Shown: in pieces, positions 1 through 38,802 of the stretch
Layout of the letters: the number at the start of each line of letters is the position of its first letter
Numbering within the stretch: position 1 is the first letter of the stretch
Source: Peptococcaceae bacterium
Lineage (GTDB): Bacteria > Bacillota > Peptococcia > Peptococcales > Peptococcaceae
Direction: 5' to 3'
Length of the DNA: 38,802 bases
Assembly (NCBI GenBank): GCA_030524315.1
Contig: JAUNGU010000012.1
Span: forward strand, 1-38,802
Made by a program: the position numbers and the translations under genes
The notes under the pieces: model-generated
What the model saw: the letters and a program-made list of their open reading frames with translations, nothing else
Told to the model about the DNA's origin: nothing
Databases searched by the model: none

Positions 1-69
1 TATTAGGATATTTAGATAGCATTTGAATCACCCTTCTATATTGTATCATATATATACTCTATATATGAG

Positions 70-97
70 AAAAAGGCCATCTTTCGATGACCTTTTT
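70..97. terminator. Inverted repeat, probable bidirectional terminator
   Basis: A5 (70-74), GG and CATC (78-81) pair with GATG (86-89), CC and T5 (93-97) around a TTTC loop, with one A/C mismatch. The A-run and T-run on either side allow termination in both directions. It presumably closes a gene left of the window. Confidence 0.6.
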
Positions 98-108
98 CGA
101 CAAGCTGA

Positions 109-138
109 GCCCGTCTCCGAAAGGAGGCGGGCTTTTTT
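109..138 (+). terminator. Intrinsic terminator upstream of the SMR gene
   Basis: A 10-bp GC-rich stem (109-118 with 123-132, one U-G pair) closes on a GAAA tetraloop and is followed by six T. This is a textbook rho-independent terminator. It insulates the SMR gene from whatever lies to the left. Confidence 0.85.
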
Positions 139-214
139 GCTAGGCAGGGACTGGATTGGTCGCGGATTTTGTGGTAAAATCGCTTGGTTATCTAAAAAAG
201 AGGGAGCGATTCAT

Positions 215-541
215 ATGCCATACATCATGCTGGGCGCGGCCATCGCCCTGGAAATCATGGCCACCACCCTGCTCAAGGCCTCAGTGGGATTCACGAAGCT
301 CTTGCCATCGATCGGCTCTGTGAGCTTGTATATTATTTGCTTTTTTATTTTTTCCAAGGCCCTCAACAGCATCAACCTCGGCGTTGCCTACGCCACCTGG
401 TGCGCCGGTGGGATTGTGGCGACGGCGCTGATTTCAGCAGTCATCTTTGGCCAGCGCGTCAACGGCGTGGGGATTTTTGCCCTGGTGCTGATTGTCGTGG
501 GTTGCGTGGTGCTGAATCTGTTTGGTTCGGCTCAGGGATAA
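215..541 (+). CDS. Small multidrug resistance (SMR) efflux transporter, EmrE/Qac type
   Basis: This is a 108-residue four-helix membrane protein of the SMR family, which exports lipophilic cations in exchange for protons as a dimer. Four hydrophobic segments span almost the whole length. The essential membrane glutamate is present (E13, in ALEIMATTLLK), followed by the EmrE-like stretch KASVGFTKLLPSIG and the GVAYATWCAGGIV segment carrying the conserved Tyr and Trp of helix 3. The ATG at 215 is chosen because AGAGGGAG lies just upstream and length matches the family; the open frame extends upstream to 23 but that part is non-family. The sequence resembles EmrE/Qac more than the Gdx guanidinium exporters. 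It stands alone between terminators, so it need not pair with a second SMR subunit. Confidence 0.88.
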   Translation: MPYIMLGAAIALEIMATTLLKASVGFTKLLPSIGSVSLYIICFFIFSKALNSINLGVAYATWCAGGIVATALISAVIFGQRVNGVGIFALVLIVVGCVVLNLFGSAQG

Positions 542-552
542 ATATGCGCGCG

Positions 553-593
553 AAAAAGGCGACCAATGTTTGCGAGACATTGGTCGCCTTTTT
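553..593. terminator. Bidirectional terminator between SMR gene and csoR
   Basis: A perfect 17-bp stem (553-569 with 577-593) has a 7-nt loop. Five A at the left foot and five T at the right foot let it serve both the plus-strand SMR gene and the convergent copA-csoR operon. Confidence 0.85.
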
Positions 594-604
594 GATTGAC
601 GCGA

Positions 605-877
605 TTATTTGCTGAGACGCTTGAGTACGGCGTGCATTTCCTCGAGCTTTTGCTCCTGGTCGGCGGTATTGCCACTTTCAAAGGCGTGGCGCACGCAGTG
701 ATCCAGGTGGGCGGTTAGAATTTCGGCGTTGATGGTCCCAAGCATGGCCTGGGTGCTCAACAGCTGATTGGACACGTCGATGCAGTAGCGATCCTCTTCG
801 ACCATTTTGAGCAGGCCGTCGATTTGTCCGCGGGCAGTTTTGAGAAGACGACAAATTTCTTCTTTTCCGGCTTGCAT
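605..877 (-). CDS. csoR: Copper-sensing transcriptional repressor CsoR
   Basis: A 90-residue all-helical repressor of the CsoR/RcnR family. The Cu(I) ligands of CsoR can be placed: C32 directly after Y31 (DRYCIDV), then H57 and C61 (AHLDHC), the same Cys...His-x3-Cys spacing as characterised CsoR proteins. Arg and Gln of the ARGQIDGL helix, common to the family's DNA-binding face, are also present. Translation starts at the ATG at 877, 7 nt after GGAGGAG. The gene follows copA by 27 bp on the same strand and is probably cotranscribed, giving autoregulation from the operator upstream of copA. Cu(I) would release CsoR from DNA and switch on copper export. The Cys-His-Cys set argues against a nickel, formaldehyde or persulfide sensor of the same fold. 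Confidence 0.92.
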   Translation of the reverse strand: MQAGKEEICRLLKTARGQIDGLLKMVEEDRYCIDVSNQLLSTQAMLGTINAEILTAHLDHCVRHAFESGNTADQEQKLEEMHAVLKRLSK

Positions 878-904
878 GGGCGCTCTCCTCCGTTCAAATG
901 TCGC

Positions 905-1132
905 TTACTGCTCCAGCCCTTTGAAGGTGAAGCCCAGGTCGTTGATGGTCTTTTCGATTGGCAGGGTCGATGGGTCGACGCTGGTGGTGATTTTGGCAGT
1001 CTTGTCATCAAGGGAAACAACGGCCTTCTTGACGCCGTCGAGGCCTTCCAGACCCTTTTCAACGCTCATTTTGCAGTGATTGCAGCTCATACCTTCAACA
1101 TTGACAGTTGCATGAAATTTTTTACCAAACAT
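905..1132 (-). CDS. copZ: Candidate internally initiated CopZ-like copper chaperone, in frame within copA
   Basis: ATG codon 853 of copA lies 8 nt after GAGGAGG, a better Shine-Dalgarno match than that of copA itself. Initiation here would give a free 75-residue HMA protein beginning MFGKKFHATVNVEGMSC, the size and fold of CopZ, the Cu(I) chaperone often encoded beside copA. Seen: the site, spacing, frame and complete HMA domain. Inferred: that it is used. The Glu-Glu-Glu codons of a linker could produce GAGGAGG by chance. E. coli also makes a short CopZ-like product from copA, but by frameshifting. Confidence 0.45.
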   Translation of the reverse strand: MFGKKFHATVNVEGMSCNHCKMSVEKGLEGLDGVKKAVVSLDDKTAKITTSVDPSTLPIEKTINDLGFTFKGLEQ

Positions 1133-3688
1133 GTCTTTTTCCTCCTCAGAAGTTTCCAGTGGCTCCATGCCTTTGTAGGTGAAGCCGAGATCCGTTAGTG
1201 TTTTTTCCAGTGGCAGCGATTCCGGCGCAGCCGTGGTGACGACAGTGGCGCAGTGGTCATCGAGAGAGACCTCTGCGCTTTCAACACCCGCCAGGGCCCC
1301 CAGGCCCTTTTCGACGCTCATCTTGCAGTGGTTGCAGCTCATGCCGTCGATGTCGACGCGAATCGTCTGGCGTGGACCGGCGGCTTGTGGCGTCTCGGCG
1401 GCTCTAGGCTGAGCGGCCGGGGCGATGCTTGGCTTCCAGGCGCGCAGGCGCAGGGCGTTGGTGACCACAAAGAGGGAGCTCAGGCTCATGCAGGCGGCGG
1501 CAATCATCGGATTGAGGGTGATGCCAAAGGCAGGGTAGAAGCCCCCGGCTGCCAGCGGAATGCAGAGCACATTATAGAAGAACGCCCAGAACAGGTTCTG
1601 GTGGATGTTGCGAATGGTGGCCGCCGAGAGCTCGTAGGCATAGGCAATGTCCGAGAGCTGGCTCGAGGTCAGGATGACGTCGCCGCTTTCGATGGCGATG
1701 TCGGTACCGGCGCCAATGGCGATGCCGACGTCGGCACGGGCCAGGGCTGGGGCGTCGTTGATGCCGTCGCCGACCATGGCGACGCGTTTGCCCTTGGCCT
1801 TGAGGTCCGAGATGACGCCTTCCTTTTCAGCAGGATGAACCTCAGAGATGACGTCGTCGAGAGCAATCTTCTCGGCGACGGCCTTGGCGGTGGTGTGGTG
1901 GTCGCCAGTGAGCATGATGAGCTCCTTGCCCATCTGATGCAGGGTGGCGATGGCCTGCGGCGTGTCGGCCTTGATTTGGTCGGCGCAGGCGAGCATGCCG
2001 AGGAGCTGCTTGCTGTCAGCGAGATAGAGGGGCGTCTTGCCCTCGCGGGCGAGCTGCTCGGCTTTTTTGTCGGCGCCGCGGGTGTCGAGACCAAGCTTTT
2101 CCATGAGGCTGAGGTTGCCGGCATAGTATTCGTTGCCGCCAATGGTGGCAGCCACGCCCATGCCCGAGAGGGCACGGAAATCGTCGGCTTCAAGGGGCTT
2201 CATGTCGCGGCTATCGGCAGCGAGGGTGATGGCCTGGGCCAATGGATGCTCGCTGTGGGATTCGAGGGAGGCGGCGATGTGCAACAGCGCATCCTCGCCC
2301 TGTCCCTGGAAGGGCACGATATCGGTCAGGGACGGATGTCCCTCGGTGATGGTGCCCGTCTTGTCAAAAACAAAGGTGTCGATGTTGTGGAGCTGCTCCA
2401 GGGCTGTGGCGTCTTTGAAGAGCACGCCCTTTTTGGCACCCTGGCCGCTGCCAACCATGATGGCCACCGGCGTTGCCAGCCCCAGCGCACAAGGGCAGCT
2501 GATGACGATGACCGAGATGCCCATCTTGATGGCAAATGGGAAAGGCTCGCCCACAATCAGCCAGATGCCGAAGGTGATGAGTGCCAGCGTGAGAATCGCC
2601 GGTACAAAGACGGCGGCGACGCGGTCGGCAGTGCGAGCGATCGGCGCCTTGGTGGCGTTGGCATTTTCGACAAGGCTGACGATTTTTGAAAGCGCCGTGT
2701 CGGCGCCGACGGCCGTCGCGCGGAAGCGAAAAGCACCGGTGGTGTTGATGGTACCGGCAGAGACCGCATCGCCAGGTCCTTTTTCGACAGGAATGCTCTC
2801 GCCGGAAAAGGCGCTCTCGTCAATGGAGGAGCTGCCGCTGACGATTTCGCCATCGACAGGAATGCGCCCGCCGGGACGCACCTCCAAAATATTGCCAGCG
2901 ACCACATCGGCGGTGTGGATCGGTTTGACGCTGTCGCCTTCGACGAGGTAGGCCGTCTCCGGCGCCAGGGCCATGAGGTCGCTGATGGCATCACTGGTGT
3001 GGCGTTTGGCGCGGGCCTCCAGATATTTGCCGATGGTGATCAAGGCGACGATCATCGCCGCTGAATCATAGTAGAGCTGATGCAGCCCTTCCATGGCATC
3101 CATCATGTTGCCACCTGCCAGATGCATGTAGATGACGATGGTCGTGTAGATGCTGTAGAGGAGCGAAATCCCCGAGCCCACGGCGACGAGGCTGTCCATG
3201 TTTGGATGGCGCTGGGCGAGGGCCTTGAAGCCGCTGGTGAAATAGGCGCGGTTGATGATGAGAATGATCACCGAGAGCACCAGCTGCACCAGTGGGCTCA
3301 GCGTGAGCCAGAGCATGTTGTCCATGAGGGCCTTCGGCATGAAGGGCGCCATTGGCAGCATGGCCACGAGCATCAGCGGAATCATTAAAATGACCGAGTA
3401 GAGGATGCGGCGTTTTTTTGCCTGCTCTTCGGCGCTCAGGGCCGCGCTCACTTGGCGCGCCTTATTGGCGTCGTGGACCTCGGCGTGATAACCGGCGGCG
3501 TCCACTGCGTCCATAATCGTCGAAAGGGCCAGCCCATCGCTGTGGGTCACACGCATGCGCCCGCTGAGCAGATTCACCGATACATCCTCCGCGCCACAGC
3601 CCTTGACGGCGCGCTCGACAGCTGCCTGACAGGCGCTGCACGACATGCCCGTGACGTCAAAATCTGTGACGGTTTGTTGTTCATCCAT
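905..3688 (-). CDS. copA: Copper-exporting P1B-type ATPase CopA with one N-terminal and two C-terminal HMA domains
   Basis: A 927-residue Cu(I)-export ATPase. Domains in order: N-terminal HMA with GMSCSAC (C17, C20); membrane segments; actuator loop; transport motif CPC (398-400); phosphorylation motif DKTGT (D442); the SEHPLA His-Pro motif; GDGINDAPA near 640-648; last membrane helices; then two C-terminal HMA domains (about 774-842 and 853-927), each with GMSCNHCK (Cys 785/788 and 869/872). Typical CopA has 740-830 residues with N-terminal HMAs only, so the C-terminal pair is unusual. The two share SCNHCKMSVEKGL, suggesting duplication. The last begins at an in-frame ATG with a perfect ribosome binding site, as if a former copZ gene had become fused (see separate entry). 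The start at 3688 has AGAAGGGA 5-7 nt upstream. First gene of a copper operon with csoR. Confidence 0.95.
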   Translation of the reverse strand: MDEQQTVTDFDVTGMSCSACQAAVERAVKGCGAEDVSVNLLSGRMRVTHSDGLALSTIMDAVDAAGYHAEVHDANKARQVSAALSAEEQAKKRRILYSVILMIPLMLVAMLPMAPFMPKALMDNMLWLTLSPLVQLVLSVIILIINRAYFTSGFKALAQRHPNMDSLVAVGSGISLLYSIYTTIVIYMHLAGGNMMDAMEGLHQLYYDSAAMIVALITIGKYLEARAKRHTSDAISDLMALAPETAYLVEGDSVKPIHTADVVAGNILEVRPGGRIPVDGEIVSGSSSIDESAFSGESIPVEKGPGDAVSAGTINTTGAFRFRATAVGADTALSKIVSLVENANATKAPIARTADRVAAVFVPAILTLALITFGIWLIVGEPFPFAIKMGISVIVISCPCALGLATPVAIMVGSGQGAKKGVLFKDATALEQLHNIDTFVFDKTGTITEGHPSLTDIVPFQGQGEDALLHIAASLESHSEHPLAQAITLAADSRDMKPLEADDFRALSGMGVAATIGGNEYYAGNLSLMEKLGLDTRGADKKAEQLAREGKTPLYLADSKQLLGMLACADQIKADTPQAIATLHQMGKELIMLTGDHHTTAKAVAEKIALDDVISEVHPAEKEGVISDLKAKGKRVAMVGDGINDAPALARADVGIAIGAGTDIAIESGDVILTSSQLSDIAYAYELSAATIRNIHQNLFWAFFYNVLCIPLAAGGFYPAFGITLNPMIAAACMSLSSLFVVTNALRLRAWKPSIAPAAQPRAAETPQAAGPRQTIRVDIDGMSCNHCKMSVEKGLGALAGVESAEVSLDDHCATVVTTAAPESLPLEKTLTDLGFTYKGMEPLETSEEEKDMFGKKFHATVNVEGMSCNHCKMSVEKGLEGLDGVKKAVVSLDDKTAKITTSVDPSTLPIEKTINDLGFTFKGLEQ

Positions 3689-3735
3689 GAAAATCCCTTC
3701 TTTCGTAAGAATTGTCTAACGTTCCTTTCACCGCC

Positions 3736-3766
3736 ATTATAGACCCACCCCCCCTGGGGGTGTCAA
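3736..3766 (-). promoter_or_regulatory. copA-csoR promoter with embedded CsoR-like operator
   Basis: On the minus strand TTGACA (3766-3761) and TATAAT (3741-3736) match both consensus hexamers but are separated by 19 bp rather than 17. The spacer holds a GC-rich dyad reading CACCCCCAGGGGGGGTG, the type of C-tract/G-tract palindrome bound by CsoR. A repressor bound here would sit directly between the two promoter elements. The long spacer also recalls MerR/CueR-activated promoters, but no such regulator is encoded nearby. Confidence 0.75.
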
Positions 3767-3845
3767 GGAAAAGTTTTCCATTGCTAATGAAGATATGCTA
3801 TACTAAAGAAAAATCACCGCTACAAATGAAGAGAGAGGATTACCG

Positions 3846-4628
3846 ATGAAAGTCATAGAATCAGATAAAAATCAATGGATCAAGCGCATGCGTGCCCTCG
3901 AAAAACGCAAATACCGTCTCGCCTTCGAGCAATTTGTCGCCGAAGGCCGCCGCTTTGTCGAAGAAGCCATCGCCAGCGATGTCATGGTGCACGTCATCCT
4001 CATCGCTGAGGGCGCTGAGCAAAAATATGAAGACCTCCTGGAAAATTACGACGGCCCAGCATTTTTGGTGGACCCGGACATTCTCGAGGATTCGATGGCG
4101 ACCGTCAATCCTCAGGACATTGCCGCCATTGTCTCCTTCCCGGATTGGAGCGAGGAGAGCTGGCCGGTGATGGACACCGTCGTCATCGTCGATGGCGTCC
4201 AGGACCCGGGCAACCTCGGCTCGATCATTCGCACCGCCCTGGCCAGCGGCGCCAAGGCCGTCTTCTGTCTCAAGGGCACCGTCGATTATTCCAACAAAAA
4301 AGTCCTGCGCTCCACCATGGGCACCATTTTCAAGCTGCCCGTGTACATGATTGAAGACGTCGAGGAAATCGTCCACGTCCTCAAAAAATACGGCTTCACC
4401 TTCATCGTCGCCGACGCCGACGGCCAGGATTACGACGATGCCTTCGCCGAGCTGCCGGAAAAAATCGCCCTCGTCGTCGGCAACGAAGGCAACGGCCCAA
4501 GCCAAATCGAAGACTACGACCAAATGGTGCGCATCCCGCTGGAAAACGACGTCGAAAGCCTCAACGTCGGCGTCGCCACCGGCGTCCTCCTCTACGAAAT
4601 CCACCGCCGCCGCAAGCATCAGGGATAA
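3846..4628 (+). CDS. TrmH/SpoU-family RNA 2'-O-ribose methyltransferase
   Basis: A 260-residue SPOUT-class methyltransferase that uses S-adenosylmethionine to methylate ribose 2'-OH in rRNA or tRNA. Residues about 1-100 form the substrate-binding domain (KRKYRLAFEQFVAEGRRFVEEA). The C-terminal knot carries the three SpoU motifs: DGVQDPGNLGSIIRTA from D116, LVVGNEGNG around 210-216 and SLNVGVATGVLLYE from about 238. The spacing and length match stand-alone 23S rRNA-type enzymes, often annotated as RlmB- or TsnR-like; the exact target nucleotide cannot be read from sequence. GAGAGAGGAT precedes the ATG at 3846, and a TATACT hexamer is about 40 bp upstream. It is transcribed alone, away from the copper operon, and ends at a strong terminator shared with the convergent cupin gene. 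Confidence 0.85.
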   Translation: MKVIESDKNQWIKRMRALEKRKYRLAFEQFVAEGRRFVEEAIASDVMVHVILIAEGAEQKYEDLLENYDGPAFLVDPDILEDSMATVNPQDIAAIVSFPDWSEESWPVMDTVVIVDGVQDPGNLGSIIRTALASGAKAVFCLKGTVDYSNKKVLRSTMGTIFKLPVYMIEDVEEIVHVLKKYGFTFIVADADGQDYDDAFAELPEKIALVVGNEGNGPSQIEDYDQMVRIPLENDVESLNVGVATGVLLYEIHRRRKHQG

Positions 4629-4633
4629 AAAAT

Positions 4634-4675
4634 AAAGCTGTTGCAGAAACGCGATTGTTTCTGCAACAGCTTTTT
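4634..4675. terminator. Bidirectional terminator between methyltransferase and cupin genes
   Basis: A perfect 17-bp stem (4634-4650 with 4657-4673), six-base loop GCGATT, A-run on the left and T-run on the right. It serves the plus-strand methyltransferase and the convergent cupin gene, whose stop codon overlaps its edge. Confidence 0.85.
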
Positions 4676-4676
4676 C

Positions 4677-5033
4677 TTATGCCTTGTTTTCGTAGATAAC
4701 GCAGGCGAGCATAACGAGGTTGCCGTCGCCGGCATCGCGGATGCTGTGGGTGGCACCGTCGGCGGTGTAGACGACGTCACCTGGGTGGACGGTGATTTCC
4801 TGGCCGTTATCGACGGCGATGCCTTCGCCCTCGAGGATGTAGTAGATTTCGTAGTTGTCGACGTGGGCGTGGTCGCCGATGGCGGCGCCGGCGTCAAAGG
4901 AGAGGACCTTGAAGAGCTTGGCTTCGTCCTTGAGGAGCGCTGGTGGGACGACGGTTTTGAAATCGATTTTGCCCTGGCCGCCAGCGTAATTTTCCATGGT
5001 TTCAGATACTTGTTCTTGATCGCGAATGATCAT
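4677..5033 (-). CDS. Single-domain cupin (RmlC-like) protein
   Basis: A 118-residue small cupin. Motif 1 is complete: GDHAHVDNYEIYYILEG with metal ligands H55, H57 and E62. Motif 2 is PGDVVYTADGATHS with H96. The 3-His/1-Glu set implies a bound divalent metal. Small cupins of this type include sugar epimerases, dioxygenases and regulators, and nothing here decides between them. The frame opens at 5048, but the ATG at 5033 is preferred because GGAGGT lies 7 nt before it. The gene is monocistronic, with a TATACT-like -10 upstream on the minus strand. Confidence 0.8.
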   Translation of the reverse strand: MIIRDQEQVSETMENYAGGQGKIDFKTVVPPALLKDEAKLFKVLSFDAGAAIGDHAHVDNYEIYYILEGEGIAVDNGQEITVHPGDVVYTADGATHSIRDAGDGNLVMLACVIYENKA

Positions 5034-5231
5034 GTGACACACCTCCAAATGATTGTTGCCTCTAGTATACCACGCGCTGAATGGACGCGCACAGTTGAAA
5101 ATTTTTTAATCCTCATTTTGAAAGAGTGACAAGCGGGGCGCGGGCGCAGCCCTTTAAGACGCGTTTAAGTCCCTCCTCCTAAGATGGGCACTGTAATCAA
5201 GCAACGCAAAATCAACAAGAGGTGACCATAG

Positions 5232-7628
5232 ATGAAATTTCCAACTTCCCGAAAATTAACGGCCTGCGTCCTCGCGGGCATTCTCGCCACATCCTCTGTC
5301 GTTCCGGCGCAGGTGATGGCGGCAGACGATAATGCAGCTGTCAGCACGACAGCCGAAAACGTTCCCGAAAAGCCTCCTGGCGATCAGAAGCCGGGCGATG
5401 AAAACGGTCAGCCACCGGCCAAGCCAGGCAATGGCGGCGCCGACACGATGACCTATGACTACACGGGCGAGCTCTCCGGCGTTCTCACCGCTGACGGTGA
5501 GGAAGTGACCTCCGACGGTAAGACCCTTTCCACCGAGACCAAGGATCAGAACGTCGGCCTGGCGCAAAATGGCGGCAGCCTGACCATCACCGACGGCACC
5601 CTGACCAAGAGCGGCGCCGATACCAACGGCGACAACTGCAATTTCTACGGCATCAACTCGATTCTTCTGAGCGTCAACGACGATTCTGTCGTCAAGGTCA
5701 GCGATTCGACGATGACCGCCGACAGCACCGGTTCCAATGCCGTCTTTGCCACCGATAATGGCACGGCCTACGTCAACAACAGCAAGATCATCACCAAGGC
5801 CAGCAATTCCCGCGGCCTTGACGCCACCTACGGCGGCACCGTCATCGGCAATATGCTCTCGATTTCCACGGCGGGCAATCATTCTGCAGCCCTGGCCACC
5901 GACCGCGGTGGCGGCAATATTTCTGCAACCAACTCCAGCCTGGCGACGGCCGGCAGCGGCTCACCGCTCCTCTACTCCACAGGGAATGTTCAAGTCGACA
6001 ACGTCGAAGGTGAAGCCGACGGCAGCCAGATCGCCGGGATGGAGGGGTTGAATACGATTCTCATCAAAAATTCTACCCTCACCAGCAACGTCACCGGCAA
6101 GACGGCCAGCGATCCTGTCGCCAACGGCGTGATCATCTACCAATCCACCTCCGGTGACGCCGAATCCTCCACCGGTGAGCACGCTGAGTTTGAGGTCGAA
6201 AACTCCACCCTCAAGAGCGCCATCACCGAAGGCAGCATGTTCTATCTGACCAACACCACCGCCAACATTGTCCTCAAGGACACGACGCTGGATTTTGATT
6301 CGAGCAAGGCCGATCTCCTCAACATTGCAGGCAACGACGCCAACAACTGGGGTAGCGCTGGCAAGAACGGCGCCAACGTCACCTTCACAGGCCTCTCCCA
6401 GGATCTCGAGGGCGACATTTCCGTCGACACCATCTCGAGCCTGGATCTCTATCTCCTCGACGGCTCTAGCTACACTGGCGCCACAGAAATCGCCACCAAT
6501 GCCAATGGCAGCACCAGCGATGCACCAATTGCTGTGAGCATCAGCGATGATTCCACCTGGACCGTCACTGCTGACTCAACGGTCAGCGATCTGCATGTCG
6601 CCGACGGCGCGAAAATCGTCGATGCCGACGGCAACACCGTGAAGATCGTTTCCGCTGATGGCAAGACCCTCGTTGATGGCGACAGCGACGTGACTGTCAC
6701 TGTGAATGGCACCTATGACACCACCGTCACCACCAGCGACGCCAACAGCCTGAATGGCACCGTCATCAACCGCAGCGATTTTGACGTGACCTACGGCACC
6801 ACCACCACCTTTGGCGACAACGAAGGCGCCGACAAGAACACTGACGTCGAAATGCAGGAGCCATCCGGCGGCGATGATGCCGAAGAAGGCGGCGGCCAGG
6901 GCGGCGAAAAGCCACCAACCATCCCGGATGAAAACGGCGGCCAGAGCGTGACCTTTAACGACGTGGCGACAAGCTACTGGGCCTACGATGACATCACCTC
7001 GGCAGCCAAGGCGGGCATCATGACCGGCACTGGCGAAAATACCTTCTCGCCGGAAACCACCCTCACCCGTGGCATGATCGCCACCATTCTCTATCGCCTC
7101 GAGGGCGAGCCGGATGCAGGCTCCACGAGCTTTACCGACATCAACACCAAGGCCTACTACGCCTCCGCTGTCAGCTGGGCAGAGGAAAATGGCATCGTCA
7201 GCGGCTATGGCGATGGCACCTTTGGGCCAAACAACGCCCTGACGCGTGAGCAGCTGGCCAGCGTCCTCTTCCGCTACGCCACCTTCAAAAAATACGACAC
7301 TGATATTTCTGCCGACGCCAGCCTCGACAAATACAGCGACAGCAGCAAGGTTTCCAATTACAGCACCGAGACCATGACCTGGGCCGTCGACAAGGGCTAC
7401 ATCGCCGGCACCACCTCAACCACCCTCTCGCCACAGGGTAGCACCACCCGCGCCCAGGCAGCCGCCATCATTATGCGCTTCCTCAAGGCCGAGGACGCCG
7501 TTCCATCCACCGGTAATGGCAACGGCAGCCTCGACGACAACGGCGAGCCACAAAAGCCAGAGGGCGATCAGAAACCAGGTGACGACGCCTCCGGCAACCC
7601 ACCAGCAAAACCAGGCGAAACCGCCTGA
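5232..7628 (+). CDS. Secreted surface protein: parallel-beta-helix-like stalk with three C-terminal SLH domains
   Basis: A 798-residue exported protein. Residues 1-31 are a signal peptide (basic start, LTACVLAGILATSSVV core, cleavage probably after QVMA). Residues about 43-72 are a Pro/Gly-rich linker. About 80-480 is Ser/Thr/Asn/Asp-rich with recurring short phrases (LTITDGTLTKSG, VEGEADGSQ, IVLKDTTLDFDSS) typical of beta-helix adhesin-like stalks. Three SLH domains follow (about 572-627, 632-690, 698-755), each with the F.D.....WA..I..A...G...G..... pattern, e.g. NDVATSYWAYDDI. SLH domains anchor proteins non-covalently to cell-wall polysaccharide; no LPxTG is present. The tail (about 765-798) repeats the N-terminal Pro-rich motif (GDQKPGD, NPPAKPG). 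AAGAGGTGA precedes the ATG. Function is probably adhesion or S-layer association; no enzyme motif was seen. Confidence 0.82.
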   Translation: MKFPTSRKLTACVLAGILATSSVVPAQVMAADDNAAVSTTAENVPEKPPGDQKPGDENGQPPAKPGNGGADTMTYDYTGELSGVLTADGEEVTSDGKTLSTETKDQNVGLAQNGGSLTITDGTLTKSGADTNGDNCNFYGINSILLSVNDDSVVKVSDSTMTADSTGSNAVFATDNGTAYVNNSKIITKASNSRGLDATYGGTVIGNMLSISTAGNHSAALATDRGGGNISATNSSLATAGSGSPLLYSTGNVQVDNVEGEADGSQIAGMEGLNTILIKNSTLTSNVTGKTASDPVANGVIIYQSTSGDAESSTGEHAEFEVENSTLKSAITEGSMFYLTNTTANIVLKDTTLDFDSSKADLLNIAGNDANNWGSAGKNGANVTFTGLSQDLEGDISVDTISSLDLYLLDGSSYTGATEIATNANGSTSDAPIAVSISDDSTWTVTADSTVSDLHVADGAKIVDADGNTVKIVSADGKTLVDGDSDVTVTVNGTYDTTVTTSDANSLNGTVINRSDFDVTYGTTTTFGDNEGADKNTDVEMQEPSGGDDAEEGGGQGGEKPPTIPDENGGQSVTFNDVATSYWAYDDITSAAKAGIMTGTGENTFSPETTLTRGMIATILYRLEGEPDAGSTSFTDINTKAYYASAVSWAEENGIVSGYGDGTFGPNNALTREQLASVLFRYATFKKYDTDISADASLDKYSDSSKVSNYSTETMTWAVDKGYIAGTTSTTLSPQGSTTRAQAAAIIMRFLKAEDAVPSTGNGNGSLDDNGEPQKPEGDQKPGDDASGNPPAKPGETA

Positions 7629-7644
7629 GCATCCACAACCAGCA

Positions 7645-7687
7645 ACCGCCCCGCAGGCCGCGACCATCGCGCGCCCTCCGGGGCGGT
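7645..7687 (+). repeat. GC-rich hairpin repeat, copy 1 of 3
   Basis: Left arm CCGCCCCGCAGG and right arm CCTCCGGGGCGG pair with one C/C mismatch. They enclose an inner hairpin CGCGA-CCA-TCGCG that is identical in all three copies. It lies 17 bp after the SLH gene, and the flank GTGTTTGTATA is only weakly T-rich. It may act as that gene's terminator. Confidence 0.85.
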
Positions 7688-7732
7688 GTTTGTATAATGA
7701 GATAAAGCTTTCGGCGATGTTGCTTTCCGATT

Positions 7733-7777
7733 GATAGAAAACTGACGCAATCTTGGTAGAAACTGACGCAAAAGATT
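7733..7777. repeat. Tandem ~22-bp direct repeat upstream of the HipA-like gene
   Basis: TAGAAAACTGACGCAA (from 7735) and TAGAAACTGACGCAA (from 7757) recur 22 bp apart, about two helical turns. Each is followed by an ATCTT/AGATT element. They lie about 140 bp upstream of the HipA-like gene and could be paired operator sites. No regulator is encoded beside them. Confidence 0.5.
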
Positions 7778-7914
7778 GTAAAGCCAATGCCAAATCTTGC
7801 TAATTGGTCAGTGACCGACGCTTGTGGCGTATTCGCAGATATGATAACATTGACCCAACGAAGTGATCGCGTTTCATCACATGTCAATCAATTTTCTCGC
7901 AAAGGAGGCCGCCA

Positions 7915-9066
7915 ATGAATAGCAATTACAGTCTTCGTCTTTATGACACAGAGCTCATGCGTTTTTCTATGGAAAAGCGTGGCTTGGCGGGCCTTGTGGC
8001 AGAAATCTTGTATGTTAACGAAGCAAAAGCCCATTTGCTGCCATTGGATATGGAGCGATCAGGTGAGGGCATCATTCATTGGCTCGAGCGGCGCGTCATT
8101 CCGAAAAATCGTGCCTTTGTGGACGAGATTCTAAAAACCTTGGGCTTGAGCCATAACGACACCAAGGGCATCATCGATGTTTGCAAGGGGCTGTCCTTGA
8201 ACGACAGCTATTGGGTGGTGCCCGATGATTTTGACGGGTCCTTTGCCCAATACAATCTGTACGAGAATCGCTTTTCAGAAATTCTTGCGCTGGTGGCCTA
8301 CACGGGTGCAGGTGGCAGCCGACAGGCCTTTACGACCTCTCCGGAGCTGACGACCGGCGGCATGCTGCCAAAGGCCTGGCATTATGTGGCGGGTGATGGT
8401 ATTTATCTCTACAAGGGCGGGACGGCTGGTGCGTCAAATACCGGCCGAGAGCCGTACTGTGAATATTACGCGTCCCAGATTGCAGAAACGATGGGATTGA
8501 ACGCCGTGCATTATGACCTCGAAAATTGGAAAGGGGTGACGGCGTCCAAGTGCGCCCTATTTACAAATATAGATACAGCGTTTATTCCTGTTGGCCGACT
8601 TGTGAAAAAGGGTGGCATTGCTGCTTGCCTCGATTGGTATGATGGGCTCGGTCCGGCGTTTTCGGCGCAAATTCGTAGCATGCTCGTGTTTGATGCCCTT
8701 ATTTACAACGAAGATCGTCATTTTGGCAATTTTGGCGTTCTGAGAGACAACCACAGCGGTGAGATCATTGCGCCAGCGCCGATTTTTGACAACGGTCTGT
8801 CTCTGTTTTGCTATGCAGGTGGTGAGGATTATGAAAACCTGGACGCCTACGCCAAAACCCGCGCCAATCCCTACAATATTTCCTACGAAGACGTCTGTGC
8901 TGCCGTCATGGGCACCCAGCAGAAAGAACAGCTTCGGCATATGATCGGCTTTCGCTTCAAACGACATCCATACCTCAATCTGCCAGAGGACCATCTTTCA
9001 GCCATTGAAAAGCAGCTGCAAAACCGCGTGCGAGAGCTGCTGGCAATGCCCGCAAGCCGCGCATAA
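7915..9066 (+). CDS. Stand-alone HipA-like kinase-fold protein
   Basis: A 383-residue protein whose C-terminal two-thirds resembles the HipA C-terminal kinase domain. Features seen: LYKGG phosphate-loop-like strand, CEYYASQIAETMGL helix, the catalytic-loop motif NEDRHFGNFG with D267 as catalytic Asp, and the metal-binding FDNGLSL with D292. The first ~110 residues (RRVIPKNR, GLSLNDSYWVVPDDF) match a common uncharacterised Firmicutes architecture, not the HipA N-subdomain 1, and contain no clear helix-turn-helix. No HipB-like antitoxin gene is present in the 286 bp upstream or downstream. Function is therefore open: a Ser/Thr kinase or a regulatory protein rather than a proven toxin. AAAGGAGG lies 6 nt before the ATG. 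Hairpin repeats flank it on both sides. Confidence 0.75.
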   Translation: MNSNYSLRLYDTELMRFSMEKRGLAGLVAEILYVNEAKAHLLPLDMERSGEGIIHWLERRVIPKNRAFVDEILKTLGLSHNDTKGIIDVCKGLSLNDSYWVVPDDFDGSFAQYNLYENRFSEILALVAYTGAGGSRQAFTTSPELTTGGMLPKAWHYVAGDGIYLYKGGTAGASNTGREPYCEYYASQIAETMGLNAVHYDLENWKGVTASKCALFTNIDTAFIPVGRLVKKGGIAACLDWYDGLGPAFSAQIRSMLVFDALIYNEDRHFGNFGVLRDNHSGEIIAPAPIFDNGLSLFCYAGGEDYENLDAYAKTRANPYNISYEDVCAAVMGTQQKEQLRHMIGFRFKRHPYLNLPEDHLSAIEKQLQNRVRELLAMPASRA

Positions 9067-9087
9067 TTTCCGACAACCACATACACC

Positions 9088-9130
9088 ACCGCCCCGCAGG
9101 ACGCGACCATCGCGTGCCCTGCGGGGCGGT
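9088..9130 (+). repeat. GC-rich hairpin repeat, copy 2 of 3
   Basis: The arms CCGCCCCGCAGG and CCTGCGGGGCGG form a perfect 12-bp stem around CGCGA-CCA-TCGCG. It follows the HipA-like gene by 21 bp and abuts the 3' end of the convergent transporter. Downstream TTTGCTT suggests plus-strand termination. Confidence 0.88.
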
Positions 9131-9134
9131 TTGC

Positions 9135-10094
9135 TTATGCCTGGGATGACGCTGCTTTCTTGAGAATCGAGGAAATGATGCCCAGGGCTGGTAATTCAAT
9201 GAGGGGGCCGATGACGAGGGCGAGGGAAATCAGCGGCATATCGGGGAAGGCGGCGACGGCGATGGCCAGCGAGAGGGGCGAATTGCGCGCCAGCGTGGTG
9301 AAATTCAAGGCGGTGATGTCGGCTGATGGCAGGCGTTCCTTTTTGCCAATGAATCGCACCAATAGCAAATTGATGGCAAAGAAGATGATCAATGGCAATA
9401 GCATCTGCAGAAACAACAAGGGATGGCCAAAGACCTGCTTGCTCTCCGAGGCAAACATGCAAATAATCGCCAGGCAGAGAAATAATAGCTGCTCATGATC
9501 GCCCCAGGATTTTAGCACATTGACGCAACGATTGATGGCGGAGGATTTTTTGGCGGCTGCTTTGGTACCAAAGGACAGGGCGAACGGGATGATGAGTACG
9601 ACAATCATGCTAAAGAGAATAGATAGGATATCAAAATGGACGCTGTTGCCAAAGAAAATGATGAGGTAGACAGGCAGCAGCAGAATCTGAAGCAAGAGAT
9701 TGAATGGCAGGATAGAGGCGCCCAAGGCCACATTCCCGCCGCTGATGCTGGTGAAAACAATGTACCAGTCTGTGCACGGTGTCACCATTAACATGAGAAG
9801 CCCCATTTGGAGCGCCAGCGACTGGTGAAAAAATACCAATCCCAGCGCATAGGCAAAAATCGGCGTCCACAAAAAATTAATGGCCGTCGCTGTGATGGCA
9901 AATTTCTTATTTTTGAATGCCGCCGCTAGCTTTCTGTTATCGATGGATAGAAACACAAAAAAGAGCAGCATCATCAAAAATGGCTCAATGAGCGTCACTG
10001 CCAAATGACCGATGCTGGTATAATACCCTAGTCCCAAGCCCATCAACGCCGACAGAATGATGAAAAGAGGCTGGCATTTAATGAAAGTGTTCAA
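9135..10094 (-). CDS. ACR3/BASS-superfamily transporter
   Basis: An integral membrane protein of about 319 residues with roughly ten hydrophobic segments. The segment MVTPCTDWYIVFTSISGG, with Cys in the broken helix, matches the conserved Cys motif of ACR3-type arsenite exporters and the wider bile acid:sodium symporter superfamily. Family members export arsenite or take up organic anions with sodium; no ars operon genes flank it, so the substrate is uncertain. The frame opens with TTG at 10115, which has no ribosome binding site. The TTG at 10094 (leucine 8 of that frame) has GAAGGA about 9 nt upstream and gives the natural start MNTFIKCQPLF. It is transcribed alone and convergent to the HipA-like gene. 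Confidence 0.78.
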   Translation of the reverse strand: MNTFIKCQPLFIILSALMGLGLGYYTSIGHLAVTLIEPFLMMLLFFVFLSIDNRKLAAAFKNKKFAITATAINFLWTPIFAYALGLVFFHQSLALQMGLLMLMVTPCTDWYIVFTSISGGNVALGASILPFNLLLQILLLPVYLIIFFGNSVHFDILSILFSMIVVLIIPFALSFGTKAAAKKSSAINRCVNVLKSWGDHEQLLFLCLAIICMFASESKQVFGHPLLFLQMLLPLIIFFAINLLLVRFIGKKERLPSADITALNFTTLARNSPLSLAIAVAAFPDMPLISLALVIGPLIELPALGIISSILKKAASSQA

Positions 10095-10169
10095 TGCGTC
10101 ACGTCCTTCGTGCAAAAGTTAGGCTTATTTTACAATTTGATGGGATGGTGTGCAAGACGTTGAACAAAG

Positions 10170-10211
10170 CTGCCCCGCAGATCGCGACCATCGCGCGCTC
10201 TGCGGGGCGGT
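10170..10211 (+). repeat. GC-rich hairpin repeat, copy 3 of 3
   Basis: The arms CTGCCCCGCAGA and TCTGCGGGGCGG form a 12-bp stem with one U-G pair around the invariant CGCGA-CCA-TCGCG. Relative to copy 2 the innermost pair has changed from G-C to A-T on both arms. It adjoins the stop codon of the LysR remnant. TTTCTTT follows on the plus strand although no plus-strand gene precedes it. Confidence 0.85.
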
Positions 10212-10215
10212 TTCT

Positions 10216-10695
10216 TTATGCCTGGCGTTGGGCGATGAGGGCTTTGAGCTCATCGAGGAAGTAGCTGGCGTTTGCAGAAAAGATGGTGTCGCGGCGGTAG
10301 ATGATGCCAAAGAGGACGCGGATGTCGTCGCGGAGGGTCAGGAGCTTGGTGCCGCGAATGTAGTTGATGGGCTGGTCGTCGACGGAAAAATGGACGATCA
10401 GCGAATTGGCCAGGCCGTGGAGAAGCTGTTTTCGCTGGTGTAGGAAATCGAGAGGTGGAGGGTTTTGTGAGAAAATCCTCTAACGTGATGTCGCCGGTGT
10501 TGCCGGGAATGTAGGTAATGAGGGGATATTGGGCCGCCTTTTTGAGAGTGAGGGTCTTGAATTTTGCCAGCTCTGAATCAGGCACCGTGGCCAGCACCAA
10601 ATTGCCGTCAAAGAGGGGCTCAAAAATCAAGGCGTCGTCCAATTTGTCGATGTAGGAATCGTTCATCATGGTGCGGTAGCAGATGGCAAATTCCT
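10216..10695 (-). pseudogene. LysR-family regulator remnant (C-terminal effector domain, two frameshifts)
   Basis: Three frames together read as the effector-binding half of a LysR regulator. The first segment is EFAICYRTMMNDSYIDK through TGDITLEDFLT. The next is SISYTSENSFSTAW in another frame. The last is NSLIVHFSVDDQPINYIRG through SYFLDELKALIAQRQA and the stop at 10216 in a third frame. The helix-turn-helix and first half of the effector domain are absent: homology stops at about 10695, exactly where the phosphatase remnant on the other strand begins. At least two frame breaks and loss of the 5' end make it non-functional. It was probably the divergent regulator of the phosphatase/permease pair to its right. 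Confidence 0.85.
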
Positions 10696-11362
10696 CGAAT
10701 ACATCGACGAAGGCTGGACCGTCATCGTCACCTCCGACCACGGCCTGATCTGCGATACCAACGAAGAAGGGCCATGCCTCATGGGTGATGCCTTCGGTGT
10801 CAATGCCAAGGTCATGGACGAGCTCGGTCTCACCGTCCTCAAGCGCGATGAAAATGGCAACATCCTCAAGGAAATCGACTGGAGCAAGACCCGTGCCGTG
10901 GCCACCAGCACCAACCACATTTTCCTGAACATCAAGGGCAGAGATCCTCATGGGATTGTCGACCCAGCCGATAAGTATCAGCTGGAAGAGGAAATCATCG
11001 ACACCCTCTACAATTACCGCGATCCTAAATCCGGTCGCCGCATTATTTCTCTCTGCATGAGAAATGAAGACGCCATCGTCTTTGGCTGTGGCCAGGAAGG
11101 CTTCGGGGATCTGGTGTACTTTGTCGAAGACGGCTTCCATCACGTTCACGGCGAAGCTTGGACGACCAAGCGCGACCACGGCGGCCATCACACCTCTGTA
11201 TCGCCAATCTTTGTGGGCGCAGGCCCTGGCTTCAAGAAGGGCGAAAAAACCACCCGCTTCATCCGTCAAGTGGACGTGGCACCAACGGTTGCAACCCTTT
11301 TGGGCGTCGACATGCCTGCCCAGTGCGAAGGGGCGCCAATGTATCAAATCATTGAAGACTAA
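10682..11362 (+). pseudogene. Alkaline-phosphatase-superfamily hydrolase, C-terminal fragment
   Basis: About 226 residues of a type I phosphodiesterase/sulfatase-like enzyme, in one intact frame to the stop at 11362. The C-terminal metal-site motifs TSDHG and DHGGHHT, then SPIFVGAGPGFKKG and DVAPTVATLLG, are typical of the superfamily. The N-terminal half, with the catalytic Ser/Thr/Cys nucleophile and the first metal ligands, is missing. Homology starts at DGKFLEYIDEGW, where the LysR remnant on the opposite strand ends. No ribosome binding site or promoter serves it; the first in-frame ATG (10781) is internal to the fold. It originally probably preceded the SLC13 permease, which could import its substrate or product. 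Confidence 0.82.
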
Positions 11363-11374
11363 TTGAAAGCGCGT

Positions 11375-11406
11375 TGTTGGTGGCAGGCAACGGCCTGCCA
11401 CCAACA
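11375..11406 (+). terminator. Perfect hairpin between phosphatase remnant and permease
   Basis: A 14-bp perfect stem (11375-11388 with 11393-11406) has loop AACG. The downstream GGCTTTGTT is a weak T-tract, so it may be a partial terminator or an mRNA-stability element between two formerly cotranscribed genes. Confidence 0.5.
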
Positions 11407-11433
11407 GGCTTTGTTAGATCGGGGGAGATTGAG

Positions 11434-12888
11434 ATGAGTAGTGAAAAAACAGGCCGTATCCCAATAGGGGTGCATATTATACTGACCATCGTTTTAATGT
11501 TTGGGATTGGATTTTTGCCACCTGTTTCTGCTTTGACAGTGAGTGGCATGAAAATCCTTGGAATTCTTGTCGGGACCATTTACGGCGTCACCTTCTGTGC
11601 ACCGGCCTGGCCGTGTCTGTTGGCCATGGTGGCAATGGGCGTCTTGGGTGTGGCACCGGTAGGTACGATTTTATCATCTGGGATGGGCAGCGACTCCATC
11701 ATGCTGATGATTTTCTTCTTTATTTTTGTCGCAGTGTTGGATCAAAACAAGATCACCGAATTTTTAGCAAGCTGGATGATTACGCGCAAGGTGGTAAAGG
11801 GTCGCCCATGGCTATTTTCTTACATTATGATTATCGGCACCATGTTTGCTGGCGCCATTGGTTCCAGCTACCCAGCGATGATCGTTTTCTGGGGCATTCT
11901 CATTTCTGTCTGTCATATGTATGACATCAAGCCCTTTACAAAATATCCGACAGTCATGTTCGTCGGCATCACCATTGGCGGCTTGGCCAGCTCTTCAACC
12001 TGGCTGTTCCGCGGCAATCCGCTCTTTGTCAATGCCATGCTGATGCAGATTATCGAAGGCAAGCTCTCGCTGAATTTTGGGATTTACGCGTTCTTTAGCT
12101 TTGCAATGTGGATGGTTGTCATCGCTGGCTATATCCTCTTGTGCAAGTATTTATTCCGCATTGACCTCGGCAAAATGAGCAATATCGATGATTCTGTTAT
12201 CGATAAGAGCAATCTGACATTAAATAAACGTCAAAAGATCACCTTTGCTTATGTTCTTCTTGTGCTGGTTATTTATTGCGGCATGGGCTTTACGCCTAGC
12301 CAAAGCGCCTTGGGCCAATATTTTGCGAACCTCGGTGTGACCCTGCCAATCTGTTTAATTCTGGCGCTCATGAGCATCACCATCATTGATGGCAAGCCAA
12401 TTTTGGATCTGCCAAAAGCAGCCACCCAGGGCGTTGTTTGGGATACGATCCTTCTCTCTGGGGCCCTGTTGGCATTGTCAATGATTATGATGACGGCAGA
12501 TACGGGCGTTTCCGAATCGATTTTGGCCCTTTTGGGACCGGTCTTTAATGGCAAAGGACCGATCTTTATGTGCATCATCATCGTCCTTGTGGCAGTGGTA
12601 TTGACCAACTTTATGGCAAATACGACCGTCGGGCTGATGTTCACGCCGGTCATCTACAGCTTCTCCCAGAGCATGGGCTTTGACCCAATGCCGCTGATGG
12701 CAATGATGCTCGTCAGCATCCATATCGCCTACCTGACACCGGCAGCCTCGCCATTTGCGTCCCTCCTCTTTGGGAACAGTGGCTGGGTGAAGGCCAACGA
12801 CCTCTACAAATATGGCGCTGTAGCCTGCGTTGGAATGGTCATCGTCTTCCTGATTGTGGGTATTCCGCTGAGTCAACTTCTTTTCTAA
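11434..12888 (+). CDS. SLC13/DASS-type anion permease
   Basis: A 484-residue membrane protein with about 12 hydrophobic segments. TNFMANTTVGLMFTP in the second half and TPAASPFASLLFGNSG near the C-terminus follow the pattern of divalent anion:sodium symporters (dicarboxylate, sulfate). SSTWLFRGNPLFVNA is the matching loop of the first half. The open frame begins at 11374, but the ATG at 11434 has GGGGGAGA 6 nt before it and starts a normal cytoplasmic N-terminus. With the adjacent phosphatase-superfamily remnant and LysR remnant it looks like the surviving member of an anion-utilisation locus. The deletion to the left probably removed its original promoter region; what drives it now is unclear. 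Confidence 0.78.
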   Translation: MSSEKTGRIPIGVHIILTIVLMFGIGFLPPVSALTVSGMKILGILVGTIYGVTFCAPAWPCLLAMVAMGVLGVAPVGTILSSGMGSDSIMLMIFFFIFVAVLDQNKITEFLASWMITRKVVKGRPWLFSYIMIIGTMFAGAIGSSYPAMIVFWGILISVCHMYDIKPFTKYPTVMFVGITIGGLASSSTWLFRGNPLFVNAMLMQIIEGKLSLNFGIYAFFSFAMWMVVIAGYILLCKYLFRIDLGKMSNIDDSVIDKSNLTLNKRQKITFAYVLLVLVIYCGMGFTPSQSALGQYFANLGVTLPICLILALMSITIIDGKPILDLPKAATQGVVWDTILLSGALLALSMIMMTADTGVSESILALLGPVFNGKGPIFMCIIIVLVAVVLTNFMANTTVGLMFTPVIYSFSQSMGFDPMPLMAMMLVSIHIAYLTPAASPFASLLFGNSGWVKANDLYKYGAVACVGMVIVFLIVGIPLSQLLF

Positions 12889-12908
12889 TCAGATTTCATA
12901 GCAGTCAC

Positions 12909-12939
12909 AAAAGAGCAATAGCGACTATTGCTCTTTTTT
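12909..12939 (+). terminator. Terminator after the anion permease
   Basis: AAAAGAGCAATAG and CTATTGCTCTTTT form a 13-bp stem with a CGA loop, ending in a T-run. It closes the permease transcript just before the zinc-ribbon operon. Confidence 0.85.
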
Positions 12940-12961
12940 ATTCAGGAGAAAGGAGTCCGTT

Positions 12962-13402
12962 ATGCTAGAACAATTCAATAGTAGTCAACGTGTCCAGGAG
13001 CTCACCGGACGCGTCGAGCGTTGCTGCTGCAGATATTGTGGCAGCCCGCTGGAAATTAAGCGCATCACCTTCAGCAATTTTGAGGATGCGCGGCTGGAAA
13101 TTTTTTGCACCAAGTGTGATCGCATCGAGTACGGCACCGAGCCGGAAATTTACAAGTGCGCCAAATATTTCGTCGAGCACTATGATTTCAACTGGTACAC
13201 CTACATGGACGAAAACGCCCAGACCCAGCAGATGACCATTGCCAAAATCTGCGACATTCTCAGCTGGCAAAATCGCCTGCTGGGCTTTATGAATCAGGAT
13301 GGCTTTGCGGTGCCGCTCCATTATGACAAGGACATTTTCAGTGAGAGCCTCACCCTGGATGATGAGATGCTCGATGCGCTGGATGCCGAGGAAAAGGGGT
13401 GA
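12962..13402 (+). CDS. Zinc-ribbon protein of unknown function, first gene of a three-gene operon
   Basis: A 146-residue soluble protein with two paired cysteine knuckles: CRYCGSPLE near residue 22-30 and FCTKCDRIEYG near 48-58, about 25 residues apart, the layout of a zinc ribbon. The rest is acidic and aromatic-rich (YFVEHYDFNWYTYMDENAQ) and ends in an acidic tail. I do not recognise the family. GAAAGGAG lies about 6 nt before the ATG. Four bases separate its stop from the following ABC ATPase gene and 12 bases separate that from a third gene, so the three are probably translated from one message. The upstream terminator isolates the unit, and its promoter must lie in the short gap or inside the permease gene. 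Confidence 0.6.
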   Translation: MLEQFNSSQRVQELTGRVERCCCRYCGSPLEIKRITFSNFEDARLEIFCTKCDRIEYGTEPEIYKCAKYFVEHYDFNWYTYMDENAQTQQMTIAKICDILSWQNRLLGFMNQDGFAVPLHYDKDIFSESLTLDDEMLDALDAEEKG

Positions 13403-13406
13403 GCAC

Positions 13407-14186
13407 ATGCAGCCGATCATTCGTACCAAGGACCTGTGCTGTCAGTCGGGCAATCGCTATCTGCTCAGGGACATTAATTGGGAGGTGGAGGCTGGCGACA
13501 AATGGATCGTCTTCGGCCTCAACGGCAGCGGCAAGACGACCCTCTTGAGCATTGTCTCCGGCTACAAAATGGCCACCTCGGGGACGCTGGAGGTGTTTGG
13601 CGCGCCTTACAGCGACGACAATATTCTCGCCAATCGCAGACGCATGGGCTGGGTAAGCAGCTCGTTTTTTGACAAGGTCTACAGCCGCGAATCGGCGCTG
13701 ACGATTGTGCTCTCGGGCCTCACCGGGACAATGGGGTTGGATAGGCGCATTACTGTCGAGGATGCCTGCCGCGCCAAGGCGCTGCTGGAGGAATGGCATC
13801 TGGCGCGCAAGCACGATTTTCCCTTCTCGATGCTTTCCAAGGGCGAGCGCCAAAATGTGCTCATTGCGCGGGCGCTGATCGCCGATCCCGACATTCTCGT
13901 CCTCGACGAGCCAGGCACTGGCTTGGACGTGCTGGCTCGCGAGCGCCTTTTGCGCAAAATCAGCGACTTGGCTGAGACGACGGACAAGACCCTCATCTAT
14001 GTGACCCACTATCCCGAGGAGCTCCTGCCAGCCTTTGACAAGGGGATCCTGCTGAGCCATGGTCGCATTGTCGACCGCGGCCCAGTCGCTGAAATCATGT
14101 CAACCGAGCGCCTCAGTGCGTCCTTGGGGACGCGGGTCGAGACGCGCTATTTGGACGATGGCCGCATGGATTTGCGCATACCGTAA
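13407..14186 (+). CDS. Stand-alone ABC ATPase (ModF/YlmA-like)
   Basis: A 259-residue single ABC domain. Walker A GLNGSGKTT (37-45), signature SMLSKGERQNVLIARAL (SKGE at 144-147), Walker B DILVLDEPGTGLD (D167, E168) and the H-loop VTHYPEEL are all intact, so ATP hydrolysis is expected. No permease gene is adjacent; the partners are a zinc-ribbon protein upstream and an unknown 304-residue protein downstream. This recalls ModF/YlmA-type ATPases, which also occur without obvious membrane partners. The open frame extends back to 13299, but the ATG at 13407 is used because AAAAGGGG precedes it and it sits 4 nt after the zinc-ribbon stop. Confidence 0.85.
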   Translation: MQPIIRTKDLCCQSGNRYLLRDINWEVEAGDKWIVFGLNGSGKTTLLSIVSGYKMATSGTLEVFGAPYSDDNILANRRRMGWVSSSFFDKVYSRESALTIVLSGLTGTMGLDRRITVEDACRAKALLEEWHLARKHDFPFSMLSKGERQNVLIARALIADPDILVLDEPGTGLDVLARERLLRKISDLAETTDKTLIYVTHYPEELLPAFDKGILLSHGRIVDRGPVAEIMSTERLSASLGTRVETRYLDDGRMDLRIP

Positions 14187-14198
14187 GGGGGTGAGAAA

Positions 14199-15113
14199 AT
14201 GGTTGCATTCAGAGATTTGAAGGTCAGCATGGACATTGCCAAAATGGCCGAGCTGGGAAAATTTGAACAGGAATACATTGTTTACGGCTGCTGCTACATG
14301 GCGCAGGACAAGCGCCATTACTACATCAGCAATCACTATGAGGACGTGAGCCATTTCATTGAGGAGGCGCTGGCGACGGGGCGTTATCCGAGCCCGCCGG
14401 TGGAATATTTGGACCGGGTGCTCGTGCCCTCGGGGATGGACAGCGAATACGCCAACATCGCCAAGTGGCGACTGGCCAAGCGCATGCGCGCAAGCTTTGA
14501 TCCGGCGCTGATCGTGCCCTTCCAGGAGATTTGCGCGACGGCGCCGAACAATACGGCGGCAGCGATTCTCGCCAAGCTGCAAAAGGATTTGGCGCCATGC
14601 TTTGATAGCAAGATTTTGACCCTCGCCCAGGGCTTGGCGACGCTGGCCTACGAGCAGAAAAAAATTGACGCCGCCCATTATCGCGCCTTTGGCGAGACGG
14701 TGGCCGACCATTTTCGTCAGATGGCCGATGACACCGTCGTCAAAAAAGAGGTGCGGCGCACCCTCTATGGCTTTGGCTGCGAGCTGGTGCCAGGTCGCGT
14801 CAAGTATTACTGCAACGCCTACGCAAGCGAGATTTACAAACGCCGCGATAGCCTCCTCAAGCAGCACAAATTCTGCACGCCGGTCATCAGCGAAACCTAT
14901 TATTTCGATCAGATGCCTGACATGAGTGCGCAGCGCAAGCGCTTCATGGCGGCGCTGCCGACCCTCATGGACGCCGAATATTGGCAGCTTGCCCGCGCCA
15001 TTTGCCAGTGCCCGTCGCCGATTGATGGGCGCGCGGTGCAGGCGCTGTACGACCAGGCACCGGATGCCACGCGGGAATGGCTCGATTATTACCTGGGCAT
15101 TTGGCAGGTGTGA
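14199..15113 (+). CDS. Unknown 304-residue protein, third gene of the zinc-ribbon/ABC operon
   Basis: I do not recognise this family. The protein is soluble-looking, with no signal peptide or long hydrophobic run, and is rich in Arg, Tyr, Cys and aromatic residues. Segments worth noting are YIVYGCCYMAQDKRHYYIS (residues 26-44), EYANIAKWRLAKRMRASFDP, and CELVPGRVKYYCNAYASEIYKRRD; about nine cysteines are scattered through it. The C-terminal part is helical by eye. GGGGGTGAG precedes the ATG by 4 nt, and the gap from the ABC ATPase stop is 12 nt, so it is cotranscribed. It could be the effector or cargo partner of the ATPase. A terminator follows at once. Confidence 0.65.
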   Translation: MVAFRDLKVSMDIAKMAELGKFEQEYIVYGCCYMAQDKRHYYISNHYEDVSHFIEEALATGRYPSPPVEYLDRVLVPSGMDSEYANIAKWRLAKRMRASFDPALIVPFQEICATAPNNTAAAILAKLQKDLAPCFDSKILTLAQGLATLAYEQKKIDAAHYRAFGETVADHFRQMADDTVVKKEVRRTLYGFGCELVPGRVKYYCNAYASEIYKRRDSLLKQHKFCTPVISETYYFDQMPDMSAQRKRFMAALPTLMDAEYWQLARAICQCPSPIDGRAVQALYDQAPDATREWLDYYLGIWQV

Positions 15114-15141
15114 GCCGATATTTTTGGCAGATTACATCATC

Positions 15142-15179
15142 GCCACCGATTTTCCACAGAGAAAATCGGTGGCTTTTTT
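15142..15179 (+). terminator. Terminator of the zinc-ribbon/ABC operon
   Basis: GCCACCGATTTTC (15142-15154) pairs perfectly with GAAAATCGGTGGC (15161-15173) and is followed by six T. Confidence 0.88.
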
Positions 15180-15259
15180 CATCCTTGGGCGAATCTTGAT
15201 TTTTCCTTGGTATCCTGGGTGCATAGGATCAGCAAGATTTTTTCGAAAGGATGAGAAAG

Positions 15260-15961
15260 ATGCGAGATGTTATTTTGGAAACGCGACATTTGACGAAGGC
15301 CTTTGGCAGGCAGATGGGTGTGGAGGATGTGTCGCTTTCGGTGCCGCAGGGCGCGGTCTATGGCCTCTTGGGCCCAAACGGTGCGGGCAAATCGACGACC
15401 CTCAAGCTCATTATGGGATTGCTGCGGCCGACAGATGGGGAGATATTTTTTGAGGGCGCGCCGTGGCGGCGATCGGCGCTCGCGCAGATGGGGGCGCTCA
15501 TTGAATCGCCGGCGCTTTATGCCAATCTCACCGCCGAGGAAAATCTCCTCGTGCACACGCGGCTCTTGGGACTGCCAAAATCGCGCATCGCCGAGGTGCT
15601 CGAGACGGTGGATCTCACCGACACAGGTTGCAAGCGTGCGGGGCAGTTTTCGATGGGGATGAAGCAGCGGCTGGGCATCGCCATTGCCCTCTTGAATAGG
15701 CCGTCGCTGCTCGTGCTCGATGAGCCGACCAACGGCCTCGATCCCTTTGGCATTCAGGAGCTGCGGGCGCTCATTGCAGGCTTTCCGGCGCAGGGCATCA
15801 CGGTGATTCTCTCGAGCCACATTCTCTCGGAGGTGGCGCAGGTAGTGGATGAGATCGGCATCATCTCTGGCGGGCGCTTGCTTTTCCAGGGAACGCCACC
15901 GGCTGGCGAAAATCTCGAGGATTTCTTTACGCGAACGGTCATGGGAGGTGGAAGGCAATGA
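15260..15961 (+). CDS. Antimicrobial-peptide immunity ABC transporter, ATP-binding subunit (LanF/BcrA type)
   Basis: A 233-residue ATPase subunit. Walker A GPNGAGKST (38-46), signature FSMGMKQRLGIAIAL and Walker B LLVLDEPTNGLDPFG are intact; ESPALYANLTAEENL and the SSHILSEV switch are characteristic of the BcrA/LanF group that expels bacitracin or lantibiotics from the membrane. The frame opens at 15251, but the ATG at 15260 is 8 nt after AAAGGA and is preferred; 15251 would overlap the ribosome binding site. Its stop overlaps the start of the first permease by 4 bp. The five-gene order ATPase-permease-permease-regulator-kinase resembles cprABC/cprRK and nisFEG/RK loci. Confidence 0.88.
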   Translation: MRDVILETRHLTKAFGRQMGVEDVSLSVPQGAVYGLLGPNGAGKSTTLKLIMGLLRPTDGEIFFEGAPWRRSALAQMGALIESPALYANLTAEENLLVHTRLLGLPKSRIAEVLETVDLTDTGCKRAGQFSMGMKQRLGIAIALLNRPSLLVLDEPTNGLDPFGIQELRALIAGFPAQGITVILSSHILSEVAQVVDEIGIISGGRLLFQGTPPAGENLEDFFTRTVMGGGRQ

Positions 15962-16701
15962 AGGTGATGGCTTCTGAATGGCTCAAATATCGCCGGACGT
16001 TCATGGCAAAACTGGTGATTCTGATGCCCCTGTTTTTTGCAGCCTATGCGCTGGTGATGAGCCTCCTCATGCCGGGGCTGCATCTCTGGAACGGCGTTCT
16101 GGTGATGGGCTTCAACTGGTGGCCAGTAACGTTTCTGCCGCTGGGATACGGCCTTTTTGCGGGCATGGTCGCCAGCCAGGAGCGCAAGGCTGGGCAGTAT
16201 CGGGTGCTCTGCACAGAAGCGCGGCCGGGCGCGATTTGGCTGGGCAAAATCGGTGGCATGGCGTTGGTGGCGCTCCTGTCGACGCTGGTGCTGATGGCGA
16301 GCCTCACGGTGGCCTGCGTGCTCCAGGGCGGTGCGGTGCCAATCGGCGTGATTCTCATTGCGAGCGCCCTCTGCTGGCTGGCGTCGCTGGCGCTGATTCC
16401 GCTAGCGCTTCTCGCAGCGACGCGCTTTGGCATGATCCAGAGCCTCGCCTTAGGCGGCATAGGCGGCGTGGCAGGCGTGCTGCTTGCGCCGACGGCGCTG
16501 TGGTTCGTCTGTCCGTGGAGCTGGGCGACGCGGCTCATGGCGCCGACGGTTGGCGTCCATCCCAATGGCACGGTGCTGCCTGATGGCTCGCCGCTTTTGG
16601 ATGGCGCTGTGATTCCGCTGGGACTCGGCGTGGCGCTCGCGGCCTTTGTGGTATTATCGGTGCTCACGGCGGTGTGGTTTGAGAGGAGGGAGGTAAAATG
16701 A
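15958..16701 (+). CDS. Lantibiotic immunity ABC permease (LanE/MutE type)
   Basis: A 247-residue membrane protein with about six hydrophobic segments. The N-terminus SEWLKYRRTF is followed by FNWWPVTFLPLGYGLFAGM and SQERKAGQYR, the segment that typifies MutE/EpiE-family immunity permeases. It starts with an ATGA overlap with the ATPase gene and ends with an ATGA overlap with the next permease, so the three are translationally coupled and presumably form one complex in the membrane. Function (removal of a cell-envelope-active peptide) is inferred from the family. No lanA, lanB/C/M or lanT gene is visible in the window. Confidence 0.82.
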   Translation: MKVMASEWLKYRRTFMAKLVILMPLFFAAYALVMSLLMPGLHLWNGVLVMGFNWWPVTFLPLGYGLFAGMVASQERKAGQYRVLCTEARPGAIWLGKIGGMALVALLSTLVLMASLTVACVLQGGAVPIGVILIASALCWLASLALIPLALLAATRFGMIQSLALGGIGGVAGVLLAPTALWFVCPWSWATRLMAPTVGVHPNGTVLPDGSPLLDGAVIPLGLGVALAAFVVLSVLTAVWFERREVK

Positions 16702-17450
16702 TGGCGTTTCTCCGAGCCGAATGGCTCAAAACCAAGCGCACAGCGCTGCGCTGGCTCGTCTTCGCGCTGCCGGTGCTCACTGGCGCGGTGCTGGGCTGGT
16801 ACTGTAGCGGGCGGGCGTGGATTTCTGCAGCGGATGCGTATAGCGGCTTCTTCAGTGTGTGGACGAACCTTTTGTCGCTTTTGATCGGCATCGTCGGCGG
16901 CCAACTTGTCGAGGAGGAGGCGCAGGCCGGTGCCTTTTCGGGATTCCTCGCTCTTCCGCGCCCGCGGCGAGCGCTCTATCTGGGCAAGCTCGCAGCGCTC
17001 TTATTATCGATGGCGCTCGCAAATGTGCTCGCTGTCGCGAGCGTTGTCGCGGTGCTACAAATGACGGGGACGCTGATGCTGTCTCCGTCCCTCTACGCAC
17101 TGACGATGGCAATGATTCTTATCGCGAGCGTACCTATATGCGCGCTGTCCCTCTGGCTGAGCCTTGGCGCTGGCATGGGCGCATCGGTGGGCGTGGGTAT
17201 CTGCGGCGTGCTCTTGGCGGCGATTGTCGGCGGCACGAACCTCGGCAATGCTCTCTGGCCCGTCGTGCCCTGGGCCTGGCCGGTGCGCTTCTGCGCCTTT
17301 GCAGCCCTTCTCTATGAGGGCGGATTGGCACCTGTTTTGTACAATCAGCTCAAGCTGGGTTGCGCGGTGGTGGCCATCAGTGGTATCTTATTCATTATAG
17401 GTGGTGTGCGTTGGTTTTCCCGCTGGGATGGCCGCGCCACGGGCGATTGA
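16698..17450 (+). CDS. Lantibiotic immunity ABC permease (LanG/MutG type)
   Basis: A 250-residue membrane protein with about six hydrophobic segments, starting FLRAEWLKTKRTALRWLVF and containing VWTNLLSLLIGIVGGQLVEEEAQAG in two overlapping parts. This fits the second, MutG-like permease of immunity transporters and differs from the upstream permease. The ATGA overlap at 16698-16701 couples it to that gene, and 13 bp separate its stop from the response regulator start. Very GC-rich codon use, the same as the neighbours, gives no sign of recent transfer. Confidence 0.78.
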   Translation: MMAFLRAEWLKTKRTALRWLVFALPVLTGAVLGWYCSGRAWISAADAYSGFFSVWTNLLSLLIGIVGGQLVEEEAQAGAFSGFLALPRPRRALYLGKLAALLLSMALANVLAVASVVAVLQMTGTLMLSPSLYALTMAMILIASVPICALSLWLSLGAGMGASVGVGICGVLLAAIVGGTNLGNALWPVVPWAWPVRFCAFAALLYEGGLAPVLYNQLKLGCAVVAISGILFIIGGVRWFSRWDGRATGD

Positions 17451-17463
17451 TAGGAGGAGAGAG

Positions 17464-18165
17464 ATGGCAAAGATTCTTATTGTTGACGACGAGCTGGCCC
17501 TCGTGGATCTCTTGGCGCAAAAGCTTACGAGCGCCGGTCATGAGGTGTTCACCGCCAGCGACGGCAAGGCAGGCGTGGCAGAGGCGCGGGCGGCGCAGCC
17601 CGACCTCATCATTCTCGACATTATGATGCCCGAGCTCGACGGCTACGGCGTTTGTGAGGCGATTCGCGACGAGGTCGCCTGCCCGATTCTGTTTCTCAGC
17701 GCCCGTCAGGCCGAGGCTGATAAGCTGCGCGGCTTCAGTCTGGGTGGTGACGACTACATCGAAAAGCCCTTTGGTATGCGTGAGCTCATGGCGCGGATCG
17801 AGGCCAATCTGCGCCGCGAACGCCGCACCCAAGGAGCAGAGCGCGCCAGCAGACGGCCGCGGCTCTATTACGGCGCGATCTGTATCGATTTGCGGGCGCG
17901 CACCGTGCAGGTGGGCAGCGAAGCGGTGGCGCTGACCAAGCACGAGTATGAGATCGTCGCCCATCTGGCCATGCATCCGGGGCAGATTTTTTCCAAGGGG
18001 CAGCTCTATGAGCAGATCTGGGGCTACGACGCCGAGGGCAGCGCGGACGTGGTCGTCGAGCATTTGCGCAAGGCGCGCGCCAAGCTCAAGGCGGCCGGTG
18101 CGGCGGATTGCATTGCCACCGTTTGGGGCATTGGCTACCGCTGGGCCGGGGAGGGCGCATCATGA
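17464..18165 (+). CDS. OmpR-family response regulator (NisR/CprR-like)
   Basis: A 233-residue two-domain regulator. The receiver has the acidic pair D8/D9, phospho-acceptor D52 (LIILDIMMPELDG), switch residue in FLSARQ and the KPF lysine. The C-terminal winged helix (ALTKHEYEIVAHLAMHPGQ, then VWGIGYRW at the end) is OmpR-type. The frame extends upstream to 17401 inside the permease gene, but AGGAGGAGA just before the ATG at 17464 fixes the start. It overlaps the kinase gene by 4 bp and lies behind the immunity transporter, which it probably controls. Confidence 0.9.
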   Translation: MAKILIVDDELALVDLLAQKLTSAGHEVFTASDGKAGVAEARAAQPDLIILDIMMPELDGYGVCEAIRDEVACPILFLSARQAEADKLRGFSLGGDDYIEKPFGMRELMARIEANLRRERRTQGAERASRRPRLYYGAICIDLRARTVQVGSEAVALTKHEYEIVAHLAMHPGQIFSKGQLYEQIWGYDAEGSADVVVEHLRKARAKLKAAGAADCIATVWGIGYRWAGEGAS

Positions 18166-19604
18166 GATGGCGCTCCCTCGACAGCGGCATTCGCCGCACC
18201 CTCCTGGCGGTGCTGGCGGCGACGATTCTGGCGACGTTGGTGACATACGCCATCGCTGTAGCTGCCTTTGTGGCGATTCAGTACCGCTATGTGCAGCCTG
18301 CTAATTACAGCGAGCAGCGGGTGAATGACGTTGCCGCCCTTGTGCAGGCGCAGGGCGCAGCGGTGCTCGATCCCGCCAGCGCGGCGAACTTGGATGCGGC
18401 CACGGCCGATGGCGATCTGCGCTACGAAGTGCTGGATGCTGACGGCCAAGCGCTCTATGGCAATTATGAGAGCGCTAGCGCGCTCGACAGACAAGCGCTC
18501 TTAAAATTAATCAATACCACCACCAGCGAGGGCGATGACTATGTGCGCACAGTGCCAATTTTTGACGACGACGGCACCCTCCTTGGCGCCGTGCGCTGCG
18601 CCTACAAGCTCGAGCTGCGCTTCACTCGCACCGACGCCATCGCGCGATTGGTGGCAGTGTTCTGCCTCATTGCGCTGGTCTCGCCGGTGCTCTATCTATT
18701 GCTATTCGGACGGATTTTTTCGCGCCGATTTGCTGACGAGGTGCGCACGCCGCTGGCGCTTTTGCGCGGGGCCACGCAAAAAATCCAGCGTCAGGAGCTG
18801 GATTTTGCCGTCGATTACCATGCCGACAACGAGCTCGGCGATCTCTGCAGCGCCTTTGACGAGATGCGCGCCTCTCTGGCGACGTCCCTCGAGCGCCAAT
18901 GGCAGCTCGAGCAGGGCCGCACCGAGATGGTCGCCGCCTTGGCCCACGATCTCAAGACGCCCCTGTCGGTGATCAAGGCCTACAACGAAGCCCTCGCCGA
19001 CGACACGCCTGTGAACACCGAGCAGGTCCATTATCTCAACGTCATCGGCGCCCACGTCGACCGCGCCAGTCAGATGGTGCGCGGCCTCCAGGACGTGATC
19101 GCCCTCGATGCGGCAGCAAAGACGAACAGCACCACAACTGTGGATCTTACGGCATGGCTTGCCGCGCGCGAGGAAGCCTACGCCCTGCGCGCCCGCGCGA
19201 AAGGCATCAGCGTACGCCTCGCGCGAGATGGGCTCGCGTCAAGCTATGCCATCTGCACCGACGCCCTGGCGCGAATCCTCGACAACCTCGTCGGCAATAG
19301 CATCGAGGCGACGCCTGCAGGTGGGCGCATCGACATCGATGTCAGCGAGGGCGCGGGCAGGCTCATCTACGAGGTGCGCGACAATGGGCCGGGCTTTTCG
19401 GCGAGGGATCTGCGCCACGCCACCGATGAATTTTACCGCGGCGATGAGGCGCGCCCGACAGCGGATGGTCACGCCGGACTCGGCCTTTACATTGCACGCA
19501 ACCTGGCAGCGCAAATGGGCGGTGGCCTCACCCTCGCCAACAATCCTGACGGTGGTGCTTGCGTCCGCTTCTGGCATCCGGCCTTGCAGGAAGCAGGCGA
19601 CTAA
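18162..19604 (+). CDS. Sensor histidine kinase (NisK/CprK-like)
   Basis: A 480-residue membrane kinase. Helix 1 (about 12-38) and helix 2 (about 160-185) bracket an extracellular domain of roughly 120 residues. A HAMP-like linker leads to the H-box ALAHDLKTPLSVIKAYNEAL, with phospho-acceptor H262. The ATPase domain has N (ILDNLVGNSIEA), G1 (EVRDNGPGFS) and G2 (GHAGLGLYIA) boxes, so catalysis should be intact. H-box AHDLKTPL is the NisK/SpaK form. The start ATG overlaps the regulator stop (ATGA). The sensor domain is long enough to bind a peptide directly, unlike BceS-type kinases that lack one. Confidence 0.88.
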   Translation: MRWRSLDSGIRRTLLAVLAATILATLVTYAIAVAAFVAIQYRYVQPANYSEQRVNDVAALVQAQGAAVLDPASAANLDAATADGDLRYEVLDADGQALYGNYESASALDRQALLKLINTTTSEGDDYVRTVPIFDDDGTLLGAVRCAYKLELRFTRTDAIARLVAVFCLIALVSPVLYLLLFGRIFSRRFADEVRTPLALLRGATQKIQRQELDFAVDYHADNELGDLCSAFDEMRASLATSLERQWQLEQGRTEMVAALAHDLKTPLSVIKAYNEALADDTPVNTEQVHYLNVIGAHVDRASQMVRGLQDVIALDAAAKTNSTTTVDLTAWLAAREEAYALRARAKGISVRLARDGLASSYAICTDALARILDNLVGNSIEATPAGGRIDIDVSEGAGRLIYEVRDNGPGFSARDLRHATDEFYRGDEARPTADGHAGLGLYIARNLAAQMGGGLTLANNPDGGACVRFWHPALQEAGD

Positions 19605-19613
19605 TGCTATAGT
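19584..19613 (+). promoter_or_regulatory. Probable nitroreductase promoter
   Basis: TTGCAG (19584-19589), an 18-bp spacer and TATAGT (19608-19613). It lies partly inside the 3' end of the kinase gene and separates the nitroreductase from the immunity operon. Confidence 0.5.
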
Positions 19614-19650
19614 GAGGGAAAGACATTTTTCTTACGAAAGGATGAGCAAT

Positions 19651-20181
19651 ATGAATGAAGTGCTAAAAAATATCCGCGAACGCCGCAGCTGCCGCAAGTA
19701 CAAGGCTGAGCCAGTGCCACAGGAGCTTCTCGACCAGGTCATCGAAGCCGGGCTCTACGCCCCATCGAGCAAGGGCCAGCAAGCGGCGATTGTCGTCTGC
19801 GTCACAGATCCCGCCGCCGTCAAAAAGCTCTCGGCCCTCAATGCTCGCTTCATGCAGGCCCACACCGATAGCGATCCCTTCTACGGCGCCCCAGCCGTGC
19901 TGATTGTCCTCGCTGCCAAGGAGCGCCCAGCCCAATATTGTGACGGCTGTCTCGTCATGGAAAACCTCATGCTCGCCGCCCACAGCCTGGGCCTGGCCAG
20001 CTGCTGGATCCATCGCGCTCAGGAAATGTTTGAGACCGACGAGGGCCAAGCCTTTCTCGCCGACCTCGGCATCGACGCTAGCGCCTACATTGGCATCGGC
20101 AATTGCATCGTCGGCTACGCCGATGGCGACCTGCCAGCACCACCCGCCCGCAAAGACGGCCGCGTCTTCTACGTCAAATAA
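19651..20181 (+). CDS. Nitroreductase-family flavoprotein
   Basis: A 176-residue FMN-dependent oxidoreductase of the nitroreductase fold. RERRSCRKYKAEPVP at the N-terminus carries the Arg-rich FMN-phosphate motif, followed by LYAPSSKGQQ; the C-terminal half has NLMLAAHSLGLASCWI and IGIGNCIVGYAD in family positions. Such enzymes reduce nitro compounds, quinones or flavins with NAD(P)H; the physiological substrate is not evident. AAAGGA lies 8 nt before the ATG at 19651. It has its own probable promoter and terminator, so it is a single-gene unit. Confidence 0.85.
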   Translation: MNEVLKNIRERRSCRKYKAEPVPQELLDQVIEAGLYAPSSKGQQAAIVVCVTDPAAVKKLSALNARFMQAHTDSDPFYGAPAVLIVLAAKERPAQYCDGCLVMENLMLAAHSLGLASCWIHRAQEMFETDEGQAFLADLGIDASAYIGIGNCIVGYADGDLPAPPARKDGRVFYVK

Positions 20182-20188
20182 GCCACAC

Positions 20189-20246
20189 AAAAACACCACG
20201 AGCCCCGCATCCTGAATAATCAGGCGCGGAGGCTCGTGGTGTTTTT
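20189..20246. terminator. Bidirectional terminator between nitroreductase and tatD
   Basis: AAAAACACCACGAGCC pairs perfectly with GGCTCGTGGTGTTTTT. An inner CCTGA-ATAA-TCAGG hairpin sits in the loop. A- and T-runs on the two sides suit the convergent genes. Confidence 0.85.
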
Positions 20247-20267
20247 ATTCGTGTTCAAAGAATTGCT

Positions 20268-20999
20268 TTATCGCTCACTGGTCGCAGCCGTTTTTGCAAA
20301 GCGCAGGAGGTTGTCGTGCGCGAGGGTGAGGATGTGGTCCTCGGTGGTGTCGCGGAGGGCGGCGGTTTCGCGGGCGATTTGCGCCAGCGCTCGCGGATAG
20401 TCGTCAGGGGCGACGGATTTGCCCGTGGCCCAGGCGACGGCATCGATGCCGTCGGTTTCGATGAGCAGGCGCTCGTCGGGCGTGCGCGCGGCGACGGCGG
20501 CCACAGCTGGGTCGAGGCTCGGGAAGGGGCCGACGCTCATGTAGCAGCCGAGGGCGAGGTAATCGTCGATGAGGCTTTCTTCGGCGTACCAATGGACGTG
20601 GTAGGTGTTGGGATATCGGCGAATGCGCTCGAGAATCTCGCGCTCCATGCCCTTGGTGTGGAGGACGACTGGCTTGTGTTGGGCCTGGGCGTAGGCGAGC
20701 TGGCGCTCAAAAAATTCTGCCTGCAAGCCCAGATCGGTCTGGCACCAGACGTTGTCCATGCCGATTTCGCCGATGATGGCTGCGCGATCAAGCCACGGCA
20801 GCATGGCGTCCCAATCGGCGGTGTCGACCTGCCAGGGGTGGATGCCGCAGGAAGGGAAGAGGTCGGGCAGTTTTTCTGCCAGCGCAAAGGCGCGCGCCGC
20901 TTCCTCGGGCGTGGCGCAGCTGACGACAGTCGGCATGGGATGGGCCGCGAGATAGTCCTCGGCAAAGGCCGAGAGGTGAATGTGTGCATCGCTGAGCAT
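20268..20999 (-). CDS. TatD-family metal-dependent hydrolase
   Basis: A 243-residue TIM-barrel hydrolase. Metal-site motifs in order: SDAHIHL (residues 3-9), CGIHPWQV, IIGEIGMD, VVLHTKG, YHVHWY and LIETDG. TatD proteins are Mg-dependent DNases or related phosphoesterases. Its ATG directly abuts the TAA of the upstream thiZ gene, with AAGGAGG 8 nt before it inside thiZ, so it is translationally coupled to the TPP-riboswitch operon. That context is odd for a DNase and leaves open a role in thiamine-intermediate metabolism, but nothing in the sequence proves it. Confidence 0.85.
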   Translation of the reverse strand: MLSDAHIHLSAFAEDYLAAHPMPTVVSCATPEEAARAFALAEKLPDLFPSCGIHPWQVDTADWDAMLPWLDRAAIIGEIGMDNVWCQTDLGLQAEFFERQLAYAQAQHKPVVLHTKGMEREILERIRRYPNTYHVHWYAEESLIDDYLALGCYMSVGPFPSLDPAVAAVAARTPDERLLIETDGIDAVAWATGKSVAPDDYPRALAQIARETAALRDTTEDHILTLAHDNLLRFAKTAATSER

Positions 21000-21731
21000 T
21001 TAGTGGACCTCCTTGAGGAGATGGTGAATCTCTGTGCGCAAATCGCCCTGGGCGTAGAGCCAGTCGCGGCTGCGAGCAGGCTCAGTGATGGTGATTTCCT
21101 TGCGAATCGACGCCGGACGCCCGTTCAAAATGAGGATGCGGTCCGAGAGATAGATCGCTTCGTCGACGTCGTGGGTGACGAGGAGCGTCGTCTTGCCGAG
21201 CTGGCTGCGCATTTCCTGGAGCCAATCCTGCATGTCGCTGCGGGTGATGACGTCCAGCGCGCCAAAGGGCTCGTCGAGGAGCAGAATGTCTGCCTGGCAC
21301 ATGGCTGTGCGCAAGAAGGCGGCGCGTTGGCGCATGCCGCCCGAAAGGGCGTCGGGGTAGGCGTTTTCGTAGCCCGCCAGCCCAAAGACGGGAAACAGCG
21401 CCAGTGCCTCCTTGGCGGCTGCCTGCTTTTGGCCGTGCACGGCGCCGTAGAGGCAGACGTTATCGAGGATGGTTTTCCACGGAAGCAGCAAATCCTCCTG
21501 AGGCATGTAGGCAAAGTGTGCCGTCGGCCCGGATATTGTCGCGCCATCCACGCTGACGCTGCCACCATCGGGCTTGACGACGCCGGCGAGAATGTTCAAA
21601 ATCGTGCTCTTGCCGCAGCCGCTCGGCCCGAGAATGCTGACAAATTCGCCCTCGCCAACGGCAAAGGAGAGGTTCTCCAGAATCGGCTGGCCGTCGTAGC
21701 TGGCCGAGAGGGCGTCAATCGAAAGCTTCAT
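21000..21731 (-). CDS. thiZ: ABC transporter ATPase, thiamine-precursor uptake (ThiZ-like)
   Basis: A 243-residue ABC ATPase with Walker A GPSGCGKST, signature LSGGMRQRAA, Walker B LLLDEPFGALD and the H-loop VTHDVDEA, the nitrate/taurine/pyrimidine-precursor subgroup. It energises the ThiX/ThiY system. An in-frame GTG directly follows the thiY stop at 21740, but the ATG at 21731 is preferred because the TAG-stop region itself supplies AGGTG about 7 nt upstream. Third gene of the operon controlled by the TPP riboswitch. Confidence 0.85.
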   Translation of the reverse strand: MKLSIDALSASYDGQPILENLSFAVGEGEFVSILGPSGCGKSTILNILAGVVKPDGGSVSVDGATISGPTAHFAYMPQEDLLLPWKTILDNVCLYGAVHGQKQAAAKEALALFPVFGLAGYENAYPDALSGGMRQRAAFLRTAMCQADILLLDEPFGALDVITRSDMQDWLQEMRSQLGKTTLLVTHDVDEAIYLSDRILILNGRPASIRKEITITEPARSRDWLYAQGDLRTEIHHLLKEVH

Positions 21732-21740
21732 GGTGCGCAC

Positions 21741-22754
21741 CTACTTTACAAATTCGTTGGTGTACTGATCAGCAGCCGGAATGTCCTTTTCGATGAGGCC
21801 GTTTTCCTTCATGAAGGACGTGTAGTTGTCCCAAACGCTGTCCTTCATGACGCCCCAGCTTTCGGCATCCTTGGCATATTCGGCCGAGAGGTATTTCTGG
21901 CTGGTCTTGAGGAAGTCGAGGTCGTAGTCAGGGGTGTAGTTGTGGAGAATTTCTGCCGATTCGTCAGGATTGTCGATGGCAAATTCATAGCCCTTCTTGA
22001 CGGCGTTCATAAAATGCTGCACTGTTTCCGGATCGCCTTCGATCATGTCGTTATTGGAAATGATGACAGGAGTGTAATAATCCAGGCGCTCATCGAGCTC
22101 GTTGAGGGGCATATAGTTGAACTTCATGCCTTCCATCTCGGCCTTGGTGATGGCCCAGCCCTTGAATTCCCACAAGAGGTCCACGCCGTTGCCCAGCTGG
22201 GAGAGACCGTTGCCGTCGGCGCCGACGATGGTCAGCTTGTCCGGATCCGCACCGGCAGCGGTCATGACCGCGTTGATGACGGCTTCCTCGCTAGGAGATT
22301 GCCAGCCGGCGTAGGTCTTGCCTTCAAAATCCTTTGGCGACTTGATGCCCGAATCGGCCAGGGAGACAAAGCCCGAGGTGTTGTGCTGAATTACTGCAGC
22401 AATGGCCTTGATTGGCATTGGCTCCTCACCGGCCAGGGCGTAGGTCACGTCCTCCTGATAGCTGACGCCAAAATCCCCCTTGCCAGCAGCCACCAGCGCT
22501 GCCGAGGTATTGTTGTCGCCAGGCTCGATAATGTTGACCTTGAGGCCCTCATCTTCAAAATAGCCCTTGTCCTGCGCCACGTAGAGGCCGGTGTGGTTGG
22601 TGTTTGGCACATAGTCCAAAACCAGCGTGATCTCCTTGAGGCCGGACGATTCGCCGGATGCGCTGCCAGTTGATGCAGAATCGCTCGCGCCACCGCAAGC
22701 GGTGAGTCCCACAGCCAGGGCCGCAATTGTTACAATAGAAACCAATTTTTTCAT
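21741..22754 (-). CDS. thiY: Substrate-binding lipoprotein for thiamine pyrimidine precursor (ThiY-like)
   Basis: A 337-residue NMT1/ThiY-family periplasmic-type binding protein. Residues 1-20 form a lipoprotein signal with lipobox LTACGG, so it is tethered to the outer face of the membrane. Mature features include LVLDYVPNTNHTGLYVAQDKGYF split over the first strand and helix, AGKGDFGVSYQEDV, and YAGWQSPSEEA; VPNTNHTG.Y.A is characteristic of proteins binding formyl-aminopyrimidine/HMP. The long open frame back to 23186 is antisense-derived; AGGAGG 7-8 nt before the ATG at 22754 and the signal peptide fix the start. Eleven bases separate it from thiX. Confidence 0.88.
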   Translation of the reverse strand: MKKLVSIVTIAALAVGLTACGGASDSASTGSASGESSGLKEITLVLDYVPNTNHTGLYVAQDKGYFEDEGLKVNIIEPGDNNTSAALVAAGKGDFGVSYQEDVTYALAGEEPMPIKAIAAVIQHNTSGFVSLADSGIKSPKDFEGKTYAGWQSPSEEAVINAVMTAAGADPDKLTIVGADGNGLSQLGNGVDLLWEFKGWAITKAEMEGMKFNYMPLNELDERLDYYTPVIISNNDMIEGDPETVQHFMNAVKKGYEFAIDNPDESAEILHNYTPDYDLDFLKTSQKYLSAEYAKDAESWGVMKDSVWDNYTSFMKENGLIEKDIPAADQYTNEFVK

Positions 22755-22765
22755 AAATAATCCTC

Positions 22766-23521
22766 CTATTTTTTTACTTGATGATGCGGGCACAGCACGC
22801 GCTGCGCCAGTGTCACACAACCATTGAGCAATAAGCTCACGACGACCACCACAACCACCGTCGCAAAAACCTTGTCCAGCATGTAGCCGTTTTTGACGCG
22901 GAGCATGTAGTAGCCGAGGCCCGCCGCCGAGGAAATCCACTCGCCGACAATCGCTCCGCCCACACAATAGGTCGCCGCCACCTTGAGCCCCGAAAAGAGG
23001 CTCGGTGCTGCCGCGGGAATCTTGACCATCGTGTAAACCTGGCGCGTCGATGCCTGGAAGCTCTTGAGCAGATTCACCTGCTTTTGGCTCACCTGCGAGA
23101 GCCCATCGGCAAAGGAAATCGCAATCGGAAAATAGCACATAAAGATGACAATCAGCACCTTTGGCGCCATGCCAAAGCCCAGCCAAATGCTAAAGAGAGG
23201 CGCCAGCACCATTACCGGCACCGTCTGCGTCACCACCAGATGAGGGTAGACGCTGTTGCGGAACGTCTTGGACAGATCCATCAGCACTGCCGTCAGCATT
23301 GCCAAGGCCAGCGCAATCGCCAGCCCCAGCACCGCCTCCTCCATCGTCACCACCGTGTGCATCGCTAGCTCGCTGCGGTTGGCGACCAGCGCCTTGATAA
23401 TCTTCGTCGGCGCCGGCAAAATATACAGCGGAATCGAAAAAATCCGCACACAGCCCTCCCAGAGGGCAATCACCACCGCCGCCACCACCAGCGGCATCCA
23501 AACAGCACGATTTTTTAGCAA
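22766..23521 (-). CDS. thiX: ABC transporter permease, thiamine-precursor uptake (ThiX-like)
   Basis: A 251-residue permease with about six membrane helices and the EAA-type loop KVAATYCVGGAIVGEWISSA ending in GLGYYM, which docks the ATPase. The open frame reaches 23587, but that part overlaps the riboswitch terminator and cannot be coding in a regulated message. AAGGGAG lies 8 nt before a TTG at 23521, giving MLKNRAVWMPLVV, a normal permease N-terminus, so TTG is taken as start. First gene of thiX-thiY-thiZ-tatD. Confidence 0.85.
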   Translation of the reverse strand: MLKNRAVWMPLVVAAVVIALWEGCVRIFSIPLYILPAPTKIIKALVANRSELAMHTVVTMEEAVLGLAIALALAMLTAVLMDLSKTFRNSVYPHLVVTQTVPVMVLAPLFSIWLGFGMAPKVLIVIFMCYFPIAISFADGLSQVSQKQVNLLKSFQASTRQVYTMVKIPAAAPSLFSGLKVAATYCVGGAIVGEWISSAAGLGYYMLRVKNGYMLDKVFATVVVVVVVSLLLNGCVTLAQRVLCPHHQVKK

Positions 23522-23550
23522 GCGACCAGCTCCCTTCCTACAAATGCAAA

Positions 23551-23585
23551 GAAAAAGCCGCATCATATTTGCAATACGACGCGGC
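23551..23585 (-). terminator. Riboswitch-controlled intrinsic terminator (expression platform)
   Basis: On the minus strand GCCGCGTCGTATT and AATATGATGCGGC form a 13-bp stem (wobbles allowed) with a GCA loop, followed by T5C. It lies between the TPP aptamer and the thiX ribosome binding site, the right place to stop transcription when TPP is bound. Confidence 0.85.
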
Positions 23586-23601
23586 ATTCATGACAAATAT
23601 G

Positions 23602-23688
23602 ATTCCTTCGACGGCATTATCCGACAGGTTCAATGGGTCGAGACCTCAAAAAAAGATCTCCTCTCAGGTATGCGGTACCTCCCCGTTA
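23602..23688 (-). promoter_or_regulatory. TPP (thiamine pyrophosphate) riboswitch aptamer
   Basis: The minus strand contains the conserved THI-box cores in order: CGGGGAGG, CTGAGA, CCCATTGAACCTG, GGATAATGCC and GAAGGAA. These match the P2/J3-2 and P4/P5 elements of TPP aptamers. It precedes thiX and identifies the transporter as a thiamine-precursor system. TPP binding should favour the downstream terminator. Confidence 0.93.
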
Positions 23689-23704
23689 TGTGACTTATGA
23701 AGTT

Positions 23705-23733
23705 AGTATATCGCGTAAAATGTGAGTCGTCAA
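23705..23733 (-). promoter_or_regulatory. Promoter of the thiXYZ-tatD operon
   Basis: TTGACG (23733-23728), exactly 17 bp, TATACT (23710-23705). The start point would fall just before the TPP aptamer. Confidence 0.8.
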
Positions 23734-23787
23734 TAGATATGCGTGCATTAGTTAACAAATGGAGAAGACTTGTAGAGCGCACAACAC

Positions 23788-24411
23788 CTAACTCGGCAGC
23801 AAAAACGTAAACACCAGCACTGGCGAGAGAATGTTCACCGTCGCGTGAATTGCCCAGCCGTATAGAATACTGCCGCTGGCTTTCTTGAGGGAGAGCCACC
23901 CCAGGGCATACCCGATTCCGCCGGTCAGAAGGACGATGACGAGCATCGCTGGAATATTTTTGTCGGGCAGGGCAGAAATGTGCACCAGCCCAAAGAGCAG
24001 CGCCTGCATGAGAGTACCGAGACGGTCACCGAATTTGTGGCAAAAGCGTTTGCAGAGAAATCCTCGGAACAAAATTTCCTCGGACAAAGACGTCTGAAAA
24101 ATCGCCCACACCAAAATCACCGCAATCGTCTGCGCGCTCCAGCCGCTCTGGCGAAAGGCATCGACTGTAAAGCCCTCATAATTCAAATTCCCAGCCTGAT
24201 ACAGCCACATATACGGCAAAAACAGCGCCACAAAAAATCCGACCAGAATGCACGCCATCAACCTAAGCGGCGGCTTCGGCGCCGTATGAATTCCCAGCCA
24301 CGCCAAAAATCCACGCGCCCGCCGCTGCGTCACCACATACCAAACAAAAGGCACACACGAAAAAACCACCAGCTGCAACACTGCACTCGTCACCTGATTC
24401 AGCAAAATCAT
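23788..24411 (-). CDS. CPBP-family intramembrane metalloprotease (CAAX/Abi type)
   Basis: A 207-residue polytopic membrane protein with the three CPBP motifs: SEEILFRGFL (Glu-Glu and Arg), FGLVHIS, and WAIHATVN near the C-terminus. The family includes prenyl-protein endopeptidases and bacteriocin self-immunity proteins; the role here is unknown. AAAGGAGG lies 7 nt before the ATG. The gene stands alone, next to the TPP operon promoter on one side and the AT-rich defence region on the other. Confidence 0.82.
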   Translation of the reverse strand: MILLNQVTSAVLQLVVFSCVPFVWYVVTQRRARGFLAWLGIHTAPKPPLRLMACILVGFFVALFLPYMWLYQAGNLNYEGFTVDAFRQSGWSAQTIAVILVWAIFQTSLSEEILFRGFLCKRFCHKFGDRLGTLMQALLFGLVHISALPDKNIPAMLVIVLLTGGIGYALGWLSLKKASGSILYGWAIHATVNILSPVLVFTFLLPS

Positions 24412-24545
24412 ATCGCCACCTCCTTTGCAGAATGATTATTATATATAGGATATCATGTAGGGGTAATGTGCACAATGCACCAAAAGGATACATTGTAACC
24501 CAGGCGGATAGCGATGAACGCATTATTATCACATTGTGTGGCAAG

Positions 24546-24583
24546 AAAAAATCTCCACCATCTGTAGTGCGCAGATGGTGGAG
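24546..24583 (-). terminator. Terminator downstream of the toxin gene; repeat copy A
   Basis: CTCCACCATCTG and CAGATGGTGGAG form a perfect 12-bp stem with TAGTGCG loop; the minus-strand side continues into ATTTTTTC. The same motif in modified form recurs at 25308-25348 on the other side of the toxin-antitoxin pair. Confidence 0.75.
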
Positions 24584-24605
24584 GTGTGGAGTATATTTTT
24601 CGATC

Positions 24606-24638
24606 GGGTATAAATTGGGTATATTTTGGGTATATAAC
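24606..24638. repeat. Three 11-bp direct repeats (GGGTATA-type)
   Basis: GGGTATA recurs at 24606, 24617 and 24628, exactly 11 bp apart, so the sites lie on one face of the helix. The unit is about GGGTATANNTT. They sit between the toxin stop codon and the terminator. Apart from this repeat and the hairpin, the 24412-24671 gap shows no gene. Confidence 0.55.
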
Positions 24639-24671
24639 CGAGATTTCATGTGATGGTTACTGCTTTTCTGC

Positions 24672-24947
24672 TTAAAAAATATCGCTGTGTGTGCTTGTGC
24701 GTGTTAAATAAAGGTAGAGCTTTTCTTCGCAGTATTCGTAGACGAGCAACCAATCTGGCGCGATGTGACATTCACAGAGGCCTTTGAAATTGCCTGTCAG
24801 CGCATGATCACGATTTTTTTCTGGAAGAGATTTGCCTTCGGCGAGGGTCGTGATGATTTCTTCGAGAAGGGCAATATTGTAGCCGCGTTTCTGAATGCGT
24901 TTGAGATCATTGCGGAAATTTTTCGATGGCCAGACGTCATACATCAT
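24672..24947 (-). CDS. YafQ/RelE-family mRNA interferase toxin
   Basis: A 91-residue RelE-superfamily toxin of the YafQ branch. The YafQ catalytic residues fall at their usual places: H48 (RDHALTG), H61 (CECHIAPDW), D65/W66, H87 and F91 (STHSDIF at the very C-terminus). Such toxins cleave mRNA in the ribosome. It overlaps the antitoxin gene by 11 bp, so the two are coupled; the first ATG at 24947 has only a weak upstream GGAC. Functional toxin expected. Confidence 0.88.
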   Translation of the reverse strand: MMYDVWPSKNFRNDLKRIQKRGYNIALLEEIITTLAEGKSLPEKNRDHALTGNFKGLCECHIAPDWLLVYEYCEEKLYLYLTRTSTHSDIF

Positions 24948-25221
24948 CGCTCAATAAGTCCTTCATCATTTCGTGCACATCGCTGTAGCCCTTGCCATAA
25001 GAAGGGTCTGCCTTCATGCGTTGCACGTCCTGGATGGCGGCGAGGGTTTCTGTATTTGGACGGTCGCGGCCAATCTCAAAGGGGATACGTTCTTCTCGAA
25101 CCACCTTGCGGGCGAAGATATTGAAGGCCGTCGACATATTCATGCCCATCTCATTGCAAAAAGCTTCGAATTGCTGCTTGACTTCGGTGTCCATTCGGAT
25201 ATTGACATTGGTTGTGGACAT
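24937..25221 (-). CDS. DinJ/RelB-family antitoxin
   Basis: A 94-residue antitoxin. The N-terminal NVNIRMDTEVKQQFEAF followed by MGMNMSTAFNIFARKVV is the ribbon-helix-helix of DinJ/RelB, which binds the operator as a dimer; the C-terminal GKGYSDVHEMMKDLL wraps the toxin. AAAGGAG lies 9 nt before the ATG at 25221. It precedes the toxin gene with an 11-bp overlap, the usual order, and has a good promoter upstream. Confidence 0.88.
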   Translation of the reverse strand: MSTTNVNIRMDTEVKQQFEAFCNEMGMNMSTAFNIFARKVVREERIPFEIGRDRPNTETLAAIQDVQRMKADPSYGKGYSDVHEMMKDLLSDDV

Positions 25222-25257
25222 GTTGATTCACTCCTTTACAGGTCATTGTATATTGCC

Positions 25258-25286
25258 ATCGTAAATCAATGACTATGTAATGTCAA
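25258..25286 (-). promoter_or_regulatory. Promoter of the toxin-antitoxin operon
   Basis: TTGACA (25286-25281), 17-bp spacer, TACGAT (25263-25258). Start of transcription would fall about 30 bp before the antitoxin ATG. DinJ probably binds here, but no perfect palindrome was found. Confidence 0.6.
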
Positions 25287-25307
25287 TAAATTGAACGACT
25301 TTCATTC

Positions 25308-25348
25308 AAAAAAATCTCCATAATCTGTCGTGTATAGATGGTGGAGAT
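25308..25348 (-). terminator. Terminator downstream of the ApeA-like gene; repeat copy B
   Basis: ATCTCCA...ATCT pairs with AGAT...TGGAGAT (two central mismatches), and seven T follow on the minus strand. It closes the ApeA-like transcript. Its sequence is a variant of the hairpin at 24546-24583. Confidence 0.7.
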
Positions 25349-25369
25349 GAAATTAGATATTTTATTTTG

Positions 25370-26770
25370 TTAAGATAGATTGAATAATTGCGCGAGTGCT
25401 TTTTGGCTATCTTCATCTGATACGTCAGTATGTTTTAATACGATAGCATAAATCAATATTTCGAGAATATGAATATCGCTGACATGCGTGGTCTCAATTT
25501 CTAAAGATAAATTCCCATGAACTAACTTATTTCGGAGATCATTTAATCGATTGCAGAGAGACATATCATCACTTGTAGAGTATTGCTCTTCAAGGAATGG
25601 TTTCATTACTTGAAGGCAATCTTGTAACGCATGCTCGATTTTCTTTCCTAAACTAGAATCGTGATTTTTGATAAGTGACAAAAGTGATCCTACGTATTTC
25701 TTCTCTTGGCTGGTTTTAGTGTTTTGAAGTGCTTTGAGATACTGGGTTATTTCCTGTTTGATTGCAATATATTTGTTGGATCGCCCGGCATCTTTTCCGT
25801 AGTATGAAAAAAAGACAGATTCAAAGGCTGCAAAAATCATTACCACACGGTTTGGTGTGATAATATTTCTGGAATCGAATGACGGAATGTGATCCAAATA
25901 TGCTTTTTTCAGTTTAATTGCTTCAATAAGGTTGCAAATGTGTGTTTCTAAAAATCGGTATTCAATAATGCGTTTATTTGGTTGGCCGTCGATAGGCGGG
26001 ATTTCTTTCTTTGGGAAAAAAAGATCCCCTGAGTGATATTGCTTTCCAGAGTTATTGAATGATTGTAAGTTTATAGTCTCGAGACGTATATCTGAGCGAT
26101 AAGTGAGAAAAACAAAAAGTCTATGAAGATCCTGGATTTCCGATAGAGCTGTTTCTAAATTAATGGGAGTGTTAAAGGTAATGAGGACTTGACTATTTGC
26201 ATGAACAAATTGCTGATAATTAAGTGGTTCGCAGTAACCAGAGGATCTTATTTCTATCGTTGCGCTGATAGAATCAGAAATGTCATAGGAGCCACATGAA
26301 ATTGTGTTAGGCTGCGATATAGAAACGTCTATTTTCGAGAAATCCTCTGCTACATTTGACACATAGTGAAAATTTAATTCTAACGGATCTTTCGGAGGGA
26401 AAAATACGTTGATAGTATTGCCTCTTAGGCATAAAGAATGGATGCTATCTTCATCAAATCCGTGTGTACCATATAAATACCAATCAACATTGAAGCTGAG
26501 AAACCCATTCATATTTGAAGGCAGACTTTCTACAGAAAAAAAGATTTTTTTATTATCTACACCTTTTCCAATAAGAATTTTGTGAGGAATCCAGTTGTTT
26601 TTAAATTGCTCAAGAACATCTTGTAGATTATGTATAGATGAGGACGTGAGTGTTCTATATTGGCTTTTGCTTGGGTATAAGTTGAGAATAAAATGGGTAA
26701 AATCAAATTCAAATGCCATTTCATTATTGCCATGAAAGATATAGCCAATTAGGCGTTCGGGCGTTTTCAA
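25370..26770 (-). CDS. HEPN-domain protein, probable ApeA-like antiphage abortive-infection protein
   Basis: A 466-residue protein. The N-terminal half (GYIFHGNNEMAFEFDF onward) is beta-rich and resembles the ApeA N-terminal domain; the C-terminal third is helical and ends with the HEPN RNase motif RNKLVHG (R413, H418; Rx4H). ApeA is a single-gene abortive-infection system in which the HEPN domain is thought to cut RNA on infection. Start choice: AAAGGAGG is only 1 nt from the first ATG (26776) but 7 nt from the in-frame TTG two codons later, so TTG at 26770 is preferred. Clearly AT-richer than the flanking chromosome. It has its own strong promoter and terminator and is divergent from an Abi_2 gene. 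Assignment to ApeA is by pattern; the HEPN call is firmer. Confidence 0.65.
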   Translation of the reverse strand: MKTPERLIGYIFHGNNEMAFEFDFTHFILNLYPSKSQYRTLTSSSIHNLQDVLEQFKNNWIPHKILIGKGVDNKKIFFSVESLPSNMNGFLSFNVDWYLYGTHGFDEDSIHSLCLRGNTINVFFPPKDPLELNFHYVSNVAEDFSKIDVSISQPNTISCGSYDISDSISATIEIRSSGYCEPLNYQQFVHANSQVLITFNTPINLETALSEIQDLHRLFVFLTYRSDIRLETINLQSFNNSGKQYHSGDLFFPKKEIPPIDGQPNKRIIEYRFLETHICNLIEAIKLKKAYLDHIPSFDSRNIITPNRVVMIFAAFESVFFSYYGKDAGRSNKYIAIKQEITQYLKALQNTKTSQEKKYVGSLLSLIKNHDSSLGKKIEHALQDCLQVMKPFLEEQYSTSDDMSLCNRLNDLRNKLVHGNLSLEIETTHVSDIHILEILIYAIVLKHTDVSDEDSQKALAQLFNLS

Positions 26771-26820
26771 TTTCATGCCTCCTTTTTTTGTATTCTTAGA
26801 CGCATTAGTATTGTCGATAT

Positions 26821-26849
26821 AGTATAATATTGCAGTGAGAATGTGTCAA
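26821..26849 (-). promoter_or_regulatory. Promoter of the ApeA-like gene
   Basis: TTGACA (26849-26844), exactly 17 bp, TATACT (26826-26821). A TATAAT on the plus strand (26823-26828) overlaps this -10, so divergent transcripts toward the Abi gene could compete here, although no good plus-strand -35 is seen. Confidence 0.75.
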
Positions 26850-26874
26850 TTAGAGAAAGAAGTTTAAAAAACAT

Positions 26875-26969
26875 AAAGATGATACGATGCAAGAGAAAAT
26901 AGAGAGTTGTAAGTCTGTAGCACGTCGAACAATGCTGTTACAACTATTGTGCAAGAAATCTACATCTTT
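26875..26969 (+). ncRNA. Candidate structured RNA upstream of the Abi gene
   Basis: The outer arms AAAGATG (26875-26881) and CATCTTT (26963-26969) enclose a hairpin made of GTTGTAA (26906-26912) with TTACAAC (26938-26944) and AGCA with TGCT inside it. The right arm runs into TTTT. It lies 74 bp before the Abi start. Structured RNAs are known upstream of abiF-type genes (the abiF RNA motif); whether this one belongs to it cannot be decided by eye. Confidence 0.4.
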
Positions 26970-27042
26970 TCCAAGGTAGGTTCTTTTTGCATTTACTAAG
27001 TTTTAGCGAGTATTGCAATAACAGAGATAGGTGGTGATAAAT

Positions 27043-27981
27043 ATGGACATACCAAAGCCGAAGCTGACAGTAGATGAACAGATCAATCATCTCAAAGCAA
27101 AAGGCGTGCAGTTTAACATCATGGACGAAGATGCAGCTCGAGAGTATTTGACATACAATACCAATTACTTTCGTGTGGCCGCTTATAGGAAGAATTATCG
27201 TCAACATCCAGACGGTCAAAAGAAAGGTCAATATGTCAACCTGGAGTTTGCGTATTTAGTCGAGATTGCCAGTATTGATAATGAATTGCGCCATGTTATT
27301 TTGCGATTATCTGCTGAAATCGAGCATTATATAAGGATGACTATTCTATCCTTGATTGAGAAAACAGATGATGATGGCTATGCCATGTTACAAGCATACA
27401 TACAATCATTGGACGAGAAATCAGCAAGTATATTACAGTCGGAAATCAAGCGCAATCAGAGTAGCCCTTATTGTCAGGAGATGGAAAGAAAATATCGCGA
27501 GCAAATGCCAGTATGGGTCTTTGTCGAACTTATTTCATTAGGGCGATTGATTTCCTTGTATGAATTTTGCGGCCAATATTTTGACGAGCCAACTATGAGC
27601 GAAAACTTTTATAGGCTCTTATCGTGTAAAACCCTCAGAAATGCCGCTGCGCATAATAGTTGCATCTTGAATGATTTAAGAAAAATAGCTAAGATAAAAT
27701 TTCCAGTTAATAATGCTGTGATGCAAGCTGTTTCTAATATGCCAAATATATCCAGTGGGTTTGCAAGAAAAAGACTACATAATTTACGATTGGCCCAAAT
27801 CACCACGATGATGTTTGTTCACCAGCAAATGGTTGTTGATGAGGATATGAAACAAGGGAGTGCGAAGGCATTACATCAACTTATTGACTTCATGAATAGA
27901 AAAGAAGAGTTCTTTGATAGCAACAACCTAATAGCTGTATCTTGGAAGTACCTTGATATTCTGATTGACACCTGGTATTAA
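27043..27981 (+). CDS. Abi_2-family (AbiD/AbiF) abortive-infection protein with HEPN motif
   Basis: A 312-residue protein with the Abi_2 signature at its N-terminus: KPKLTVDEQINHLKAKGV, then YLTYNTNYFRVAAYRKNYR. The middle has RHVILRLSAEIEHYIR and the catalytic-type HEPN motif RNAAAHNS (Rx4H), suggesting RNase activity. Abi_2 proteins block phage development, usually by stopping growth of the infected cell. The frame opens with GTG at 27031, but the ATG at 27043 follows ATAGGTGG at proper distance. AT-rich like the ApeA-like gene, and divergent from it. Two terminators follow. Confidence 0.83.
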   Translation: MDIPKPKLTVDEQINHLKAKGVQFNIMDEDAAREYLTYNTNYFRVAAYRKNYRQHPDGQKKGQYVNLEFAYLVEIASIDNELRHVILRLSAEIEHYIRMTILSLIEKTDDDGYAMLQAYIQSLDEKSASILQSEIKRNQSSPYCQEMERKYREQMPVWVFVELISLGRLISLYEFCGQYFDEPTMSENFYRLLSCKTLRNAAAHNSCILNDLRKIAKIKFPVNNAVMQAVSNMPNISSGFARKRLHNLRLAQITTMMFVHQQMVVDEDMKQGSAKALHQLIDFMNRKEEFFDSNNLIAVSWKYLDILIDTWY

Positions 27982-28025
27982 ATCATTTACAATTTATTTA
28001 GAAGTAAAAAAGCGTAGGCTTTTTA

Positions 28026-28066
28026 CGGGGCGGCATTGCGCAAGCGATCCCAGCCCCGATTTTTTA
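28026..28066 (+). terminator. Terminator 1 after the Abi gene
   Basis: CGGGGC (28026-28031) and GCCCCG (28053-28058) enclose a 21-nt loop with weak inner pairing, followed by ATTTTTTATTTTT. Confidence 0.75.
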
Positions 28067-28074
28067 TTTTTAGG

Positions 28075-28105
28075 AGACGTCATTCAGCAGTGGCGTCTTT
28101 TTTTT
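28075..28105 (+). terminator. Terminator 2 after the Abi gene
   Basis: AGACGTCA pairs with TGGCGTCT (one U-G) around TTCAGCAG and runs into eight T. A tandem terminator after the Abi gene limits read-through. Confidence 0.75.
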
Positions 28106-28132
28106 AGCTCATCACGACATTCTATAGGAAAG

Positions 28133-28202
28133 TAAAAAACACGGACAAGTCTCGTACTGAAAGCTTCAACAAATCAGTAAAAGTGAGAAGTTGTCCGTGT
28201 TT
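28133..28202 (-). terminator. Long hairpin terminator of the 168-aa gene
   Basis: AAACACGGACAA and TTGTCCGTGTTT form a perfect 12-bp outer stem; inside, CTC/GAG and TACTGA/TCAGTA pair again. On the minus strand the outer stem ends in a six-T run. It follows the stop of the 28228 gene by about 26 bp. Confidence 0.75.
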
Positions 28203-28227
28203 AGTTTTGAGAATAAAGAATGTGAAG

Positions 28228-28734
28228 CTATTTATCAAAGGTTTGGTGTTCTAAACGTATACCGTAGGGATCAGCACCCTCCCATGTTTGAATTTCATTT
28301 TCTTCTGTAAAAGGATCAATCCATGCGATAGCAAAAACATATTCCTCTGTTTCTGTTGTCCCAAGCACTATGTATTCTACGCCATCAGGTAAGTAATCAT
28401 TATCATAATCATAGGTGTCGGATGCCCTTGTACCATCTATAAAATATCCAGAATCACCCTCCATACCAATTGAAAGTTTTGTTGTTCCCCTGTAAAAACT
28501 CTTTAACTCTAAATTCTCACCCGATTCAATATCATCATTTGAATTTGGAATATGCCCCTTGATACGGCATGAAATTGTATGTCTTTTCCCATCTGGCTTG
28601 AAGTTTAATTTTATAAAAAATCTTCCGTCTAAATCAGGAAACGACGATGGGTCACACAGTAGCGCTGTGTAATCATATTCGATTTCCTCATTGTCAAATA
28701 ATATTTCAATTTCTCCTAATGGTGTCAGTAGCAT
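28228..28734 (-). CDS. Unrecognised 168-residue acidic protein
   Basis: I do not recognise the family. The protein is soluble, acidic and beta-rich by eye (MLLTPLGEIEILFDNEE, RHTISCRIKGHIP, EYIVLGTTETEEYVFAIAW), with no signal peptide, membrane helix or catalytic motif. Size and character would fit an immunity or accessory protein in a defence or polymorphic-toxin setting, but that is a guess. GGGGTG, 6 nt before the ATG at 28734, is chosen over the GTG at 28743, which overlaps the stop of the hsdM stump. AT-rich composition matches the neighbouring defence genes. Own terminator on the left. Confidence 0.6.
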   Translation of the reverse strand: MLLTPLGEIEILFDNEEIEYDYTALLCDPSSFPDLDGRFFIKLNFKPDGKRHTISCRIKGHIPNSNDDIESGENLELKSFYRGTTKLSIGMEGDSGYFIDGTRASDTYDYDNDYLPDGVEYIVLGTTETEEYVFAIAWIDPFTEENEIQTWEGADPYGIRLEHQTFDK

Positions 28735-28739
28735 ATTTT

Positions 28740-28874
28740 TCACCCCACAAATTTCGATGTATAGATAGTTGTACCAAATTTAAATTCTGAAGCGTCGATG
28801 TTTCCTCGTAGTGCACAGGCTGCTTTCCAGATTTGCTCTTCAAAGCCAATATTGCTCGTTGTCTTTTTTGCCAT
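28740..28874 (-). pseudogene. Truncated hsdM (type I restriction methyltransferase) 5' stump
   Basis: A 44-residue frame with a good ribosome binding site (GGAGG 8 nt before the ATG). Residues 1-32 begin MAKKTTSNIGFEEQIWKAA and continue LRGNIDASEFK, the very conserved start of HsdM proteins. The following FGTTIYTSKFVG is unrelated and ends at a stop that overlaps the next gene. About 90% of hsdM and all of hsdS/hsdR are missing, so a type I restriction locus was deleted or replaced here, leaving its 5' end fused to the 168-aa gene. Confidence 0.82.
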
Positions 28875-29032
28875 GATAGGGACCTCCAACAGTGGAACTA
28901 TGGTGATGATTATTTTGAGAGATCAATATATGATCGTATTATAGAATATGATAAGTGATGATATACCAATACCTTTATTTTACATATTGTGTGGCGTGTT
29001 GCCAATCATAAATAGAAATACGGTACAAAAAA

Positions 29033-29064
29033 TCCCCTCAGCTAGAAATTTATAGCCGAGGGGA
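29033..29064 (-). terminator. Terminator of the greA-lysS operon
   Basis: TCCCCTC and GAGGGGA plus GCTA and TAGC form the stem (one A/C mismatch), with a T6 run on the minus strand. It lies 100 bp after the lysS stop. Confidence 0.75.
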
Positions 29065-29096
29065 GGTTGAGATGTCCCTTTCATCAAAAATGATTA

Positions 29097-29147
29097 GTCG
29101 TAAGTTGCTTGTTTTTTGTTGCTTTGGTCGTAAGTTGGTCGTAAGTT
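29097..29147. repeat. Three GTCGTAAGTT direct repeats in the lysS 3' region
   Basis: GTCGTAAGTT occurs at 29097-29106, 29127-29136 and 29138-29147. It lies between the lysS stop and its terminator, and so within the transcribed 3' UTR. No function is apparent. Confidence 0.6.
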
Positions 29148-29163
29148 TACCCGATTCGCCTCA

Positions 29164-31079
<1,916 letters not shown>

Positions 31080-31081
31080 GC

Positions 31082-31576
31082 TTATGCTTCCTCCTTGGTT
31101 TTGTCAAAGGATACGCTGATAATTTCGTAGGAAATTTCTCCGGCAGGGGCTTCGACCTTGATGGTCTGGCCCTGATGCTTGCCCAACAGGGCGGCGCCGA
31201 GAGGAGATTCATTGGAAATTTTGTTTTGCATTGGGTCGGCTTCGCTGGTACCAACGATACGATATTCTTCGACGTCGTCAAATTCAACGTCGCGCACGGT
31301 CACATAGGAGCCGATGTTGATCACGCCGGCAGAGAGATTGCTATCCTCGATGACCTGGGCCTTGTGCAGTGTGGCTTCGATGGTTTGAATGCGTCCTTCA
31401 ATGAAGGCTTGCTCATTTTTTGCATCATCATACTCAGAGTTTTCGCTCAGGTCGCCAAAATCGATGGCCTGCTTGAGTCGTTCAGCAACTTCTTTGCGGC
31501 GAACGGTTTTCAGATTGACCAGTTCTTCCTTGAGATTTTCCAGACCTTCACGTGTAAGAATGACAGCTTCATCCAT
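31082..31576 (-). CDS. greA: Transcription elongation factor GreA
   Basis: A 164-residue GreA. The N-terminal coiled coil (LTREGLENLKEELVNLK ... GDLSENSEYDDAKNEQAF) carries the acidic tip D/E residues that stimulate RNA cleavage by stalled RNA polymerase; the C-terminal FKBP-like domain includes SPLGAALLGKHQG. Length is normal. GGAGG is 10 nt before the ATG. It is the first gene of greA-lysS, with only 2 nt before the lysS ATG, an arrangement common in Bacillota. Confidence 0.95.
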   Translation of the reverse strand: MDEAVILTREGLENLKEELVNLKTVRRKEVAERLKQAIDFGDLSENSEYDDAKNEQAFIEGRIQTIEATLHKAQVIEDSNLSAGVINIGSYVTVRDVEFDDVEEYRIVGTSEADPMQNKISNESPLGAALLGKHQGQTIKVEAPAGEISYEIISVSFDKTKEEA

Positions 31577-31664
31577 GTGTATCTTGCCTCCAATTTTTAT
31601 TGTAAAAAATTTTTCAATTAAAAAAGCTTACATAAAGAAATTGGGACCTCGCCCAATCTAATAA

Positions 31665-31693
31665 ATTATAGATGGGCGGCGAAAAAAAGTCAA
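31665..31693 (-). promoter_or_regulatory. greA-lysS promoter
   Basis: TTGACT (31693-31688), exactly 17 bp, TATAAT (31670-31665). It leaves a leader of roughly 80 nt before greA and is back-to-back with the lexA promoter. Confidence 0.8.
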
Positions 31694-31714
31694 GAAATTC
31701 CCGGCGGAAAATTC

Positions 31715-31728
31715 CGAATGCGCGTTTG
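31715..31728 (+). promoter_or_regulatory. Possible LexA (SOS) box
   Basis: CGAATGCGCGTTTG resembles the Gram-positive SOS consensus CGAAC-N4-GTTCG, with one change in each half. It overlaps the -35 of lexA, as expected for autoregulation. The match is imperfect. Confidence 0.35.
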
Positions 31729-31754
31729 CGGATTTTTGGCTGATCGTGTATAAT
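31726..31754 (+). promoter_or_regulatory. lexA promoter
   Basis: TTGCGG (31726-31731), exactly 17 bp, TATAAT (31749-31754), followed about 30 bp later by the lexA ribosome binding site. Confidence 0.75.
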
Positions 31755-31795
31755 GGACTTATTATTTGCAAATCCAACTAAAGGAGGGCATTATT

Positions 31796-32494
31796 TTGAC
31801 TGAACAGACAAATTGGGAACAAGAACAGGCGCAACGACGAAGAGAGCGAGGCCTCACCAAGCGCCAACGCAGTGTGCTGGAATACATCATCGAATCTGTG
31901 GAGGAATTGGGCTATCCGCCAGCCGTTCGCGAAATCGGCAAGCACATTGGGCTGAGCTCGAGCTCTACCGTCCACGCCCATATGAATTCCCTGGAAAAAA
32001 TGGGCTACATTCGCCGCGATCCAACCAAGCCACGCGCCATCACCATTCTCCTCAATCCGGACGGCACGCCGTATGAAAGAATGCGCGCCACAGCGACTGG
32101 CGACGCGCCGCTAGAGGAAATGGTCAATTTGCCGGTGGTTGGCAATGTGGCTGCGGGCGCGCCAATTTTTGCCGACGAAAACATCGAGGACACGATTCCA
32201 TTCTCTATGCGCTTTGTGCGCAACGAAGGCGCGTTTATGCTGCGCATCCGTGGCAACAGCATGGTCAACATTGGCATCATGGACAAGGATTACATCATTG
32301 TTGCGCCACAGCAAACCGCAGAAAATGGCGAGGTGGTTGTGGCCCTCATTGGCGACGAAGCCACCTGCAAAACCTTCTACCACGAAAAAGACGCGGTGCG
32401 CTTGCAGCCGGAAAATGACGAAATGGAACCCATCTACGTGAAAAATCCAATGATTATCGGCAAGGTTATCGGCGTCTACCGCGACATGCACTAA
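31796..32494 (+). CDS. lexA: SOS repressor LexA
   Basis: A 232-residue LexA. The winged-helix N-terminus (LTKRQRSVLEYIIESVEELG, YPPAVREIGKHIGLSS) binds SOS boxes. Self-cleavage site A120-G121 (NVAAGAP) and the Ser/Lys dyad S155 (RGNSM) and K192 are present, so RecA-stimulated autolysis should work; the residue before K192 is Cys (EATCK), where Val is more usual. The frame opens at 31766, but AAGGAGGG lies 7 nt before the TTG at 31796, giving MTEQTNWEQE. No closer ATG exists, so TTG is the start. Divergent from greA. Confidence 0.93.
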   Translation: MTEQTNWEQEQAQRRRERGLTKRQRSVLEYIIESVEELGYPPAVREIGKHIGLSSSSTVHAHMNSLEKMGYIRRDPTKPRAITILLNPDGTPYERMRATATGDAPLEEMVNLPVVGNVAAGAPIFADENIEDTIPFSMRFVRNEGAFMLRIRGNSMVNIGIMDKDYIIVAPQQTAENGEVVVALIGDEATCKTFYHEKDAVRLQPENDEMEPIYVKNPMIIGKVIGVYRDMH

Positions 32495-32496
32495 AT

Positions 32497-32533
32497 AAAA
32501 AGGAAGCATCCCAGGCGGGATGCTTCCTTTTTT
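32497..32533. terminator. Bidirectional terminator between lexA and the PspC gene
   Basis: GGAAGCATCCC and GGGATGCTTCC with an AGGC loop form an 11-bp stem flanked by A5 and T6. The stop codon of the PspC gene lies in the T-run. Confidence 0.85.
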
Positions 32534-32804
32534 AGACGTCGATGGTTTCTTTGTAATCGCTACCGAGCTGGTCGCCGCCTGTTGGGCGCTGGGTGTAGAA
32601 GGTGCTCATGATGGTGGCGCTTGGCATAAAGATCCAAAAGAGCAGATAGAGCGCCGGTCCCGGTACTCCGCCGGGCAGGCAGAGCAAAAGGAACGTGACG
32701 CGGAAAATCAGTGGCGAAATATTAAAGTATTCGCCCAAGCCGCCGCAGACGCCGGCAATTTTGCGCTGGGTCAGGGAGCGGGTCAGTTTTTTGGTTGGTT
32801 TCAT
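32532..32804 (-). CDS. PspC-domain membrane protein
   Basis: A 90-residue protein: KLTRSLTQRKIAGVCGGLGEYF at the N-terminus, in two overlapping parts TRSLTQRKIAGVCGG and GLGEYFNISP, is the PspC signature. A hydrophobic segment follows (VTFLLLCLPGGVPGPALYLLFWIFMP). PspC-domain proteins take part in envelope-stress responses; no other psp gene is nearby. AGAGGTG lies 8 nt before the ATG. Confidence 0.85.
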   Translation of the reverse strand: MKPTKKLTRSLTQRKIAGVCGGLGEYFNISPLIFRVTFLLLCLPGGVPGPALYLLFWIFMPSATIMSTFYTQRPTGGDQLGSDYKETIDV

Positions 32805-32834
32805 AAAACAATCACCTCTAAATAAAATGGCGTC

Positions 32835-33548
32835 TTAGAGACATTGGAACGGCAGGTCACACATGTCTTCGAAATAATCCATGTCAAGGATTTCTAATTC
32901 GTCGTTGGTCTTGCGGATGAGGCCTTCCACCTCGAGATTGCGCATGACCGTCGAGACAGACACGCGGTTGATGCCGATATATTTGGAAATGTCGTAGTGG
33001 GAAAGCTTTCCATAGAAAATATAGTGGTTGTTGTTGAGGCGATGGCCGTACTCGAGGACGTATTTGTAAATGAATTTACACACGCGGTAGCGTGGGTCCT
33101 TGACGAGGTCGTCGGCCACCTGGTGGTGGGCGTTGAGGGAGAGGGTGCAGAGCCAGTTGATGAAGATGCGGCCGAGCTCTGGGCGGCTGGTCATGAGCTC
33201 GTCAATGACGGCTTTGCTAAAGCAGTAGACGGTGCAGTCGGTTTTGGCCACGATCTGTTCGCTCGAGTCGCTGTTGATGCCCAAGAAAAACAGGGATTCG
33301 GCGCAGAGACTTGGCGCGATCAAGACGTGGATGATGCGCTCCTTGCCGTTGGGCGTGAGAATGCTGTGATAAGCCGTCCCCTTGGCGAGAAAATAGAGCT
33401 GCTCCACAGGCTGACAGCTGGCGATGATGTAGCTGCCTTTTTTGTACTGCATTTTTTCTGCTTTATCAAGATAATCGGAGAGAATGAGGAGCTGATCATC
33501 TTGTCTAAAAAAATATTCCATTTCTTTGCTGGTTGCTCGATCTGGCAT
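32835..33548 (-). CDS. Crp/Fnr-family transcriptional regulator
   Basis: A 237-residue regulator: cyclic-nucleotide-type beta-roll (about 15-120, YKKGSYIIASCQPVEQLYFL), dimerisation helix, and C-terminal HTH with LSHYDISKYIGINRVSVSTVMRN read over two segments. The FNR-type cluster of N-terminal Cys residues is absent, and the phosphate-binding cassette of cAMP receptors is not clear, so the effector is unknown. AAAGGAG lies 7 nt before the ATG. Divergent from nfo. Confidence 0.85.
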   Translation of the reverse strand: MPDRATSKEMEYFFRQDDQLLILSDYLDKAEKMQYKKGSYIIASCQPVEQLYFLAKGTAYHSILTPNGKERIIHVLIAPSLCAESLFFLGINSDSSEQIVAKTDCTVYCFSKAVIDELMTSRPELGRIFINWLCTLSLNAHHQVADDLVKDPRYRVCKFIYKYVLEYGHRLNNNHYIFYGKLSHYDISKYIGINRVSVSTVMRNLEVEGLIRKTNDELEILDMDYFEDMCDLPFQCL

Positions 33549-33594
33549 GAGGTCACTCCTTTTCTGGTTGGCGGGATAAACATTGCTAGTGGAT

Positions 33595-33603
33595 ATTATA
33601 ACA
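33595..33603 (-). promoter_or_regulatory. Extended -10 promoter of the Crp/Fnr gene
   Basis: The minus strand reads TGTTATAAT, a full extended -10 element about 50 bp before the ATG. No good -35 is present, consistent with extended -10 promoters. Confidence 0.5.
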
Positions 33604-33642
33604 TGAACAAAAACAACGTACTATCCTTATAAAAACAATTTT

Positions 33643-33671
33643 TTGCGAGAAATTTATAAATGCGCTATACT
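33643..33671 (+). promoter_or_regulatory. nfo promoter
   Basis: TTGCGA (33643-33648), exactly 17 bp, TATACT (33666-33671), followed by GGGGGAGAGA before the nfo ATG. Confidence 0.7.
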
Positions 33672-33705
33672 GACTAAAGTTATCTCATAAAAAGGGGGAG
33701 AGACG

Positions 33706-34527
33706 ATGCTAAAAATTGGTGCCCATATGTCGACCGGCAAGGGCTTTGATCGCGCCGCCAGGGACGCTGTGTCCATTGGCGCCGACGCGATGCAGGTGTT
33801 TACGCGCAATCCCCGCGGCGGCAATGCTCGCGCGCTCACAGAAAAAGAGCTGGCAGGCTTGGCCGATTATCGCGACGAGGGGCTGGCCGTGATTTGCCAT
33901 GCGCCATACACGATCAATCTGGCGTCGAGCAAGGAGGAGGTGCGCGAATTTGGCGTGCGCACGATCCGCGAGGATCTGGTGCGGATGGATCTTTTGGGCG
34001 CGGCAGGGCTCGTGATTCACAGCGGCGCTCACACGGGTGCAGGCCAGGAAGCGGGCGAGGCGCGGCTGATTGAAAGCCTGGCGCAATTGCTGCCGCAGGT
34101 GCCGGCGGGACGGCGCATTCTCCTTGAGACGATGAGTGGCAGCGGCACCGAGCTGGGTGCCAATCTCGAGCAGCTGGCGCGGGTGCTGGATCATTTTGGC
34201 GGCGCACCGACCCTGGGTCTTTGCCTGGATACCTGCCACCTGCACGCAGCGGGCTACGACATGACCGATTGGGTCGCGTTTAAGGCGCGCTTCACGGCGC
34301 TCATGCCTTGGCAGGTCGTGGGCTGCATCCACATGAACGACAGCAAGACGCCCTTTGCCAGCCATAAGGATCGCCACGAGCGCTTGGGCGCCGGTAGCAT
34401 CGGCTGGGCAGCCTTTGAGACGATTGTACGCGCCGAGCGGGACGCGGCCTTCCCGATCATCATGGAGACGCCGAACGATTTGGCTGGCTGGGGCGAGGAA
34501 ATCGCCCATTTGCGGGAGAAGGAGTGA
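33706..34527 (+). CDS. nfo: Endonuclease IV (AP endonuclease)
   Basis: A 273-residue TIM-barrel enzyme that cuts DNA at abasic sites in base excision repair. Zinc-site motifs in order: KIGAHMS near the start, VICHAPYTINL, LVIHSGAH, ILLETMSGSG, LCLDTCHLHAAGYD, GCIHMNDSK, SHKDRHERLGAG, IIMETPND. All expected His/Asp/Glu ligands are present. GGGGGAGAG precedes the ATG. It is followed after 4 bp by an unknown gene in the same transcript. Confidence 0.93.
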   Translation: MLKIGAHMSTGKGFDRAARDAVSIGADAMQVFTRNPRGGNARALTEKELAGLADYRDEGLAVICHAPYTINLASSKEEVREFGVRTIREDLVRMDLLGAAGLVIHSGAHTGAGQEAGEARLIESLAQLLPQVPAGRRILLETMSGSGTELGANLEQLARVLDHFGGAPTLGLCLDTCHLHAAGYDMTDWVAFKARFTALMPWQVVGCIHMNDSKTPFASHKDRHERLGAGSIGWAAFETIVRAERDAAFPIIMETPNDLAGWGEEIAHLREKE

Positions 34528-34531
34528 GAGG

Positions 34532-35179
34532 ATGGCTTTCAATTTAAGTGCCTTTGGCATTCCAAATTATGATACCAATGTCAACGTGCTCTATCAGCAC
34601 GCCGTCGAGCATGGCGAGAGCACTGTCTACGAGGGTGGCGAATATGTGATGAGCCCCATCGCCAAGACGCCGGTGCGGCTCTTGCTCGATTTTGTCTATG
34701 AGCGTGACGGCGAAACGCCAAAATCTGTCATCGCTCACACCTTCTTGGAAAACGCTGTGCGCTGGCCCTTGGCGCGCTTACAAGGAGCGGGCGATGCGCG
34801 CACGGTGCAATGTGGGCGCGCCCGCGTGCATGCAGAGCTCGTCAATCCTCAGGCAGCAGGCGAGGCACTCATGCCGATGCTCTATGCTGACCGCGTGGAA
34901 TTTTCGGCGAGCAAGCCGATTCATGCAGAGCTCGCATTATTGGCCGAGCAGCTTGTGGCCAAGGAGGAGGGTGTGGTGCTTCTGAGCGAGGTACGAAGCG
35001 TGCAGCCGGTGATCCTGAGCAAGCTCTGGATTTTTTCTGTGGTAGAGCTGGCGCTCCAGGAGGGCTCGATTTTTTTGCCTGTGGCCAGAGACACGATGGA
35101 GCGCCAGCTGGCAGAATGCCAGGTGGGCAGCACCTGCTACGTGCAGGGACAGCTCTCCCTCATGAAGGTGCAAAAATAA
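34532..35179 (+). CDS. Unrecognised 215-residue protein cotranscribed with nfo
   Basis: I do not recognise the family. A soluble protein without signal peptide: MAFNLSAFGIPNYDTN, FVYERDGETPKSVIAHTF, LLADQ-like helices and VVLLSEVRSVQPVILSKLW. No catalytic motif stands out. The open frame extends back to 34355 within nfo, but the ATG at 34532 is 4 nt after the nfo stop with GAAGGAGTGAGAGG just upstream. The close spacing suggests translational coupling to nfo and possibly a DNA-repair or stress role, which is only inference. Confidence 0.6.
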   Translation: MAFNLSAFGIPNYDTNVNVLYQHAVEHGESTVYEGGEYVMSPIAKTPVRLLLDFVYERDGETPKSVIAHTFLENAVRWPLARLQGAGDARTVQCGRARVHAELVNPQAAGEALMPMLYADRVEFSASKPIHAELALLAEQLVAKEEGVVLLSEVRSVQPVILSKLWIFSVVELALQEGSIFLPVARDTMERQLAECQVGSTCYVQGQLSLMKVQK

Positions 35180-35183
35180 ATGC

Positions 35184-35212
35184 TTGACGACGCTCAACCG
35201 CTGGCCTATAAT
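35184..35212 (+). promoter_or_regulatory. rpmE promoter
   Basis: TTGACG (35184-35189), exactly 17 bp, TATAAT (35207-35212). A strong SigA-type promoter fits a ribosomal protein gene. Confidence 0.85.
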
Positions 35213-35258
35213 AGTGTGGTATGAGTATCGAATCATTTTATGAAAGAGGTGTTAAGAG

Positions 35259-35462
35259 ATGAAAGCAGGGATTCATCCTAACTATAATGAAGTAAAAGTC
35301 ATCTGCGCTTGTGGTAACGAGTTCACCACCCGTTCCACCAACGATGGCGACATCAAGGTTGAGGTATGCTCCGCATGCCATCCTTTCTACACTGGCAAGC
35401 AGCGCGTTCGTGGCGCTAAGGGCCGCGTAGAAGCCTTCAACAAAAAATACAAACGCGACTAA
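35259..35462 (+). CDS. rpmE: 50S ribosomal protein L31 (zinc-binding form)
   Basis: A 67-residue L31. [20 protein letters not shown] at the start is diagnostic, and ICAC plus [13 protein letters not shown] supply the four Cys of the zinc-binding (C+) type. AAAGAGGTG precedes the ATG. It is a monocistronic gene with strong promoter and terminator. Confidence 0.96.
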
Positions 35463-35475
35463 TTTCTGTGCGTGC

Positions 35476-35508
35476 ATCCTTGCAGCTTCGGCTGCAAGGA
35501 TTTTTTTG
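35476..35508 (+). terminator. rpmE terminator
   Basis: ATCCTTGCAGC and GCTGCAAGGAT form an 11-bp stem with a TTCG tetraloop, followed by T7. Confidence 0.9.
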
Positions 35509-35602
35509 TTTTCGGGCTTGTCTGAAAATAGTCGCGAAAAAATGTATAAATACTCTTTTTTTGTTGTTTTTTCAAAAGAAATTTGCTACTATAAAACTTG
35601 TT

Positions 35603-35649
35603 ATTGCAAGCTGGCCAAGACGTGCCAGCCTGCGCGCAATTATTTTTTT
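35603..35649 (+). promoter_or_regulatory. Leader hairpin with T-tract upstream of the antiporter (possible attenuator)
   Basis: GCTGGC and GCCAGC (loop CAAGACGT) are extended by ATTGC/GCAAT at the base and followed by TATTTTTTT. It lies between a TATAAA -10-like hexamer (35590-35595) and the antiporter start, so it would stop transcription of the downstream gene unless relieved. No known riboswitch aptamer was recognised upstream of it. Confidence 0.5.
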
Positions 35650-35694
35650 CAAAATATTTGCAGAAAATTACTGTTGAAGGAAAGGATGTAAAAC

Positions 35695-37146
35695 ATGAAG
35701 CACAAAAAATTAATGTCTCTGCTGACATTGGTTGTAATGGCTTTGCTTTTGCCACAGGCAGCGTTTGCCTCTGGTGAAGAGCTTGGTCAACAGCTTCCGC
35801 TTTGGAGTCTCATTCCGTTTGTTGGGATGCTCCTGTCTATCGCTATCTTCCCACTGGTCAAGGAACATTGGTGGGAAAAGAATCAGCTGTGGGTCGCCCT
35901 GTTCTGGTCTGCAGTTTTCCTCGTGCCATTCTTTATCGCCTATGGTGCCAATGAAACCATCTACCAGCTGATCCACACCATTATCTTGGACTATGTGCCA
36001 TTCTTGCTCCTGCTCTTTGCCCTCTATGCTGTGGCTGGCGGGATCGTGCTCAAAGGCTCCCTTGTTGGTACGCCAAACGTCAACACCATCATTCTTTTGA
36101 TCGGTACCGTTTTGGCCAGTGTCATCGGGACCACTGGTGCGGCAATGGTGCTCATTCGTCCGCTGATCCGTGCCAATGAATGGCGTCATCGCAAGATGCA
36201 TACCATTATCTTCTTTATTTTCTTGGTCTGCAACATTGGTGGCGCGTTGACCCCTGTCGGTGACCCTCCACTGTTCATGGGCTTCTTGCGCGGCGTGCCT
36301 TTCTTCTGGCCAACCATTCACGTACTGCCTCTGTACATCTTTAACTCTGTGGTACTTTTGGTGGTTTACCATTTCGTCGAAATGAGTCGCTACAAAAAAG
36401 ACCTGGCTGAAGGTTGCAAGCAGCCAGAATCCACTGGCGAAAAGCTTCATGTTGTTGGTCTCCACAACCTGATCTACATTGCGCTGATTCTCTTTGCGGT
36501 TGTTATCAGCGGGACCCTAGCCCAGAGCGACGCTTTCTTGAATGCTGACGGCAGCGTCAAGGGGATCACCCTCTACACCTACCATGGTCATGAATCGGTT
36601 GCAACCTATCCAAACATCATCAAGGACGTGCTGCTTCTGGTGGCTGCTTTCTTGTCCCTCAAGACGACTAAGAAGGAAATTCGCGAATTCAACAACTTCA
36701 ACTGGGGTGCCATTGAAGAGGTTGCCAAGCTCTTCTTGGGGATCTTTATCACAATGATTCCTGCCCTGGCCATTCTCGGCGCGCGTGGCGCTGACCTCGG
36801 CCTCCACACCGAATGGCAATTCTTCTGGAGCACCGGTATTCTCTCCGGGTTCCTCGACAACACGCCAACCTATTTGGTATTCTTGACCACCGCCGGTGCC
36901 CTCGGGGCCACCGAAGGGATTGCAACGACCATCGGTATGGTCGAAGCGCCAATCCTCATCGCTGTTTCTGCCGGTGCCGTATTCATGGGTGCTCTCAGCT
37001 ACATTGGTAACGCGCCAAACTTCATGGTGCGCTCCATCGCTGAAAGCCATGACATCAAGATGCCAAGCTTCTTTGGCTACATGAAGTGGTCCTTTGGGAT
37101 TCTGATTCCACTCTTTATCCTGGACACCCTGATCTTCATGCTCTAA
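35695..37146 (+). CDS. NhaD-type sodium:proton antiporter (ion transporter superfamily)
   Basis: A 483-residue membrane protein with about 12 hydrophobic segments and a signal-like N-terminus (LVVMALLLPQAAFA). Characteristic segments are GTTGAAMVLIRPLIRANEWR, TPVGDPPLFMGFLRG, SGFLDNTPTYLVF and SYIGNAPNFMVRSIAE, typical of NhaD/NhaE-like antiporters. These exchange Na+ for H+ and maintain ion and pH balance. GAAGGAAAGGATG precedes the ATG. Single gene with its own leader hairpin and terminator. Confidence 0.82.
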   Translation: MKHKKLMSLLTLVVMALLLPQAAFASGEELGQQLPLWSLIPFVGMLLSIAIFPLVKEHWWEKNQLWVALFWSAVFLVPFFIAYGANETIYQLIHTIILDYVPFLLLLFALYAVAGGIVLKGSLVGTPNVNTIILLIGTVLASVIGTTGAAMVLIRPLIRANEWRHRKMHTIIFFIFLVCNIGGALTPVGDPPLFMGFLRGVPFFWPTIHVLPLYIFNSVVLLVVYHFVEMSRYKKDLAEGCKQPESTGEKLHVVGLHNLIYIALILFAVVISGTLAQSDAFLNADGSVKGITLYTYHGHESVATYPNIIKDVLLLVAAFLSLKTTKKEIREFNNFNWGAIEEVAKLFLGIFITMIPALAILGARGADLGLHTEWQFFWSTGILSGFLDNTPTYLVFLTTAGALGATEGIATTIGMVEAPILIAVSAGAVFMGALSYIGNAPNFMVRSIAESHDIKMPSFFGYMKWSFGILIPLFILDTLIFML

Positions 37147-37158
37147 TTTTAAACCATC

Positions 37159-37204
37159 AAGGATTATGAAAAATGTTTTTTCGTTTTTCATAATCCTTTT
37201 TTTT
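37159..37204 (+). terminator. Antiporter terminator
   Basis: AAGGATTATGAAAAA pairs perfectly with TTTTTCATAATCCTT around a 10-nt loop and runs into T8. The remaining 125 bp to the transketolase gene contain a TATAAT-like -10 near 37258 but no clear -35. Confidence 0.85.
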
Positions 37205-37329
37205 CGATATTTATGTAAAATGTGCAGAAAAAATAAAGAAAAATGTTGTCTCTTGATGTATAATTACTGATGAGTTTGTTTTTCTGCAACAGTCAGTCGG
37301 CAGAGCTTAATCAGTAGGTGGAGGTATTT

Positions 37330-38151
37330 ATGGACGAGAAAAATTTACAGGTGCGTGCAAACGCCATTCGTCGCAACATCATCAAAATGATCGGTCAAGC
37401 CAACAGCGGTCATCCAGGTGGCTCTCTCTCAGCAGTGGAATTATTAACTTATCTTTATTTTGAAGAGATGCACGTGGATCCGGCTGCGCCAGATGCGGCC
37501 GACCGCGATCTCTTTGTGCTGTCCAAGGGCCATGCAGCGCCGGTGCTCTATGCCACCTTGGCAGAGCGCGGCTTTTTTGACAAGGATTGGCTGATGACCT
37601 TGCGCAAAATCGACAGCAAGCTCCAGGGCCATCCGGACATGCGCAAGGTGCCGGGGGTGGATATGAGCACCGGCTCCCTGGGCACAGGGATTTCGGCGGC
37701 CGTCGGCATGGCGCTCTCGCGTAAGCTCGACGCCAGCAGTCGCTACGTCTACGCCCTCTTGGGCGATGGCGAGCTGGATGAGGGCCAGGTCTGGGAGGCG
37801 GCGATGGCTGCGGCTCACTACGGGCTGGATCATCTGATTGCCTTTGTCGATCACAACGGGCTGCAAATCGACGGCCCTTGTGCAGAGGTCATGGGCGTCG
37901 ATCCGGTGGACGACAAATTTGCCGCCTTTGGCTGGGATGTACAGGTCATCGACGGCCATTCCTACGCGGCCATCGCTGCGGCGATTGCTGCGGCCAAGGC
38001 AGCGGCCAATGGCAAGCCACAGATGATCGTCATGAACACGGTCAAGGGCAAGGGCGTGTCCTTTATGGAAAATGAAGTGGGCTGGCACGGCAAGGCGCCA
38101 AACGCTGAGCAGGTGGCCCAGGCCTTGGAAGAATTAGGGGAGGAAGCATAA
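37330..38151 (+). CDS. Transketolase, N-terminal (TPP-binding) subunit
   Basis: A 273-residue first half of a split transketolase. SGHPGGSLSAVELLTYLYF (TPP/substrate region), SKGHAAPVLYATL, and the TPP/Mg motif GDGELDEGQVWEA ... DHNGLQIDG are intact. Transketolase moves two-carbon ketol units between sugar phosphates in the pentose phosphate pathway and needs TPP, whose supply is served by the thi operon in this window. The frame opens at 37318, but the ATG at 37330 is just after GGTGGAGG. The second half follows after 2 bp. Confidence 0.93.
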   Translation: MDEKNLQVRANAIRRNIIKMIGQANSGHPGGSLSAVELLTYLYFEEMHVDPAAPDAADRDLFVLSKGHAAPVLYATLAERGFFDKDWLMTLRKIDSKLQGHPDMRKVPGVDMSTGSLGTGISAAVGMALSRKLDASSRYVYALLGDGELDEGQVWEAAMAAAHYGLDHLIAFVDHNGLQIDGPCAEVMGVDPVDDKFAAFGWDVQVIDGHSYAAIAAAIAAAKAAANGKPQMIVMNTVKGKGVSFMENEVGWHGKAPNAEQVAQALEELGEEA

Positions 38152-38153
38152 GG

Positions 38154-38802
38154 ATGGAAAAGCAAGCAACTCGTGAAGCCTATGGGAAGGCGCTGGAAGC
38201 CTTGGGTGCAGAGCGTCCGGAAATCGTCGTGCTCGATGCCGACTTGTCCAAGTCGACCAAGACCAATCTTTTCCAGAAAGCGTTTCCTGACCGCTTCTTT
38301 GACATGGGCATTGCCGAGCAAAATCTCTTGGGCGTGGCTGCGGGCTTTGCGGCAACGGGCAAGATTCCTTTTGCCAGCACCTTCGCCGTTTTTGCGACGG
38401 GCCGTGCCTACGACCAGATTCGCAATTCGATTTGCTATCCGCGCTTGAACGTGAAAATCGCCGCCACCCACGCCGGCATCACCGTCGGCGAGGACGGCGG
38501 CAGCCATCAGGCGCTGGAGGACATCAACCTCATGCGCGGCCTGCCAAATATGACGGTGCTCGTGCCAGCCGACGGCCCGGAAGCCGCCGCTGCCACCCGC
38601 GCCGCTGTGGACATCGATGGGCCGGTCTATATTCGTCTGGGGCGTTCGGGCGTGCCAACGGTGACCGATCCGGAAAAGCCCTTCGTCATCGGCAAGGGGA
38701 CGGTGTTGCGTGAAGGCACAGACGTCACCCTCATTGCCTGTGGCATCATGGTCGCCAAGTCTCTTGAGGCAGCAGAGATCCTATCTGGCGAGGGCATCAG
38801 CG
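38154..38802 (+). CDS. Transketolase, C-terminal subunit (partial, cut by window end)
   Basis: The first 216 codons of the second transketolase half. RFFDMGIAEQNLLGVAAGF and THAGITVGEDGGSHQALED carry the pyrimidine-binding-domain signature, with the activating Glu in GIAEQN. The start ATG is 2 nt after the stop of the N-terminal subunit, with GGGGAGG upstream, so the two are coupled and form one enzyme. The frame is open at 38802. Confidence 0.93.
   Translation, partial: MEKQATREAYGKALEALGAERPEIVVLDADLSKSTKTNLFQKAFPDRFFDMGIAEQNLLGVAAGFAATGKIPFASTFAVFATGRAYDQIRNSICYPRLNVKIAATHAGITVGEDGGSHQALEDINLMRGLPNMTVLVPADGPEAAAATRAAVDIDGPVYIRLGRSGVPTVTDPEKPFVIGKGTVLREGTDVTLIACGIMVAKSLEAAEILSGEGIS

Follow-up and report, generated by a model that had tools for sequence, protein, structure and literature searches.

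The window (the whole stretch of 38,802 nt of DNA that was analysed) holds a gene for an Abi protein, and the question raised by this locus is whether a structured RNA accompanies that gene and, if so, on which side of it. The initial annotation had described the product as a HEPN protein and had proposed that the leader directly before the gene is a structured RNA, possibly of the abiF type. A conserved structured RNA does accompany the Abi gene, as that proposal held; however, it lies downstream and not in the leader, and it does not belong to the Rfam abiF family.

The Abi protein and its predicted fold

The Abi gene spans positions 27043–27981 of the plus strand, with an in-frame GTG at 27031 as an alternative start, and encodes a 312-aa protein which Pfam, PADLOC, profile and fold evidence mark as an Abi_2/AbiF-type HEPN protein and predicted toxin. 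The match to Pfam PF07751 (Abi_2) scored 92.4 bits against a cut-off of 25.6, PADLOC assigned the protein to AbiD (E 2.1e-31), and NCBIfam offered no family for it. A phmmer search of the PDB using the single protein returned nothing, but a profile built from 11 relatives did retrieve the PbAbiF chain of 8VZ6 (E 1.5e-5). The AlphaFold2 model (pLDDT 89.6) matched 8VZ6 in Foldseek (E 2.1e-4), and a VIA comparison with this PbAbiF–RNA complex gave a Z of 15.9 and an rmsd of 4.3 over 276 aligned residues at 13% identity.

In the accessible part of PMC12373285, the HEPN RNase motif is defined as R-polar-xxx-H. The alignment of relatives placed a corresponding motif at R199-N-A-A-A-H204 (codons 27637–27654, plus strand), and it fits that definition; all 11 aligned sequences share R199, N200 and H204. 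The assignment to the HEPN proteins was borne out by the Abi_2 domain, the RNAAAH motif and the fold match to 8VZ6. Judged by family, motif and predicted fold, the gene product is an AbiF-fold HEPN protein, and on the same grounds it is predicted to act as a ribonuclease.

The leader ahead of the gene

The nested arms reported for the leader (26860–27042) were all located, namely AAAGATG at 26875 with CATCTTT at 26963, GTTGTAA at 26906 with TTACAAC at 26938, and AGCA at 26919 with TGCT at 26933. The TTTT that follows them occupies 26967–26970, which leaves 72 bp to the ATG at 27043 rather than the 74 bp given earlier. The pairing thus exists, and it is barely above chance. Folding of the entire leader gave a z of -0.74, with 48 of 200 shuffles equally good, and folding of its core a z of -0.27, with 73 of 200 equally good; the outer helix was absent from the minimum-energy fold of the entire leader. 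When the leader was dinucleotide-shuffled 5000 times, 218 of the shuffles contained two nested 7-bp helices, as did 41 of the 634 stretches of 183 nt across the window, and the same arrangement plus an extra 4-bp helix arose in 70 of 5000 shuffles.

The terminator scan found no terminator-like site within the leader, no plus-strand promoter with at least 9 of 12 matches was seen ahead of it from position 26750 on, and the genome holds no second copy of it; the contig carrying the paralog of the Abi gene begins only 50 bp before that paralog. The scan with the Rfam abiF model that had been suggested for the leader was run, and neither RF03085 nor any other Rfam family matched within the window at its gathering score. 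RF03085 likewise gave nothing in the surrounding 2.1 kb (26500–28600) when matches up to an E of 10 were admitted, nor at the Abi locus in a search of the genome. For comparison, the RCd22 site of phage CD2301, a published upstream RNA, reached 26.6 bits with RF03085; this is under the gathering score (37), and a real RNA of such a kind could thus have been detected. The covariance model of the downstream RNA described below did not match the leader either. Among relatives, the upstream regions were mostly unstructured (mean z -0.57); a z below -2 was reached at 8 of 44 loci and was owed partly to the terminators of preceding genes.

The leader was accordingly rejected as an abiF RNA, there being no RF03085 match, no fold beyond that of shuffles, no terminator and no second copy. 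That it might still be a regulator of another kind, either an attenuator or an RNA antitoxin ahead of the gene, could be argued from the nested pairing and from the precedent of Clostridioides difficile, in which RCd22 sits upstream of its abiF gene (PMC12373285, accessible part). With the fold at the level of shuffles, neither terminator nor promoter found, no match from either RNA model and little structure ahead of the genes of relatives, we regard such a role as very improbable.

Elsewhere in the same genome (L001 405–452, minus strand, G000:C90), RF03085 reported an abiF-like hairpin of 27.9 bits (gathering score 37) with no Abi gene adjoining; the gene ahead of it is presumably of the NlpC/P60 type, and the hairpin is possibly an orphan, or else a terminator matched by chance.

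A promoter and a candidate RNA behind the gene

Over the last Abi codons and the stop lies a sigma-70-type promoter, TTGACA-17-TACAAT (27965–27993, plus strand, 11 of 12 matches), which faces downstream. Behind it, folding and a covariance model delineate a candidate RNA antitoxin at 28000–28065 (plus strand) whose inferred extent is about 65 nt and which is made up of a short 5' leader, two hairpins and a U-tract. Hairpin 1, AAAAAGC-GUAG-GCUUUUU (28007–28024), was predicted by folding, and hairpin 2, CGGGGC-GG-C-AUUGC-GCAA-GCGAU-CC-A-GCCCCG (28026–28058), by folding and covariation; an A and six U (28059–28065) form the probable 3' end, with hairpin 2 as terminator. The simple terminator scan did not report the bulged hairpin 2, and it did report a second, ordinary terminator-like hairpin behind the RNA (28072–28101); all of these lie on the plus strand. 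The unit with its flank (27982–28066) folded with a z of -4.00 and scored 71.7 bits with the covariance model, in which it was itself one of eight training units. As in type III toxin-antitoxin loci, a small structured candidate RNA would adjoin the toxin gene, and the sequence features point to its transcription from a promoter of its own directly after the Abi gene.

The genome also encodes a paralog of the Abi protein (45% identical, at G000:C5), behind which three similar hairpin units occur, as against one behind the window gene. Exact matches to the motif shared by these units numbered four in the 2.1-Mb genome, namely the three paralog units and the window unit. TTGACA, 17 bases and a -10 box, with 11 of 12 matches, precede the window unit and paralog units 2 and 3, and the promoter of paralog unit 1 is weaker (9 of 12). 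Over the loci compared, tandem units numbered three in L005 and two in L024–L026.

To survey this arrangement, relatives were collected by protein similarity alone from genomes, viral contigs, plasmids and phages (the first and third viral scans found nothing and the second gave 12 loci), and the resulting 49 loci were thinned to 45 non-redundant ones by the similarity of their downstream regions. In most of them the order was the same: a promoter across or just after the stop, hairpin 1 with an A-rich and a U-rich arm, then hairpin 2, followed in many cases by a U-tract; the RNA units were first recognized by eye. A promoter was counted if it lay from -70 to +60 relative to the stop and matched at 10 or more of 12 positions, which was the case in 30 of the 45 (34 of 49 overall), as compared to a mean of 2.8 and a maximum of 7 in 100 rounds of shuffling. 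At least 11 of 12 matches were found in 21 relatives (0.26 in shuffles) and a perfect promoter in seven (0.02 in shuffles). The opposite strand had a promoter in 6 of 45, the 130 nt upstream of the gene in 6 of 44, and control 3' ends, taken from other ORFs of these loci, in 3 of 135. Fifteen relatives had no promoter with 10 of 12 matches at the tested place, and in three of these (L005, L031, L044) one occurs beyond that place. Of the 15 annotated loci with a next gene, 7 have that gene on the opposite strand, so the promoter is unlikely to serve it. At nine distant, outgroup Abi_2 loci, no promoter (best 8 of 12) and no covariance-model match were found; six of these are plasmids of Salmonella, Labrenzia, Rhodococcus, Cellulosimicrobium and Microbacterium, where the TTGACA-TATAAT consensus may fit less well.

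The 70 nt after the 30 promoters folded with a mean z of -3.08, and two adjacent hairpins were present in 21 of the 30 stretches, whereas 3.98 would be expected; the spacing between the -10 box and the start of hairpin 1 is almost constant. Since terminators are common at the 3' ends of genes, folding alone is little proof. It could be that the structure is a mere terminator of the Abi mRNA and that the promoter-like sequence is a by-product of conserved C-terminal codons, with Ile-Asp giving ATTGAC; hairpin 2 with its U-tract is indeed terminator-like, and the last codons do overlap many -35 boxes. Against this stand the -10 box and the 17-nt spacing, which are kept outside the codons, the constant spacing from -10 box to hairpin 1, and the promoters that accompany the duplicated units. 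Moreover, the promoter lies wholly after the stop in several loci (L015, L016, L038, L042, L062, L068), so coding does not explain it, and in one genome (G177) the last codons, the promoter and the RNA persist as a remnant although the gene is gone. We therefore consider a simple terminator improbable.

Covariation was examined with models of the RNA. A MAFFT alignment of 23 units was of little use since hairpin 2 was misaligned, and the work was restarted from 8 units of 6 loci, from which the covariance model R1 was built and used to align the rest. R1 gave 30 matches at an E of 1 or less in 50 sources (232 kb): 26 just behind an Abi_2 gene, one ahead of the gene in L059 and three low-scoring ones elsewhere. 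Fifteen of the matched loci are outside the six training loci, one of them (L063) being a near copy of L062. In the alignment A8, which has 20 rows from 21 chosen sources, is fitted to R1 and shares 8 rows with its training set, 88.3% of cells paired as compared to 71.5% in shuffles and 47.4–59.0% in slid structures, and both-sided change was seen in 15 of 18 pairs, a count reached by 0 of 500 shuffles. For hairpin 2, all 12 modelled pairs changed on both sides and 96.0% of cells paired over the 20 units; RNAalifold recovered this hairpin from A8 unaided. Hairpin 1 is poorly aligned in A8 and rests on single folds and its conserved distance from the promoter.

In the genome of the window, R1 had an off-target match of 29.4 bits at C52, which is apparently an ordinary terminator behind a gene that we take to be pyruvate oxidoreductase-like. 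A broader model, R2, matched in 13 of 398 genomes. Eight of these, including the genome of the window, were already known to carry an Abi_2 gene or its remains; seven of the eight had supplied training rows and the eighth (G073) is a near copy of one. Among the five new genomes, four had matches without an adjacent Abi gene that look like chance terminators, and the fifth, G177, had the remnant mentioned above.

That remnant (L089, 1501–1575, minus strand) is an orphan promoter and RNA unit before which only the last Abi codons remain, and it is possible, from its sequence, that it represents a retained antitoxin. In L030 and L069 the gene is broken and both promoter and RNA are kept. Loss of the gene with retention of the RNA, seen in these few cases, would be expected if the RNA were the protective half of a pair.

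The type of RNA, assigned by eye, follows the protein. A tree was built of 39 relatives and 8 outgroup Abi_2 rows, from which six loci (L023, L030, L033, L065, L069, L049) were omitted because of frame breaks, internal stop codons or an uncertain end, and four (L025, L026, L035, L063) as near copies. The relatives were split from the outgroup by a branch with 100/100 support, and RNA type required 10 changes on the tree as compared to a mean of 23.1 when shuffled, with 0 of 200 shuffles as low. The window protein falls within a well-supported set of eight, all with the same RNA type.

Two further placements were observed. L059 has a second RNA unit ahead of its Abi gene (2500–2560, minus strand) besides the one behind it. 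In Streptococcus phages and satellites (L047–L049, L050–L051), the position behind the Abi gene is taken by conserved sequences of another shape, which possibly represent additional RNA classes of this system; R1 does not find the differently shaped RNAs of the Streptococcal and some Bacilli members.

A putative RNA antitoxin and its known counterparts

From these findings, we propose that the locus encodes a module of two parts, a type III-like toxin-antitoxin or abortive-infection system, with its RNA antitoxin downstream and under its own promoter, a reading to which we give a probability of about 70%. The strong housekeeping promoter overlapping the Abi stop codon would yield a separate two-hairpin RNA ending in the U-tract, made in excess over the weakly promoted toxin. 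Like AbiFr on PbAbiF, this RNA would attach to the HEPN dimer and mask its RNase site; a phage or a stress that halts transcription or depletes the RNA would free the toxin, which would then cut RNA and stop growth, as suggested by what is known of AbiF and ToxIN. With a promoter of its own behind the gene, the RNA could be raised in dose by tandem duplication, as may have happened behind the paralog. The antitoxin role that the initial annotation had suggested for the leader is thereby transferred to the downstream RNA, which, by analogy with the RNAs of AbiF-type systems, probably keeps an RNA-cutting toxin off. For AbiF-Cd, direct neutralization of the HEPN toxin by RNA has been demonstrated, as has toxicity of Abi relatives expressed alone (PMC12373285, accessible part), and neutralization of PbAbiF by RNA is reviewed in the accessible part of PMC12737573.

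Two other roles for the RNA have to be weighed. In the first, it would be a positive cofactor or guide, nearer to a Cas13 crRNA, with the protein inactive without it and the RNA helping to sense phage RNA. The tandem units resemble an array, and in the structural comparison PbAbiF is followed by Cas13d entries, with Z of 7.7 to 6.5, a range that is common with this tool and not strong. From promoter to terminator, however, the units show no evident variable segment that could act as a guide, and in the published relatives the RNA is an inhibitor (PMC12373285 and PMC12737573, accessible parts); the protein, moreover, has 312 aa and one RxxxxH-type motif in its conserved HEPN region, with one RNA unit in the window, whereas a Cas13 (type VI CRISPR) system combines a large effector carrying two HEPN motifs with a spacer-bearing CRISPR array. 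A guide function is in our judgement unlikely. In the second, the RNA would regulate by an antisense-type mechanism, following type I logic, and pair with the toxin mRNA. It is predicted to be small and separately promoted and it adjoins the toxin gene, but it lies on the same strand as that gene. In 26 of the 30 promoter-bearing loci (L030, L065 and L069 were omitted for broken genes and L043 for having no hairpins), pairing of the RNA with its own gene was no better than that of units from other loci, either at the start region (mean rank 0.44) or in the body (0.56). Pairing with the mRNA was rejected as the mechanism on the basis of these ranks, and antisense control is highly doubtful.

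Among the nearest counterparts of the proposed RNA antitoxin module is AbiF-Cd/RCd22 of Clostridioides difficile phi027, in which an Abi_2 HEPN protein with an R-polar-xxx-H motif is likewise found beside a two-hairpin structured ncRNA, and RCd22 neutralizes the toxin by direct binding (PMC12373285, accessible part). RCd22 is situated upstream and shares the promoter of the gene by terminator read-through, whereas the window RNA is downstream with a promoter of its own and differs from RCd22 in sequence and shape, with no match to RF03085. The window protein has the same fold as PbAbiF over most of the chain; the PbAbiF–AbiFr system is known here from the PDB chain (8VZ6) and from the accessible parts of PMC12737573 and PMC12373285. 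RF03085 is itself an RNA family that accompanies abiF genes, yet it matches neither the leader nor the downstream RNA, and the conserved RNA of the window is behind the gene, not before it. Rfam 15 gave no family at the places of the downstream units, either at gathering scores in 20 loci or at an E of 5 or less in 17 loci. The toxin of ToxIN has a fold unrelated to the Abi HEPN proteins, and ToxI repeats lie upstream of the toxin gene. ToxIN-like type III systems nonetheless resemble the proposed module in that their toxin is a protein RNase and their antitoxin a small RNA, which is repeated in some cases (PMC12373285, accessible part).

No report of a downstream RNA of AbiF-type genes was found in the literature searched, which excludes most subscription papers; the placement is provisionally regarded as new, and the 2025 Cell work on AbiF may already describe such RNAs. 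A broader interpretation, on which our opinion is evenly balanced, is that a clade of AbiF-fold HEPN toxins in Bacillota, Actinomycetota, Campylobacterota plasmids and phages has a new RNA-antitoxin family behind the toxin, which is driven by the stop-region promoter, outlives loss of the gene and multiplies as a dosage array. Such a family, with its own transcript, would parallel the abiF RNA found upstream and would mean that HEPN RNases gained RNA partners by a second route as well. AbiF-type HEPN RNases have been reported as ancestors of Cas13. For the question of how they gained and changed their RNA partners, a clade with a separate, downstream and sometimes tandem RNA would provide natural intermediates to set against the upstream abiF RNA and crRNA arrays, and with parts this small, of about 310 codons and 65 nt, both toxicity and neutralization could be assayed directly in E. 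coli.

Several other elements were observed near the Abi loci. In the window, a divergent gene (25370–26776, minus strand) encodes a protein whose HEPN domain is Apea-like (25.5 bits against a cut-off of 24.4). It has its own promoter, TTGACA-17-TATACT, at 26849–26821, and the two HEPN genes are arranged back to back. A RelB/YafQ-type toxin-antitoxin pair (24672–25221, minus strand) adjoins them, and together with the two HEPN genes suggests a small defence cluster. Near the Abi locus of a Lachnospiraceae MAG (L015), an RT-5 RNA (Rfam RF03026, 84.9 bits) was found at 4746–4847.
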